From Pholiota molesta (lineage: Eukaryota > Basidiomycota > Agaricomycetes > Agaricales > Strophariaceae), in the NCBI GenBank assembly GCA_014925825.1, contig JACGCK010000014.1, positions 248,001 to 312,000 on the forward strand: a stretch of DNA of 64,000 nt. Reading direction: 5' to 3'. Shown here in pieces: positions 1 to 64,000 of this stretch. The position numbers and the translations under genes are program-made. The stretch's first letter is position 1; the number at the start of each line of letters is the position of its first letter. A model generated the notes under the pieces. The model was not told the origin of the DNA. It worked only from the letters and a program-made list of their open reading frames with translations, and ran no database searches.

Positions 1-666
1 AAAAACATATTTTTAGCATCAAATTTGACGAAGATATTAATAGTTTACGATTAAATCGTTATTTTGAGCGCTTAAAAACGCGTTTGCCCGCAGTTCAATC
101 GTTAGGCATTCGTACCTTTCGCAAACTTGCGCATAAATAGATGACATGTATATCTACAAAATGTATTTTAAATTTTATTAATTGAACAAAATCTGACTAT
201 GTTATAATAAAATCAATATTCTCTACTTGACTTCACTATTAACAAGACGCTTTTGCCAACGGTTCATTCGTTAAATAAGCTAGCCTTTCGTAAACCAGGG
301 CCAAGGTATAAAATCAAAATACCTATCTAACGAGCCTTTATACATAATATTTGGGTAAGAACTCATTGAGATACGGGCAAATGCGCTCAAGCAGTCCAAT
401 TTCTACTATTAAAATAGTTTCTATAGGTAAAATCAATTTGAAGTCGGCCCACAGACCGGTCTACAACCAGTCCTCAACCAGTCTTTAATAGGACTGGTTG
501 AGGACCGGTTTTTTGCGGTTGCTCAACCACAGAAGACCGACGTAGACCGGTTTACGTCGGTCTTGTGCGGTTTTTTGCAGTCTTTAAACTGCAGTTAACC
601 GGTTGCAGTCTCGGTCCATGGCACCTAGGGCCAAAAGACCGGACCGGACCGGACCTTCGAACACTA
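1..666 (+). mobile_element. E1: non-autonomous DNA transposon, right part (ACCGGT-type ends)
   Basis: This is the right-hand portion of a non-coding element that starts before the window. Positions 450-660 are packed with accggtc/gaccggt words on both strands, and it ends in CGAACACTA at 658-666, whose reverse complement TAGTGTTCGAAGGTCC matches the ends of E2 (TAGTGTTTGCAGGTCC) and E3 (TAGTGCTTGGAAGTCC). The 8 bases after it (ctctggat, 667-674) should be the target duplication; the left copy is outside the window. Internally it has two related motifs of about 65 bp (roughly 77-145 and 245-316), both running from CGCNTTTGCC to CTTTCG.AAAC, which recur in E2-E5. It has no ORF and is inserted in a coding exon of the gene at 667-1545. 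An 8-bp duplication fits hAT; KDZ/Zisupton elements also make 8-bp duplications, so the mobilising transposase is undecided. Confidence 0.8.
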
Positions 667-1545
667 CTCTGGATGCTTGGATGGCCTCCGCTGCGCCGCG
701 ATGGGCGACATCCCAGTCGGGGGCATCTGGATGCCCGGCAAGCACGGCAATAATGCGCGAGGATGCGTCGATTATGGGCCTCGCAGTCCTGAAGATCACG
801 TTTGGTTAGCCAAGTAGGGAAGACTGAATGACGCTGATACTTACTTACCATCCCAGGCTTCAATTTTGAAGCCCAGGACATCGACAAGCTCCTTAAGCTT
901 ATATATCCCTCCAAATTCGCCATGATCTGGAAGAGAAATATATCCCGTGGCAGCTATCGGAAAATCTTTCGAGTCGAAGGACGTTTTTGTGGGTTTGGCG
1001 GGTCGAACGCACTTATCGTAAGCGGCCTGGCTGATTTCAAGGGGGCGTGTCCGAGCAGCATCTCTCTGGGCATTGCGTTTCTCTGTCCGTTTTGCGCGCA
1101 TTCTCTTCTGATTCCGCCTCCTTTTGCTGTTCTGAGGTTTAGGGGGTGGGTTGTGCGCATTTGGAATGGACAAAGGTATGGTGGAGGCCTTTGATGGGTG
1201 CCGGAATGACGAGCTTGGGTCTTTTGGTTGTGGGGATGCTGACCTAGAGGAGGATGGAGACGAAGATGCCGAGGTACAAGGCGAGGTAAGGGGGGATGAG
1301 CCGAAGAAAAGGCGATACTCCAGTTCGAGCGTGTCTGAGGGCAGACGGTCCATTGGGCCGAGATCTTGCTCTTCGTAGCCTTCGTCCGCGATGGTCTCAT
1401 GGAGGCTGTTTTCGAAGAGGAAGGTGGGATCCTGTGGGCGTACGGCAGACATAGACGCGACAAGGCCTGTATTACCTGAGGGTGGATGGGTCAGTTGTGG
1501 CGCAAGGTTGGTGAGATGGATTGAATGGGAATTGAATCCTAACAC
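667..1545 (-). pseudogene. KDZ-associated gene of unknown function, cut by E1
   Basis: The minus-strand reading runs from a Met at 1545 (a later Met near 1452 is equally possible) to 845. A 56-bp intron (844-789; GTAAGTATC..TTCAG) follows and then an exon at 788-667. Splicing at the second of two overlapping GTAAGT sites keeps the frame and gives a continuous WDGKTARPIIDASSRI..IAVLAGHPD block. The protein has a Ser/Pro-rich N-terminus, a basic Lys/Arg stretch around residues 140-165 and a conserved ATGYISL..KELVDVLGFK segment. I recall similar proteins beside KDZ transposases in basidiomycetes, but this recognition is from memory and the function is unknown. Element E1 abuts the exon at 666, so the C-terminus is separated or lost. 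It is divergently oriented to the transposase gene. Confidence 0.6.
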
Positions 1546-1963
1546 GCCAACGCCTCATGCGTACTGAGATTCCCGGGGGGTCGAGTATCAGAGCAGAGGC
1601 ATAGTGGGCGACGCACGGTATGGGATGGTCAAGTCTGACGCGCCGGCTGAGATTCCCGAGGGATCAAGTATCAGAGCCATTGCGTCTGACCGTGTGAGGG
1701 GGATGTAGGGTGGACGATAACTTGCTCACCTAGCATCTGTGGAAGGGATGTGGCGTGCAGAGCCGTTGGAGGGGGTATGGTTGTTTAGTTGGATAGTTGG
1801 AACTTAAGGCTTAGCCGAGGGTTGATCTAGAGTAAGTACTTTGTTTAATTTCGAGCGGACCGCGGTGACAGTGCACGTGCATGCGCGTCGCGCGTCGCGC
1901 ATCATCGTACGTCCTCTGAATGATAATCACTCACTGGCAGTACCCTCCACAACTCCGTCAGCT
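1546..1963. promoter_or_regulatory. Divergent intergenic region of the KDZ unit
   Basis: About 0.42 kb separates the two divergent KDZ-unit genes, so both promoters must lie here. It holds two imperfect copies of a segment (TGAGATTCCCG.GGGTC.AGTATCAGAGC type) near 1566 and 1648, which may be binding sites or simply a local duplication. A GC-rich stretch rich in GCGCG words lies at 1870-1900. No convincing TATA box was seen. Confidence 0.35.
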
Positions 1964-4231
1964 ATGTCTCGCCCGTTCAAAAGGTCTAAAAAAACTCACT
2001 ACCACGATCGAGTCCCTCTCGAAGATGACATTGAAGTCGTCCACTCCCGCTCCTCTCGCATGATTCCTGGCCGAAACTTGGTGGCAGAAAGTCTTCGCTC
2101 GCCGCTGAAGGGTCGAACGACTTGGACCGTGGGCTCGGCATGGGCGCCTGAAGATGATCAAGAGCTGGCCTTGGATGACTCGGGGGACTGGTTTGACGAA
2201 GAGATTCACGCCGAGGTATACGAAAGCGGCCCTTCTCGACTTGAAGCCCTTCCAAAGAAAAAGTACAATCGAAGTGGACTATCAGTGAGTATGCCCCACT
2301 TCGATTGTAACAGAAATCTAATATATTTACGCAGACAAGGCCGCACGTTTTTTGGAAGGCTCAGCATCGTGCAGAATATCTAGACGAGGTTATTCGTTGG
2401 GAGGGCCGTGGCGATTTCAAGGTCGCGGAATGCCCGGATTGCCAGTCGAGAAAACGCGAGCGCATCGGGCTTGCTGAATACCGCTGCCTTGATTGCTTTC
2501 TTCCCGACCTTTCTTGTAAGGACTGCTGTGTAAAGCGACACCAACGGACGCCCTTTCACGTTATTGAGGTAGGCCGCATGTCGCATTTCAAGTTACTTGT
2601 TTGGTATTCTTAATTTGATTGCTTTTAGCATTGGAATGGGGCCTCCTTCGTCAAAACCTCCCTCAAGAGTATGGGCCTCGAAATACATCTCAACCACGCG
2701 AGTATGCGCTGCTCCTTGCCTGCCGCCTGCCATCAGGATCTTGTTATCATCCACACCAATGGCGTTCACCAGGCCCCTATCAGCTATTGTGGGTGCCACC
2801 GAGCAACCCCGCGTCATCTTCAGCTCCTTCGCCGCGGCCTCTATCCAGCCTCTCAAATCTCCACCCAACTTTGCGTTACATTTCCACTGCTTCAACTGCT
2901 GCACTTACTCTCCTTGACGTCAAAAGCGTCGACATACGATTTATATCGCACACTTGAAAGGCTGAGCGACAATATTGGAAGCCAGGAGCGCCGGTCGCGG
3001 TATCGCCCACTCCTACGCGTGGGGCTTCAGTGGAAACACCTCAAGATGCTGAAGCGCGGAGGCAGAGGGCACGATGAGGCCGGGATAGCGGCGACGAAGG
3101 ATGGCGAGTTGGCAGTCAAGTGCCCCTCCTGCCCGCATCCAGGTATTAACCTTCCAGACGATTGGGAAGATGCGCCGGAGGATCAACGGTACGTACGCAG
3201 CCCGTCCTTGTAAGCTACCGGCTCATTGGCGGACGCAGGTTCCTCTACTGCCTCATAGTCTGCTTGGATGCGAACTTCCGGCTGAAGAATCAACTTGTGT
3301 CGAATTACTCCTCAGACCCTGGCCTTGGGACCGGCTGGGCTTATATGGTTAGGAGAGAACCCTATGAGAAGTATGTTCTGAGTCATGTGGACATGGAGGA
3401 CGTGCGTACCTTATTCTTTCACCTGCAGCCCCAGCTAATCCACCTTTAGATCAATACTTGTGTCGGCTTTCTGGCGCTTGTTCAGGCTTTGACGCGATTT
3501 TCCCGGGGCTTGCGGTATACCGGCGTTGGGGGGGCCTTTTGTGGAAGAGGCGAGATGATTTTGGCCAATGGCATTGGGAACTTGCAGAAGGGCGAGCGGT
3601 ACATGCCCTCAACATTTTCATGCCCAATTAATTGCTGATTTGCGACACTAGATATGCGAATATGGATTATATATTCGCTTCGGCCGTTCAATCTTCGAAG
3701 GTCGCCTCCATCACAATCAGCTATGACATTGCGTGCCAATGGTACAAGCACTTTTACGACAGGATGGAAGCTTGGCCGGCGGACCTTCGTTTAGGGCCCA
3801 ATGTTGAGACGCGCCCACTTATCCCAAAATTCCACGAACCTGCGCACGTGGAGAAAAACCACGAGCAATTTTCTTTCAACTTTGCGACGGGTGTTGGCAA
3901 AACCGACGGAGAGGTTCCTGAAAGAGTTTGGGCTGCGCACAACGGCCTTGGGGGCGCAACGAAGACGCAGGGGCCAGGCTCTCGACACGACGTCCTTGAT
4001 GACCATTTCGGGTTTTGGAATTGGCAGAAGTATTGCAGCATGGGTATGTTGGCCTCGCCTTTGCTCAAATTCTTAGCTGATTCCCCTGTAGGTGCCACTC
4101 TAATGCGGCGATATAAGGCTGCTATAGCCGAGAGAAACAGGCAGGTTGAGGCCCATCGTGGCTTTACCCAATCACTTCCAGGCCCAATGGTCTCGAAGTG
4201 GGACGAGGTATGCGTGGCCTGGGATGCTGAT

Positions 4232-5134
4232 TAGTGTTTGCAGGTCCGGTCCGGTCCGGTCTTTTGCCCAAATTTGGCAAGACCGAGACCGAGACTGGTC
4301 CAGGGCAGTCTCAAGACTGCAAAAAACCGACAAAGACCGACATAGACCGGTTTATGTCGGTCTTGGGCGGTTCAGCAACTGACAAAAACCGGTCTCAACC
4401 AGTCCTAGTTAAGACTGGTTGAAAACTGGTTGTAGACCGGTCTGAACCAGCATTTTAAGCTGTATTTTACCTGTAGAAACCATTTAAATAGTAGAAATTA
4501 GACTACTTGAGCGCATTTGCCCATATCTCAGTGAGTTCATAACCAAATATTATGTGTAAGGGCTCATTAAATAGGTATTTTAATGTTCTACTTTTACCTT
4601 GGTTTTCGAAAGGCTAGCTTACTTAACGAATGAAACGTTGGCAAAAGTGTCTTGTAGTAGTCTGGTAATGTACACATCATCAATTTAATTATAACTCAGT
4701 CAAATATTGCTCGATTATTTAGGTCTAAAATGCATTACGCAGGTATATATGCCCTCCATGTATGCGCAAGTTTGCGAAAGGCACGAATGATTAATGGCTG
4801 AAACGCGGGCAAAAGCGTTTATAAGCGCCCAAAATACTCAGCTGATCGTAAACTATTAATACCTCCGTCAGTTCTTATGCTAAAAATATGGTTTTAACCT
4901 TGTTCGAAAGGGCTATTAGTGCTCTACTACGCTGCAAAAAATCTCGCAGAAAGACCGGTTGAAACCGGTCCTAACCGGTTTTTATCGGTCTTTTGATTTG
5001 GAGAATCATGAAAGACCGCGGACCGGACCGCGGTTGCGGTCTTGATCGGTCCATTCTATTTCCGGTCCACTGCGGTTATGGTCCGGTCTTTTTCCGGTCT
5101 TTTTCCGGTCTTGTAACCGGACCTGCAAACACTA
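4232..5134 (-). mobile_element. E2: non-autonomous DNA transposon (ACCGGT-type ends), 903 bp
   Basis: The terminal inverted repeats are TAGTGTTTGCAGGTCCGG at 4232 and its exact reverse complement ending at 5134. The 8-bp target duplication atgctgat is at 4224-4231 and 5135-5142. Subterminal zones (about 4245-4445 and 4945-5120) are dense in accggtc words. The centre holds the same core as E1 and E3 in reverse orientation, including both copies of the CGCTTTTGCC..CTTTCG motif. It has no ORF of note. It interrupts the KDZ transposase exon. Confidence 0.92.
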
Positions 5135-6532
5135 ATGCTGATAGATTCCCGAAATCTGCACCCAGCCCGTTCGCCGTTGACGACAGCAACCGTAAGTTCT
5201 GTCAAACATCCTGCTTGTTGCCCTACTCATGAAATAATTCATTTGCGTTAGGCGTCAGTGAAGCTGGTATCAGGGAGCAGCTAGCGGAGGAGGAAATGGA
5301 ACGTGCGCAGCAGATCCCACCCCTCCACAGTACAGGGCCGTCAACCTGGCTGTCGATGGGCTTAGAGCTCGAGGAATCCCAGTAAGCTTTAATTCCAAAT
5401 TTCAGCTGCATATCCAGCTGACAACATGCTTCATAGGCGCCGGCTTCGAACGCGTGCAAAGTTGCAAGGCGAAGCACCTACCGGACTTCGTACTCAGTCC
5501 CTATCAGAGCAGAGGGCGGCGCTGTCCAGAAACATCAAGAACTGGGAACCCTTGTGCTCAATCTACATACCTGGCCTGCTCCAGTACCAAACGGAGGCTG
5601 GAAATGGCGGCTTGACAACTTGGGAGAATGAACCAAAGCCCGAGGATGTCGACCTGTTCCTGCCCTCACAGCTACCAACCAATCGCCGGGAGGCCGCATG
5701 TACAAAAGGGCTGCCGGAGATGGAGTCCAAGCTTCGAAATGCCCAGTGCTTTGATGCGCTCTCCCACCTACGCCGTACGCTACGCCTTAAAACGCGGATG
5801 ATACAGTACAAAAACAGCAACATCCGGGGTCAGCGGGATGGAACTCGTTCTCGCGCGCTCATCGACCGAGTGCATCGACGTGCCCTGAACTCTGTGGACA
5901 AGTATCGTGCAGCTCGGGAGGCTTTGTTGGCCCTCTCTGGACCTGGTAGCTGGGAAAAGACCCTACAGCCACTCCTCAATGCCGACGTTCGAAGCTACGT
6001 GGACCCCGAAGGCCGAAAAGAAGGCCCTGGAAGGACTGGCATCTGGGAAGATGGACGGCGTCCCAGTAACCCAGAAGGCGATCATGGCGGCACCGAGGAG
6101 ATTAGCGCCATCCCAGAAGAACGCGCCCGACGCGATGGAACTGGATGGACAAAAAATATTGTTTCATGGATCTGGAGGACAGTCGCTACCGAGGTTGGAG
6201 GCGACAGTGAAGGCGATGACGATATTTTGCGATCCGAATGGGCGAGAAGTAGGGCGCGTATTCAGCGATGCAAAGAGGAGGTGATTCTCCTGCTAGAGGA
6301 GATGAGGCGGGTCCTCGAATTTCTCGAGTGGCGCGCAAAATGGTGGGAGGCTCGTCGGAAGCCTCGAACTGGCATCACACCGGAGCTCCAAGAAGGAATT
6401 GAGGCGTATGCAGCTGGCCAAGCGATGGATCAACGGGCACTTTCAGAAGCTTTCCGCAAGCTTTGGAAGACGCCGTTGAATCTGATTGACGAGGCCGACC
6501 CCGATTATCGTATGGACACCGGCGATGGAGAT

Positions 6533-6564
<32 letters not shown>

Positions 6565-6591
6565 CGAGGGCGAGGGCGAGGGCGAGGGCAA
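6533..6591 (+). repeat. GAGGGC hexanucleotide microsatellite encoding (EG)n
   Basis: Tandem GAGGGC units preceded by GAGGAC units lie inside the last transposase exon and encode a DEDEDEGEGEGEG tail. Related GGTGAC/GGTGAA units continue to about 6660. Such a tract is likely length-polymorphic but remains in frame here. Confidence 0.8.
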
Positions 6592-6751
6592 GGATGCTGA
6601 TCATGAGAGAAATGGCAGCGGCAGCGGCAATGGTGACGGTGACGGTGAAGGTGAAGGTAGTAAGGATGTTGGTGCTGGTATTCCACCAGCTGAACCATAT
6701 ACGCGACCTGCATTCCCACTTCCATCCATTCATGAGGACGTTTTCACATAG

Positions 6752-8912
6752 CTACTAAATTGAATTAGCTATTAAGATGAATTTTAAATCTGAAAACTAT
6801 ATGCTGGCCTATCTGGGAATCTTTAGAAACACTCTATTAAAACAGCAAAGGGATTATCTGAAAAATGAAGGAGTAAATGAATTGCCAATATTTGGGGGAG
6901 CAGGAGGATGCCACCATTCCATGCCCATATTTGGGAGGTGCCATGCCGGCTGTGCTAAATATAACATCATTCATTCCGGCCAGCAAAGTAATATTTATGC
7001 CAGCCCAGTTTCCGATTCACCACCTTCCTTGCCCCCAATCTCTATAATGGAGGCATTAATAAATTCAATAAATCTGGAAGATTCCAATGCACGTAGGCAC
7101 ACGGCGGTACAGTAAATACTGCCTGCGCTATTTATGAACAACCATTTCTTTTATAGGGCTGCAAGACATTTTTCAATAAATACAAATAAGGTATTGTTAA
7201 AAAGGTGTGTTATTGAGCTATTTTGTAATGTAATTGGCGCACGGATATTCAAAGCGTGGCCGGCGCTAAAGCGGTGCGAGTGCCATTCGCGCGGGCTATT
7301 TTACGGAGCGACAAAGCACCGTAAAATTATGGTTATACACGCGTTAAGAGCGCGTATTTAATACCTCAAAGTACCATTTTAAATGAAGCCAAACGGTGCA
7401 GTGGGTGTGGAGGAAAAGAGGAGGAGGGAGGAGGGGAGGGCACACAGCCGACAGACACGTGCTCGGTCCGAACGCTAAATATAGAATTCTTCCAGCCAGC
7501 CAGCCAATATTCATGCCAGCCCAGCAGCTGGTTCAGTGCCTTCCCGGGCTCTGACCTATATAATCAGTGTGTAATTAAATCCCATAAATTTAGAAGATGA
7601 CAACGCACCTAAGCGCTCGCTGATGCGATTTTTGGTTCCTATGCTATATGAAAACAACCATTTTGTAAATAAGGTCGCGTACAGTAATCCAATACACACG
7701 AATAGTATATCATTGGAAAGGTGTAATATTAAGCTATTTTATGGTATAATATGCGCGCAAATATTCAGGGCGTGGCCGGCGCTAAAGCGGTGCAAGTGCC
7801 ATTCGCGCGGGCTATTTTACGGAGCGACAAAGCACCGTAAAATTATGGTTATACACGCGTTAAAAGCGCGTATTTAATACCTAAAAGTACCATCTTAAAT
7901 GAAGCCAAACGGTGCAGTGGGTGTGGAGGAAAAGAGGAGGAGGGAGGGGGGGAGGGCACACAGCCGACAGACACGTGCTCGGTCCGAACGCTAAATATAG
8001 AATTCTTCCAGCCAGCCAGCCAATATTCATGCCAGCCCAGCAGCTGGTTCAGTGCCTTCCCGGGCTCTGACCCATATAGTCAGTGTGTCATTAAATTCCA
8101 TAAATCTAGAAGATGACAACGCACCTAAGCGCTCGCTGATGCGATTTTTGGTTCCTATGCTATATGAAAACAACCATTTTGTAAATAAGGTCGCGTACAG
8201 TAGTCCAATACACACGAGTAGTATATCATTGGAAAGGTGTAATATTAAGCTATTTTATGGTATAATATGCGCGCAAATATTTAAAGCGTGGCCGGCGCTA
8301 AAGCGGTGCGAGCGTAAATTCGTGCGGGCTGTTTTATGGAGCAAGCAACGGACGTCAAATTATGATCATGGACGCGTTAGAAGCGCGCATTTAATACCTC
8401 TAGATACAACCTAAGATCATGCAAAACGATGCCGCGGTTAAGGAGGAAAGGAATATTCTTTGTGGGCGCCAATTTTACACCATCAGTAATTCGTGTCTAG
8501 CGCGTGAACCAATGCAGCTATAAATATGAAAATTTCACAGCTGTATTCAGAATAAAATTCCGCATCTACAGGTATAAAATGGTCCCAGTGGGCCCCAAAC
8601 AGAGTGGACCAGCTGCCCAGGTGCAATGCCAGCAATATTAGAAAAATATTATTTTGGGAATTTCCATTTTGGGATGACCCTGACAACAGCGACGAGGAGT
8701 GCTGGGCACTGTTGAGCATGGTGAGCAAGTGCACAGCATCCAGTGATCACCATCACCACCCCCAGTGACCAGCACAGACCACCTGCCAAAAGTGGAATGT
8801 CTTCAAACTCAGCTTGGTGGAGTGGCTGTGCGAGCTGAGTTACCGGGCTGGATGCAACTTCTTTCCTGGCGAACTACCGAGATTTCATGTAGAATATTAA
8901 CGGACAAGGCTG
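6752..8912. repeat. Tandemly duplicated AT-rich repeat related to the 4.8 kb palindromic element
   Basis: There is no plausible gene here. At least three units with a period near 0.5 kb recur (about 6960-7440, 7490-7970 and 8000-8440). Each contains CAGCCAGCCAATATTCATG, then a CTGGTTCA..CCTTCC segment, ATTAAAT.C.ATAAAT, and CGTGGCCGGCGCTAAAGCGG. From 8460 to 8912 the sequence matches the right arm of the element at 47824-52607, including the terminal segment TAGAATATTAACGGACAAGG. It is therefore a one-armed or decayed relative. A candidate target duplicate after its end is gcgatgga (8913-8920), but no matching left end was found. Short ORFs in it are by-products of the repeats. Confidence 0.7.
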
Positions 8913-9118
8913 GCGATGGAGCGAGCAATGGCACATCGCACTAGCGCTGAACACGCGAGCTACGTACACGCGCCGTTGCGCAAGGGCCGCGTCAGAAGCG
9001 CGGTGGACGAGTATGCTGCATGAAGAAAAGGCACAGTGGGTAGAAACGGCAAGGGATTCAAGGGTAAGAATGGTCGGGCGGCGATGATGGCATGGGCAGG
9101 GTAAAAATCGGGAGATGA

Positions 9119-9520
9119 CTACCTCAGAAGGTGATATAGAATCGTTGCAAGTCTGGCGATTGTCGCTTCTGGTACCCAATTCCGGGTGTGAAACTTGAGC
9201 ATTGGATGGCGGCGGGCCGATATCGCCCATCGATTGTGCCCATGTTGGTTGGCAAGGACGGTCCGCGGACCCCAAGCTTGAGGAAGGTCGATCGGCTTCG
9301 AGAGGGTGGAAGGGCGGTCGCTCAGCAAACCAACAGCAGGCATGAGAGCAGGCGACGAGCCCAGGCGTGAGCTCGAGTCGCCTGTGGAGGAATCACTCAC
9401 CTTGCTCCACTCCCTCCTCGCCTGGCCTCGGTGTCGCAGGCTGGCAGCGATGCTAGTGGTGGACGCAATCATGTGTGAGTTATTGGTGTCACCATGCCGC
9501 GAGTGTATTTCGTAGGGGTG
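9119..9520 (-). repeat. Dispersed module R, copy 1 (possible exon remnant)
   Basis: This segment is closely similar to 32440-32790 in the same order: TTCCGGGTGTGAAAC, a GG.TCGGCTTCGAG stretch, a GCGACGAGCCCAGGCGTGAG block and TAGTGGTGGACGC. Read on the minus strand, both copies can be seen as two short exons separated by a very small putative intron (GTGAGTGATT.. in this copy, GTAAGGATTC.. in the other). No known domain is visible. It may be the 5' part of a gene family or a transposable-element remnant. The flanks at 8913-9118 and 9521-9850 show nothing else I can name. Confidence 0.45.
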
Positions 9521-9850
9521 AGAGGCAGGCGATCGCCATCGGACGTGGGGGCGGACGTAGGGGTGGAGACATGTAGTGAGTGGGCGAGGTCAGCGAGAGC
9601 GGCGCTTTACATACAGCACATACACGAGCGCAGGGCCACTCACTTAAGACGTGCGCGAGGCGGGTTGGGTGGGGTTAGATTTGGGTTACATGGCGGAGAG
9701 CGAGTGAGAGCGGCGTTTACAATTTACGATCGGAGTTCCAATTGCGTGCGACGGGATTCGTTCGTTGGCGAGGCGCAGTTGAGGCGCAGCCTCGTCTACT
9801 TAGTCGGCAAACGGTCCTCTCTGCCAGTCTCTGCCCTCCTTATCTACTGC

Positions 9851-11286
9851 ATGATGATTAACGAATCCAGTCAACCGATTTGCCCAATAAACGAACTTCC
9901 CACCGAGATCCTCTGCGAAATCTTCTCTCGCTGTGTCGACCACTCATCTGCGCGCGTCCTTATGCAGCCAAACGCCGAGATCGCACCCATGTTGCTCTGC
10001 CACGTGTGTGCCAATTGGCGAGCGGCGGTGCTCTCTATCCCGCCCTTCTGGGCGCACTTTCGTTTCGAACTCCCTCTCAACTGGCACTCGAATGGACGGC
10101 CGTACACCTGGGATCCAGAACTGTTCTTGCGTCGCGTGGGATGGCTGCGATGGTGGAGGCGCAATCTGGGCGCGATGGCACCCCATCTTCAAGTGGAGAT
10201 ACGGGAGAAAGAGGGTGCCAAATATCAGGGGGACGTGTTTCAGAGTCTACCTGTGAATTTCTCCTCGAGCTCATGTCCTCGGCACAGTATATCAGCGTCG
10301 GACGACTCTATTGTTATCTCGTCCAACGGCGCACGGAAGCAGGATACATTGTCAGAATCCACCCCAATGCCCATACCATAGTCTGCGCGTGGGCGCCCAG
10401 ATCGGAGTTCGGTACTCCCCATAGCTGTAATGAATATCAGAAGTCCGTGCTTTCCCAGACCCATTCGACACTTCGATATATTACTATCGAGAACGTCAAC
10501 CTTAGAGCCCCGGAATTTACAAATTCTCTCAACAACTGGTCTACATTAACTCATATTTCCATGAGTGGGCTGATTCTACATCCAAACGCTTGGTTCTCCT
10601 TCATTCGATCGCTAAGCGCTCTTCAATCCGGCTCTTTTCGCCTGCGCTTCGAGGACGGCGACATCGAAACATATGCGCGTCCATCCGTATGCACACTGCC
10701 CTGCCTTGCAGTGTTTCACATCACCGTTACTCACGCCATAGGATATTACCCACTCAAAGCCGCCTTTGATAACCTTCAGCTTCCCGCACTACGCACCCTA
10801 TCTCTTCGGTCTCGGGTGGCGACGTGGTATGACGCTACCGCCCTCACCGAAGTTCACGCCGCACTTATGTCCGCGCCTGCAATCACGAAGCTCTCACTGG
10901 GCCTCTCATTTCTCGGGGGCCAGATGTTCTCCGATTGGAGACTAACGCCAATTAGCGATGACATCACGCCGCTCGTTGAGTGTGCTCCTCGACTCGAACA
11001 TCTGAGCTTTGCGATAGAGAATCCACTCCGGCGCTATGGATGGCTTCCGTTTGTTGATAGGGTTTTTGCGTCCAGCCGCTGGCTCGATTTGAAGAACCCG
11101 ACGAGCATCATCCGGGAGGTCACGTTTGTGTTGCCAGACACATCGCAGCCGCTGGATGTAGTGGCCGAATGTGCTGATAGATTTTTATTGATTTTGGAGG
11201 TTCGGAAATTCGCCAAGGACGAGGTGATTGTAGGATGTGAAGAGGAAGGATCAATTGAGGTGCGGCGTGCTGCATGGGGCTGGTAA
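9851..11286 (+). pseudogene. F-box/LRR-like protein with an internal frame break
   Basis: The start is MMINESSQPICPINELP at 9851, followed by a typical fungal F-box (ELPTEILCEIFSRCV..HVCANWRAAVLSIPPFW) in the first 70 residues. Trp-rich WLRWWRRNL and leucine-rich segments follow. The reading frame used from 9851 ends in a different frame from the one carrying the rest (about 10240-11286, ending VRRAAWGW). I found no intron that repairs the frame shift near 10240, although a TTTCAG acceptor-like site lies at about 10239. Fungal F-box proteins of this type are presumed SCF ubiquitin-ligase substrate adaptors and are often expanded and decayed. Either the gene is a recent pseudogene, or the sequence has a one- or two-base error, or an unusual intron is used. 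Confidence 0.7.
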
Positions 11287-11309
11287 ATGCTGCGCTGGGA
11301 TATGTTTAG

Positions 11310-11546
11310 TGTTGTTTTAAACGGTTCTCGAACGTTTAGGCGGGTAGAAAAGGGACCCTCGCAAACGCGCGAGGTCCCATTCATCGTTAGAACTACTTAA
11401 GTACATCGATGACTACGTAGATAATCACATGAGAATATAAAACAAAAGTCAGACAGCGTGGTTGTGAAATAGAGAGAGATCACGCAATCAGTAGCAGCGT
11501 GGTACACCGTAAATTGGTGATGCGCTTGAATCTTATCAATCCAACA
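11310..11546 (-). repeat. LTR (3' LTR in element orientation)
   Basis: The LTR begins TGTTGTTTTAAACGG and ends TTATCAATCCAACA. It is near-identical to 12685-12920. An inverted pair GGGACC..GGTCCC around 11352-11380 lies within it. Confidence 0.9.
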
Positions 11547-11651
11547 CACCCCCGCAAGCGCAACACCATAAACAATGAAAGGGATATCAAAAAAATAAAA
11601 GGAACTTCGTACCCGTAACCCGCGGCACCCCCGCAATCTTATCAAAGTCCT

Positions 11652-12506
11652 TCAAAAAGCTAAATCAGAATCTTCGTCGTCGGATGTAGAAACAGCTGCG
11701 GCGGTCTCGGCATTCTTTCCCCTCGTCCTCTCCCAAGCTAATCTCTCTGGACAGTCTGACTTGTAATGTCCCTTCTTGTCGCAAAAGAAGCAAACGACTT
11801 CGGAAGTTTGGCGTACAAGCCCGCGCTTGTTTCCGCGCTGGGTAACGGCCATTGCCTCGTCTTGTGCTCCTTCGGAATTTTCGGCATTCGGCTTCCCGGA
11901 AAGCTGGCGCACTTCCTCGTTTAGCAGGCGCGAAATCACATGGGTGAGAGTGAGTTGGTCGGTGGGAGTAGAGTCAAAATTAATGATAACGGCGTCGTAG
12001 CTCGGAGGGAGTCCCATAGTCAAAGCGAGAATCTTGTCCTGGTCGCTGACAGTGATCCCAGCTTGCTCTAGTCGAAATGCAAGCGCCTGAATTTGTCCGA
12101 TCCAGGCTTGCATCGTCTCGGAGGTCTTCTTCAGTGTGAGAAATTTGCGGCGCAGTGCTAAGCTTGTCGCGAATCCGGCGGCTCGATGAACGCTTTCTAA
12201 ATTTAGCCAAATAGTGTTCGGGTCGTCTGATCGCAAGCAATGAGATAATTGGCCATCCTCGAGGCGCAAAATAATCTCGGCTCGCGCTTCGGTCATCTTC
12301 GTCTTCTTGCGCGCCTTCAGCGCGGCTTCGAATTCCGTCGCAATCGTCGATGCGTCCTTCTCCTTTCCGTCCGCTTCCCACAAGCCAGCCCGCACGAGAA
12401 CAGCTTCCATGCGAAGAGACCATTCTGCATAGTTTGTGTTGTTTAATCGTTCGAAGCGAGCACTAGATTCGTGAGTCGACATCTCGAGAGGTGGGTGGAA
12501 TAGCAA
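11652..12506 (-). CDS. Ty1/copia-type Gag polyprotein (gag-only)
   Basis: This is a 284-codon intact ORF; a Met 8 codons in (MSTHESSARFERLNNTNYAEW) is also a reasonable start. It has the NYAEWSLRMEAVL beginning typical of copia Gag, a helical UBN2-like middle (LTMGLPPSYDAVI) and a CCHC zinc knuckle CFFCDKKGHYKSDC near residue 240. It ends in an acidic tail (DDEDSDLAF). Gag forms virus-like particles and packages element RNA. Nothing of pol follows: only about 105 bp lie between the stop and the LTR. Confidence 0.9.
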   Translation of the reverse strand: MLFHPPLEMSTHESSARFERLNNTNYAEWSLRMEAVLVRAGLWEADGKEKDASTIATEFEAALKARKKTKMTEARAEIILRLEDGQLSHCLRSDDPNTIWLNLESVHRAAGFATSLALRRKFLTLKKTSETMQAWIGQIQALAFRLEQAGITVSDQDKILALTMGLPPSYDAVIINFDSTPTDQLTLTHVISRLLNEEVRQLSGKPNAENSEGAQDEAMAVTQRGNKRGLVRQTSEVVCFFCDKKGHYKSDCPERLAWERTRGKNAETAAAVSTSDDEDSDLAF

Positions 12507-12684
12507 GGATTTGGAAAGGATAGAGGAATGGAAATGGTGTCTCGTAGGTTCTTCAAGAATTCTTCTGCAGTTTATTTTGCTAGGTGCTGCAACCTAAGAA
12601 TAAGACCGAGTTTGCGTGAGAGATAAGCAAAGGTGTCGCTCGGAATGGCACGAGAGCTGCACAGAGGGTGTAATGCGCGTTTGT

Positions 12685-12920
12685 GTTGTTTTAAACGGTT
12701 CTCGAACGTTTAGGCGGGTAGAAAAGGGACCCTCGCAAACGCGCGAGGTCCCATTCATCGTTAGAACTACTTAAGTACATCGATGACTACGTAGATAATC
12801 ACATGAGAATATAAAACAAAAGTCAGACAGCGTGGTTGTGAAATAGAGAGAGATCACGCAATCAGTAGCAGCGTGGTACACCGTAAATTGGTGATGCGCT
12901 TGAATCTTATCAATCCAACA
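12685..12920 (-). repeat. LTR (5' LTR in element orientation)
   Basis: This matches the LTR at 11310-11546 essentially base for base. The target duplicate tttag follows at 12921-12925. Confidence 0.9.
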
Positions 12921-12925
12921 TTTAG

Positions 12926-14949
12926 TTGGATATAGGCATGTCTCTTCATGTTGGCCCAATTCCAATGTTGATAGCTGCATGCAACAATGAATCTGCAAGA
13001 AATATTCCGTCCGTGAGCTTATTCTCAGTGAGCACCTTCCCTCCCCTTCATTCACAGCTCTCCAATTGTATCAATTTCTCATGCCGAGTCATGCGTGGTC
13101 AGTGGCGCCAGCCATGCTAATTGTCGACCAGGGAAGGCCGTCTTGTAGGTGAAAATCCTGCGACGGCGGTCTATACCAAGGCGCGTGAATGCCCTCCGGG
13201 TAAATGTCAATGGGCACACATTGCATGCCCGTAAGTTGAAGATTGCCACATAAGAACTCGGTAATTACAATCATGCAAATTAATATTGCTCACGAATCGA
13301 GTTTACATTTCAAAGATGCGTACTAATAGCACTTTATTTATACTTACCAAGGTTTATATTCTGACTTCTTCCGTAACTGCATGTCCTTCACCCACTAGCC
13401 TCTCGACAAATTTGACTGCCACGTTCTGATTCTTGGTTGTTGCCTAACTTTAGGTATGTCCAGCGACGCTGCCTTTTGCGAGGAAACACCATTGTCGACC
13501 GCAATGCTCATTAATATGCAATGTTGCTATGGCTCTGCGATCGCAAACAAGCTCCAAAGAGTCTAACTCGTTCAACGACAATCGAAGCCGCTCAGCACAG
13601 TAGAAATCCTTACAGAGGTGGGATATACGTCATCTTGTCTGGTCGCCCATTAGTGGCGATCATCAGGATATGTATGGGAACAACAGTCTGAAACAGTCAG
13701 ACCTGAAGAAGCCTTCCGAGTCATAGAAAATTGGGCAAACAATGGACGATCAGTAAGAAGAAAATATATCGAACCATGATGCATGAGGAGCAAGGGAGGC
13801 ATTACACGAATCTCGAGATGGGGGTGCTGAGAGAACATGATACAAAACAAAATAGCGAAGTTGCGAACGTTGCGCGAACGAGCAGTAAATGAAGCACTAA
13901 CTAAACAAAGACGCAAAGGCATCCGCAAAGGCGCACACGATAGATTGTATACAACCTTATCCAGTTCAAACCCTGACGGGCCTCACCGACGGCTGCGAGA
14001 CCAGGATGCCTAGACAAACCCTGACGTTCATGCCCATTCTCATGCACGGCGCGATAAGACTGCCAAGATAGCCCCAGCTCATGGAACACAGATGTCATCG
14101 CGCACCCGCGCCTCCAATCTCCACAGCCGAAACCCCATCACACATCCACTATTCTTCCAGCTACATCAGCGCTTACGCGCCTACACGGAGAGTCGAGACG
14201 AAGCACGAAGCAACGGCGTCCATGTGTATCCGACACACGGCCCTCTTCCGATCCTACGCCCACGGCCATTGCATTGGGAAGATGCAGAGGCCGACCAAGT
14301 AGATAGACCAACCTGCGACTTTAACCATGGCGCTCCCGACAACCGTCCTATCATATCTCACCCGACAACGATGCTATGCTCATATCCATGTAACCAGACC
14401 TTCGCGCGGAGCCTGCATCGCAGCCGCGGCCAGACTGGGTATCAACAAGGGCAGAAAACGAAGTCGATGAGATATCAACGGCCAGGCAGTCGTCACTGGA
14501 CGCGCTACTCGAGCATCGCCGCTAGGGGCGGAGCCTACTTGCCAGGATAAATGCCCATCATGCCCATTTTGAGCACACAAACGCACAGCATGTTGGCCCG
14601 CAGGCTGCATGTACACGTGTAGAGCTCGCGGCGGTACGAAGACGCAGCATGAAGAGGCTCGCTGCATGGAGACGAAAATATAGCATTGAGTGGTGATTAC
14701 GATGGCGATAATGATAACAGCTCACGCACCTCCAACGCCCACTTCCACGCGTGAAATTCTTCGACGGATGGTGGCGAGCCTGCGTTACTCATCGATTGCG
14801 CCGGTGTCGAGCGTGGACGCTCGTGTTGTCGTCTTCGGAGCGGGTGGTGGCGGAAGAGCGAAGGAGCGTGAAGGTTCACGCGCACGCGCACGGTTCACGA
14901 TCGGAGTTTGGAATTCATAAGTCTGGCTTGTCGTGGCCAGTCTGCGTTT
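12926..14949. other. Gene-poor interval, nothing recognised
   Basis: About 2 kb with only short unconvincing ORFs on both strands (the longest, 14092-14550 plus, is Arg/His/Pro-rich with no domain). The motif ACGATCGGAGTTTGGAAT occurs at 14897; close variants occur at 9726 and 20401. I cannot support a gene here. Confidence 0.4.
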
Positions 14950-16444
14950 CCCCATGTATGTATACCCGAATCTTCGACGGCCTTCACCTGCGCACCCTTT
15001 CCTGCTTCCTGGTGTTCGACAGCTTCATGTGCTGCGCGCTACGAACCGACACATACCATAATCACGGAAGGTTCAATGATTGACTGAACAAAACATCCAA
15101 TGCAATTGACGTACCTCGTACGGAATCTCATAGTCCACAAGTGCGACCAGGTCAACATCACCCCTGCACGCCCTCTTACGAACTCTTCGCCATCCAGCGA
15201 GGCCTCTTGTATCGATCTTGGCGCACTTGATGACGAGGACGCGGGCGACGACGAGGATGATGATGCTGGTGCTGGCGATGCTCCGCTGCCATGGGAGGCC
15301 GAGGGTGAGTGAACGTCAGTGCTGTCAGTGCTATCCCTTTGCTGAGCTGTTGGCAGATTCGATCCAACCTCCTGGCTCTCAGCCGCGGAGGATGGAAGCT
15401 CCAGTCAGCGAGCCTGTCAGAATAGGCTGATATTGATGAAAATAGCAATGATAGCGACGGCCCAGCGTATGAAGGCGTTGGCGCAAAACCTCCATTTATG
15501 AGCGCTGCGCTAGGAAGTCCGCTTCCGCAGCTGAGCGCTGAGCACTTGGTATTGGCATATGCCTCTGCCGCTGACGAATGTGAGTCGTCTTCGGCCATGT
15601 GCGCGTCGTCGTCTTGTTGATCCCTTTGCCAGCGTAGCACCGAATTTCGGTCTGGCGTGAGTGAAAGCTCCCTACCATTGGCGACCGCAAATGCCAAACC
15701 GTCTTTTATTCCAGCTTGCGATGGGTCTGGTAAGGTGGCGCCATTCATCATCGCGTGGTATGCAACTCCCCTTTCCTATATCTAATCAATGATGATCAGA
15801 TTTTTCGGTAGATGCAACTAGATTGAGCTGACAAGGGCGTTTGCGATTGCCCATTTCCTCGTCCTGGAGGCCTGGGACTCGGCGGTTCATAGTAAGTTCT
15901 TGCTGGACGGTCGTGCTCCTGGAATTCCAATGTGGCAACGTTGGATTTCTAGCTTTAATCGGACTACATCTAAGGGTGGTATTGCATTCAAATTACATCC
16001 GTGCAGACGTTGAGACTTTCGGTGCTCGACGCTTCCGCTGAGGGTACTGGTTATTCGACCAGCGCCTGAGGCATGTTCTGATTCTCCTTTGTGGATACGT
16101 GTACCACCCTTAGGTTGAACCGTCGTTGCTGGTAGACCCAACAACTGTTTATCGACTGTCAGAGCCTGGCTATTCTGCGATGCAGCTGATTCGCGCGCCA
16201 TTGTTGATCGCGCCGTTCTGGGCCCAACGCCATTCCTCAGCGCTGGAGGGTGATGGTCCTGGGCAAGACACGACGTGGAGGGCGCAGCCATTGATTCAGC
16301 TTGCTCCTCTGATACTCGCCGTCGTTGCAGAGCGTCCGTACTGTTATGTATCGATGCTTCACGTGTGCGGCTGTCGGTAATGATACAGTTGCTTGCTGAG
16401 CCATCTGCTGCGTCCAGGCAGCGTTTTGATTTTTGGGCAACCAT
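14950..16444 (-). pseudogene. Ser-rich paralogous family, copy A (decayed)
   Basis: The copy is homologous to the member at 25900-27543 along its length. The leader before the start aligns (TTTCCTCATCCTCCTCATG against CTTCTTCATCCTCCCCATG), and the start is MVAQKSKRCL at 16444. The exon-2 piece GAGRITSTLSG aligns with GADQIASTLDR. The intron after the GGAT codon is present but its donor has become GTAATT. The 3' part contains DYEIPYE and the same downstream sequence (CTTCGACGGCCTTC, GCTTCATGTGC). Several frame changes separate the pieces, so it is probably non-functional. A 191-codon open segment at 15176-15751 belongs to it. Confidence 0.5.
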
Positions 16445-16559
16445 GAGGAGGATGAGGAAATTTCTGGAGTCTTCCTTGGACCTCGCTGTTTTTTTTTGTC
16501 TAGGATGGGATCATCGGCGATCGTGAACAAGGTCCAACTCGTTCGGTTCCTATCAGCAT

Positions 16560-17226
16560 ATAGTCAGACCACGCTCTAAGGGTGAGATTGCCTTGCGCTT
16601 ACATCCTTCTGAGTGGGCATCGAGATACTGAGACCCTGTGGTCCTCGACGCTTCCGTCGGAGGCGCTGTTCAGCGCCTCCGGCGTGCCCAGATTGATAAA
16701 TGGAGAAACCAGCTCACCCTTGGGTACAAGAGTCATCATTGCTGGTAGGCCCCGACGGTAAACTGACCATCTACTAACTTGCCTGGCTTGCGTTGACACG
16801 GCTTTGCCGTTGTCGAGCCTGCAAGATGTTGCCCGTCGTATGTTCGCATATCGAGGTGTTCATCAGGATTCATCTGGAGCAGTCTCGTTTGCTCTTCGAG
16901 CTGTCCGGTGGGGTTCTCGAGCTGATATCTAGGTCCTATCTTTGGATGGAGTCGATATCAACACCGTTTCCGTTTACTGAAAGAGTGAGTATGTTAGATG
17001 TTCTGTCGCTGATAGGCCTTCCACTAATTTTGATGATTATTAGCTCTGACGCTCTGACAAGCAGCATCGAAACACGGGCGAGCAACGAATGTTTACGTTT
17101 ACGAGTAGAGCCGGCATCAAGCAAAATCTGTACATTCATTTGGCCATCGAACCTTTCTGCTTTAAGAAACGGTACATGGGCTGGTATTGTAATATGATCT
17201 CTAGGGCAACTACAGCAATAGCGCAA
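16560..17226 (-). pseudogene. Ser-rich paralogous family, 5' fragment A2
   Basis: Minus-strand sequence holds an exon-1-like ORF (17226-16936) and a segment at about 16780-16605. The latter aligns with exon 2 of the intact copy, including the CCAAGGGTGAG acceptor area and a GATGTAAGC..CCCTTAGAGCGTGGTCTGACTAT intron start. Copy A starts immediately downstream, so the two may once have been head-to-tail duplicates. No full ORF can be assembled. Confidence 0.4.
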
Positions 17227-17488
17227 ATGACGGTGTTAGAACGCAAATAAGTAGTCACTTCGTCTTGATAGCGTATGCACTCTGAACATCTTGATGTGCA
17301 CTTAACCTCGCAATTCCCGATAGAACAAGTAATAGTCAAGCACACGTGGCTCAAGAGCTGATGTAGCGATGAGATTCAAATTTCCAAAACTATCTAACAA
17401 TGGATGCAAGACGCTCTGACAATGACCATTTCAACGAGTACGATTCAGAGGTAAAGAAATACGACAAACCAACATGGTACATCAGGGT

Positions 17489-19043
17489 TCAGTGACCTAA
17501 CAGCACCGCAGTCTCTAGCCATGGATGTAGCTCCAGGTCACTGGCGGGAGATCGTTCCTCTGGATTCAAGTGTAAACATGCACGAATGAAGTTGGCAGCA
17601 GAAGCAACTTCTGCTTCCGGAAGACCATATTCCTTCATAGCCTTCTCGAGAGGTACAGGGAGTAATCGATCGATACGGATAAGCTTCCCTGCACACACGA
17701 CACAATCAATTCATTTGACGATGACAAGGAGACCACAGAACATGTACTGACCATCTTTGTCAAAGTACTCATCACGCTTTCGAGAAACTGAAAGCATCGT
17801 TTCACTGAAAGTCTCTCCTGTCAGCTCCATCATCTTGGCCAGGTGGTCATCTTCAGTGTTCCATGCCGGACCACTTTTTGGATCAAACAACCAGCGGCCA
17901 GTAAGGAGCTCAAAAGTCTGCGTAATGTGTAAGCCAAGCATTCGATGGCGTTGTCGTTATAGGATCGCACAGACTGACCATACATCCAAGTGCCCAAATA
18001 TCTACTTTGGTGTCGAAGTTGGCCCCAAGTATAACCTCTGGGGCGCGTAAGCCAATTGCGCCGATATTTCTCGTAGTCGGCTCTCTATTTTCCCATTGCG
18101 CTGAAAGGTCCATCTGAGCCTCAGGTTGAAAGTTATTGAATAAACAAGAGCGTACCATTTCCGAGATCAGCTAGCCTAACAGAGTACAGTTCCACTTCGA
18201 TAGAGCTATCATCCCATCTGAAAGGATGGGGAATCGGCTGGGAAAGAATGATTGGATACCGTACTCCTTGTAGTTCGAATTCTCCGGCGATGGAAATGGG
18301 ACTGTCATCCAACAATTCCCGAATAGTCGGTTCGGCTGTTCCGTCACCGAAGAGCACGTTGTCCGGCTTAACGTCTACATAGTGTAAATACTAAAAATGA
18401 TCACTTTGCAACGCAATTAGTAAATCCACCGACCTGTGTGTATGATATGTGCGGCATGTAGAGATTTCAAGGCTTCCACAACCTGTACGATGATAGTTTT
18501 GACTGTCTGCAATCCGAGCTTTTTCGTGGGCGCTGAGCGCCGGAAGCTGCTAACGTCAGTGCTCAGGAGAGACATGACCAGGCAGAGATGTTGCCCGTGA
18601 GGTCCGTCTGTCTCAAAGTCGGCAAAGAGACGAGGTAGTTTGTGAAAGCCTTTCAATGCCGTCATGGTCTTCAACATCTCTAATTCCAGTAGAAGACCTT
18701 GGCGATGGAGTGTGGTTGCATGAGCCGTCAGTATTTTGGCAGCGTAATACTGGGGTGTATTTTTCGCTCTGAAAGCATGGTCAGATGAGTGACTCGGATA
18801 GTGGTCTATCCGGACTTACTGGGAATCTGAGACCAGCCAAGTAGAAGAGTACTGGCCTCGTCCGAGCTTTCTCAGAATCGGGTAGCGACCGTTGTTGAGT
18901 GACAAACCAGCACGAGCTGGAAAAAATCCGCCACCCTGTCCTGCGGATAGGCCAAGCGGCTCTTCAGGAAATCCGCTCATACCTGGTCGTGGAACGACTG
19001 CAGAGACTGGGTAGCGACCGAGGAGGCGACGTAAGCTCTGCAT
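17489..19043 (-). CDS. SRPK-like protein kinase (CMGC group)
   Basis: Six exons can be joined in frame: 19043-18820, 18768-18434, 18374-18156, 18100-17979, 17917-17752 and 17688-17489. They encode 421 residues with introns of 51-63 bp. Visible kinase features are a Gly loop KLGRGQYSSTWL, the Lys in YYAAKIL, a helix-C Glu in LLLELEML, the catalytic loop HTDVKPDNVLF, an ADLGN metal-binding motif (DLG instead of DFG, as in SRPKs), the APEVILG P+1 segment and DIWALGCMTFELLTG. The spacer between DVKPDN and DLG is short, as in small fungal SRPK-like kinases. SRPKs phosphorylate Ser/Arg-rich splicing factors, but fungal paralogues are numerous and often lineage-specific, so the substrate is uncertain. 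All key residues appear present. It sits between copies of the Ser-rich family. Confidence 0.88.
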
Positions 19044-20445
19044 ATTACAAGGTCGTCAATGTGGGTCCATCCAAGGTCCATCCACGTTTTGAGGTCCTTA
19101 TCGGTGCCATGTGACATTGTGATCACGAGTTCTTTTTTGCACGTCGAAACTTGACAATGATTGGGGGTGGGCATTTCCTAATGTGTTCGCGTGCTGCTTA
19201 GTCAGCAGCTTGCCTGTAAAAAGTGTCCGCACTTGCAATGCACTTGACTCTCTCTTCTAGTCAAACATTTCTGGTACTATGGTGCCCTTGACATCGAGTA
19301 AAAATGTCAATATAACTGTCTTATATTAATAATGAAAGAATATTTCTTTACTTTAGAAGTTTCGACATAGAAATGTTGAAATTTGCTACAGCGTGACGCA
19401 GGGGGCGGCAGGACTGCACAGAGGTTGCGCGTATGTGCGTCTATGGGCACTAGCATCTCCGGTTTATTTTATTTCTATAGGGAGAAGCTCTGTGCTTACC
19501 TGGAGGTCTCTCCGCACTCTGTAGAAGTATAGGCGAATTTTAAATCAAATAACCCCAATCCTTGACCTACTTCGAGGTTTCTGCTTGCTGCATGTCATCT
19601 GTTCATGTGAAACCAGGTTTCATTCTTATATTATATAGCTCCTTGTTGATACTATCTCCTCTCATAACACTGCGAGGCTCCTGCGCACTCAGTTCGCCGA
19701 GTTGTCGCGCATGTCGTGCCCGGTTGCAGGAGAAACACGAAATGTCACGGCATGTCACACATCGCGTGCGCCTCGCGCGCCCAATTACTGACAGAACGCG
19801 ATCCTTTTCACGTTCGCAGAACTCGGTTTCGCTATTTCTGTTGTAGAGATAATTTGTTTCTTTTGCAAAATCAAGCATTTCTGTCAAAGGAATAGTAACA
19901 GGCCATAGGGTATGATGAGATATGATGCACTTTTCACACTTAGAGACATTCTATTGATTATTCCTTTGACAGAAATGTTTGCTTTCTGAAAAGGAACAAA
20001 TTGTTTCTATGAAGGTAAGGCCGAACGCGAGATCTGCGGTCCTGAAAAGCAGCGGACACTCTACAATCCAAGTTAGCAGATGGGAAAACCAGAAACACAG
20101 CCACATTTTTTCTGGCTTCAAACAGGCATTGCCCACCCCCACAATGATAGCGACAGCATTCTACTATTCCCATGCAGCTTTGTTTATGTGCCTAGTAGGT
20201 GTGGACCCACTGACATGAGAAATACATTGGAAATACAACAGCATCGTGTTCTTTGCCTTCTTTTTAGAACGACAAAAAATCATTGGGCAGTCAGGAGGAC
20301 TGGAGCCTCTCGCTTGAAGGCAAGCGCGGACAGCATTGGGCTCAGCGCAAGGGCAAGCGGGGAGGAATCAGGTTTGGATAGAAAAGCCCGAGAGCGGCGT
20401 ACGATCGGAGTTTGAATAGTGAGCGCTGACAGTCTCGCTGACGTG
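19044..20445. other. Intergenic region with a 44-bp imperfect hairpin
   Basis: No supported gene. Arms 19851-19894 and 19959-20002 are inverted copies matching at about 37 of 44 positions, both including the core ATTTCTGTCAAAGGAATA, around a 64-bp loop. This could be a small foldback element or a transcript hairpin. The motif ACGATCGGAGTTTGAAT lies at 20401. Confidence 0.4.
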
Positions 20446-21480
20446 CTACCCGCCGTCTCCTCCTTCTCCCAGTACTGATCTTTCAAAGGCCAACTCTAGC
20501 CAGTTCTTTCTTCGACGGATTTGCCGGATGAATTTACAGAAGTACTCAACGTACTCAACACCCAAGATGTAACGTTCTGATGTAGACGTAGGACAACTTC
20601 CAGGAGACTGCAACGGCTCTTTCCATACGTACCACGACCGTCGACCGCTGGGGTGCCCGCTGCAGGCCTCTCCAAGTTGAATCCATTTTCGCAGTGAGTT
20701 CAACGACCAAATTACATACAGTTTCAATGGACTAACATACCACAGTCAGGACGGCATCGCTCACGGAATATATTCCACACTGGCGAACCCACCGTCATTG
20801 CATTCGTGCTCACCGATCCTCATCGCGCATTCGTCGACATTCTCTCGGCCGAGATCGTAACCTCTCACTATCGCTCAACGCTCCAGAAAGCCCAACTAGG
20901 ACTCCGGCTCTCTATGGTTCTGTGATTGCCGACATCGCCAGTGAGAAGCTCCAAATTACAATCTATATCAGCGGGATGCTTATGTATTTGCAGCCGCACG
21001 CGACGACGACGATGGTGTCAGTGAGACGGCTCTAATACGCATCCATTGTGAGACTCCTATCGGGTATACTAATATACAAGGGTGGGATCCGTGTTCAGCT
21101 TACATCTGGGAGGGCGTCGAGATTCTTTTGAACTCGGCGCTTCTGTCGAGGCTGCTGGTGACCTTACCGCGCCGGGGGCGCTCTCAGATCAGACATGGTT
21201 ATAGAATACGACCTACCCTTTTCTGGAATGCCCTATAGTGGGATGTCTTGCTGTGAAAGTTGATTGAAGTTATTAACACCTGGCTTTGTTTCTCGTTCTC
21301 ACAAGCTTGATAGCAAGGACATGGCATCAGAGGGTCGAATTAATCTTACCCCCAGATACGGTCGTTACAAACGTACGCTATCTTGACTCCCTCGGTGCTG
21401 CCACTCCGGCTACAATGATGATGATGATAAAGGATGGATTGATACCATCGCTGGTGAGTAGCTTCGATCTATGTTAGCAG
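20446..21480 (-). pseudogene. Ser-rich paralogous family, copy B2 (decayed)
   Basis: The exon-2/intron junction of the family is recognisable at about 21240-21060 (CCCAGATGTAAGCTGAAC, then CCCACCCTTGTAT). The remainder is too broken for a reading frame; the ORF at 20446-20727 may be its 3' end. It lies directly downstream of copy B in the same orientation. Confidence 0.4.
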
Positions 21481-21499
21481 CGTGCAGCTGAGTATCGTT

Positions 21500-22794
21500 A
21501 TTAGCTCGCGACGACGATATGGCGAATGGGCCTGAGTATTTGCAGTTGTCAATTTTGTTTGATCAATGTCGAGGACGACGACGCTGATGCTCGCGATGCT
21601 TCGCTGCTACGAGGAGCAGATGGCGAGTGGAAGTCAGTATTCTCAGTACTATTACACCGCTGAGTCGTTTGCAGATTGAGGTCTCCCTCGCTCGGCGCTC
21701 ATGGCAGCACATCTTGAACAGCGGGGTCCGCGGTGCGATTCTCCACTCACGGATGTCGGTGAGCAATCCATGGCTATGTTGGCTGTCTGCCCAGACATCG
21801 AAGTCTGATTATCATTAGCCAGTCTCAACCAGGTCTCAACGATGACGATGACGACGGTAACGCGGCGTTGCTCGACCCAACGGGCTGCGACAATTTCCCA
21901 CCCATCCGTGGCGTTTAGTATGCTAACGAGTCCATGACAGGTGACGGCAACGCGCGCGACGGGGGCGAGAGAGACGAGGTTTCGGACGCGGACAACGGTG
22001 ACGATGGCGCCACCGGCGACGATGAAGATGCGGATGCAGACTCTGAGGATGGCGACGATGTGGTTGAGGGAGGTGTGGACGACGACGACGAGAGTGTACC
22101 CGCAAGAGTTGAATATGTCGATATACGCCCCGACAGAGATAACAACGAGGACGAGGACGAGGACGAGGACGTAGGATATGCCACCAAATGTGAGCGGTCG
22201 TTCACCATATCTTTGCGTTCACCTTGCTGACGCAGTACCGTAGAAGCATCGAAAGAGGGCGCAAGATCATGCATGTATGGGTAAATCGTGCTAGTCGACC
22301 ACCGTCGACCTGCTCCATTCGATACGATCTCCACCTCTACAACTTTGACTTGGAGACGGCTTTGCTGACGGGCACCCGCAGTCGTTGAAATCCTAGCTAT
22401 GATCAGACCACGATACAAGGGTGGGGCTACACTGAACTTACATCTGGGAGGGCATTGAGTCCTTTGGGGGCTCAATCAGTCTGTTGAGGGTGCTGGCGAT
22501 CTGGCCAGCGCCTACGGCGCTCCCAAATCCAAAGTTTGACGTGTCGTTCCACCCTTCAGTGGAACCACCATTGCTGAAAAATTGTACAATCGCTATTCGT
22601 CAGTCAGTTCGACGTGTGGCTAATTCGCGAGGCTGGCTTGAGCTGCCACCCAACCGTTGGGCTGACCCGTCCGTGTTTAGCCCCGTCGTCGCGGTGTCTA
22701 TAAACTGCCACTCATTGGGGTGATGGCGTCGATATCGTTTGTGTTTTGAGCTTTGCGCTTCATTGAAACTGCGTTTCGGAGGCCTGGGATGCAT
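21500..22794 (-). pseudogene. Ser-rich paralogous family, copy B
   Basis: The start MHPRPPKRSFNEAQ at 22794 and the EWQFIDTATTGL motif match copy C (MDPKPPKRSSSEAR). Exon 2 (GAGQIASTLNRLIEPPKDS) and its intron (GTAAGTTCAGTG..CATAGCTAG) are well preserved. The stretch carrying the exon-1 donor in copy C is deleted here, so exon 1 runs into a stop (ATRRTD). The Ser-rich exon (22434 downwards) is open to 21915 and then shifts frame. The sequence homologous to the EEDLDLQTTQRRNSAE part of copy C lies at about 21700-21590 in another frame. Confidence 0.6.
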
Positions 22795-23221
22795 GGGGAG
22801 GATGCAGAATTTTTTCGTTTTCCTGTTGGCCTCGCTTTTTTGTGTTGGGAACCCCCTGATTACTTGCTTTGATGAATGACTGACTGTTTATTCGAACTCC
22901 CTGACGTCATGGCAACCTCTATTCACCTATTCACTTCTGTTTTCACCTCTCAAAAGGCCACAGCGGTAGATATCATAATTATCTGGTTTGAAGAACTAAT
23001 CCAGTCTACTTATGCATATATATATAGAGTTCTTTGTGGATAGTATTTAAATGAGACACGCTGAAAATAATATTGAACCCATGAACATTATATCGATGAT
23101 GATTGATGAACGACTCTTTCGTGTTCGGACATATGAAGTGATGGTGAAAATATCAGAAGACGGATTCAGAGGCATGTGCATTCCATGGTTTGGGACGTTT
23201 ATACAGATCGGGCAACTAGAT
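22795..23221. other. Intergenic, nothing recognised
   Basis: The first 80 bp (to about 22870) still carry the leader conserved upstream of the paralogous family starts (AAAAAAGCGAGGCCAACAGG on the minus strand). The rest is AT-rich without coding potential. Confidence 0.35.
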
Positions 23222-24152
23222 TTTCGCGTGGGCGAGCGTGGCTAGCGTGTAGCTAGCGTGAGTCACGTGCACGCTAGCCCACGCTAGCCCACGCTAGCAA
23301 ACATCATTTGCCCAATTCCCGACGCTGTGTGGCCTCGAGAGTCGGTTTAACGGTACTAGGTGTATTGTAGATATACTGGCCTCGTAAAAATATTACTTTC
23401 CAAATTTCTTTGGGCCAAGAGGTTCAGAAAATGGATTATCTAGTCACTCATGGACTTTAAATGCTCATTATCTCTCCTGAAACACTTCTGTATCATTATT
23501 TCTTCTGGTATTCAGTTCAATAGATAATATGCTCTCCAAATATATGTTTTGTTTGGACGTTTAGCTCATGTAGCGCACGCGCAGACCAGAATTAGTGCTA
23601 AGACAAATCTGTCACACGTTACATTATTTCTGTGACACATAATTATTCGCAATGCAGCCAACAGATTTTTCGTCGTCCAAGACAGCCAGATAAATCCATG
23701 TAAAAATGTAAGTATTAAGCTATCTATCTGTTATGCTTTTGTGCTTCATAGGTTAAGCTGGTACATAGAATAAAAGGCTTGTTGTGCTGACTAGTATACT
23801 CAGAAGGTATAACCAAACAACAGTAAATATCTCCCCGAGCACCGAAAACCATTGCACTTATGCGACGCTTGTGCAGAATAGAGTATGTACAATATAGCAA
23901 TGATACTCATAACTTCCTGCATTGCTATGAGTTATCTTATATGAAAATAAACTCAGTTATTCATACGAGACCACGCTACTCCACGCTACCTTCACGCTAC
24001 ATCACGCTACCTCCACGCTACCTCCACGCTACTGCACGCGACCTCACGCTACCTTCACGCTACCTCACGCGACCTCACGCTACCTCACGCGACCTCACGC
24101 TACCTCACGCTACCTTCCAGCTGCACGCTAGTCTACGCTAGTCCACGCTTAG
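23222..24152. mobile_element. Putative non-autonomous element with ACGCTA-packed ends
   Basis: The left end has TAGCGTG/CACGCTAGC words (about 23227-23300). The right end (23970-24150) is a dense array of CACGCTACCT and CACGCGACCT units finishing ACGCTAGTCCACGCTTAG. The two outer ends are loosely inverted (TTCGCGTGGGCGAGCGTGG against CTAAGCGTGGACTAGCGT). The organisation, with subterminal words in opposite orientation around an AT-rich core of about 0.65 kb without ORFs, parallels E1-E5. I found no convincing target duplication, so the limits are approximate. Confidence 0.4.
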
Positions 24153-25235
24153 AGTATATACATAGAAGACACATGCTTATACATGCTTATGAGCGCCTAA
24201 GACAAAAATATCTGAGTAATTCATTCCACGCACCTGGAATCATAGCGAATGGTTTTCCAGCGAAAAGAACAACAATATCAATATATCCTCGCAAGAAGAA
24301 ATTGCTAGCGCATTCGCAAGCATGAAAGATAAATCAGAGAACCCATCAGATGCTTTAAGCGCCCGTAAAGACGATACCAACACACCATGCGTTCCCGCTT
24401 CTCTCACTCACCGCGAAGGAGAAGGGATAGACACTCGTTAACTGTACTTAACCAACGCTCGTTACTCGTACTCGCTTCGCTGTCTTGGTCTTCGTTCGCG
24501 TCATATGTAAAATGGTCATTAACTGAAACTACAAAGAGTGTAACTAGAAAATTTAAGGCACATTACTAGCTCTGAAATACCACCCCGAAACGTTACCTCT
24601 TGCATGATGTAATTGACAACACCGATGACCGCGAGTCTGCCACCCCCGCCGTGTCCTCTTCCCAACATGAACCCCGCCCGCTCCTTCTCCTCCCTTGCCA
24701 GCCGCGCGGGCTCTGTCTTTGCCAGGCGCTTCGACTTCCATTACTGACAAGCACGCTGGATTATCCCGGCGGAGACGGCTCCAACGAGCGCGGCTTCGGC
24801 GTCGTCGTAGTCCTCGATGTCGTCGGCCGCGGCTATACTCTGGCGAATCGTATCAAGCGCGGGCGGTTAGAGGGGTTTGGAAGGAGCAAACACCGTTGAA
24901 ATTGACTGTTGGACTGGTATAAGGTAAGTAAGTAAGAATTCATATCAAAGAAAGAGTACTTACGTTGATATTGTGCTGAATCCACTAGACCTCCCGCGAC
25001 ACCGAACCGCCATCTCGTGATGTAATAGCGGGCTCGGCATCACTGATGTCGAGCCCGCTATCGCTGCGTACATCCCGCAACATCGCACACGACGCTCACG
25101 AACGTTTCCGCGCAGCGGCGCACCGTTGTTCGACCATGAGTTGAGACATTCTAGACTCAACTCCGGTGGCTATGGAAACTGTGGATAACTCATGACGCTG
25201 ATCAGCCTCAGGACCGATTTAGGACAGCGCACTGC

Positions 25236-25530
25236 CGCACGCTAGACTCACGCAAGCGCACGCTAGCGGCACGCTGGTCCACGCTTAAACTCAGTCATCC
25301 CAAGGTTTCAATGTCCTTAAATTATATTGTTTAATGGTATGTTTTGTTTTATAATACAACCAGGGATGCCTAAGACACGCCTACGCCAATTCTGGTGGCT
25401 GGGGAAGTCTTGGATGACGCGGAACGGCCGCAAAGGCGGTTTACGACGTCACGCTAGCGCACGCTAGTACTCACGCTAACGCACGCTCGTTCACGCTACA
25501 TCACGCTGCGTCACGCTCACCCACGCTAAA
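25236..25530. repeat. ACGCTA-word clusters
   Basis: Two clusters of CACGCTA/CACGCTAGC words (25236-25290 and 25450-25530) end ccacgcttaaa and ccacgctaaaa respectively, like the right end of the array at 24150. They are probably ends of the same type of element. The stretch 24153-25235 holds only short ORFs and nothing I can name. Confidence 0.45.
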
Positions 25531-25899
25531 ATAATGGTGCCCATACAGATCGGCTCGGAAAAAAATGCAGAATATGAAACATGAACATGTCTTTTTGGAT
25601 AGGATAATTGGGTGATGTTTATATGATCTGGGGGCGTTAGAGGCAGAGGACAGGAGAGAAAAATAATAAAACGAAAAACTTGCGAAGAACATATCGTGTC
25701 ACGGGCCGGTCAGGCTTTGACAGAATTGCGCGAGAATCGTGGAAGTCGCCAGGTATCCTCTTCCCATCGATAGCATTTCCTTCCGACGTCCGTATCCTCG
25801 ACGGCCTTCTGCATCCCACTCCCTGCTCTCCATGGTCCCACTGCAGCTTCATGTGCCGCTTGCTACAAGCCAATTCATATCCTATTATCCACGACAAGT

Positions 25900-27543
25900 T
25901 CAATGACCAGCTGAACAGCACATACAAAGCACTCGACGCACCTCGTAAGGAATCTCGTAGCTCACAAGCGTCGCCAGCTCAGCAGCACCCATGAAGACCC
26001 TCCTCACGCACTCTTCTACTTCCGCTGGGGCGATGCCGTGCCTCCTCGCAGCTTCGCGGACCATCTGAATGTTGGAGGCGCTGTTCCGGGGCCCCAGCAA
26101 GAACGACCGGTCTATCAAACCCTGCAAGGCTGCGGCACTCACGTTACGGATCAGCCATCCCAGCAAGGCTGCGTCGGGGACGCGGACGCGGCGCTCTGGT
26201 GCTGCCGTCGGCGCACTTGATGACGACGAACCGGTGGTGGGAATCACAGTATGATGCAGCATCGAGGACGACGACGACGCTGATGCTTGCGATGCTTCGC
26301 TGTTAGAGGGAGCAGAGGGTGAGTGGAAGTCAATATTCTCAGCACTATTACGCCGCTGAGTCGTTTGCAGATCGAGATCTTCCTCGCTCAGCACTTGTGG
26401 CAGCGCATCTGAACCAACGGCATCCATGGTGTGATTCGCCATCGAAGGTGTCGGTGAGCAATCCACGTCTGTGCTGGCTGTCTGTCCAGACATTGAATTC
26501 CGATTTTTATCAGCCAGTCTCAGTGATGTCGATGACGATGGTATTGCGACACTCGAACCAATGGGCTGTGGCAACCTCTCACCCATTCGTAGCGTTGAAT
26601 CTGCTAACGAATCCTTGGCAGGCGCCGCCGACAACGACCTCGACGAGGGAGAGAGAGACGTGGGTGCGGACGTGGACAACGATGACGATGGCGCAACCCA
26701 TGACGATGAAGATGTGGATGCAGATTGTGAGGATGGCGACCATGCGGAAAGGGAAGCCGATGACGAAGACGTGGACGAGGGTGGTGTGGACGACGACGAC
26801 AAGAGTGCACCCGCAAGAGTTGAGTAAGTCGATATATGCCCCGCCAACGAATGTGAGCCATCCACCACCATAGCTATATTTTCATCTTGCTGATGCAGTA
26901 CCGTAGAAGCATTGAAAGGGGGCGCAAGGCCATGTGTGGATGCGTAAACCGTGCTGGTTGACGGTGATTGACCTGGTCCATTCGATATGATCTCCGCCTC
27001 TTCAACTTTGACTTCGAGACGGCCTTGCTGACGGGCACCCGCAGTCATTGAAATCCTAGCTATGATCAGACCACGATACAAGGGTGGGACCACATTGAAC
27101 TTACATCGAGGAGGGCGTTGAGTCCTTTGGGGGCTCGATCATCCTGTCGAGGGTGCTGGCGATCTGGTCAGCGCCTACGTCGCTCCCAGATCCTAAGTTT
27201 GGAGTGTTGTTCCACCCTTCGGTGGAACTACCATTGCTGAAAAATTGTACAATGGCTGTTCGTCCGTCAGTTCAACGTGTGGCTAATTCGCGAGGCAGGC
27301 CACATGCTTACCGCCAATTACCGCAGCTGGTGGGAAGGGCGGCTGCGAGTGTATCGGAGGCTGCTGGTACTGGCTGTGATGCCGTGTTGAGCGGCCACCC
27401 AACAATTGGGCTGACTCGTCCATGTCCAGCCCCGTCGTTGCGGTGTCTATGAACTGCCACTCTTTGGGGTGACGGCGTCGACATGTTTTGCGCATTGGGA
27501 TTCGCGCTTCACTGGAACTGCGTTTCGGTGGCTTGGGATCCAT
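25900..27543 (-). CDS. Ser-rich paralogous family, copy C (best minus-strand member)
   Basis: The model has three exons: 27543-27312, 27216-27105 and 27055-25900. The joins preserve frame and give 499 residues. Exon 1 is basic (MDPKPPKRSS..RKTCRRRHPKEWQFIDTATTGL). Exon 2 carries GWNN..GADQIASTLDRMIEPPKDS. Exon 3 is mostly low-complexity Ser/Thr/Pro, followed by a well-ordered C-terminal segment (VPDAALLGWLIRNVSAAALQ, then MVREAARRHGIAPAEVEECV and SYEIPYEV). That C-terminal segment resembles the one in the plus-strand member at 28563-30105 and looks helical. I do not recognise the family and no catalytic motif is visible. A further 3' exon is possible because EIPYE is followed by GTGCGT and downstream sequence is conserved with copy A. 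Confidence 0.6.
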
Positions 27544-27699
27544 GGGGAGGATGAAGAAGTTTTTCGGAGTTTTTTCTCTGTTGGCCTCGCTTCTTTGTGT
27601 TGTGCCTATTTGGTTGCATCTCCGTGGACCCTGTCCCTCCACAATGCATTGTTGGAATTCCAAGAATCTGATTATTGTCGAAGCTACGAATGACTCGAC

Positions 27700-28562
27700 C
27701 AGTGTTTTCTGCCCTGGTGGAAGGTCCTCGCTTTTAGGCCTCCCATTTGTATCGTCTTCATCTGACTCACTAAATATGTCGAGGAATAGAAAGACACTTC
27801 CAATTCTAGTCGGCTGACAAAATGACAGGGAAACTCGAAAAGTCAGCTAAGGGCGAATAGACGAATTTCCGCGATCATCGAGAATAATAGTATTATTGCT
27901 GCTCGTACACCCGTTGCAGGCCTCGAGGAAGAAGGTATAGTATGACGCACAGACTTGAGGCCACTCGGAGTTTTCCGCAACTACCACAGGTAAACTAACA
28001 TGAGAGCGCCCGTGTCCTAGCCTGTCCTAGCCATTTTTGAACATGAAATCTGACTTCTTCCATGTTCGAAATCGGCCTTGTTTTTAGTAGAGACCTTGCC
28101 GAAATGCGGCTACGACTACGTCGTCGAAGTTTATATTTAGCTCTCCAAGCGCAATGTAATTAAAATCTGTTATACGCGACAGACTAAGTACGGACTGTTT
28201 CCAGAGCAAGCGGCGGCTGAGCTTCTGGAAACGATCACAAAAATACAAGAGGGACACCATAAATGGGCTCCCGTTCACACCTGACCATTAAAGAGGACCG
28301 AGGACCAAAAAGGATCCTTATTCGAAAGAGATCGTGGTCAGGAGTTTGCAGCGGCCAACGCTTTTATCGAGAACGTGCTCCGTTAAAAATCAATGAAATA
28401 ACAGTCGTTGAGAGAACAAGGACGGCTCACCGTCATAGGGAGGTCGAGTCATTCATTTCACAGGATAGATAGAGATCAGATTGCTAGCATTCCACGCAGC
28501 GTATGATGAAGCAGGGACCAACAAGCGCCAACCGAGCATAGCCGGTATAAAGATGCGAGGCC
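27700..28562. other. Intergenic between head-to-head family members
   Basis: The region separates copy C (minus) from copy D (plus) and should hold both promoters. The family-type leader (AAGAAGCGAGGCCAACAG on the minus strand) lies just upstream of 27543. A 64-codon minus ORF (28084-28278) has no features. Nothing else is supported. Confidence 0.35.
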
Positions 28563-30105
28563 ATGACAATGACCCTGAAAAAATCTCTTATCGCCTTCAT
28601 GCCCTCCTCTCCGAACCAACGCGCCTCGAACGAACCCAACTCTAGTGCAACGAGCAAGCGCCCTAAATTTATGGATAGCCTGCCCCATCTTGGCGATGGA
28701 GAATACGCCCCGTACGCACAGATGCAGCAGTCGCCCGGCCCCATGGCACCCGACGCGCTTCTTGCGCACCAAGCGCACCGTACCGCTTCACCTCCTGGCC
28801 TCCAGTCCCAGCAGCGCCCGCCCGAGCCCACATCGCAGGCTCCGGGTCCTTCGAATAATGAAGGCGAGTGGTGGTATAATCTGGTTTGAGGAATAGCAGC
28901 TTATCCATTTTATCGATGGATAGGAACCGCCGCACGAGCAGACTACGACCGTTCCTCCTTAGGATGGAATGGGATATTATCAAACATTGAATCCGAGAGC
29001 CCCCATGGGGCTGGGCATATCACCAGCCACCTTTGGGGAGATGTCGAGGACCAACGGGCCTCCACGAGCTCTCCGATGTAAGTTAAATCCGGACCACCCT
29101 TAGAGAAAGGTGACTGATCATTACTGCTAGCAATTCCCTGACCCAATGGTCTCCATTCGAGGCGTCGTTGTAAGTCAAATCGTGTCGCACTGGAAGAAAT
29201 GAGGCTGATCACCCCGATAACTCCAAAGGCATGATGCTGCGAGCCAGACATGGCTCAACAGCGGCGACGACTCGGAGCGCCCAGAAGGCCAGTTTCCACC
29301 GCCGCCATGCTCGCCGCCCTCAGGCGACGCGAACATTCCAGTGATAGCGAGATCGCTGGAGACGACTTCAAGCGGAGAAGAGCCGCCGCCATTCAGCCAC
29401 CAGGCTGATACCCACCCGCAGGTTGGATTCAGCGCGGTCGAACTGATGGAAATGGCGTATGAGTCGATGATGGCCGACATCTGGAGTATGCCCGACGCAG
29501 CCATGTCATCGGCGTCGACATCGTTGCCATCGTGGACCCCGCATACTGTAATTTCACCAACGGGGTACATTGGGGATGAGACGCACCACCTGCCTGACCC
29601 GGATGCGCAGTCGATCGCTAGCGATGCTTGGCTTCCGTTGCCTGAGCTCATGGGCTACGCGAATGTGAGCTACTCGCCGCTATTGTCCTCGGATGGCATG
29701 TCGTCGTCGTCGAATCACCTGGATCCCATTCCCGAAAGCAATGGCTCGACATCACCATTCCCATCATCATCCTCGCCGCCGCCGCCTGCCTCGTCGTCAT
29801 CGTCGTCGAGTTCTCATCCCAGGGATCGCGCCAGTGCGCCAATGGGGACAGTATCGGAGGCCACCATCCTGTGGCTGGTGCGCAATGTAACCCCTTCACG
29901 TGTATCCGACCTGCTACACCCAGCACTATTGTTGAGAATTCCGGAGACCCAGCTCGCCATTCTGGTGCTACGGGAACTTTGGGGCCGCCATCAGGTAACG
30001 GCCGATGAGGTAAACGGATTCGAGACGATGGTATACAACGAGTCTATGGATGAGCGTCGGCGTGGGCGTCGGCAGCGCACGCGTCGTCGGCGCTCCCATA
30101 ACTGA
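28563..30105 (+). CDS. Ser-rich paralogous family, copy D (intact plus-strand member)
   Basis: Four exons join in frame: 28563-28863, 28963-29077, 29131-29169 and 29229-30105, giving 443 residues. A Met at 28599 could also be used. The first intron requires a GC donor (AAG/GCGAGT), which restores the EGWNG motif matching EGWN in the other copies; this join is inferred. The second intron (GATGTAAGTTAAAT..CCACCCTTAG..TGCTAG) is the intron conserved through the family. The C-terminus has VSEATILWLVRNVTPSRVSD..HQVTADEV, like the end of copy C, then a basic tail (RRRGRRQRTRRRRS) that could be nuclear-targeting. The low-complexity Ser block (about residues 300-340) is typical. No function can be assigned. 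Confidence 0.6.
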
Positions 30106-30659
30106 GGTACGTTGGTTCCTTTCCATTGTATGGGAAGTGAAGTCATGAAAATTACTGTATGAATAGAGCTCGACTTGAAGCGCCCGGCGGTCCACGAATA
30201 GGTCACAGGGCAGTTAAGGAAGTGGGGGACATTTCGCAGAGGTAGGTATCGAAAATGCGGAATATACGACGCGGACGGAATGGTTATCGATGGAAAGATG
30301 GAACGAAGGCGGTCCGGCCGGAACGGGCATATCTCGTCAAGTTGTCCCAAAGTTGTGCTCGCCTTTGGCTCGCCTGGTACTTATTTTCCTCTGTCCCAGC
30401 TCTTGGATCCATATACCATTCTTTCCACTATCACTATGATTCTATGTACTGTTTATTTTATAGCCCCACAATTGAAACTCTATGTATCACCACTGCTCGA
30501 TTTAGAATCAATGTGGCTGACGCCAAACTGACTAAATTATTATAGGCCATTCAAATGAGAACATGATAATTTGACTAACTACTATACATTGTACAATTGA
30601 AATCATGGAATACATTGCGTCGTTGGGCCTTAGATTACCCTCTCTACCAAAACAAATTT

Positions 30660-31060
30660 GTCCACCTCAGGGTAGTGATGAACTTTATACTTCGATCGAG
30701 AATCGAGAGCGCTCGAGGGACTGGTCACTCCACCAGCCACTCATGCGTAGGCGTCGAGGCCAATCCGCACCCCCCGATGTAAGATCAACTTCATCCCACC
30801 CTGAGCGAGTCGACCAATCACATTGCTAGCAGTTTCCGCGCCCACTGCCATATTATCCCCTGAACGCCCAAGGGGACTCCGTGCTGTAAGTTGAATTCTG
30901 CCGCGCCGAAGAATACAAGGCTGATCCCTCTGATGTTCCCGGAGGCTGTCACTTGCTGATGACGCCTGGCTCCCACTGCATCGACCCATGGCTGACGCAA
31001 ATACAAAGCTCCTTGAAAATATCCTCAATCCACGCGGAAATGGCGATAGCCATTGCGCTA
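30660..31060 (+). pseudogene. Ser-rich paralogous family, fragment E
   Basis: Plus-strand sequence aligns with exons 2-4 of copy D and both of its introns. CCCGATGTAAGATCAACTT..TCCCACCCTG..TTGCTAG matches the second intron, and CTGTAAGTTGAATTCTGC..AAGGCTGATC matches the third. They are followed by CTTGCTGATGACGCCTGGCT, resembling HDAASQTWL of copy D. A stop occurs in the exon-3 equivalent, so this is a remnant. Confidence 0.5.
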
Positions 31061-31189
31061 GCAAGAGCGCAGGGAAACAATAGCTTTAAACACAACCGAT
31101 GTCCCGGCTTGAGTTCAGGGCATAATCGGAAGCAAATGAAACGAGGACAGCCAAGAAAAACGGACATCCACGCCTGCAAAGGAAGCGCG

Positions 31190-32130
31190 GCGTGCGTCCG
31201 GACCCGTGCACTGAGATCCAGAACACCGCCGCGGGAACGCACCATCGCGGCGCCCGATCACGGCTTTTCCGTACCTAAAAGTGCGTTCCGCCCATCATCA
31301 ATTGCAACGAAGGGCCTGGGCGTCACTTTATCGCGGAGCAGATCGAGGGGCCGCGAATGAACGTGCCGTGTCGCCTTAGGGCGGGACGGAATGCAAATCA
31401 AAAACTTATGATCAGCGAGCGCCTCTGCCAGAATGCGGAACGCGTCAGCGGAGCCGTCGAGGCCCCGCAGGGCTCGACGCGCCCTCGGATACAGTTCTGA
31501 TCCCCGTCCCGCCCTCGTGTCGCAGGCGGAGCGTTCTGCCAGCAAGGCGCGCTGTCCTGCGGTGCCCCCGGTCCCGCAGGCCGTCTGATCGTATTTTGAG
31601 TTCCATCGCAGACTTTCCCAACGTACGGGAGAGAGCCACGCGCGAGCAACCAAGTTCGGAGGGCCAAAGAAGAGAGGCGAGAGCGCGCGGGGTTCGCAAC
31701 GTCGGTCGTGTGCGGGTGCTTAGGAGGAAAAAATAATCACCCTATAAACCGGATAACGCCGCCCAATCGCGACCCTCAGAGGAGGCCGAAGATGACGCCG
31801 GCAGCAGGAAGCGCGGTGCGCCCGGACCCATGGCTGGCCTCCGAAAAACCGCCCAGGGAAAGAAAGCACCATCGCAGCGCCCAAAAATCCCCGTCGACAA
31901 TGGAAAGTGCGTTCTGCCCTCCATCAGCTGCGACGAAGCACCTGGGCGTCACTTTTTCAAGGAGCAGATCGAGGGGCGCGCATGGGTGTGCCATCTTAGG
32001 GTGGAATAGCCGACAAGATCATCATCAGCGAGCGCTGTTGGCGCTGGCGAGAGGCGCAAACGCTAGACGCCCTCAGATGTAATTTGAGCCGCGCTCCACC
32101 CTCATCGCGGAGGCCGAACGTTCTGCTGGG
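31190..32130 (+). repeat. Diverged tandem duplication (two units) with family intron-like ends
   Basis: Unit 1 (about 31190-31560) and unit 2 (about 31800-32130) share ordered blocks: CACCATCGC.GCGCCC, GTGCGTTC.GCCC, GGGCGTCACTTT, GAGCAGATCGAGGGGC and an AGCGAGCGC stretch. Each ends with a sequence like the family intron (for example GACGCCCTCAGATGTAATTT, then CCACCCTC). They are probably decayed family fragments; no frame can be supported. The intervening 31561-31799 shows nothing else. Confidence 0.4.
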
Positions 32131-32439
32131 AAGGTGGCACCAGACGCGCGAGCCATCACATCAAGTTCGGCGGATGTACAGATCGCTAGGGAGGCGCGGT
32201 GCTCATGGCCTAGCCCCGTCGTTTGAATGGAGCTGGTTGACGGACTCTGTCAAGTGGCAGCGGTCGGCGTTGGCGTGGCAGGACATCTCGGTTGGTTGGC
32301 TCGGAGGAAGATGCTATGGGGCCGGTGATTGGAGCGCCAGCGATGGTAACGAAGGGAGGGGCGGCAGCACCGGCGGAGCATTGGAATCGGGCAGAGCTGG
32401 GAGGAGCCGAGTAAATACAGGCATCGCCATTCTTCCAGC

Positions 32440-32790
32440 ACCCAGTTCCGGGTGTAAAACATGGGCGTTGGACGACGCGCTCGTGGAATTTATCCGCGTC
32501 GAGCTCAAGGAGGGTCGCCGAGCTTTGGGGAGGTGGGTTGGCTTCGAGGAAGTGGAAAGACGGTTGGTCAGCGCACCAATGGCGAGTACAAAAACAGGCG
32601 ACGAGCCCAGGCGTGAGCTCGAGTCGCCTACGTAGGAATCCTTACCTTGTCCCGCTACTCCTGGGCTGGCATGGAGTGGCGTTGCAGGCTGACGGCGATC
32701 CGTCGCCTAGTGGTGGACGCCGCCATGTGTGAGTGGCCGTATCGCCATGCCGCGTGTAAAAGTCGTAGCTGCCAGAGGCAGGCAGGTATA
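32440..32790 (-). repeat. Dispersed module R, copy 2
   Basis: This is the counterpart of 9119-9520: AGTTCCGGGTGTAAAAC, then GGTTGGCTTCGAGGAAG, GCGACGAGCCCAGGCGTGAG and CTAGTGGTGGACGC in the same order and strand. In-frame stops appear in the minus reading. After it, to about 33270, nothing coding is supported apart from the start of the next gene. Confidence 0.45.
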
Positions 32791-33276
32791 CAGTACACGA
32801 GCGAAACGTTCAGTCAGCAAGGTTGAATCTTGGAGCCTCTCACTTGAAGGTGGGGATGGCACTGCACAGGCTGTCCTTTCGGAGCTGCGCGTGGGCGGAG
32901 TGCTGGTTAGGGGAGAAGAGGAGGGAGCTCGAGAGCGTCGTGCGATCTGGGCGGAGCTTGAAATTCCTAAGGCCGACAGCAACCGTTTCCTCAACATCCC
33001 TCCGTTAGGCCATCACTAGCACTCCCAGGTCAGAACAAAGCACCAGAGGAGAAGGGCCATTCGCGCGATACGGCAAACCGTAGTACATGGCAGAATCAGA
33101 GGTGCGAATGAAAAGATATCTCTGAACCCCAATATGCACTAACAACTGAACATAACTTTCAAGTATAGTGCCTGCTAGCAATCGCGTGATCGCACACAAT
33201 TATGACACTGATTGGATGAGAAAGCCTCTAATGTCTATCAGGGGTGTCACCAGATCCCTTCTCAACTGCGCCCACC

Positions 33277-34752
33277 ATGTCGAACGACGAAAGCGCCGAC
33301 TTCTCCTCGGTCCCAATCCTCGACTACTCCCTCATCAATTCTGCGAGCACGAAACCCGAATTCCTCTCCCAGCTTCGGCATGCGCTCATCAACGTCGGCT
33401 TCCTCTATCTGTCCAACCACCCTGTATCCCAGGCCGATATCGATTCGCTGGTGGGGTACATCCCCAAGCTCTTCGCACTTCCACAAGAAGCGAAGGACGC
33501 GATCAAGATGGCGAACTCGGAGCACTTCCTCGGGTATTCCAGGCTTGGGGCGGAGCTGACGAAGGGCGCGGTGGATCAGAGGGAGCAGTTCGACTTTGCG
33601 ACGAGGCATGTATCGCGGTGGAAAGCAGGCGATCCGGACCATTATCGTTTATGGGGACCGCCTCAGGCAAGAAATTACATTGATCACTAGGTCGATCACT
33701 AACTAATATCGTCTTATAGTGGCCCGACGAAAAACTCATTCCGGGCTTCAGAGATGTCATGGAACGATACCTGGAGCAAGTAGAAGACCTAGGCTACAAG
33801 TTCTGCTCGCTGATCGCAGAAGCGTTCGGGCTGGGGCCAGAGGGGCTGTCCGCGTTCTTCGACACGCCCGACTTGATGCAGCACCGCGCGAAGATCGTGC
33901 AGTATCCCGTCGTCCAGGGATACGACCAGGGCGTAGGACCGCATTACGACGCAGGCTTCTTGACCTTCGTAAGTTATTATTCATGTTTCGATTTAACATG
34001 GGGAGCTGACGATCTGGCTTTCGAATGCGCGTAGCTCCTGCAAGCCTCCTCGCACCGCGGCTTACAAGTCCAGAATCTTGCCGGCGAATGGATCGACGCG
34101 CCGCCCGTCCCCGGAACCTTCGTCGTGAACCTCGGCAAAGGTACTCTCATCGAATCGTTGATCCTTGATTCCCAGCTAAGTATGTTTCTCCCGTAGCTCT
34201 CGAATTCGTCACGGGCGGTGTCGCACGAGCAACCTCCCATCGCGTGCTCTCCCCGAAGGGCTCCACTCCGCGCTACTCCGTGCCCTTCTTCCAAAACATA
34301 GGCCTCGACACCCGGCTGACGGACCACATTCTCAAATGTACGTGCGCTGTTCCACTCATTCGACTCAAACTAATTATCATTCTTGTGTCGCTAGTCCCTC
34401 CTGAGATCCTGGCGCTCCGCGACGCTCGAGGGCAGATAGCCGCTACGGATTGTACGTCCTAGCCTCTTTGATCCTTGCCACCCTGAGTGCTGAAGTCTCT
34501 CCGTCTTCTTCAGCCGTGAATTTCACCGAATTCGACCGCGAGCCTTCAGGCAAGGTCAACCTCATCGGGAGAGTAAAGTGCGTAGATTTATCGACCCAAC
34601 AACTGACTATATATCGCTATATCTCGGTTGCTGATGTCTCGCTGAATTTTTTGTTCTTCAGGAGTCATCCCGACGTGGCGGAGCGTCATTATCCTGCGCT
34701 CTTCAGGCAGATATTCCCGGATGGCTATTCTGGGAAGGGGAGTGCGTATTAG
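33277..34752 (+). CDS. 2-oxoglutarate/Fe(II)-dependent oxygenase (isopenicillin-N-synthase-like)
   Basis: Seven exons join in frame: 33277-33666, 33720-33968, 34035-34140, 34197-34337, 34395-34451, 34514-34577 and 34662-34752, giving 365 residues. The start has a good context (CCACCATGTC). The N-terminal part (VPILDYSLIN..GFLYLSNHPV) is the DIOX_N type. The jelly-roll core shows the iron ligands HYD in GVGPHYDAGF and the distal His in ATSHRVLSP, with the 2OG-binding Arg in RYSVPFF, so the active site looks complete. The first intron begins GC (CAG/GCAAGA) rather than GT; the in-frame join PPQ-WPDEK supports it. Family members hydroxylate, desaturate or cyclise small molecules; the substrate cannot be told. 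An SDR remnant nearby hints at a former metabolic pair. Confidence 0.9.
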
Positions 34753-34842
34753 GTCGGGTCTACATGGGACGTTGTATTTTTGGGACGAGTAGACATGTAA
34801 AGTATATATGTGTTTCTAGGAATGTAAGATAAGATTCTGGTA

Positions 34843-36180
34843 AAATTAAAAACGAGCATCTGCTGTCGTTTTGGATGTGGACTCAACATAGAAGGAAAAA
34901 ATCAAAATATACAGCGGCAGAAAAGTGTTGGATCAGCTGCTTGGCAACCCGACAGCCGGGCAAACTTACGTAGTGGATATCAGAAATAAAAGGTGATGCA
35001 CCCAGTTACCAGTATTTGAACGTGGTTTTATCAAAGGAGAACATTCCACTAAAAGGAGGGAACACCCAATGAAGTTCAGGCTACGGTCAGAGCGACTTCA
35101 GAACTGGCAAAATCACCAGCTTCCCGAAGCCTCGAATCCTAACGATACTCTGCCCGTCTTTGACGAAAGTCGATCGGTGTCCCCCCCTTAGGAAGTATTA
35201 GACCAACCGTCCTTCCACTGATACAACCGTTCGCCATCAGGTGTGCACCATACAGCCGGGGATATCCACCCTCATCCCAGTAAGTCATGGAGAACATACT
35301 CCATATCCACGTATGCACGAGCCGCCACGCTCCCTGAGGCGAAACGCACACCTCCCCAAGTACGCTGGCTAGAACAAGCGTGGAAGCCACGTCCCATATC
35401 CCTGATCGTCGAGGACCGAGGCCAGGGTGCGATTTTATCCGCTGCAGGGAATATCAAACCACGACTGTTCTGTTCCATCTGGGCCATGGGAAATGTGCGG
35501 GAAAGTGTGCGTGACCCGCCACGCACAGTCTTTTGTGCGGTCGAATGCGAGTGATGTGCGGTTAAAATTAAGAACGAACATCTGCTGTCGTTTTGGATGT
35601 GGACTCAACATAGAAGAAGGAAATATACAGCGCTAGAAAAGTGTTGGATCAGCTGTTTGACAATCCGACAGCAAGGAAAACTGACATAGAAATATCAGAA
35701 ATAAAAGGTGATGCACCCAGTATTTGAACGTGGTTTTATCAAAGGAGCACATTCCACTAAAAGGAGGGAACACCCAATGAAGTTCAAGCTACGATCAGAG
35801 CGACTTCAGAACTGGTAAAATCACCAGCTTCCCGAAGTACCGAATCCTAACAATACTCTGCCCGTCGTTGATGAAAGTCGATCGGTGTCCCCCCCTCAGG
35901 AATTATTAGACCAACCGTCCTTCCACTGATACAACCGTTCGCCATCACGGTGAGCACCATACAGCCAGGGATATCCGCCCTGATCCCGGTACTGGAGGAT
36001 ATACTCCATATCCACGTATGCACGAGCCGCCATGCTCCCTGAGGCGAAACGCACACCTTCCCAAGTACGCTGGCTAGAACAAGGGTGGAAGCCACGTCCC
36101 AGGTTCCCTGATCGTCGAGGACCGAGGCCAGGGTGCGGTTTTATCCGCTGCAAAGAATATCACACCACGACTGTTCTGTT
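34843..36180. repeat. Tandem duplication, unit of about 0.7 kb (two copies)
   Basis: Unit 1 (34843-35562) and unit 2 (35563-36180) both begin AAATTAA.AACGA.CATCTGC and run colinearly through CAGCGGCAG or CAGCGCTAG, GATGCACCCAGT, AAAGGAGGGAACACCCAATG, CCGTCCTTCCACTGATAC and ATATCCACGTATGCACGAGC. The minus strand of both encodes a recognisably conserved peptide (CSSQRTW.GVRFASGS.AAR, then AYVDMEY, then GGYP.LYGAH, then DG) with frame shifts. It is therefore a duplicated fragment of an unidentified gene. Unit 2 runs into the SDR remnant. Confidence 0.65.
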
Positions 36181-36252
36181 CCATCTCAGGGTGTAAAGAG
36201 ACTTTTACCAGCCAATGAGAAAGCAGAGAGAGTCTGGAATAGATACGTACAG

Positions 36253-36595
36253 TGCCTCGAAAGACGTCGTGGGCTGTGGGTTCTCCCAAGCGTTGTTCAC
36301 TAGGTAATCGAGCCCATTGGGGAGCAGAGGCGTCGCGGCCTCGACGGCGCTGTCGACGCTCTCTCGGCTGCTGATAGCAAGCTTGACCAACTTGAGGTTG
36401 TTCGGGTGCTTCATTGCAAGGGACTGCAGCTCGGGGACGTTGACAGTACGCGCTGTCGCAATGACGAAGTTTGCCTCGTCTTTGAGCTAAGACACGGTTG
36501 TTAATAACTTCTCTACGTAGGGCACATAAGAGGAACTCACCAAGTTCTCACGGTGCTATCCCTCTGTTGGCCCCAGTAATCAACCAGGAAGGCAT
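36253..36595 (-). pseudogene. Short-chain dehydrogenase/reductase (SDR), 5' remnant
   Basis: The start MPSWLITGANRGI is at 36595 and is followed by the nucleotide-binding GxNRGI motif. A deletion then breaks the frame before REN. A 54-bp intron (36540-36487) leads to an exon reading DEANFVIATART..NLKLVKLAIS and LDYLVNNAWENPQ, with the NNA motif expected of a classical SDR. A donor (GTACGT) follows at about 36252, but the catalytic YxxxK part is absent because the duplicated repeat begins at 36180. The gene is both frame-broken and truncated. Confidence 0.75.
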
Positions 36596-36889
36596 ATTGT
36601 CTTGAGTGGGATGGGGTTGAGTGAACTTGGGTGAAGCAGGTGTGAAAGCTGAAGCGGTTGCTGATGATCCATCTCCAATGGACTCCTTGGTTTTATACGT
36701 GGACAATGGAACAGGATAGAATGGCAAAGACCAGTAGGGTACTGGTAGGGTAGTTGTTGGGTGAGTGAACGAGCTCGGGGATTGACTAACGAACAATCGA
36801 TGAACCAGTCATGGAGGGAAACAAGGGCGATGCTTGGGCGATGCACTGCCAGCAGTCTGGCTTGAATAAGATCACCGAAGGCCCGAAGG

Positions 36890-36908
36890 CCGAGCCCGAA
36901 GGTTATTT
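36890..36908 (+). repeat. Target-site duplication of the LINE, left copy
   Basis: The 19-bp ccgagcccgaaggttattt is identical to 55349-55367. The last bases merge with the oligo-T run (36906-36932), which is the poly(A) tail of the minus-strand LINE. The exact length on this side is ambiguous by the T run. Confidence 0.9.
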
Positions 36909-36932
36909 TTTTTTTTTTTTTTTTTTTTTTTT
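36906..36932 (-). repeat. Poly(A) tail of the LINE (T27 on this strand)
   Basis: A run of 27 T at the junction between the target duplicate and the LINE 3' UTR, as expected after target-primed reverse transcription. Confidence 0.85.
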
Positions 36933-37045
36933 GGTGGTGCCTTAAGGTTTGTGACAGTTAACAAAGTTATCCTCACTCCCCAGCCGTGATTTGAGGGATA
37001 TGATCCCTTGTATCTAAGTACAGCGCCACCCTGAGGAAATGCTTT

Positions 37046-37324
37046 TACTGTAGCAATACGACCAAGTGCTCAGCCGTAAATCAGCGTGACGCCTTTCGGC
37101 CAAGTGCTCAACTGCTCAAAGAGAAAATTTTTGCGTGACAAACCAGAAAAGTGCTCAAATTTTGATGTTTTCATGCCTAATCTCACCGAAAAAAAATTGT
37201 GTGACAAGATTTTTTGGAAAAAAGTGCTCAAAAACCCTTGTGAGCCGTGACAATTTGGAAAAAGTGCTCTGCTCAAAAGGCTTTGTGACGCGTGATTTGA
37301 GCACTTGGTCGTATTGATACAGTA
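37046..37324. mobile_element. 279-bp MITE, TA-flanked (Tc1/mariner-like)
   Basis: The terminal inverted repeats begin TACTGTAKCAATACGACCAA and match at 26 of 27 positions. A TA lies at each end (37046-37047 and 37323-37324), consistent with a TA target duplication. The interior repeats GTGCTCAA and GTGAC words. It is inserted in the LINE 3' UTR and has no coding capacity. Confidence 0.8.
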
Positions 37325-37370
37325 CGCACACTTACAAAGTAAGTAGTGTGGGACTCGGGGGGATGCACGT

Positions 37371-37402
37371 CAGGACGGAACCGCGCTAGCGGTTCCGTCC
37401 TG
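37371..37402. other. Perfect 14-bp hairpin at the LINE ORF2 terminus
   Basis: CAGGACGGAACCGC (37371-37384) and its exact reverse complement (37389-37402) flank a 4-base loop. On the LINE sense strand the loop reads TAGC and the TAG is the ORF2 stop codon. Some LINE reverse transcriptases recognise a stem-loop near their RNA 3' end; here that is an inference. Confidence 0.7.
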
Positions 37403-40400
37403 GCGGGCGTCTCCCAATACCCACTAAAACCCCGGTATTTTCAATCCAGTCGTCGGGCAGGTCCTCCCGGTTCTTCAATACTGCCCACCAGGTCTTTTCC
37501 ACTAGAGCTTTTCTGACAGCCATTTTCCCGTACTTATAGGGATTCGTTTGTAGGCACTCTAGCTGCAGCCGTCTATTTATCTGGTCCAACCATTTTCCTC
37601 GGGCCCCCTCATTGCTTAGAATTTTATCTAGGTCTCCTTCATCCTGTATTCTCCATTGACATCGGATTTTCCATATCATATGTGCAGACTCAGACATAAT
37701 TATTTTATACAGCCTATTTGCTCCAGGAAGTGGCATCTTCCCTGCTTGTGTGTGGAAGAGGTGCAGCCCACTGCCCAAGATAACACCCATGGTTGGCGGT
37801 GGCCATGGAAGCTCCCTTAGCGCCCAAAGTTCTCGAGCAGCGTTCCATATTGTCTCCTGCTGGGAGGCTCTACACCTGGTCAGGATATGCTCCAGGGTCT
37901 CATCGGCATTCCCACAGGCATGGCAGAATTGTCGTTGTTCATAGTTCGGGATATGAGCCCAAAACCTCCCTAGCTTATACGCATTGTGCATCGCCTTCCA
38001 CAGGAAGCTCCGTGCTCTCGGAGTGACACTTTTATCCCTAATAGACAGCCACACTCTCGCATCGAGTGGCGTGAGGCCATTATGATGGCCCGCTGCTTGC
38101 CTGGCTATGTCCAGGTTTACCATGGTTGCTGGACGGGCTGGCTCCCTTCTCATATTGACAATTCTCCTATAGACAATTGCCTGTGTGGCCTGGCTAATCT
38201 GCATGCCAGAGATCTGGTACTTCTGTGGCACTTCTACTGCCGCCACCACATCGCCATTTGCATTGGAGAGTGCATGTTTCAGCTTGGATCTGATTCCATT
38301 AAGTACTTGTGGGTCCGAGTTATTTCCAATTATGGTAAAGGATGTTTCGCTACAGCGCGCTCGTAGCATAGCCACTATATCCTTCATACTTGACCTATCT
38401 GGAGAGTCCTTCCAGTCAAGGTCCTCATTTTTCTCAAGGCCTATGGTTAGGCTTATGATTGTTGACCGCATATCAGTTTTTATAAGGAGGGGGGTTGAGG
38501 GGGGCGTTTGGGTGAGTAACACGGCTAGAGTGTCGCGTACACCCTTGACTATTGAACAAGGGCCAGGGTCCAATTTGAGGACCTTGTTTCTAAGGTCATC
38601 CTCTCCAAACCATAGGAGCCCGGCCAACCTGGCATTCTCATAGCCCATGTCCTGGCTTTTGCAGCTCATGTAGACCACTATCTGCTCCACAGGAAGTGTG
38701 GGCCCCAAGTCGACTTCAGGGTTCGCAGGGTGTGGGTTTGGGACAGGTGCTGGCGCAAAGTGTATGCGGATCTCCTCTAGGGGGTCCCTTCTAGACGTTG
38801 TAGCTGGGTCGAATACAATGGGAGTCCCACTTAGCAGAGCCGCTCTGTTCCTTATGGCGAGAGTCGCACCTCGCTCATCATCTGTAGCTGGTCCTGTAGG
38901 TACCCATTTACTATGGAGGCTACTCAGGAGGTTTCTACCAGCCTGGCGGCATTTTTCTGGGTGTCGGCAGCCCATTGCCCGCCCCGCCTGACATCTTGGG
39001 CAGGCACATACAGTATATCCGTTGCACCGACGGTTCTGGACAATACCTATGCCCTCCGCATAGTCACTCATTTCACCAACAGTGATAATGCCATGATTGC
39101 TCCTTTGGCATTTTTGCCACTCACCGTTGAGTATGACTCTGAAGTTCCTATTTACTCCGATATGGTACCACACTGGCATTCTGCGCTGCAGCTCAATTTG
39201 TGGGTTTATTGGGTCAAGGGCTACATTGTATGTTGCAGCTACTTTTAGCATGGTCCCGAGATTGGTGTGTAGTTCACTCTGGTTACGGAGCTTGGTCGTC
39301 CAAGACTGGAGAAACATGTTCTGGAAAGCACCCTGGTCTCTTACATTTAGTGCCCAGGGGGCATTGAGACTTATCAAGTGGTCAGCTACAAAGGCCCACT
39401 TAGGGCGCTCTGCCCCACTCTTCAGGTAGGAGCTCAGCTTTGTTAGCTGTATGGCTTCATTTCTTGCCTTTAGGTCTAGAATTTGTTTTCCTCCTGCCTC
39501 CAGTGGGGCCTGTAGGGTCTCAGCATTCACCCTCGGAGAGCTGTCATCCCATATGAAGTTTGTAATTTTTTGTTGGATGATCTTCTCAACTTCGCTGTCC
39601 ATCCCTTGGACTCTGGTTAGGTACTGTGTGAGGCCACCAACTACCATGCTAATTATGAGTCGCTTTCCTTCGATTGTGGGGTGCCCTTTTGCCCAGTTTT
39701 TAAGCCTGGCATCGATCTCTTCTATTGTGGGGCTCCACACTTCAGCATTACTGACTCCATTGCCAACATAGGCACCTAGAATTCTAGTTGGGGTTCCATC
39801 CTCGGCTATTTGCATTTCATCTGGGATAGGCAGTTGGTCATTGCTAAGCTTCCTAGTTGTTATGAGCCTAGTGCGATAGGCGACGGAGCCTACTGGAATT
39901 ATAAATGTCTTCTTTATATTAAATTTGGCTCCAGATACGGAGCACCATTTTCTTAGTATGCACAGTAGCTGTTGAAAGTCGTCAGTGGACGCGAGGTAAA
40001 CTGTTGTATCATCAGCAAAGAGTGTAGTTATCAGTCGTTCTGCCAGCTTAGGTATTTTAAAACCTTGGAGGTTAGAGTTCCGGAGCATCTGTGCAAGTGA
40101 CTCTATGGCTAGGTTGAAGATAAGGCATGAGAGCGGGTCACCTTGGCGCACTCCACAAATCACCTGGTAGGGGCTGCTGAGCACGCCATTTATCAGTACT
40201 GCAGTCGCTCCGGACTCGTAGAGGGACCGGAGTGTTTTTGTAAAATGTTGTGGAAAGTTGAGCTTATCCAGTGTTTTCCATATAAAACTATGTTGGATCT
40301 TGTTGTATGCCTTTTCTTGGTCAAGGCAGACAATCACACCATTTTCCTCGTCAGCTTCACATTTATCTAGCATCAGCTTGACAAGGTCTGTCTGGTCCTC

Positions 40401-43400
40401 AATTTTACGGCCAGTCATAAATCCTGCTTGGTCTGGGTGGATTAGATGGGGTACCACCACCGTTAACCTGGTGGTCAGTGCTAGTGCTTGGAAGTCCGGT
40501 CTCAGGACCGGAAAAAGACCGAGACTGGACCGGACCTGAACCGGAAAAGACCGGAATATTGATGGACCGGAAAAGACCGAGACCGCGGTCCGGTCCACGG
40601 TCCAACAGATTTTGAAAAGTAGATGGACCGATCAAAGACCGGTTTGGACCGGTCTCAACCGGTCTTTAGCTCTAAAATTTTGTAGACTTATAAAACGTCA
40701 AAAGTTCTTTCGAATGATGTGTAAATCGTATTTTTAGCTCAATAATTGGCGAAATTATTAATATTTTGGTTTAACTAATTACTTTGAGCGCTTAAAAACG
40801 CTTTTACCCGCAGTTAAAACGTTAAGCGCGCGAACCTTTCGCAAACTAGCGCATAGATAGAAGACGTATAGGTTTACCAGATGCAATTCAGACCTTAATA
40901 TTTGAGAAACATTTGATTGAGCTATAGTAATATCTATGTTTCCTACTCTTTTTGACTACTTTAAAGACGCTTTTGCCTATGGTTCGTTCGATATAGACTT
41001 CGCCCTGTCGCAAACTGGGGTCAAGTTAGATATTTAAATTACCTCTCTAACAAGCATACAGCCATATTATTCGGTTGAGAATTGATTGAGATATTCCAAA
41101 ATGCGCTCAATCACTGCAATTGCTAGTGTTTTAGTTGTTTCTCAGTCATTTCTCCACCGATTTTGGTATTCTTTGAAGTTCTACATACTATATACAGTAT
41201 ACTACCCAATTGTTACCAGTCTGAACCGGTCTTTGACCGGTTGAGACCGGTTTGGACCGTAACCGGTCTGAACCGGTCTTTGGACCGCTCAAGACCGCAG
41301 TGGACCGGTCTTATGCGGTCCGGTCCGGTTTTTTGAGCTTTTTAAAAATAGATGGACCGGTCTCGGTCTCGGTCCAAGCCCTTGGAGGGTAAAAGACCGG
41401 ACCGGACCGGACTTTCAAGCACTAGTCAGTGCCCTAGTCATGATTTTATAGTCAGAGTTAAGGACTGTAATAGGCCTGTAGTTACTAATCTCAGTGTTGT
41501 CGCCTTTTTTGTATATAGGGCACATCCATCCTTTTGCGAAACTTGTTGCTGGGCAGACTCCATGTCGTTCAATATCATTGTAAACTTGCGCTAGGCAGCC
41601 GACGACATCGAAGGCGGGGTTCTTATGTTGTAGATCCTTGGTGCACTTGTCTTGCATCATCTTCCACAGCTCATGTGGGATTCCGTCGATGCCAGGGGCC
41701 TTGCCATCGGGCAGTGCCTTTATGGCATTATTTATTTCCTCTTTAGTTATGTATCTGGCTAGGCTGTGCTTTTCCCGGTTTGTCAGTCCAGTGCTAAGAT
41801 GATCTAGGACACTGTTGTACTCTGCATCCCCAGCATTTTGATCGAGGCATTGGAGTTGCAGTCCATTATGGTAGTCTCGAGCTAGCTCTGCCATTTTCGA
41901 TGTAGTCCTTTCATACTCTGGTTGGTCACCTACTGGGTTCAACTTTCTCAGCATAGGGATCGTATCTCTTGGTTTTTTCTCCTTGTTGAGCCGTACCCAG
42001 AACTTGGTCATTGTTTCCATCTGGAGAGTGGCTCTTGCAGCTAGGTTATCCCTGATTGTTGTGTGGCGAAGGGCTTCGAGATACTTTATACGTTCCTCAA
42101 GGATCCCAGCACTTAGGCTCTTTTCCTCGGCTGGAAGGGCTCTATTGTTTAGTGTTTCCTTTAGCTGTCTAACTGCGAGCTGTATCTTTCCATCCAGACG
42201 GGGGGTGTACTCCCTAGAGTAGGCGCGGGCGTAATTTGTTGTTTTCTTCTTAAAGTCATAGAGGAGTGTCTGCGCATTGTGGTCATCACACCTGTTTCCG
42301 GCATCTGCCATATCCTTGAGCCTGTCCTCAAGCTCAAGCCCTAGGCGTTTTACCTCCTGTAGTACTGTTTTGTTTTTTAGGAGGTGCAGGGGGATCACCC
42401 ATCTGCCTTTGCCAATGTATGGGGATCCCGGGTTCGCGAATTCCATCGATATCAGTTTATGGTCAGTATGTATGCCAGTTGCCTTGATTTCCCAGCTGCG
42501 GCTATTTTTGATTATATGGCTCGATGCGTATATGCGGTCGATGCGTGAGCGGGACTGTGCCTCATGGCCTGGTGGTCTAGTGAAGGTGTATGCCAGCTCG
42601 GTAGGGTTCTGGTGTCTCCAGCCATCTTGCACTGAGATGTGGCTCTTAAAGATTTCCAGGTTATTTGTAGCCTGCGGACTATCACGGTGGCTGGGCAGTC
42701 TATCGATTGCATCTTCCACCATATTAAAGTCTCCTAGGAGAATGTCGGGTACTGGGAGATTTTGCTCATCCCAAACCCTGGTGAGCGTGGCCCAGAAGCC
42801 AGCATTCTCAGCACTGTCATTTGGGGCATATATCGCAAGGGTATTAATTATGGTATTTGCTTTCCATGGCAGGCATATTAGGATGGCCCTCCCTGGCACT
42901 ATTACAGTAGTGGTTGCTCCTTTCCACTCAGTGAGCTGCTTATTTAGGATGATCGCAACCCCAGCCCGGGCAGTTGGATTTTCTGGGTCAGCCGTGTTAT
43001 GTATATCCAGGCGACCATGGAACTGGTCATTTAGTAGAGCAGTGTCTTCGTCCTGGAGGTGCGTCTCCTGTACTGCAAGGATTGCGACCCTTTCCTCTCT
43101 CATTAGTTGGTTTATGTTTTGCCACTTAGCTTTCGTGGCCCTAGACCCACCCCCCTAATGTTAAGGGAGGCCACTTTCAGTACTGCTCTGGTCGTTTTAA
43201 GGTTCCGGTGGTGTTCTCGTTCATCTGCCTGTGTATTTGCTACTTCTGGTTGCAGGGCAGGGAGGTGGCCCACTGGGACCGGTTCTCCTCCATCCACCTG
43301 CTGTGCAGGGGCGGGGTACACCTGTCCTGCTTGGTTTGCAGGGGCTGGTGTTGCCAATGGTATTTCTCCAGCCACTGATTGTGTGGCTTGGTGCTCTGTG

Positions 43401-43783
43401 GTAGGAGTGTGCTGGTGTAGCTGAGCTGGTGTTGCTCGTGCATGCACTTGAGTTTGTGCAGGTGGAGGGGCGGGCTGGCCTTCATTACTATGGTTTATGA
43501 GTCTACCAAGTTCGGGATGCCCTGCCTCTCCTCGTAGGTCCTCGTCTCCGATCTCCTCCGACCCGTCATCAAAGTTGTGGCGGACAAGGACGGCACTGGC
43601 TTCTCTGGGTAGGGGAGGATAATTACCATGGCTATGTCTTTGCTCCCATATGTCTTGTGTTCCTATAGTATAATGCGTAGAAGTAAGTATATCAAGCTCA
43701 GTCCTTACCGGGGAGTATGAGTCGGATCCGTTTACCCTCGGAGTCCACAGGTTCGAACAGCGCAACGGGTCACCAACACCCAT
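37386..43783 (-). pseudogene. LINE ORF2: endonuclease / reverse transcriptase / RNase H, interrupted by E3
   Basis: The reading begins about 43783 (MGVGDPLRC; it may extend upstream). A Gln/Pro/Ala-rich linker is followed by the APE-type endonuclease: SLNIRG, QETHLQD, LLGDFNMVEDAIDR, SRSRIDRIYAS and THTDHKLI-like GIHTDHKLI. The RT has KALPDGKAPGIDG, NYRPITVLNSDYK, HPDQAGF, GVRQGDPLSCLIFN and the catalytic FADDTTVY. A RNase H-like part and a zinc-ribbon region (CHACGNADETLEHILTRC) follow. Two lesions are seen. A G6 run at about 43152-43157 should be G7 to join RGVG to SRATKAKW, which is a one-base frameshift. E3 (40482-41424) lies between MTRALT and TRLTVV. Everything else is open for more than 1,000 codons. 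Confidence 0.88.
40482..41424 (+). mobile_element. E3: non-autonomous DNA transposon (ACCGGT-type ends), 943 bp
   Basis: The terminal inverted repeats are TAGTGCTTGGAAGTCCGGTC (40482) and TAGTGCTTGAAAGTCCGGTC (reverse complement ending 41424), which match at 19 of 20 positions. The target duplication gtcagtgc is at 40474-40481 and 41425-41432. Subterminal accggtc arrays flank a non-coding core that matches E1, E2, E4 and E5. The two core motifs lie at about 40798-40860 and 40966-41025. Removing it with one duplicate restores the LINE reading frame exactly. Confidence 0.95.
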
Positions 43784-44231
43784 GGCCTTCCTCCATGAGT
43801 GTCAGTTCCCATTCCTTTGGCCCGTTCACGGCCTTTTAGCATGGGGTGTCCCCCTTTATAGTCCTCCGCTCCTAGGCTTTCCTGTGCCACAAGTGGCCAG
43901 TAAATTTGGGCCATGGAGCTGCCACGGACTTCGTTTTGCACCTGGTGCATCTGGGCATCTGCCGAGCCTTGATTTTGTGGACATCCAGCCCCTCCGAGGT
44001 CAGACCTTAGTTGATCTGCAGTGCGCAGAGTTAGGTTTATTCCATGTATACATATATGTTGAACAGGCAGCAATGTTATTCGAGGCAGGGTATTTACATG
44101 CGCGATTTACAGGATAGTGGGCAGGCAGCTACGGTATCTGTTATTTAATGTTTACTGATTGGCAGGCAAGCGAGAGGGGGAGGGCGTCGAGGCAGGAGGG
44201 CAGTTGGTGCAACAGCGGTCGCTCAGCTTGC
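43784..44231 (-). other. LINE ORF1-ORF2 spacer
   Basis: This is 448 bp between the ORF1 stop and the first Met of ORF2. In one minus-strand frame a Cys-containing segment upstream of 43783 remains open to 44073, so ORF2 may start here by reinitiation or frameshifting. No further feature. Confidence 0.4.
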
Positions 44232-46778
44232 TCAAAAGCGGCCACGGCCGCCTCGGCCACGGGCGCTGATTCCGCGACCACGCGTAGGGCCATCGTGCTG
44301 CCCTCTGCCGAACCCGCCACGGCCGGAGGAGGCACGGCGGGTGTTGTAGCCGTTGTCCTTATCAGCATCCCGTGCAAGCGGCTTAGCCTTGTGCCATCCG
44401 TCGAGGGTGTAGAGTGGGCACAGGCCTGTGGGATGGTCGAGGCCGCGGCACTGGGAGCAGTTGTAGACTGGCTGGGCAGTGGCGCGGCCCTCGATAAGGC
44501 TGGACACGAGTAGTGTCTACTTGCAGGTACCTGTGAGTCAACTCGTGGGAATACTTGCAAGTATACTGACTCGCGGATCCGGATCACTCGTTCCCACGGG
44601 TATGTCCGGATCCGAGTATGGATTTCCGGGATAGCAAATACTTGTGCAAGTACTTGTGGATATTGATATATTTAATTCTCTATGGCACTAATGATCATAT
44701 TGCTAAATTTTATCTAATTGTGACTCTAAGAAATATTTGACATGGTAATATCTGGGTAGTATAATTCAGAGAAGACAAAAATCAGTGGAAAAATGAGTGA
44801 GAAACAACTAAAATACTAGCCAATGCAGTGGTTGAGCGCATTTTGTAATATCTCAATCAATTCTCAGCCAAATATTATGGTTGTATGCTTGTTAAAAAGG
44901 TAGTTTAAATATCTAACTGTACGCCAATTTGCGAAAGGACGATGGCTATATTAAACGAAGCATAGGCAAAAGCGTCTTTAAAGTAGTCAAAAAGAGTAGA
45001 AAACATAGATACTACTATAGCTCAGCCAAATGTTGCTCAAATATTAAGGTCTAAATTGTATCCTGTGGATCTACATGTCTTCTATTTATGTGCAGGTTTG
45101 CAAAAGGTACGGGCGGTTGACGTTTGAACTGCAGGTAAAAGCGTTTTTAGACGCCCAAAGTACTTACTTAAATCAAATTATTAATAACTTTGTCAATTCT
45201 TATGCTAAAAATACAATCTTGGCATCGTTCGAAAGGACTTTTAGAGTTCTATAGGTCTATACAATTTATTTAATACATGATGCTTTGCAAGTACTTGCAA
45301 GTTTACCTGTAAGTACTCATCTCTACTTGTAAGGCAACAAGTACTTGCATACTTGCCAATACTTGTGAGTAAATACTCGCGGATCCGAGTCATCCGTGGG
45401 AAACTACTTGTACGGATCCAAGTATGAGATTTTAGGACTTCAATACTCGCGAGTAAGGATCCGCGAGACTCGCGAGTATACTCGTGTCCTGCCTTAGCCC
45501 TCGATCGTGATGTACGTGGCGGCACGGACTGCAGTGAGCCATGCACGGAAGCCCTGGTAGTCCATGGTGGGGGTTGACATGTAGATGTTGAAGTCAGTGA
45601 CAGTGGTGCCCTCGGCGGCGGTCGGGAGCTCGCGCGCTTCAATGGTGTCAGCGATGGCAGCTAGGACCTCGTCGGCTGTATAGCCAGGGTAGTTGTCGGA
45701 GAAGGTGAGGACCACCTTGCGGACCGCAGGGTTACTCTTCAGTACCCTCCCTACTTGAGTAGCGGCTGCTTCGTGGGCTCTCTCCGGGTCGAAGAAAGAG
45801 AAGCCTCGGAGGGTCATCACGAAGTTCGTTAGGAAGTACGTGGACGGGAAGGTGAAGAGGGTAAGGGAGGGCGCGCTCCAGCAGGCCCGCTCCACGAGGA
45901 TGTCAACCAACTCTCGGTCCAGGCCAGTGATCAGGTACGGGAGGATGGGTTTGCGGTCCTCGCGGGAGGCAGCCCTGCTGCCAGGAGAGCTAACTATGAG
46001 GCGCGGGCAGTCGAAGATCTGCTTGATCAGGTCTTTAACTTTCTGCGCATTCATCGCTTTGTCGGCCATCGGGGCGTCGAAGGCCAGGTAGGCTAGACAG
46101 TAGTCAGCCTCTTCAAGATCGTCCCAGAGCGCTAGGCTCTCGGCGTCAACGTTCCTGCGCAGGTCCACGGAGGTGATCCCGTAGATGGGTGGGAACCCAC
46201 CGAGGGGGGTGGGGGTGATATTGAGACTGGCGGGGGGTACAAAGCCAACCGGGATTTGTGCTGCCCATCTCACGGCATGTGCGCGCCCTCGCTTCCTGCC
46301 TTTCGCGCTCAGCAGCGGAGGTATTGGCAGCAGCGTCGTTGAAGAGGTCAGGTGCTCGCTGGGGTGCATGGATGCTCTTCGCGGTGCCATGGTCCGCCCT
46401 CGACTTGGGTGTGGGTGTGTCAAGGAGTGGTTCGGTGGGGGCCACAGCTAGGGCTGGGTTAGGGGCCGAGGCTGGCAGTGGGGGTGGCTGGGAGCTAGAT
46501 GGGTTCGGTTTCCCCACCGGAGTGCCTATGGGTGCTCGGGCGGCATCGTCTTGACCGCCTTTACGCTTGTAGCTCTTTTTCATGGGGCTACTGGTGGTTT
46601 TATGGAAGGTAAGGCCTGCGGGTATACCATTGAGGGCCGTTTGGTCGCCTCCGGTGGTGGAAGGCAGCGGGGGGGGGGGGGGGGGGTGGGCTCTGGTCGC
46701 GTCACCCATCTCCTGGTCGTCGTTTCCCCCCGGGACGTGGGGGGCAGTCTGGGGGGTTGCGTGGGTGGTCTCAGGCAT
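44232..46778 (-). pseudogene. LINE ORF1 (gag-like, zinc knuckle), interrupted by E4
   Basis: The start MPETTHATPQ is at 46778. A Pro-rich N-terminus (the plus strand shows a G17-19 run near 46670) and a helical charged segment (ERERQEARARTCREMGST) are followed by a one-base frame change near 46246. A long globular part then runs (SVDLRRNVDAESLALWDDLEE to RAATYITIEG). E4 (44495-45496) splits the protein at TIEG/GRATAQP. A cysteine cluster (CSQCRGLDHPTGLCPLYTLD) and an RGG-rich tail (GRGGFGRGQ..RGRGISARGRG) follow, suited to RNA binding. This is the ribonucleoprotein component of the LINE. Confidence 0.8.
44495..45496 (-). mobile_element. E4: non-autonomous DNA transposon (CAAGTACTTG-type ends), 1002 bp
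   Basis: The ends are TAAGGCTGGACACGAG (44495) and TAAGGCAGGACACGAG (reverse complement ending 45496). The flanking duplicate gccctcga is at 44487-44494 and 45497-45504. Subterminal regions are filled with CAAGTACTTGCAAGT, GGATCCG and ACTCGCGAGTA words instead of accggt. The core, however, is the one found in E1-E3 (reverse orientation here). It aligns end to end without indels with E5. Confidence 0.93.
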
Positions 46779-47816
46779 CTTTGGTGGCAGAGCGATGGTG
46801 GTAAATGTTCCAGGGGGTGGATACGTGCTGTTAGGTTTGGGCGTCTTTGTGGTTTGGAGGGCTTAAGAGGTGTGATTGCCAGGTATGCCTATTACTAGTA
46901 AATTAGTACTGATCAAGCATCGCGCGGGGCACGTACCTTGTCTCAGTTCATCCTTGTGGCCTGACCACCTTTAGTTTGTCTCCATTGGACCGTCCGACAG
47001 GGCGCGGGTTCCCTCAGCAGCAGTTTGGGGTATGTGGCGCGGTTCCGAGCTTCTGTCTGCCTTGGTTTACGCCCTCTACTGTGCCCTGATTCGGAGGTCT
47101 CGGGCTCTCGATGAGCCTACTATCGAGTATCACGAAGCAGGGTTAGTGGGCGGTGTGCCCACTGGCGTACCGCGCCTGGATCGTGGCATCTGCTAGGACA
47201 AGAGTGGCCTTCCCTTTCACGGCTGGCGGGGCTGCCGAGACCCAGGGGCAGGATGGGGGGTCGTTGGTGGGGACTGGCTTGCTAGGTGCTGGTTGTGAGG
47301 GGACGCGTACGGGCGCCGATTTACGGGGGGAAGGGGGGAGTTTCACACTGCTCCGTGGAGGTTATCAGCAGGTTAGCTTATTCAATTGGAGAGGGCCCTT
47401 ACTGGGGGAGGAGGTGTCGTAGGGTGTCCCAAAACCCTGGCCTGGCTGCTGTGGTGTTTGCAGTCTGGAGATGGGGGCGTTGTTCGTCCTAAAATGGAGG
47501 GTCCGCATGGGCGGCTTCCGTCGTGCTGTTATCCGTCGTGTGCTGCACCAGATCTACGTGGCTCGCAGAATCAGCGGCCTTTGAAGGTCAGTGGGGGGAG
47601 GTGGGAGGGGGGGGGCCGCGCTCAGTGCGCTGTGGATGGTTTTTGATGTGCCCAGGGATCGGGTTGGTGGGGGGCTCGTACAGGTGCGCCGTGTGGGGCA
47701 GCGGTGAGGAGGGAAGCTATCGTCTTGGCATCTTTGCTATCGGATGCTGACGTGGACCTTGCGTGGGCAGGTGACCCCGGGTGGTCCCGGCGTCAGGTCC
47801 GCGGCGTTAGGGCGGT
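46779..47816 (-). other. LINE 5' region, proximal part
   Basis: The GC-rich sequence upstream of ORF1 in the LINE is probably 5' UTR and promoter. Open frames on the plus strand here are Gly/Trp-rich and look like antisense artefacts. It continues beyond the palindromic insertion at 52615. Confidence 0.45.
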
Positions 47817-47823
47817 GACCTAG

Positions 47824-50800
47824 CACTTGTGTCTGTCAATCTCATGCATGAACCAGACTAGATTGACGAAACATAAATGTTGCATCCAGCTTCCTAACTA
47901 ACATGCACAGCCACTCCACCAAGCTGAGTTTAAAGACATTCCACTTTTGGCAGGTGGTCTTTGCTGGTCACTGGGGGCGGTGATGGTGATCACTGGAGGC
48001 TGTGCACTTGCTCACCATGCTCAACAGTGCCCCGCACTCGTCGTCGCTGTTGTCAGGGTCATCCCAAAGTGGAAATACCAAAAATAACATTTTTCCACTA
48101 TTGGTGGGATTGCAGCTGGGCAGCTGGTCCGCTCTGTTTGGGGCCCTTTGGGACAATTTTATATCGATATATGCGGATTTTGATTCTGAATACAACCGTA
48201 AAATTTTCATATTAATAGCTGCAATGGTTGACGCGCTAGACGCGAATTACTGATGGCGTAAAATTAGCGCCCACAAAGAATATTGCTTTCCTCCGCAACC
48301 GCCCAGTCGTTTTGCATGATCTTAAGTGGTATCTAGAGGTGTTAAACGTGCGCTTCGAACGCGTCCATGATCGTAATTTTACGTCCGTTCCTCGCTCCGT
48401 AAAACGCTCCGGATATATTTACGCTCGCACCGCTTTCCCGCCAGCTACGCGTTGAATATCCGCGCGCATATTATATTGTAAAATAGGTTAATATTACACC
48501 TTTCCAATGGTACCCTACTCGTTTGTATTGGAACATTCTACGCGGCGTTATTCACGAAATGGTTGTTTAATTATAGCAGGGGAACCACAAATCGCCTCAG
48601 CGAGCGCTTAGGCGCGTTGCCATCTGCTAAATTTATTGGATTTAATGACACATCGACTTTGGGGATCAGACGCCGGGAAGGTACTGAACCAGATGCTGGG
48701 CTGGCATGGATATTGGCTGGCTGGCAGGCATGATTCTATATTTAGTATTCGGGCCGAGCACGTGTCTGTTGGCTGCATGCCCGGTATATGCACCTGGGTT
48801 GGCTCGCTCAATATTGGGCGCTTAGGCACCATAATATACAGAAAGATTCATAATTTTACACTGATTTCGAATCTAAAATTTTCATATCAATAGCTGCATT
48901 CGTTAGGGCGCTAGAAGCGAATTACTGATGGCGCTTAAAATGCGCCCACAAAAGATGGCTTGTTTCTCATGAACCGGCGCTCCGTTTTGCACAATCTAAA
49001 TTGCAATATATAGATATCAATAAGACCTTTCCAACGCGATACTGATCATAATTCTCCGTCCTTTACCCGGCCCATAAAACGGCCCGCGCTATTTTGCACT
49101 CCTACATTAATAGCACGAGCTACGGGTTGAATATCCGCACAATACTTCACCATAAAATAGCTAAATAACAGATCTTTTGAACGCGGTCCTATACACCCTC
49201 TGTGAGCGACTTCCCATGGCTCCAGCAAGGAATTGATCTCGCATTAAATGGCGCGGGAACCGCATACCGCGCCGGCGCGTACTTAGGCGCGTTGGAATCA
49301 CCTGATTTTACTGGATTTAATGACACCTGGATCATGGCATTCGGAGGCCAGCAAGGTAGTGAACCAGACATGGGGCTGGCATGAATATTGCATTGCTGGC
49401 CGGAATGATACTATTTTTAGGCTTGCCGCGCTCGGCATCACCCAATCCGGGCATAGAATTGTGGCACCCTCCCCCTCCGCCCCATATTGAAAATTCGATT
49501 CCTCCCTCAATTCTTATCCTATCCTTTTGTTCTTTTTTGTATTATTATATATAAATACGGTACTATACGCCTATGCCATTGATACATTATTGCATTGCAT
49601 ATAGCATGTGTTATCCTAATATCGCTCTTTTTTCATTATTACATTGGGGCTTTTCACTGCATTTGGGATGCTTATTAGCATATATAAAGCGGTGAATAAA
49701 AAAAAGTACATATCTAACACATGTTCTGGTAGTTTAGAACCAATATAAATGCTGACCTATAGGGTTACACACATGAAAATTGGATTGGGGTACTTTCTCC
49801 TTTATGTACCCATATCTCAGCCAATATTGTCACTACAGACAGAAACAGGAGTGCGTTAAAACGGTAGCAAGGCCTATCAAATATTTCATTATACAATATT
49901 CTGACACACACCAACTACTCCAGTGATCACACCAGAATGATTAAATACAATAAATACAGAACAATATCGCCCTGTGAATGTAGTTATGCATCTAAAATTA
50001 CACGATTTTCAAGGAGTACTCTATAGCATAGGTAAAATTACCTGACCAAATTTTGAAAGACCAGTAAAAGAATTGCGACCTCTAGATAGCAAAACATCGC
50101 AAAATTCTTCGATTTCTTGAAAATGTCAGAAAATTCATGCATATCTATATACTGTTACTACTCCAAATATAGTGTAATATGCTTATCATAGCTACTAGAC
50201 ACCAATCTCACTTAACATAGGCATTTTAAAAAAAAGTTATTCATCAGAGCATATTCTAGACCACTTGAGGTGTTTAGATCATAGGGATATCTATGAATCA
50301 AGTCATACATCAAAAATATGTGGGTAGGTCGCGACATATTTGGCTCTGTAGGGTGCAGTTCTTACTCTCCTTGTCTAACTTTTGGATATGTTAGGTGGTA
50401 GATATGGTAATATAGTCACTCCGAATATCACAATATTCCAAACATAATTGAATGTGCCGGATGTATATTTCATGTTTTCTACTAGATTTAATCATTCTGC
50501 TGATATAGCTGACACAATGCATTTGGAGAACAATCGTCGATTAATAGAGTTAGAGGCAGCATGGTTAACATGCTAATGTGCCCTTGAACTTACTTGTAGC
50601 TATGGTATTGGTTGAGATATGAGTACATCAAGGAGAAAGTACCCCAATCCAATTTTCATGTGTGTAACCCTATAGGTCAGCATTTATTTTGGTGCTAAGC
50701 TACCAAGAAATGTGTTAAATATGTACCTCTACCTATTCACCGCTTTATATATGCTAATAAGCATCCCAAATGCAGTGAAAAGCCCCAATATAATACTGAA

Positions 50801-52607
50801 AAAAGCGCGATATTAAAATAACACATGCTGCATGCAATACAATAACGTATCAATGGCGTAGGCGTATAGTACCGTATCTATATAAAATAATACAAAAAAG
50901 AACAAAAGGATTGGATAAGAATTGAGGGAGGAATCGAATTTCTAATATGGGGGGGAGGGGGAGGGTGCCACTATTCTGCGCCCGAATTGGGTGATGCCGA
51001 GCACGGCAAGCCTAAAAATAGTACCATTCCGGCCAGGAAGGCAATATCCATACCCGCCCATGTCTGGTTCACTACCTTCCCGGCCTCCGAATTCCATGAT
51101 AAAGGCGTCATTAAATCCAGTAAAATCAGGCGATTTCAACGCGCCTAAGTACGCGCCGGCGCGGTATGCGGTTCCCGCGCCATTTAATGCGAGATCAATT
51201 CCTTGCTGGAGCCATGGGAAGTCGCTCACAGAGGGTGTATAGGACCGCGTTCAAAAGATCTGTTATTTAGCTATTTTATGGTGAAGTATTGTGCGGATAT
51301 TCAACCCGTAGCTCGTGCTATTAATGTAGGAGTGCAAAATAGCGCGGGCCGTTTTATGGGCCGGGTAAAGGACGGAGAATTATGATCAGTATCGCGTTGG
51401 AAAGGTCTTATTGATATCTATATATTGCAATTTAGATTGTGCAAAACGGAGCGCCGGTTCATGAGAAACAAGCCATCTTTTGTGGGCGCATTTTAAGCGC
51501 CATCAGTAATTCGCTTCTAGCGCCCTAACGAATGCAGCTATTGATATGAAAATTTTAGATTCGAAATCAGTGTAAAATTATGAATCTTTCTGTATATTAT
51601 GGTGCCTAAGCGCCCAATATTGAGCGAGCCAACCCAGGTGCATATACCGGGCATGCAGCCAACAGACACGTGCTCGGCCCGAATACTAAATATAGAATCA
51701 TGCCTGCCAGCCAGCCAATATCCATGCCAGCCCAGCATCTGGTTCAGTACCTTCCCGGCGTCTGATCCCCAAAGTCGATGTGTCATTAAATCCAATAAAT
51801 TTAGCAGATGGCAACGCGCCTAAGCGCTCGCTGAGGCGATTTGTGGTTCCCCTGCTATAATTAAACAACCATTTCGTGAATAACGCCGCGTAGAATGTTC
51901 CAATACAAACGAGTAGGGTACCATTGGAAAGGTGTAATATTAACCTATTTTACAATATAATATGCGCGCGGATATTCAACGCGTAGCTGGCGGGAAAGCG
52001 GTGCGAGCGTAAATATATCCGGAGCGTTTTACGGAGCGAGGAACGGACGTAAAATTACGATCATGGACGCGTTCGAAGCGCACGTTTAACACCTCTAGAT
52101 ACCACTTAAGATCATGCAAAACGACTGGGCGGTTGCGGAGGAAAGCAATATTCTTTGTGGGCGCTAATTTTACGCCATCAGTAATTCGCGTCTAGCGCGT
52201 CAACCATTGCAGCTATTAATATGAAAATTTTACGGTTGTATTCAGAATCAAAATCCGCATATATCGATATAAAATTGTCCCAAAGGGCCCCAAACAGAGC
52301 GGACCAGCTGCCCAGCTGCAATCCCACCAATAGTGGAAAAATGTTATTTTTGGTATTTCCACTTTGGGATGACCCTGACAACAGCGACGACGAGTGCGGG
52401 GCACTGTTGAGCATGGTGAGCAAGTGCACAGCCTCCAGTGATCACCATCACCGCCCCCAGTGACCAGCAAAGACCACCTGCCAAAAGTGGAATGTCTTTA
52501 AACTCAGCTTGGTGGAGTGGCTGTGCATGTTAGTTAGGAAGCTGGATGCAACATTTATGTTTCCCTAGTTGACATGATTCCATGTAGAATATTAACAGAC
52601 AAGGCTG
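47824..52607. mobile_element. 4.8 kb near-palindromic non-coding element
   Basis: Arms from about 47872 to 49830 and 50600 to 52559 are inverted copies. From 47872-49230 they pair with 51201-52559 with no indel, and every short ORF in one arm has an identical counterpart in the other. The inner parts (49230-49830) have diverged and the central 0.77 kb is unique. The outer 48 bp on each side differ (CACTTGTGTCTGTCAATC against CAGCCTTGTCTGTTAATA). Flanks carry a 7-8 bp duplicate (tgacctag / ggacctag). Each arm itself contains two related units (about 51040-51370 and 51690-52040). No gene. It is inserted in the LINE 5' region. Confidence 0.85.
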
Positions 52608-53779
52608 GACCTAGTCAGGTGCTCCAATGGCAATTGGGTCGGGTCCACCGGGAAGAGGGGCCCGGCCGGAGCACCCGGGCCGTAGCTCCTCGCCATCACA
52701 GGCCTTGTATCATGGGCAAATCATTGGGCATGTTGCCTATTTTGTTTTACTTTGTAATGTTCCCTGGTTCCCATATTGGGGTCTTGTGTGCATGGGGCCC
52801 CAGGTGGTAGACATTTGTAGCTTATGGCTGTTTCGCTACAGGCAGCTTTGACGTGATCTTAGGGTGGTCTCAGGGGGAGATAGGGGAGGGGGGGAGGTGT
52901 TTATTTGATAGTCTTGGGGGTCTTGGAGGTAGGGCACCATTGGGTTCTAGGGTCAGCTAGTGGTGTGTGATGTGGGATGTACTATCTATTGCTTAGTGTG
53001 GGTTTCAGATGTTTTTTCGGGGCTGGAATGGTGGTTGACTTAATTGCATAATTGGGTTTGTGCTCAGGGTTTGGGGCTTCTGGCCTTTATAAGGAGCAGG
53101 TGCTTATGATGTTTCGCTATAATCTATTGCCTAGTTTCCCTATAGGCCTCGTCATTCTTTCAGTATCACCTTCATTTCTTCTTACTCGTTCTGAAGCGTG
53201 GAGTCCACTATGGGGACCCTTGATATCTTCGCAGCCATGAGCTACCAACGCGTCACTATTTATGGTGGTAGCCGCCACCAGTTTCATGAGAGATGGGTGA
53301 TGGGGGAGAGGGCAAAGAGGGGGGTGCGGTTGGGGGACGTGGTGTGGATATATGACCACAGGCGGAGGGCAGGATTTCCCCCTATGCAGATGGGGAAAGT
53401 GACCGAGTTCATTTATCAGGATAGCGCCTTTGTTGAGGTCCGCATTAGGGAGGATATGGGGGTCTCGGACGAGGGCTTGGCCGCGGAATTAGCCTGGGGG
53501 TAGATTCCTTCATCACGTTGGTGGTCCCAGTCTGTTGGTTCAGTTTTGGGATATGTGGGCAGATCGCCTATAGCTTCAAGTACCGCTTCCTGCCCCTGTT
53601 CTCTCCGAAACATGGTCTGGTATGTGGTTTTATTTGCTTCGGTTTGGTTTTTCATTAAACTTGGATTTTTATAGCTGGAGTATGAGAGGACAGATTGGTT
53701 CGCAGCTCCGGATATGGGGGCCAAGGGTTTAGCTCAGCGCGGGCACTCTTAGTGGCTATTTGCAGTATGCAGGGGGAAT
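52608..53779 (-). other. LINE 5' region, distal part
   Basis: The GC-rich LINE sequence continues between the palindromic element and E5. A plus-strand ORF (53198-53503) reads plausibly (GVRLGDVVWIYDHRRRAG) but is antisense to the LINE and has no supporting start, so I do not annotate it as a gene. Confidence 0.4.
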
Positions 53780-53780
53780 T

Positions 53781-54781
53781 AAGGCAGGACACGAGTATAC
53801 TCGCGAGTCTCGCGGATCCTTACTCGCGAGTATTGAAGTCCTAAAATCTCATACTTGGATCCGTACAAGTAGTTTCCCACGGATGACTCGGATCCGCGAG
53901 TATTTACTCACAAGTATTGGCAAGTATGCAAGTACTTGTTGCCTTACAAGTAGAGATGAGTACTTACAGGTAAACTTGCAAGTACTTGCAAAGCATCATG
54001 TATTAAATAAATTGTATAGACCTATAGAACTCTAAAAGTCCTTTCGAACGATGCCAAGATTGTATTTTTAGCATAAGAATTGACAAAGTTATTAATAATT
54101 TGATTTAAGTAAGTACTTTGGGCGTCTAAAAACGCTTTTACCTGCAGTTCAAACGTCAACCGCCCGTACCTTTTGCAAACCTGCACATAAATAGAAGACA
54201 TGTAGATCCACAGGATACAATTTAGACCTTAATATTTGAGCAACATTTGGCTGAGCTATAGTAGTATCTATGTTTTCTACTCTTTTTGACTACTTTAAAG
54301 ACGCTTTTGCCTATGCTTCGTTTAATATAGCCATCGTCCTTTCGCAAATTGGCGTACAGTTAGATATTTAAACTACCTTTTTAACAAGCATACAACCATA
54401 ATATTTGGCTGAGAATTGATTGAGATATTACAAAATGCGCTCAACCACTGCATTGGCTAGTATTTTAGTTGTTTCTCACTCATTTTTCCACTGATTTTTG
54501 TCTTCTCTGAATTATACTACCCAGATATTACCATGTCAAATATTTCTTAGAGTCACAATTAGATAAAATTTAGCAATATGATCATTAGTGCCATAGAGAA
54601 TTAAATATATCAATATCCACAAGTACTTGCACAAGTATTTGCTATCCCGGAAATCCATACTCGGATCCGGACATACCCGTGGGAACGAGTGATCCGGATC
54701 CGCGAGTCAGTATACTTGCAAGTATTCCCACGAGTTGACTCACAGGTACCTGCAAGTAGACACTACTCGTGTCCAGCCTTA
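53781..54781 (+). mobile_element. E5: non-autonomous DNA transposon (CAAGTACTTG-type ends), 1001 bp
   Basis: The ends are AAGGCAGGACACGAG (53781) and TAAGGCTGGACACGAG (reverse complement ending 54781). The duplicate ggggaatt is at 53773-53780 and 54782-54789. It is the mirror-orientation twin of E4, with an identical 86-residue open stretch in the corresponding position. Core motifs lie at about 54130-54189 and 54300-54356. It is inserted in the LINE 5' region. Confidence 0.92.
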
Positions 54782-54789
54782 GGGGAATT

Positions 54790-55348
54790 GAGGGATAGGG
54801 ATCGTGTCGTAAGGAGTGTGGGGACATTACGTGGAGCATAGTGTAATCCCTTTTGTAAGGCGGCCTGAGCTATTTAACTTCGCCCAGATGTGATTACATG
54901 TGTCTTGTGTGCTCAATTTGTGCTTTACTTGGGTGTGGTTCTTTTGGGATTAGTCTTGCTAAGCTTTGACTAAGCGGGAGCAGTGGTGACGCTGCTTCTT
55001 TTGGTGTCATATGGCCGCTTATCGCGTTTCCCGGCTGCGGGTGGCTTTTATTACCCGGCGGGTCTGGACTCAGAGTCCATCACGTGTCGGTCAGCACTAA
55101 TTCTGGTTCATATTTTTCGACGTGCGCAGGTTGTTGGGGCTCGATGGCTCTCCTCGCGTCTAGTACGACGCTGGGTGGTGTCCCCGGGAGCTGCTGATGT
55201 TGCCTGGACTCAGTGCCAGAAACTGGAAAGGCGGCACATTGGCCACCTTTCTGTATGGGGGGCACTATGGAGTCCAGCTCAACCCGGGGTACCATAATCC
55301 AACCGTGGGAGTTCCACTGGGACATGGTGGTTCGGGGTCAAGGAGCGT
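54790..55348 (-). other. LINE 5' end
   Basis: The terminal part of the LINE up to the target duplicate. It is GC-rich, with no convincing ORF on the LINE strand. Internal promoter elements are expected here but none is identifiable by eye. Confidence 0.5.
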
Positions 55349-55367
55349 CCGAGCCCGAAGGTTATTT
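55349..55367 (+). repeat. Target-site duplication of the LINE, right copy
   Basis: ccgagcccgaaggttattt, identical to 36890-36908. Host sequence (gtggctgcacaacc) resumes immediately after. Confidence 0.9.
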
Positions 55368-55750
55368 GTGGCTGCACAACCACACTGTGTCATGACCACA
55401 CTAGCACATAAATGATTCATTGCAACTCTAATCAAACTCTAATAAGCAATAGTGACCACTACATGTTTCGAAATACTTTCAACCTGACTCAAGGACCATA
55501 CACATAAAGTAAGAAGGCGTTCTGGAATAAGGAACGTAGAAAGAAAAATATCGAACAACATGCGAACATACAGGCAGCCGGAATACATATTGAGGCCCGG
55601 CCCGTCTGCCGTAATCTAAACGAGTTCGCCATCGATCGCACCTTCGTTCTGCTCTTATCTTGCGCTCGTCCGTGGATCTGGACTGTCCACTATCAAATTG
55701 CTGAAACGAACTGTAAGCATACTTCCTGATAGCTTTCTGTGAAAGGGTAC

Positions 55751-57069
55751 TTACAAGTAGAAAGTCTCACCCCAGGTCTCGATCGCCTTTTTCTCCGTCT
55801 CCAACTGCTTCCAAAACTCGTCGCAGATCACCAAATTGCAGAACTGGAGCGCGGCACCGATCGCGACGCTGAGTATTTCTGGCCGACCCTTCATCCGATT
55901 CGCTAACTCATCGTAGAAACGCTCCCCGCCTAGCATCACCAGCAGCTGCAGGCTGCCCGGGATCTTATCCAAGCCAGGAATCGCCGTCGTCAGATCGCGG
56001 CCGTTCGCGTCGATGGCCGATGCCGAGGAGAGAGAGTGCAGGTGGATCTCGCGCGCTGGTTTCCACCGTAGCGTCCAGTGGATGTAGGCGGAGATTTCGG
56101 GATAGCGCTCCAGAAGGTCCCACTTCAAGTTCTCCATCATCAGTACTGCGGGCCCTTTATACTGCGCGACCTCCTGCCGCACTTGGTGGAGAACGATGCC
56201 ATTCCAGTGCTGCATCTGGCACTTGTGCATCTGGCACCGGCGATATTGTCGGGAGCCGGCTGCGAGGCGGGAGTAGGCCTGCTGGACTGATGGGGATGCC
56301 GCGGTCGTCTGAGCGGCTCCAAGGAATGGCGAAGGATGTACGCCAGCATGCGACGGTACTGACGGAGCCATCATCAGCGATGAAGATGGCTGCGATGCGA
56401 CTGCTTGGGCGCCTGCATAAGATTGATGGAAGGGTGTCCACCTTCCCGAGCCTGTCGCATTTCCCGGCGCCAGAGAGTGGGCGCCTGTCCATGGCTCAGC
56501 CGCTTCCCTCTTCGCGCTAAAACACCGGAGACTATCAGCATTGGCAAGCTCAAGAGTGGAATCGGAGCAACGTACATCAGAGCAGGAGGCGCTAGGTTCG
56601 ACGAGGACCCAGCGCTGCTGGCGACGGTGGCGCCCATCTGCCCACCGCTGCCGGCGAGCTCAGATTGAAACGCAATAACCGCGTTCCACTCTTCTGCGAA
56701 ACTGGCGCGGTCTGTCGAGATCCCAAAGCGATGGATGCGGTCAATCAGTACGATTTGACCAGCAGAAATCAACGAGCGCTTACATAGGGCAACATTGCTC
56801 GCTTGAGGCTGCCCTTGTCCGTCTCGCGATTCGGTTGACCGCGGTCGTTGTCGAGTATATGGCGCGAATGGACCCCCCATCGAAGGGACACCGGCGGATC
56901 GTATTGGTCCTACTGCAGATCCGGTGCCACTCGATGGTCCAGCTTGACTGTGAGGATACGGATGGACGACGGCAGGTGCGGGTGCGTCGAACGGATTGGG
57001 ACTGTCGTTGATGGCGTCCTGGGCGTCGGTGAAGTCAAAGAAGAAGGGGTAAGGATTGCCTTCGGACAT
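55751..57069 (-). CDS. Unknown Ser/Pro-rich protein with ordered C-terminus
   Basis: The start MSEGNPYPFFFDFTDAQDAI is at 57069. Exon 1 is 57069-56576, followed by a 59-bp intron (GTACGT..TTTTAG) and exon 2 56516-55751, giving 419 residues. The N-terminal half is disordered (Pro/Ser/Gly) with one hydrophobic helix-like patch in the centre. The C-terminal 150 residues are ordered (VLMMENLKWDLLERYPEISA, AIPGLDKIPGSLQLLVMLGG, ICDEFWKQLETEKKAIETWG). A GTAAGT directly overlapping the stop at 55751 could instead splice to 55689 and extend the protein by about 70 residues. I do not recognise the family. It was the upstream neighbour of the SDR gene before the LINE arrived. Confidence 0.6.
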
Positions 57070-59087
57070 GGCGAAGATTAGTTAGGTTGAGAAGATGGGT
57101 TGGAAAGGTGGGGTGAATTTCTTTAGGGAGGAATGCGTTGCTTTTAAGCTGTAAGGCTCTTTACCCCTTCGTCGCATCGATTGCGCTCGGATTGAACTTT
57201 TTTCTTCACCATCTTTGACTTGCGCATGCACCCTGAACTCTGGTCGCAATGTTAACATCTCTTGTGATTAATGAAGTGCACATCACAAGATTCTTTTTTC
57301 CCCATTGTTCGCCCTTGACCAATTCATGACTCGGTCCTCAAAAGTACATGCGCACTACTTTACAGGGCTGATGATACAGAAACGGTAATATCTCTACGCC
57401 AGAGATCATCATGATAGCGGCATGTTGTGTACCAAGCGACAAGTGATATCGCACTGTTTTTTATTTTTATTTCTTGATTAGGCAAAAGGCATGTTCTGCC
57501 TCGGCGAAATCGGCGAAAGACCGCACCTCGACTGTGCGTCGCGCCTCGCGTTTGGGATACGCCGAATATAGGCAAGGACCCTTGGTCAAGCGCAACATAA
57601 AGGGTGGCCAGAATTCAAAACCAAAAAAAAATGATTCAGAGGTCGAAGCGAACCAGATAGTGGGCCTAAGTGTGTAGCGTTTAGTTTCGAAACCACGACG
57701 GTGATAGTGAGATACAAATTTACGTGCATAATTTTCGATATTGCCAATTTAGTACATTCAGGTCGGTAGGCGCGCAAGCTCGAAGGGGCAACATCCTCAA
57801 TTCACTTTGAATCCATGAATGAAAAAGATGGTGCAAAAAAGATAACTCGAGGAATTTAGGGATATACGTTACAGAATCACGTATTCATAAATGAGATCTA
57901 CAAAGCCTTTTTAGGAAATATCTCTCAAGTCTTACCGCACAGATAGTGAAGCATTCCAATCTTGCAGCTGTATGTTTGCCGACAGAAGCGAATTAAACAG
58001 TTGACCCACAAGCCACAAGACCAGATATATGTATAGCCATGACGCCAATTAGACGAGTAACCGCTGTCAAGCTAGCGCTGTAGTTTGCTCGAAGAAGTGA
58101 AGGGCATAGGGGATTGTTTGTGAGTACTGCATAGCGGAACCTGAGCTTAGAGGTGTGCCCGATGCTACTCTGCAGAACCTATCAGCCAGTGGCTATCGTC
58201 AAAGCGTGTTGGAGGATCATTGGATATGTACGTACATAGAACAGCTATGTGGTCAAATCGTTCGATCAGCGGGAGTTGAAGAATCAGCGACATATGTTGT
58301 ATGTAAGGGTGCGATATGTAAAACCATTTCCAAGAAATCCGAGAGCGTGAATGAAAGCGTTCAGAACGCTAGCCGTCGACGAGAGCGTTGGGCCTTCGCA
58401 GGCCTCTACGCGCACTCTGATATAGGCTAATCACAGTCCCACCCTTGCAAACATTCTGCCGTCGACGCAAGTGCAGCCTGAGATGGGGTGTGCTCTCCGA
58501 ACGCGAGCCGGTGTAGGCGATGTATGCTGATGCCAGGTATTCTTTACCAAGAAGAAAAGGTTAGCGATCCGGATGTAGAGACGAGACTCACCCTTCAGAT
58601 GCAAGTGTATATTTGCCGCCATCCAAGAAGGGTATGTAGTTCGTCATCGACTAAATTGATAGAAGATCACGCATCCAGGGCCTGTCTGGTGTATATGCCC
58701 ACTATCTGCAGCAAATCATCGTCAGCGATGGGCCCGATCGCTTTCATCCATTACGCTGCTGGCTCAAAGTTGAAGTTGAAGTACCGCAAAGCTAAGAAAC
58801 GTCTGCCCAAAACTGCGTTCTAGGTGAGGAAATTCAAGAGACCTATCATACGAGTGCAAAATGGTATACTCACAAGACCTAGGCAGTATTGCTGGGGATA
58901 TTCGAAGTGCAAGAGGCTGCATTGAAGGCTAGAATGCTGACGGACTAACGCATGGTCGTGGTGAGAGTAACAAAGGCAACGGAAAACACAGCTTCAGGAA
59001 CTGTCACGCTGTGACACCCTCTGTGTCCTGGTTCTGAACAAGGTCGACCATTTCCGACTCGTACGACGACGACGAGGACCTCTCAGC
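57070..59087. other. Intergenic, about 2 kb
   Basis: The first 300 bp should include the promoter of the unknown gene at 57069. ORFs at 58155-58430 and 58488-58823 (plus) and 58431-58622 (minus) have no domain or homology I can see and no consistent splice structure. A 5' UTR of the SEC2-like gene must lie at the right end. Confidence 0.4.
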
Positions 59088-60524
59088 ATGATCCATTTCC
59101 CATCCAAACTCCCTCACAATGCCAATGGCATCCCACGACGGTCGGACAGCCTCAATCTGAACGCCACCCAGCAGCGGTCAGCCTCGCACCCCATCTTTCT
59201 CAAGGTCGAGGAGGAGCTGCACGATGCGCGCCGCGTGCACGCAGATGGGCAGGAGGACGACCTGCGCTACGCCCTGAGCATGGTCATCACCCGGGTCTCG
59301 GAACTGGTGCGTCGTTGCCCGCATGATCACACCTATCGATAGCGGCTGATCCGAATCCGACCCTCACAGTCCTCGCTGCTGAGCGAGGCGTACAAGACCC
59401 AGGCGGATCTCGAGGTGCAGCTGAACGTCGCCAAGTCGAACCTGCAGCTCGTGATCGCGAACAACGAGATGCTCGAGGACGCACTGAAGCGGGACACATC
59501 GGGGCAGTCCAAGGACGTCGGCTGGCGCCGCACGAGCGGGCGCGACAGCGGCAGCGCCGAGTCCCGCACTTCGTTCGAGCGGTCGCAGTCCTTGGACTAC
59601 CCTGTGGATTCGTCGCCGCCGCCCTCTGCGGCGCAGGACAACCGGTTCTTCAAGTTCCGGTTCAGCAGTGCGTCGCCTGCCACCGCGACATCACGGCCCC
59701 CGAGTCGGCAAGAGTCGGCCAGCGGCTCGCCTCAGGTGCTTCATTTGACGTCGCCGTCATTACCGTCGCTGCGGTACAAAGAACTGGACGATCTCACCGC
59801 TGAACTGGAGAAGGAGCGTGCGGCGCGCAAGACCATTTCTGACCAGAAAAACGCGCTGGAGGAAGAACTCGAGTCGCTGTCACAGGCCTTATTCGAAGAG
59901 GTGCGCATCCAGGCTATTTCTTGCTCTTCAGTAGACTAATAATCATGGCAGGCGAACAAAATGGTGGCCACCGAGCGAAAGATGCGTGCAGAGACAGAAG
60001 AAGAGCTCAAGGAGCTCAGACTCGAAAAGGAGGCGTTACGGAGCGCCCTTATGCTCGTCGAAGGCGAGAACACGCACCTCCGTATCTACTCTCCCCAGCC
60101 GGCGATGCCAACCCACTCGCGGTCGTCGTCACGGACCGCAATCAAATCCCGACCGACCTCTATGGACTCCAGTTACTACCCACCCCTCCCACCGTCCCCG
60201 TCCCCATCCGCTTCGCCCTCCTCCCGCTCACCGGTAGTTCCAAGCAGGCCGCATTCGCTCTCTGTCGTGTCTCCTACCGCCGACGAAGCGGAAGAGATGC
60301 AGCCTACACCCCGCTCTCGCGATGCGCCTCCGTTGCCCGCTACAGCGCCCGCCGCTGTGAGCAGGAGCGCAAATGCGCCGGCGGCGCATGGGGGTAAGAT
60401 GGGACTGGACTTTGACGAGCCGTCGCCGTGGGCGGACGTGCCGTCGCGGTCGCGGCCGGCGTCCCCTGAGAAGAAGGGGATGAGAAGCGGCTCTGCGGCT
60501 GTTGGGTACGCTGGGATGCGCTAG
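59088..60524 (+). CDS. SEC2: Sec2-type Rab GTPase guanine-nucleotide exchange factor
   Basis: Three exons (59088-59306, 59370-59900 and 59952-60524) join in phase 0 and give 440 residues. The conserved Sec2p/Rabin coiled coil is split by the last intron: LTAELEKERAARKTISDQKN, then EELESLSQALFEEANKMVAT, then ERKMRAETEEELKELRLEKE. The SLxQALFEEANKMVA core is the family hallmark that opens the Rab nucleotide site. A Ser/Pro-rich region (about residues 105-180) precedes the coiled coil and a Pro/Ser-rich tail follows it. In yeast Sec2 activates Sec4 on secretory vesicles for polarised exocytosis; the hyphal-tip role is inferred. The start is the first Met of the ORF; an upstream exon cannot be excluded. 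Confidence 0.9.
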
Positions 60525-62109
60525 ACCCTAGACCAATGGATTTCGCCGACGTTATCAGCCTTGGACCTGAAAATTCCCAACGTTCGGAAAATACGCGTCA
60601 CATTGATACCGTTTCCCTTCTGTTTCTTACAGGTTCGATTCGTCCTGCACCACCACCAACTAGCTGGCTAAATATTCCCCTCACATACATCATACCATCT
60701 TCTTCATCACGCCCCAATCCGCATCATTACATACATCCTCTTTCTAAGTCCAATAACTTTTCTCGTCGCTTTCACTTACATATACACACCATCTAGTATC
60801 ACAGATTCCAGTCGGCGTCGCATCAGTCGTTTTTCCCCGTCTTCTATTGCATGTTTTCTTTTTCTTTTTCGGACTTGGTTTCTTTCTTTCGTTGTTTGTT
60901 TTGTGGGGTGTTTAGTTTTTGTGGACCATGTCAATGTGTGGATACCCTGAAATATGCAACGCGTGCATAGTGGAGATGACGTGGAGTCTGGAAATCAATT
61001 GATTTTATCTGGGCGAGCGAAGGAAGATGACTCTTTAAGACACTTAGGATTGTGCATCCCAGGCTAGTCGAGTTTCGACTACTCAAGGAATTAATAGCTG
61101 ATGACTTGCTGAATTCGCCGCCAATACTTCTATCCTCTAGACACTACGATGAGATGGATTAGACTACCAATCTAGATAGATTGCGATTGCATCGAATTTA
61201 CGACTCGGATACGTCTGCCATAATATCATGTTCCTCGCGTCGAGCCCGCGGCACTGCTGGTAGAAGGATCATCATAGTATTATTCTCCAAGGGTGGGATT
61301 GGTTCGATTTGCACTGTCCAAGGGTGCTGCTTTCGGCAGGTCGTCGATGCTTAACCGCATCAGTGCCGAAGCCACTCTCAGATTCGATTCGCTTTGCGGA
61401 ACCAAGGCCACCCTTGGGATGGAACTCAAATATGCTTCGATTCCTCGTACATTGACCCCCTGCTTACTCATAGCGTCAATGTGTAGCTACGGCGGAGCAC
61501 CGCCATAGCTGCATAAAGTAGTATGTGATACGGTGGGGCTGAAAACCATCCAGATGAAGGCGCTTGAACAACACGAGTTGAACATGAGGCGATTCCACCG
61601 CACTGGGCTGTGCATAAATCACAAAATGGTTACCGGAACAAGTGGGAGAAGAAACTAAGGAGAAGATCCCATCCAAGCTGATGGTAGTTGGGTTTGTGCA
61701 AGGATTTCCTACTCCAGCTTGTACAGAGACTATGTTTTAATATTACACTCCCGGACCCTGCATCGTTCCGGAATCCGGGGCAAACTTTCTTTTCTCAATG
61801 AAGGGAGATACATACGGAGTCTCTTCCTAATGGCGACGGTATCCATAATCTTATCTGGTGTAAGTATGTGAATAGTCTAGGGCTACTTACCACCGTTCAA
61901 TGGGTCAGTAACGTCCATTCTTTGCCGCTCATAATCGAACTTGAGGATGCTACCGATGCTGCTATTGCTATTGCAAAGATAGGTATTCGAAACTCTATAC
62001 GTCGTTCTGCGATGTTGTGCTGTATACCATTACGACGTCTGTAGGCAGCTATGAACTGTCATTGATGATAATGCAATACCACTGGCCCACTATCCGAGCG
62101 GCGAGGAGG
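60525..62109. other. SEC2-like 3' region and intergenic sequence
   Basis: 60525-60960 is pyrimidine-rich, as expected for a fungal 3' UTR and terminator. At 61290-61440 short blocks (CAAGGGTGGGATTGG, CCACCCTTGGGATGG) are faintly like the exon-2/intron area of the Ser-rich family, but the match is too weak to call. Nothing else is recognised. Confidence 0.4.
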
Positions 62110-62493
62110 CTATCGATTTAAGTAAGTAGTATGCCACATTCCTTGGATACGAACCGCAGCTATTACATGCTTGGGTCCGATGTATAGGGCATGAAGTATG
62201 TAATTGTCCGAGGTCCAAAGCATTCCAGAGTACAACCTGGAAAAATTCCCAAATTCAGACTTGAACCAAGTCCCATACCAGCTTTTTGCGCCCAGCGGTA
62301 GTCGCCAGCCGGCGTCCATGTAGGCATTCGCGTCATGCACAGATCTTGGCGATGCCACAGGCCCATTGTCCGCTGAAAGGAGGCAGAGCGGCGCAGGGCC
62401 GGTTGCAACGCGTCGAAAGACGAACGCGATCACGTGTGTGTTGAATGGCCAGGGCCCGGTGTCGGTGGCGGTCCTGTAATTTTCGTTCTCCAT
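62110..62493 (-). CDS. Small hypothetical protein divergent to the NIMA-type kinase
   Basis: A 127-codon open frame (MENENYRTATDTGPWPFNTH) has a mixed, protein-like composition with many aromatics (AYMDAGWRLPLGAKSWYGTW) and no overlap with another gene. Its start is about 200 bp from the kinase start on the opposite strand, so the promoter would be shared. No domain recognised; it could be a chance ORF or an exon of a longer gene. Confidence 0.3.
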   Translation of the reverse strand: MENENYRTATDTGPWPFNTHVIAFVFRRVATGPAPLCLLSADNGPVASPRSVHDANAYMDAGWRLPLGAKSWYGTWFKSEFGNFSRLYSGMLWTSDNYILHALYIGPKHVIAAVRIQGMWHTTYLNR

Positions 62494-62694
62494 TCCTCTG
62501 CGCTACCCTCTTGTTCCACTCCCCACCACCCTCCGCTCGCTCCTTCAAGCTCACGACCACTAGACGGCCACCAACGACGGCTACACGACGAGAAACGAAC
62601 CTCGAGACGAGCGACAGACCACCCGTCTCCACACGATATACCATACCATCAGATACATCATACCAGACGACCACGATAACCCAAAAGAACCAAC

Positions 62695-64000
62695 ATGACA
62701 TCTTCACCACCCCCCTTCCTCGAGAACTACGAGTCCCTCGACGTCATTGGCAACGGGTCCTTTGGCATCATTCGCAAGGTGCGACGGAAGTCGGATGGCT
62801 TGGTAGGTTTTTCCCTTTATGCATCAAGGCTCTCGTCTTCATTGTCGGTGGCAGATATTCGCACGAAAGGAACTCAACTTCGAGCGCATGACGGAGCGCG
62901 ACAGAAAGCAGATCGTCGCCGAAGTGTAAGTCCCCCCCTCCACCTCCCACCCACCTCCCCCACCCAACCCACCCCCGCCACAGGAACATCCTCAAAGACC
63001 TGCACCACGACCACATCGTGCGCTACCACGACCGCTACGTCGACCGCGACGCGGGCATCCTCTACATCCTCATGGAGTACTGCGGCGGCGGCGACCTCTC
63101 CACCGTCATCAAGCACGCCGCGCGCGCGGGGCGGCCCATCCCGGAGGACACCATCTGGGGCTACTTCTTCCAGATCCTGCACGCGCTGCAGCACTGCCAC
63201 CACCCGAACGGCCACGGGCGCTCGAGCAGCGGGAACACGGTGGACTTTGGGCAGCAGGCGCAGGGCGGCGGCGCGCGGCGGCCGCAGATCCTGCATCGCG
63301 ATTTGAAGCCTGATAACGGTGCGTTTTCGTCTGGGTGTGCGGTTCGAGTATAGGAGGCTGATGGATGGGCAGTCTTCTTGGATGAGAATCATACCGTCAA
63401 GCTGGGCGATTTCGGGCTGTCGAAGGCGCTCCCACAGGCGAGCTTTGCGAACACGTATGTCGGGGTGCGTAGTGCTTTTTCTCGCTCGATTATTGTCTAT
63501 CGGCTCATCCTCGTCCTATCCTGCGCAGACACCGTACTACATGTCTCCAGAACTCATGCAAGAAAAAGCGTACGACTCGAAATCCGACATCTGGTCGCTC
63601 GGGTGCCTCATCTACGAGCTCTGCGCGCTCAAGCCCCCGTTCCACGAGGCGAAGACACATAGTGAGCTGAGCATATTCATCAGGTCCGTGCTCCTCCCTT
63701 CGCCGCCTCCTTCGTGTCATCCCGCCCCGACCTTTGCGTGCTGATTTCCTTCCTTCGTCGTCTTTTAGGAACGGCCGGATCCCGCCTCTGCCGCGCGGGT
63801 ACTCCCAAGCCCTGACCTCCGTCATCAAGTCCATGCTCAACCTCAACGTAAGCCCCTCCCCCTTTCCCATGCGCATCTGGTACCCAAAAAGCTGACCCCA
63901 CCCCCTTCCCTACAGCCCGCGATGCGCCCCTCGGCGGCGCAGCTCCTGCAGCACGAGCGCCTCGAGCTCGTGAGCAAGGTGCAGGAGACGGAGAAGATGC
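62695..64000 (+). CDS. nimA: NIMA-related mitotic Ser/Thr kinase (nimA/KIN3-like), 5' part
   Basis: Exons are 62695-62802, 62855-62925, 62984-63318, 63373-63464, 63529-63683, 63769-63847 and 63916 to the window edge. Features in order are the Gly loop [13 protein letters not shown], the Lys in IFARKELN, the [14 protein letters not shown] hinge typical of NIMA/Nek2, [15 protein letters not shown], the [10 protein letters not shown] activation segment, and [13 protein letters not shown] at the lobe end with the start of the regulatory coiled coil. All catalytic residues are present. An insertion ([19 protein letters not shown]) lies just before the catalytic loop. NIMA promotes mitotic entry and is controlled by phosphorylation and proteolysis; here only the kinase domain is visible. 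The upstream leader is rich in ACGA/CCA repeats. Confidence 0.92.

Follow-up and report, generated by a model that had tools for sequence, protein, structure and literature searches.

In the window, by which we mean the whole 64,000-nucleotide stretch of Pholiota molesta DNA that was analysed, five hAT-type miniature elements (MITEs, non-autonomous; E1 to E5) were found to carry the same core between two unrelated kinds of ends, and for each kind of end a separate long hAT element was found that has a transposase-like gene. A single core lineage is thus flanked by ends from two hAT lineages, so that in the course of evolution the core has passed from one carrier to another. The elements and their parts are as follows.

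1 to 666, plus strand: E1, family D (TAGTGTTCGAAGG ends, ACCGGT array), core at 1 to 430, right end at approximately 431 to 666.
4232 to 5134, minus strand: E2, family C (TAGTGTTTGCAGG ends), 903 bp, target site duplication (TSD) ATGCTGAT.
4475 to 4926, minus strand: core of E2.
40482 to 41424, plus strand: E3, family A (TAGTGCTTGGAAG ends), 943 bp, TSD GTCAGTGC.
40482 to 40671, plus strand: left ACCGGT array of E3, which aligns with the right end of the A-type long element at 77% identity over 187 bp.
40675 to 41177, plus strand: core of E3, 503 bp, a cryptic repeat of approximately three times 168 bp with a 10.5-bp period of A/T dinucleotides.
41204 to 41424, plus strand: right ACCGGT array of E3, which aligns with the left end of the A-type long element at 78% identity over 201 bp.
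44495 to 45496, minus strand: E4, family B (TAAGGC ends), 1002 bp, TSD GCCCTCGA.
44765 to 45267, minus strand: core of E4.
53780 to 54781, plus strand: E5, family B, 1002 bp, with a direct repeat of only 7 bp (GGGGAAT) at its borders.
53780 to 53998, plus strand: left TAAGGC end of E5, which aligns with the left end of L093, the B-type long element, at 87% identity over 228 bp.
54009 to 54511, plus strand: core of E5.
54533 to 54781, plus strand: right end of E5, comprising the array and about 85 bp of hAT-B sequence that is free of array words.

The target duplications of E2, E3 and E4 and the 7-bp repeat of E5 were read directly from the sequence, and mapping of the array words gave the same words as the initial annotation. 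Its element coordinates were accurate to the base, except that E5 starts one base earlier, at 53780, and that E1 is the right 666 bp of a 905-bp element (C46:247762-248666, 8/8 TSD) whose left end falls before the start of the window. E4 and E5 are oppositely oriented and do not differ at any of their 1,002 bp. Each of five core searches returned 165 to 185 candidates, of which 40 were scored. An 8/8 target duplication was identified for 70 of 101 core copies and a 7/8 duplication for five more, with the 26 copies without one including those with truncated, nested or unfound ends, plus E5. Where a copy of A, B, C or D was listed together with its duplication, 14 to 16 of 16 terminal bases match. 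No stop-free frame longer than 68 amino acids was present in the cores of the six families, and a coding role for the core was rejected.

Alignment showed the cores of E3 and E5 to be 83.9% alike over 503 bp without gaps. The core of E1 matches those of E3, E4 and E5 at 71-72% over 420-422 bp, while E2 matches E4 and E5 at 69% over 458 bp and E3 at 70% over 674 bp, its left end included. Local alignment scores of three core pairs lay 59 to 264 standard deviations above dinucleotide shuffles, whereas four comparisons of E3 ends with E5 ends gave z values of -0.8 to 0.4 against such shuffles. The proposal that all five elements share one core was thus borne out by continuous homology, rather than by short motifs, and the two kinds of ends are unrelated and not point-mutated derivatives of one another.

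The ends were found to be as conserved as the cores or more so between related families, and mostly more conserved within families, with slower divergence in C, D and B, the exception being the right ends of A (11.8% versus 12.2% mean divergence). Since the cores diverge faster than the ends within most families, most core letters are not under strong constraint. Core exchange among copies of family A was considered from the comparison of two copies (L004 and L070) with 90 differences, 86 of them within positions 191-729, and from end and core trees that reject each other, the end tree having many near-zero branches. Such exchange is not claimed because ends diverge slower than cores in C, D and B too, and constraint alone may explain the pattern.

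These rates bear on whether the ends changed in place, with array words mutating in step with a changing transposase, which we regard as very improbable. Related words do occur within the TAAGGC class (CAAGTACTTG in B and CAGGTACCTG in F), but the ends of E3 and E5 compare as shuffles, yet those of E3 and E2 are 74-80% alike despite their more distant cores (71%). The ends also mostly evolve no faster than the cores, and those of B match a long hAT element in sequence outside the arrays as well. The earlier alternative of wholesale word replacement in place therefore fits the data poorly, although word drift seems to occur inside the TAAGGC class.

Autonomous elements matching each array had been suggested as a check, and a long partner was identified for both kinds. 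The partner of the ACCGGT ends (C224:211661-215758) is 4,098 bp in length with an 8/8 TSD, its ends being 77-78% identical to those of A over 201 and 187 bp, and its last exon matches PF05699 (E 2.9e-10) and Hermes (E 0.005). The partner of the CAAGTACTTG ends, L093 (C3:131656-137477), is 5.8 kb in length, with ends 87% identical to those of B over 228 and 232 bp; its hAT dimerisation domain is split into two exon halves with E values of 0.004 and 0.0045, each below the cut-off of Pfam. No matching target duplication was seen by eye for L093, so it is taken to be an old or damaged copy. The right end of E5 is 87.5% identical to L093 over 232 bp and 90.5% to L099 over 253 bp. Four cross comparisons of ends with the long element of the other kind scored like shuffles (z -0.5 to 1.2), and the core is absent from both long elements. 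Other TAAGGC elements (L094-L097, L099) have unrelated GC-rich middles.

These partners support the earlier suggestion of one core with ends recognised by two different transposases, recognition being predicted here from sequence. A would be mobilised by the hAT-A transposase through its ACCGGT sites, as probably would C and D, whose ends are tied to a long hAT element only through 69-76% similarity to the A-type one, and B would be mobilised by the hAT-B transposase.

On the core tree, the core type of E4 and E5 is nested inside that of E3 (AU p 0.004) and the end class changes at least three times, with TAAGGC-class ends around this core at three places (B, G and F). G groups with C and D, a clade of C and D without G not being rejected (AU p 0.16). 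Family B has a core that derives from within the A (E3) family, enclosed by hAT-B ends of approximately 220 and 250 bp, and with only one end per side it is not a composite transposon (macrotransposon). Its joints lie at the borders of array and core, no A array words being left at the junctions, and the junction of E5 end and core is resolved save for eleven bases (E5 218-229). B and A have a core edge of approximately 23 bp in common, reaching the first A array word and lacking in C, D and F, which in B is directly followed by hAT-B sequence without array words. No intermediates of the end switch were found among the elements examined.

We infer, rather than observe, how the ends were switched and whether the core is selected. 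The account we favour, and consider rather probable, is that these are three-module hAT MITEs (a left array of probable transposase sites, the core and a right array) in which the core, an architecture module, was moved between hAT-A and hAT-B ends by template switching. Excision of a hAT-B element would have been followed by gap repair copying the hAT-B ends, then by a template jump into the core of an A element at the border of a hairpin-forming array (folding z -4.6 to -9.0 in four arrays), and finally by a jump back to hAT-B, resulting in a new MITE that hAT-B would have multiplied. The core would recur because, as a DNA-architecture module, it would be likely to position nucleosomes between the arrays, and elements capturing it would spread well.

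Possible, though somewhat unlikely, is a homologous exchange of cores, in which TAAGGC and TAGTG elements each acquired the core anciently and only once, and subsequent gene conversion within the shared core exchanged an old B core for an A core; junctions would lie at array borders because homology ends there. This would agree with the position of the left core border in the alignment, which by eye differs little among the six families irrespective of their arrays, and with the divergent cores of the TAAGGC families F and G. However, conversion within shared homology does not easily yield both the edge of approximately 23 bp common to A and B only and the adjoining word-free hAT-B sequence. 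That the core is itself mobile and inserted into different MITEs is scarcely credible: it is the sole part common to both end classes, but array words flank at least one side of every mapped core stretch of at least 280 bp, its borders are similar in all families with no duplication seen around it by eye, and it holds no stop-free frame of more than 68 amino acids.

The core looks like about three diverged units of 168 bp, that is, satellite-type tandem monomers in diverged form. The top autocorrelation lag was 168/169 or 336/337 bp in seven of seven cores taken from six families (z 3.5-7.2), the peak of G having a z of 3.5 with the next lag at 3.3. Unit-by-unit alignment was clearly above shuffles only in F (units 1-2 and 2-3) and C (units 1-3), with most other pairs no better than shuffles. 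No long free satellite arrays were seen among the 40 scored of 165-185 candidates per core search, in assemblies of a kind that can lose arrays.

For A/T dinucleotides, 10.5 bp was the top period in 91 of 101 cores, compared to 14 of 149 flank stretches. The signal was 11.1-19.8 in six cores and 4.9 in G, with control windows reaching 14.7 (AT-rich ones 11.6); in the comparison of cores and flanks, G, a half core, was without the signal (power 1.2). The tandem units influence the shuffle p values for this period (0.003 to 0.11), and window and flank controls were used. In 30 of 30 ordered pairs, which are non-independent, the decay of the 10.5-bp phase is smaller than expected from random substitution (19 at p <= 0.05), while at seven other periods, with six pairs each, z lay between -1.5 and 1.7. 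Together, the period and its slow phase decay are a predicted nucleosome-phasing signature. Antiphase of WW and SS dinucleotides occurred in 101/101 cores but also in 88/149 controls, and was not used as evidence because the two classes exclude each other. Regarding a function as RNA, no Rfam match at the gathering threshold was obtained for the window, and folding of the core gave z values of -2.3 to +0.5 in 11 of 12 strands, with -4.5 for the plus strand of E3 only.

These features could mean that selection acts on the core as a chromatin cassette, making it a transposable module of transposable elements, with approximately three 168-bp units (16 x 10.5 bp) holding A/T dinucleotides in helical phase and placing phased nucleosomes between exposed transposase arrays. 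Its benefit would be independent of which transposase reads the ends, and it would for this reason have been able to pass among several end families and at least two hAT lineages. We put this forward tentatively and hold it to be unlikely. We give about an even chance to the core being passive filler, a high-copy AT-rich stretch caught by chance during repair with its helical periodicity inherited and unselected. The faster divergence of cores than of ends in most families, the unrelated GC-rich middles of L094-L097 and L099, and a half-core G element that still transposed (8/8 TSD) are consistent with filler, whereas the fact that three TAAGGC families have this core in common and the slow decay of its 10.5-bp phase argue against it. 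Nucleosome-dependent mutation bias could mimic such slower decay.

Non-autonomous hAT elements with subterminal repeats, such as Ds, have 8-bp duplications, short terminal inverted repeats (TIRs) and short motifs repeated near each end, and normally their ends match the partner while the middle is the variable part. Unlike in Ds-type elements, the middle here is common to different partners. Short repeated motifs near the ends also feature in end recognition by Hermes (PMC10368747). The view that no described family has this modularity holds only in part, as the CMITEs of Acropora corals are a partial precedent. They have a 75-bp shared internal region of unexplained origin within different 13-14-bp TIRs that share CC[C/T]T, piggyBac-type TTAA duplications and one family linked to a named piggyBac-like transposon (PMC2872659). 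The elements described here likewise have one internal region common to families with different ends, but their duplications are 8 bp and variable, their termini are TAGTG or TAAGGC, and they differ from what is described for CMITEs in the core of approximately 500 bp, ends of roughly 200 bp from two hAT lineages, a long partner for each and a tree that shows which way one switch went. In Anopheles gambiae, P-MITEs have master transposon ends around foreign internal sequence, for which ectopic-template repair was proposed; in the sections available, the inside is without similarity to the master and its source unnamed (PMC1562414), whereas the core described here came from another MITE family and recurs.

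The CERP2 and CELE2 MITEs of Caenorhabditis, other elements in another host, show a TT bias that recurs every 10 bp, a pattern associated with strong positioning of nucleosomes; they are linked to germline promoters, and the accessible text mentions neither a 168-bp tandem unit nor end exchange (PMC9757741). Tetris of Drosophila virilis (PMC4079207) and oyster Helentrons (PMC7492417) are likewise mobile elements tied to satellite-like tandem repeats, although a core common to families with different transposases is unstated in the excerpts available. Among the matches listed in searches of open PubMed Central text, none described hAT MITEs in which a single core lies between ends from two hAT lineages.

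MITEs are named and traced by their ends, and doing so here would hide the history that the interior has had of its own across transposase families. Because the family that donated a MITE interior is known in this case, and the junctions are placed almost to the base, ideas on where such interiors come from can be put to the test. Should selection act on the helical phasing, non-autonomous elements would carry chromatin architecture and not simply filler, and this could account for the differing success of MITEs in spreading.

Of the five miniature elements in the window, E2, E3, E4 and E5 were found to be complete, with E1 being the right part of one element. E4 and E5 are inverted relative to each other and show no difference across 1,002 bp. 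The initial annotation had proposed that the five share one core but carry two unrelated kinds of ends, and both proposals were borne out. Cores of E3 and E5 aligned at 83.9% across 503 bp, E1 with E3, E4 and E5 at 71-72% across 420-422 bp, and E2 with E4 and E5 at 69% across 458 bp, with the scores of three core pairs lying 59 to 264 SD above dinucleotide shuffles. When E3 ends were set against E5 ends, all four comparisons scored like dinucleotide shuffles (-0.8 to +0.4 SD). The ends of E3 and E2 still matched at 80% (left) and 74% (right) despite cores at 71%, so the difference between E3 and E5 is not explained by point mutation, and an origin of the E4/E5 ends as point-mutated E1-E3 ends is very unlikely. 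Frames matching reverse transcriptase (PF00078) and endonuclease (PF03372) were identified on either side of E3 (window 37386-43103), which therefore probably interrupts a non-LTR retrotransposon.

Copies of the core were collected from the 65.6-Mb assembly (625 contigs), in which the window is C46:248001-312000, by three core searches (best 40 of 167-185 candidates each) and regional fetches. This gave 101 copies of at least 280 bp, with duplicate entries for any one place and one tandem fragment removed, C2:625691 counted twice (L023, L059), segmental duplicates included (C113, C15) and shorter fragments left out (C numbers here are contigs, L numbers sequences read from the assembly). When grouped by their ends, as the initial annotation had suggested, core copies formed six families in two classes, TAGTG and TAAGGC (A 27, B 30, C 29, D 10, F 4, G 1). 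TAGTG termini and ACCGGT arrays are common to A (E3), C (E2) and D (E1), and TAAGGC termini to B (E4/E5), F (L098, L060-L062) and G (L100). The array words are CAAGTACTTG and GGATCC in B, CAGGTACCTG and ACCCGCGGGT in F, and CAAGTACTTG-like without GGATCC in G. Of the 101 copies, 79 had two ends that began with the bases expected (A 24, B 24, C 21, D 8, F 1, G 1), and the 8-bp target site duplication was perfect in 70 (A 23, B 22, C 17, D 6, F 1, G 1) and 7/8 in five more. Across the assembly, the TIR pattern TAAGGCNGGACACGAGTA occurred 97 times against 8 for a backward-read control and the A-terminus pattern 183 times against 1 (up to two mismatches each), while exact C/D-like termini occurred 66 times against 0. 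The G core was found at 91% or more in at least 13 places, one of which was read (C7); by coordinates alone, five others (C95, C64, C295, C186, C168) lie beside TAAGGC-type termini among the matches listed (up to three mismatches; 132 matches against 30 with the backward-read control).

F and C elements occur in three copies at approximately 8.5 kb spacing at C113:480470-503025 (L060-L062), resembling a tandem segmental duplication, and another TAAGGC-like terminus with ACCTGCGGGT words lies where a C-element end is cut off (L060 2130-2290). At L027 1-1270, an A element that is truncated and contains an internal tandem duplication (ends 446 bp apart) directly adjoins a B element. A third terminal array type, of CCAGTGGTT words, was identified in L063 (600-2330), L066 (600-2310) and the flanks of the L023 B element; in L063 and L066 it encloses one end and some of the core of a C element beside other AT-rich sequence, a composite that illustrates how mixed elements can form. 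Array-word CpG in L064 (2160-2560) is often TpG or CpA (ACCAGT instead of ACCGGT), which suggests that older copies decayed in a methylation-type manner. TAAGGC elements with a GC-rich middle in place of the core were also observed (L094-L097, L099; L095 and L096 placed by end matches only).

In a tree of 102 core rows, the 30 B cores were nested within A cores. B grouped with L069/L070 (support 98/79) and, more widely, in a 43-row set of 30 B, 12 A and the A fragment L027_824, the last of these being dropped later (99/97). Topology tests on 86 rows, with B thinned, rejected A as a single clade (AU p 0.0044) and all TAGTG-ended cores as a single clade (AU p 0.00018), while C and D without G were not rejected as a clade (AU p 0.16); end class needs three changes on this tree. 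The ends of L069 and L070 are 96-98% identical to those of E3, and A is therefore one family by its ends. It is very probable that a single core lineage lies between ends belonging to two hAT lineages and that B arose from within A.

Long elements with ends matching each array, the existence of which the initial annotation had made a point to check, were identified for both lineages (hAT-A and hAT-B, with ends like A and B respectively):

C3:131656-137477 (L093), long element with B-type termini at both ends
C224:211661-215758 (L102 and L103), A-type long element of 4,098 bp with the 8/8 duplication TACTCGTC

The ends of L093 match E5 at 87% across 228 and 232 bp, and those of the C224 element match E3 at 77-78% across 201 and 187 bp. 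L093 has a spliced hAT-like gene with a dimerisation domain split by an intron, the halves of which (E 0.004 and 0.0045) fall below Pfam's cut-off; the last exon of the C224 element has matches to PF05699 (E 2.9e-10) and to Hermes (E 0.005). The two predicted transposases are distant, the L093 protein query matching an exon of the C224 element across 69 residues at 38% (E 4e-4). One transposase has its closest named relatives in Lyophyllum shimeji (58%), Hypsizygus and Tricholomella, which indicates an agaric host. The core was absent from both long elements (twelve comparisons, z -1.5 to 2.6 with 20 shuffles each, versus 59-264 between cores). By eye, some short stretches of L094-L097 and L099 resemble sequence in the non-coding part of L093. 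Exon matches of a hAT-A transposase-like gene (C2:563409-571376) flank a B MITE (C2:564991-565990), placing this B element inside a hAT-A element. Two TAGTGTT-type termini separated by 6.2 kb (C555:615634-621862) mark a candidate long partner of C/D, with no hAT-A match there among the matches listed. The arrays are probably recognition sites of the transposase, as Hermes BED domains are described as acting on subterminal repeats (PMC10368747).

At the right junction of E5, the A core, after a gap of approximately 20 bp, reaches TACTACCCAGATATTACCA, the expected start of the first A array word, and hAT-B sequence follows directly. At the left, hAT-B homology extends to about E5 position 218, and homology to A begins at 229. 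As judged by eye, the left edge of the core occupies nearly the same alignment column in each of the six families; the G core is without its right half. Module capture with array borders as switch points is the best supported reading, with homologous exchange of cores as its main rival. Under module capture, folded arrays may cause a copying polymerase to leave its template at the array border, since the arrays fold well beyond shuffles (z -4.6 to -9.0), and for P-MITEs, repair that uses an ectopic template has been put forward (PMC1562414). Template switching as the route of end exchange is put at slightly under even chances.

The core has no stop-free frame longer than 68 aa, nor did it show a consistent RNA fold. 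Self-comparison (lags 40-400) gave a top lag of 168/169 or 336/337 bp in 7/7 cores (z 3.5-7.2), and the F core is about one unit longer. When units were aligned one with another, F and C alone were clearly above shuffles, which marks the units as old.

A/T dinucleotides at a period of about 10.5 bp are the textbook appearance of nucleosome-positioning DNA. In the core, A/T dinucleotide power was at its maximum at 10.5 bp, the strongest period (5-25 bp range) in 5/6 cores and the second in F; this power lay above all 224 control windows in five of the six, F being matched by 1.3% of controls. A finer scan gave 11.1-19.8 for six cores and 4.9 for G (control maxima 14.7 in 523 overlapping windows and 11.6 in 50 AT-rich ones). 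The top period was 10.3-10.7 bp in 91 of the 101 cores versus 14 of 149 flank stretches, the signal being absent from the G core in this all-copies scan. Random placement of the observed substitutions on one core lowered the phase score below that of the other core in 30/30 ordered pairs (z 0.55-3.14; p <= 0.05 in 19 pairs, the pairs not being independent); at seven other periods (six pairs each, simpler null) z was -1.5 to 1.7. The core resembles the nematode CERP2 MITEs in its A/T-type periodicity of about 10 bp, their 10-bp periodic TT bias being described as linked to positioning (PMC9757741). Selection on nucleosome phasing of the core is a rather unlikely but tenable reading, and the chance that the core is passive filler is no lower than that of the hypothesis that it was retained for a chromatin property. 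Taken together, the explanation by a shared core lineage, template switching and phasing selection is somewhat favoured.
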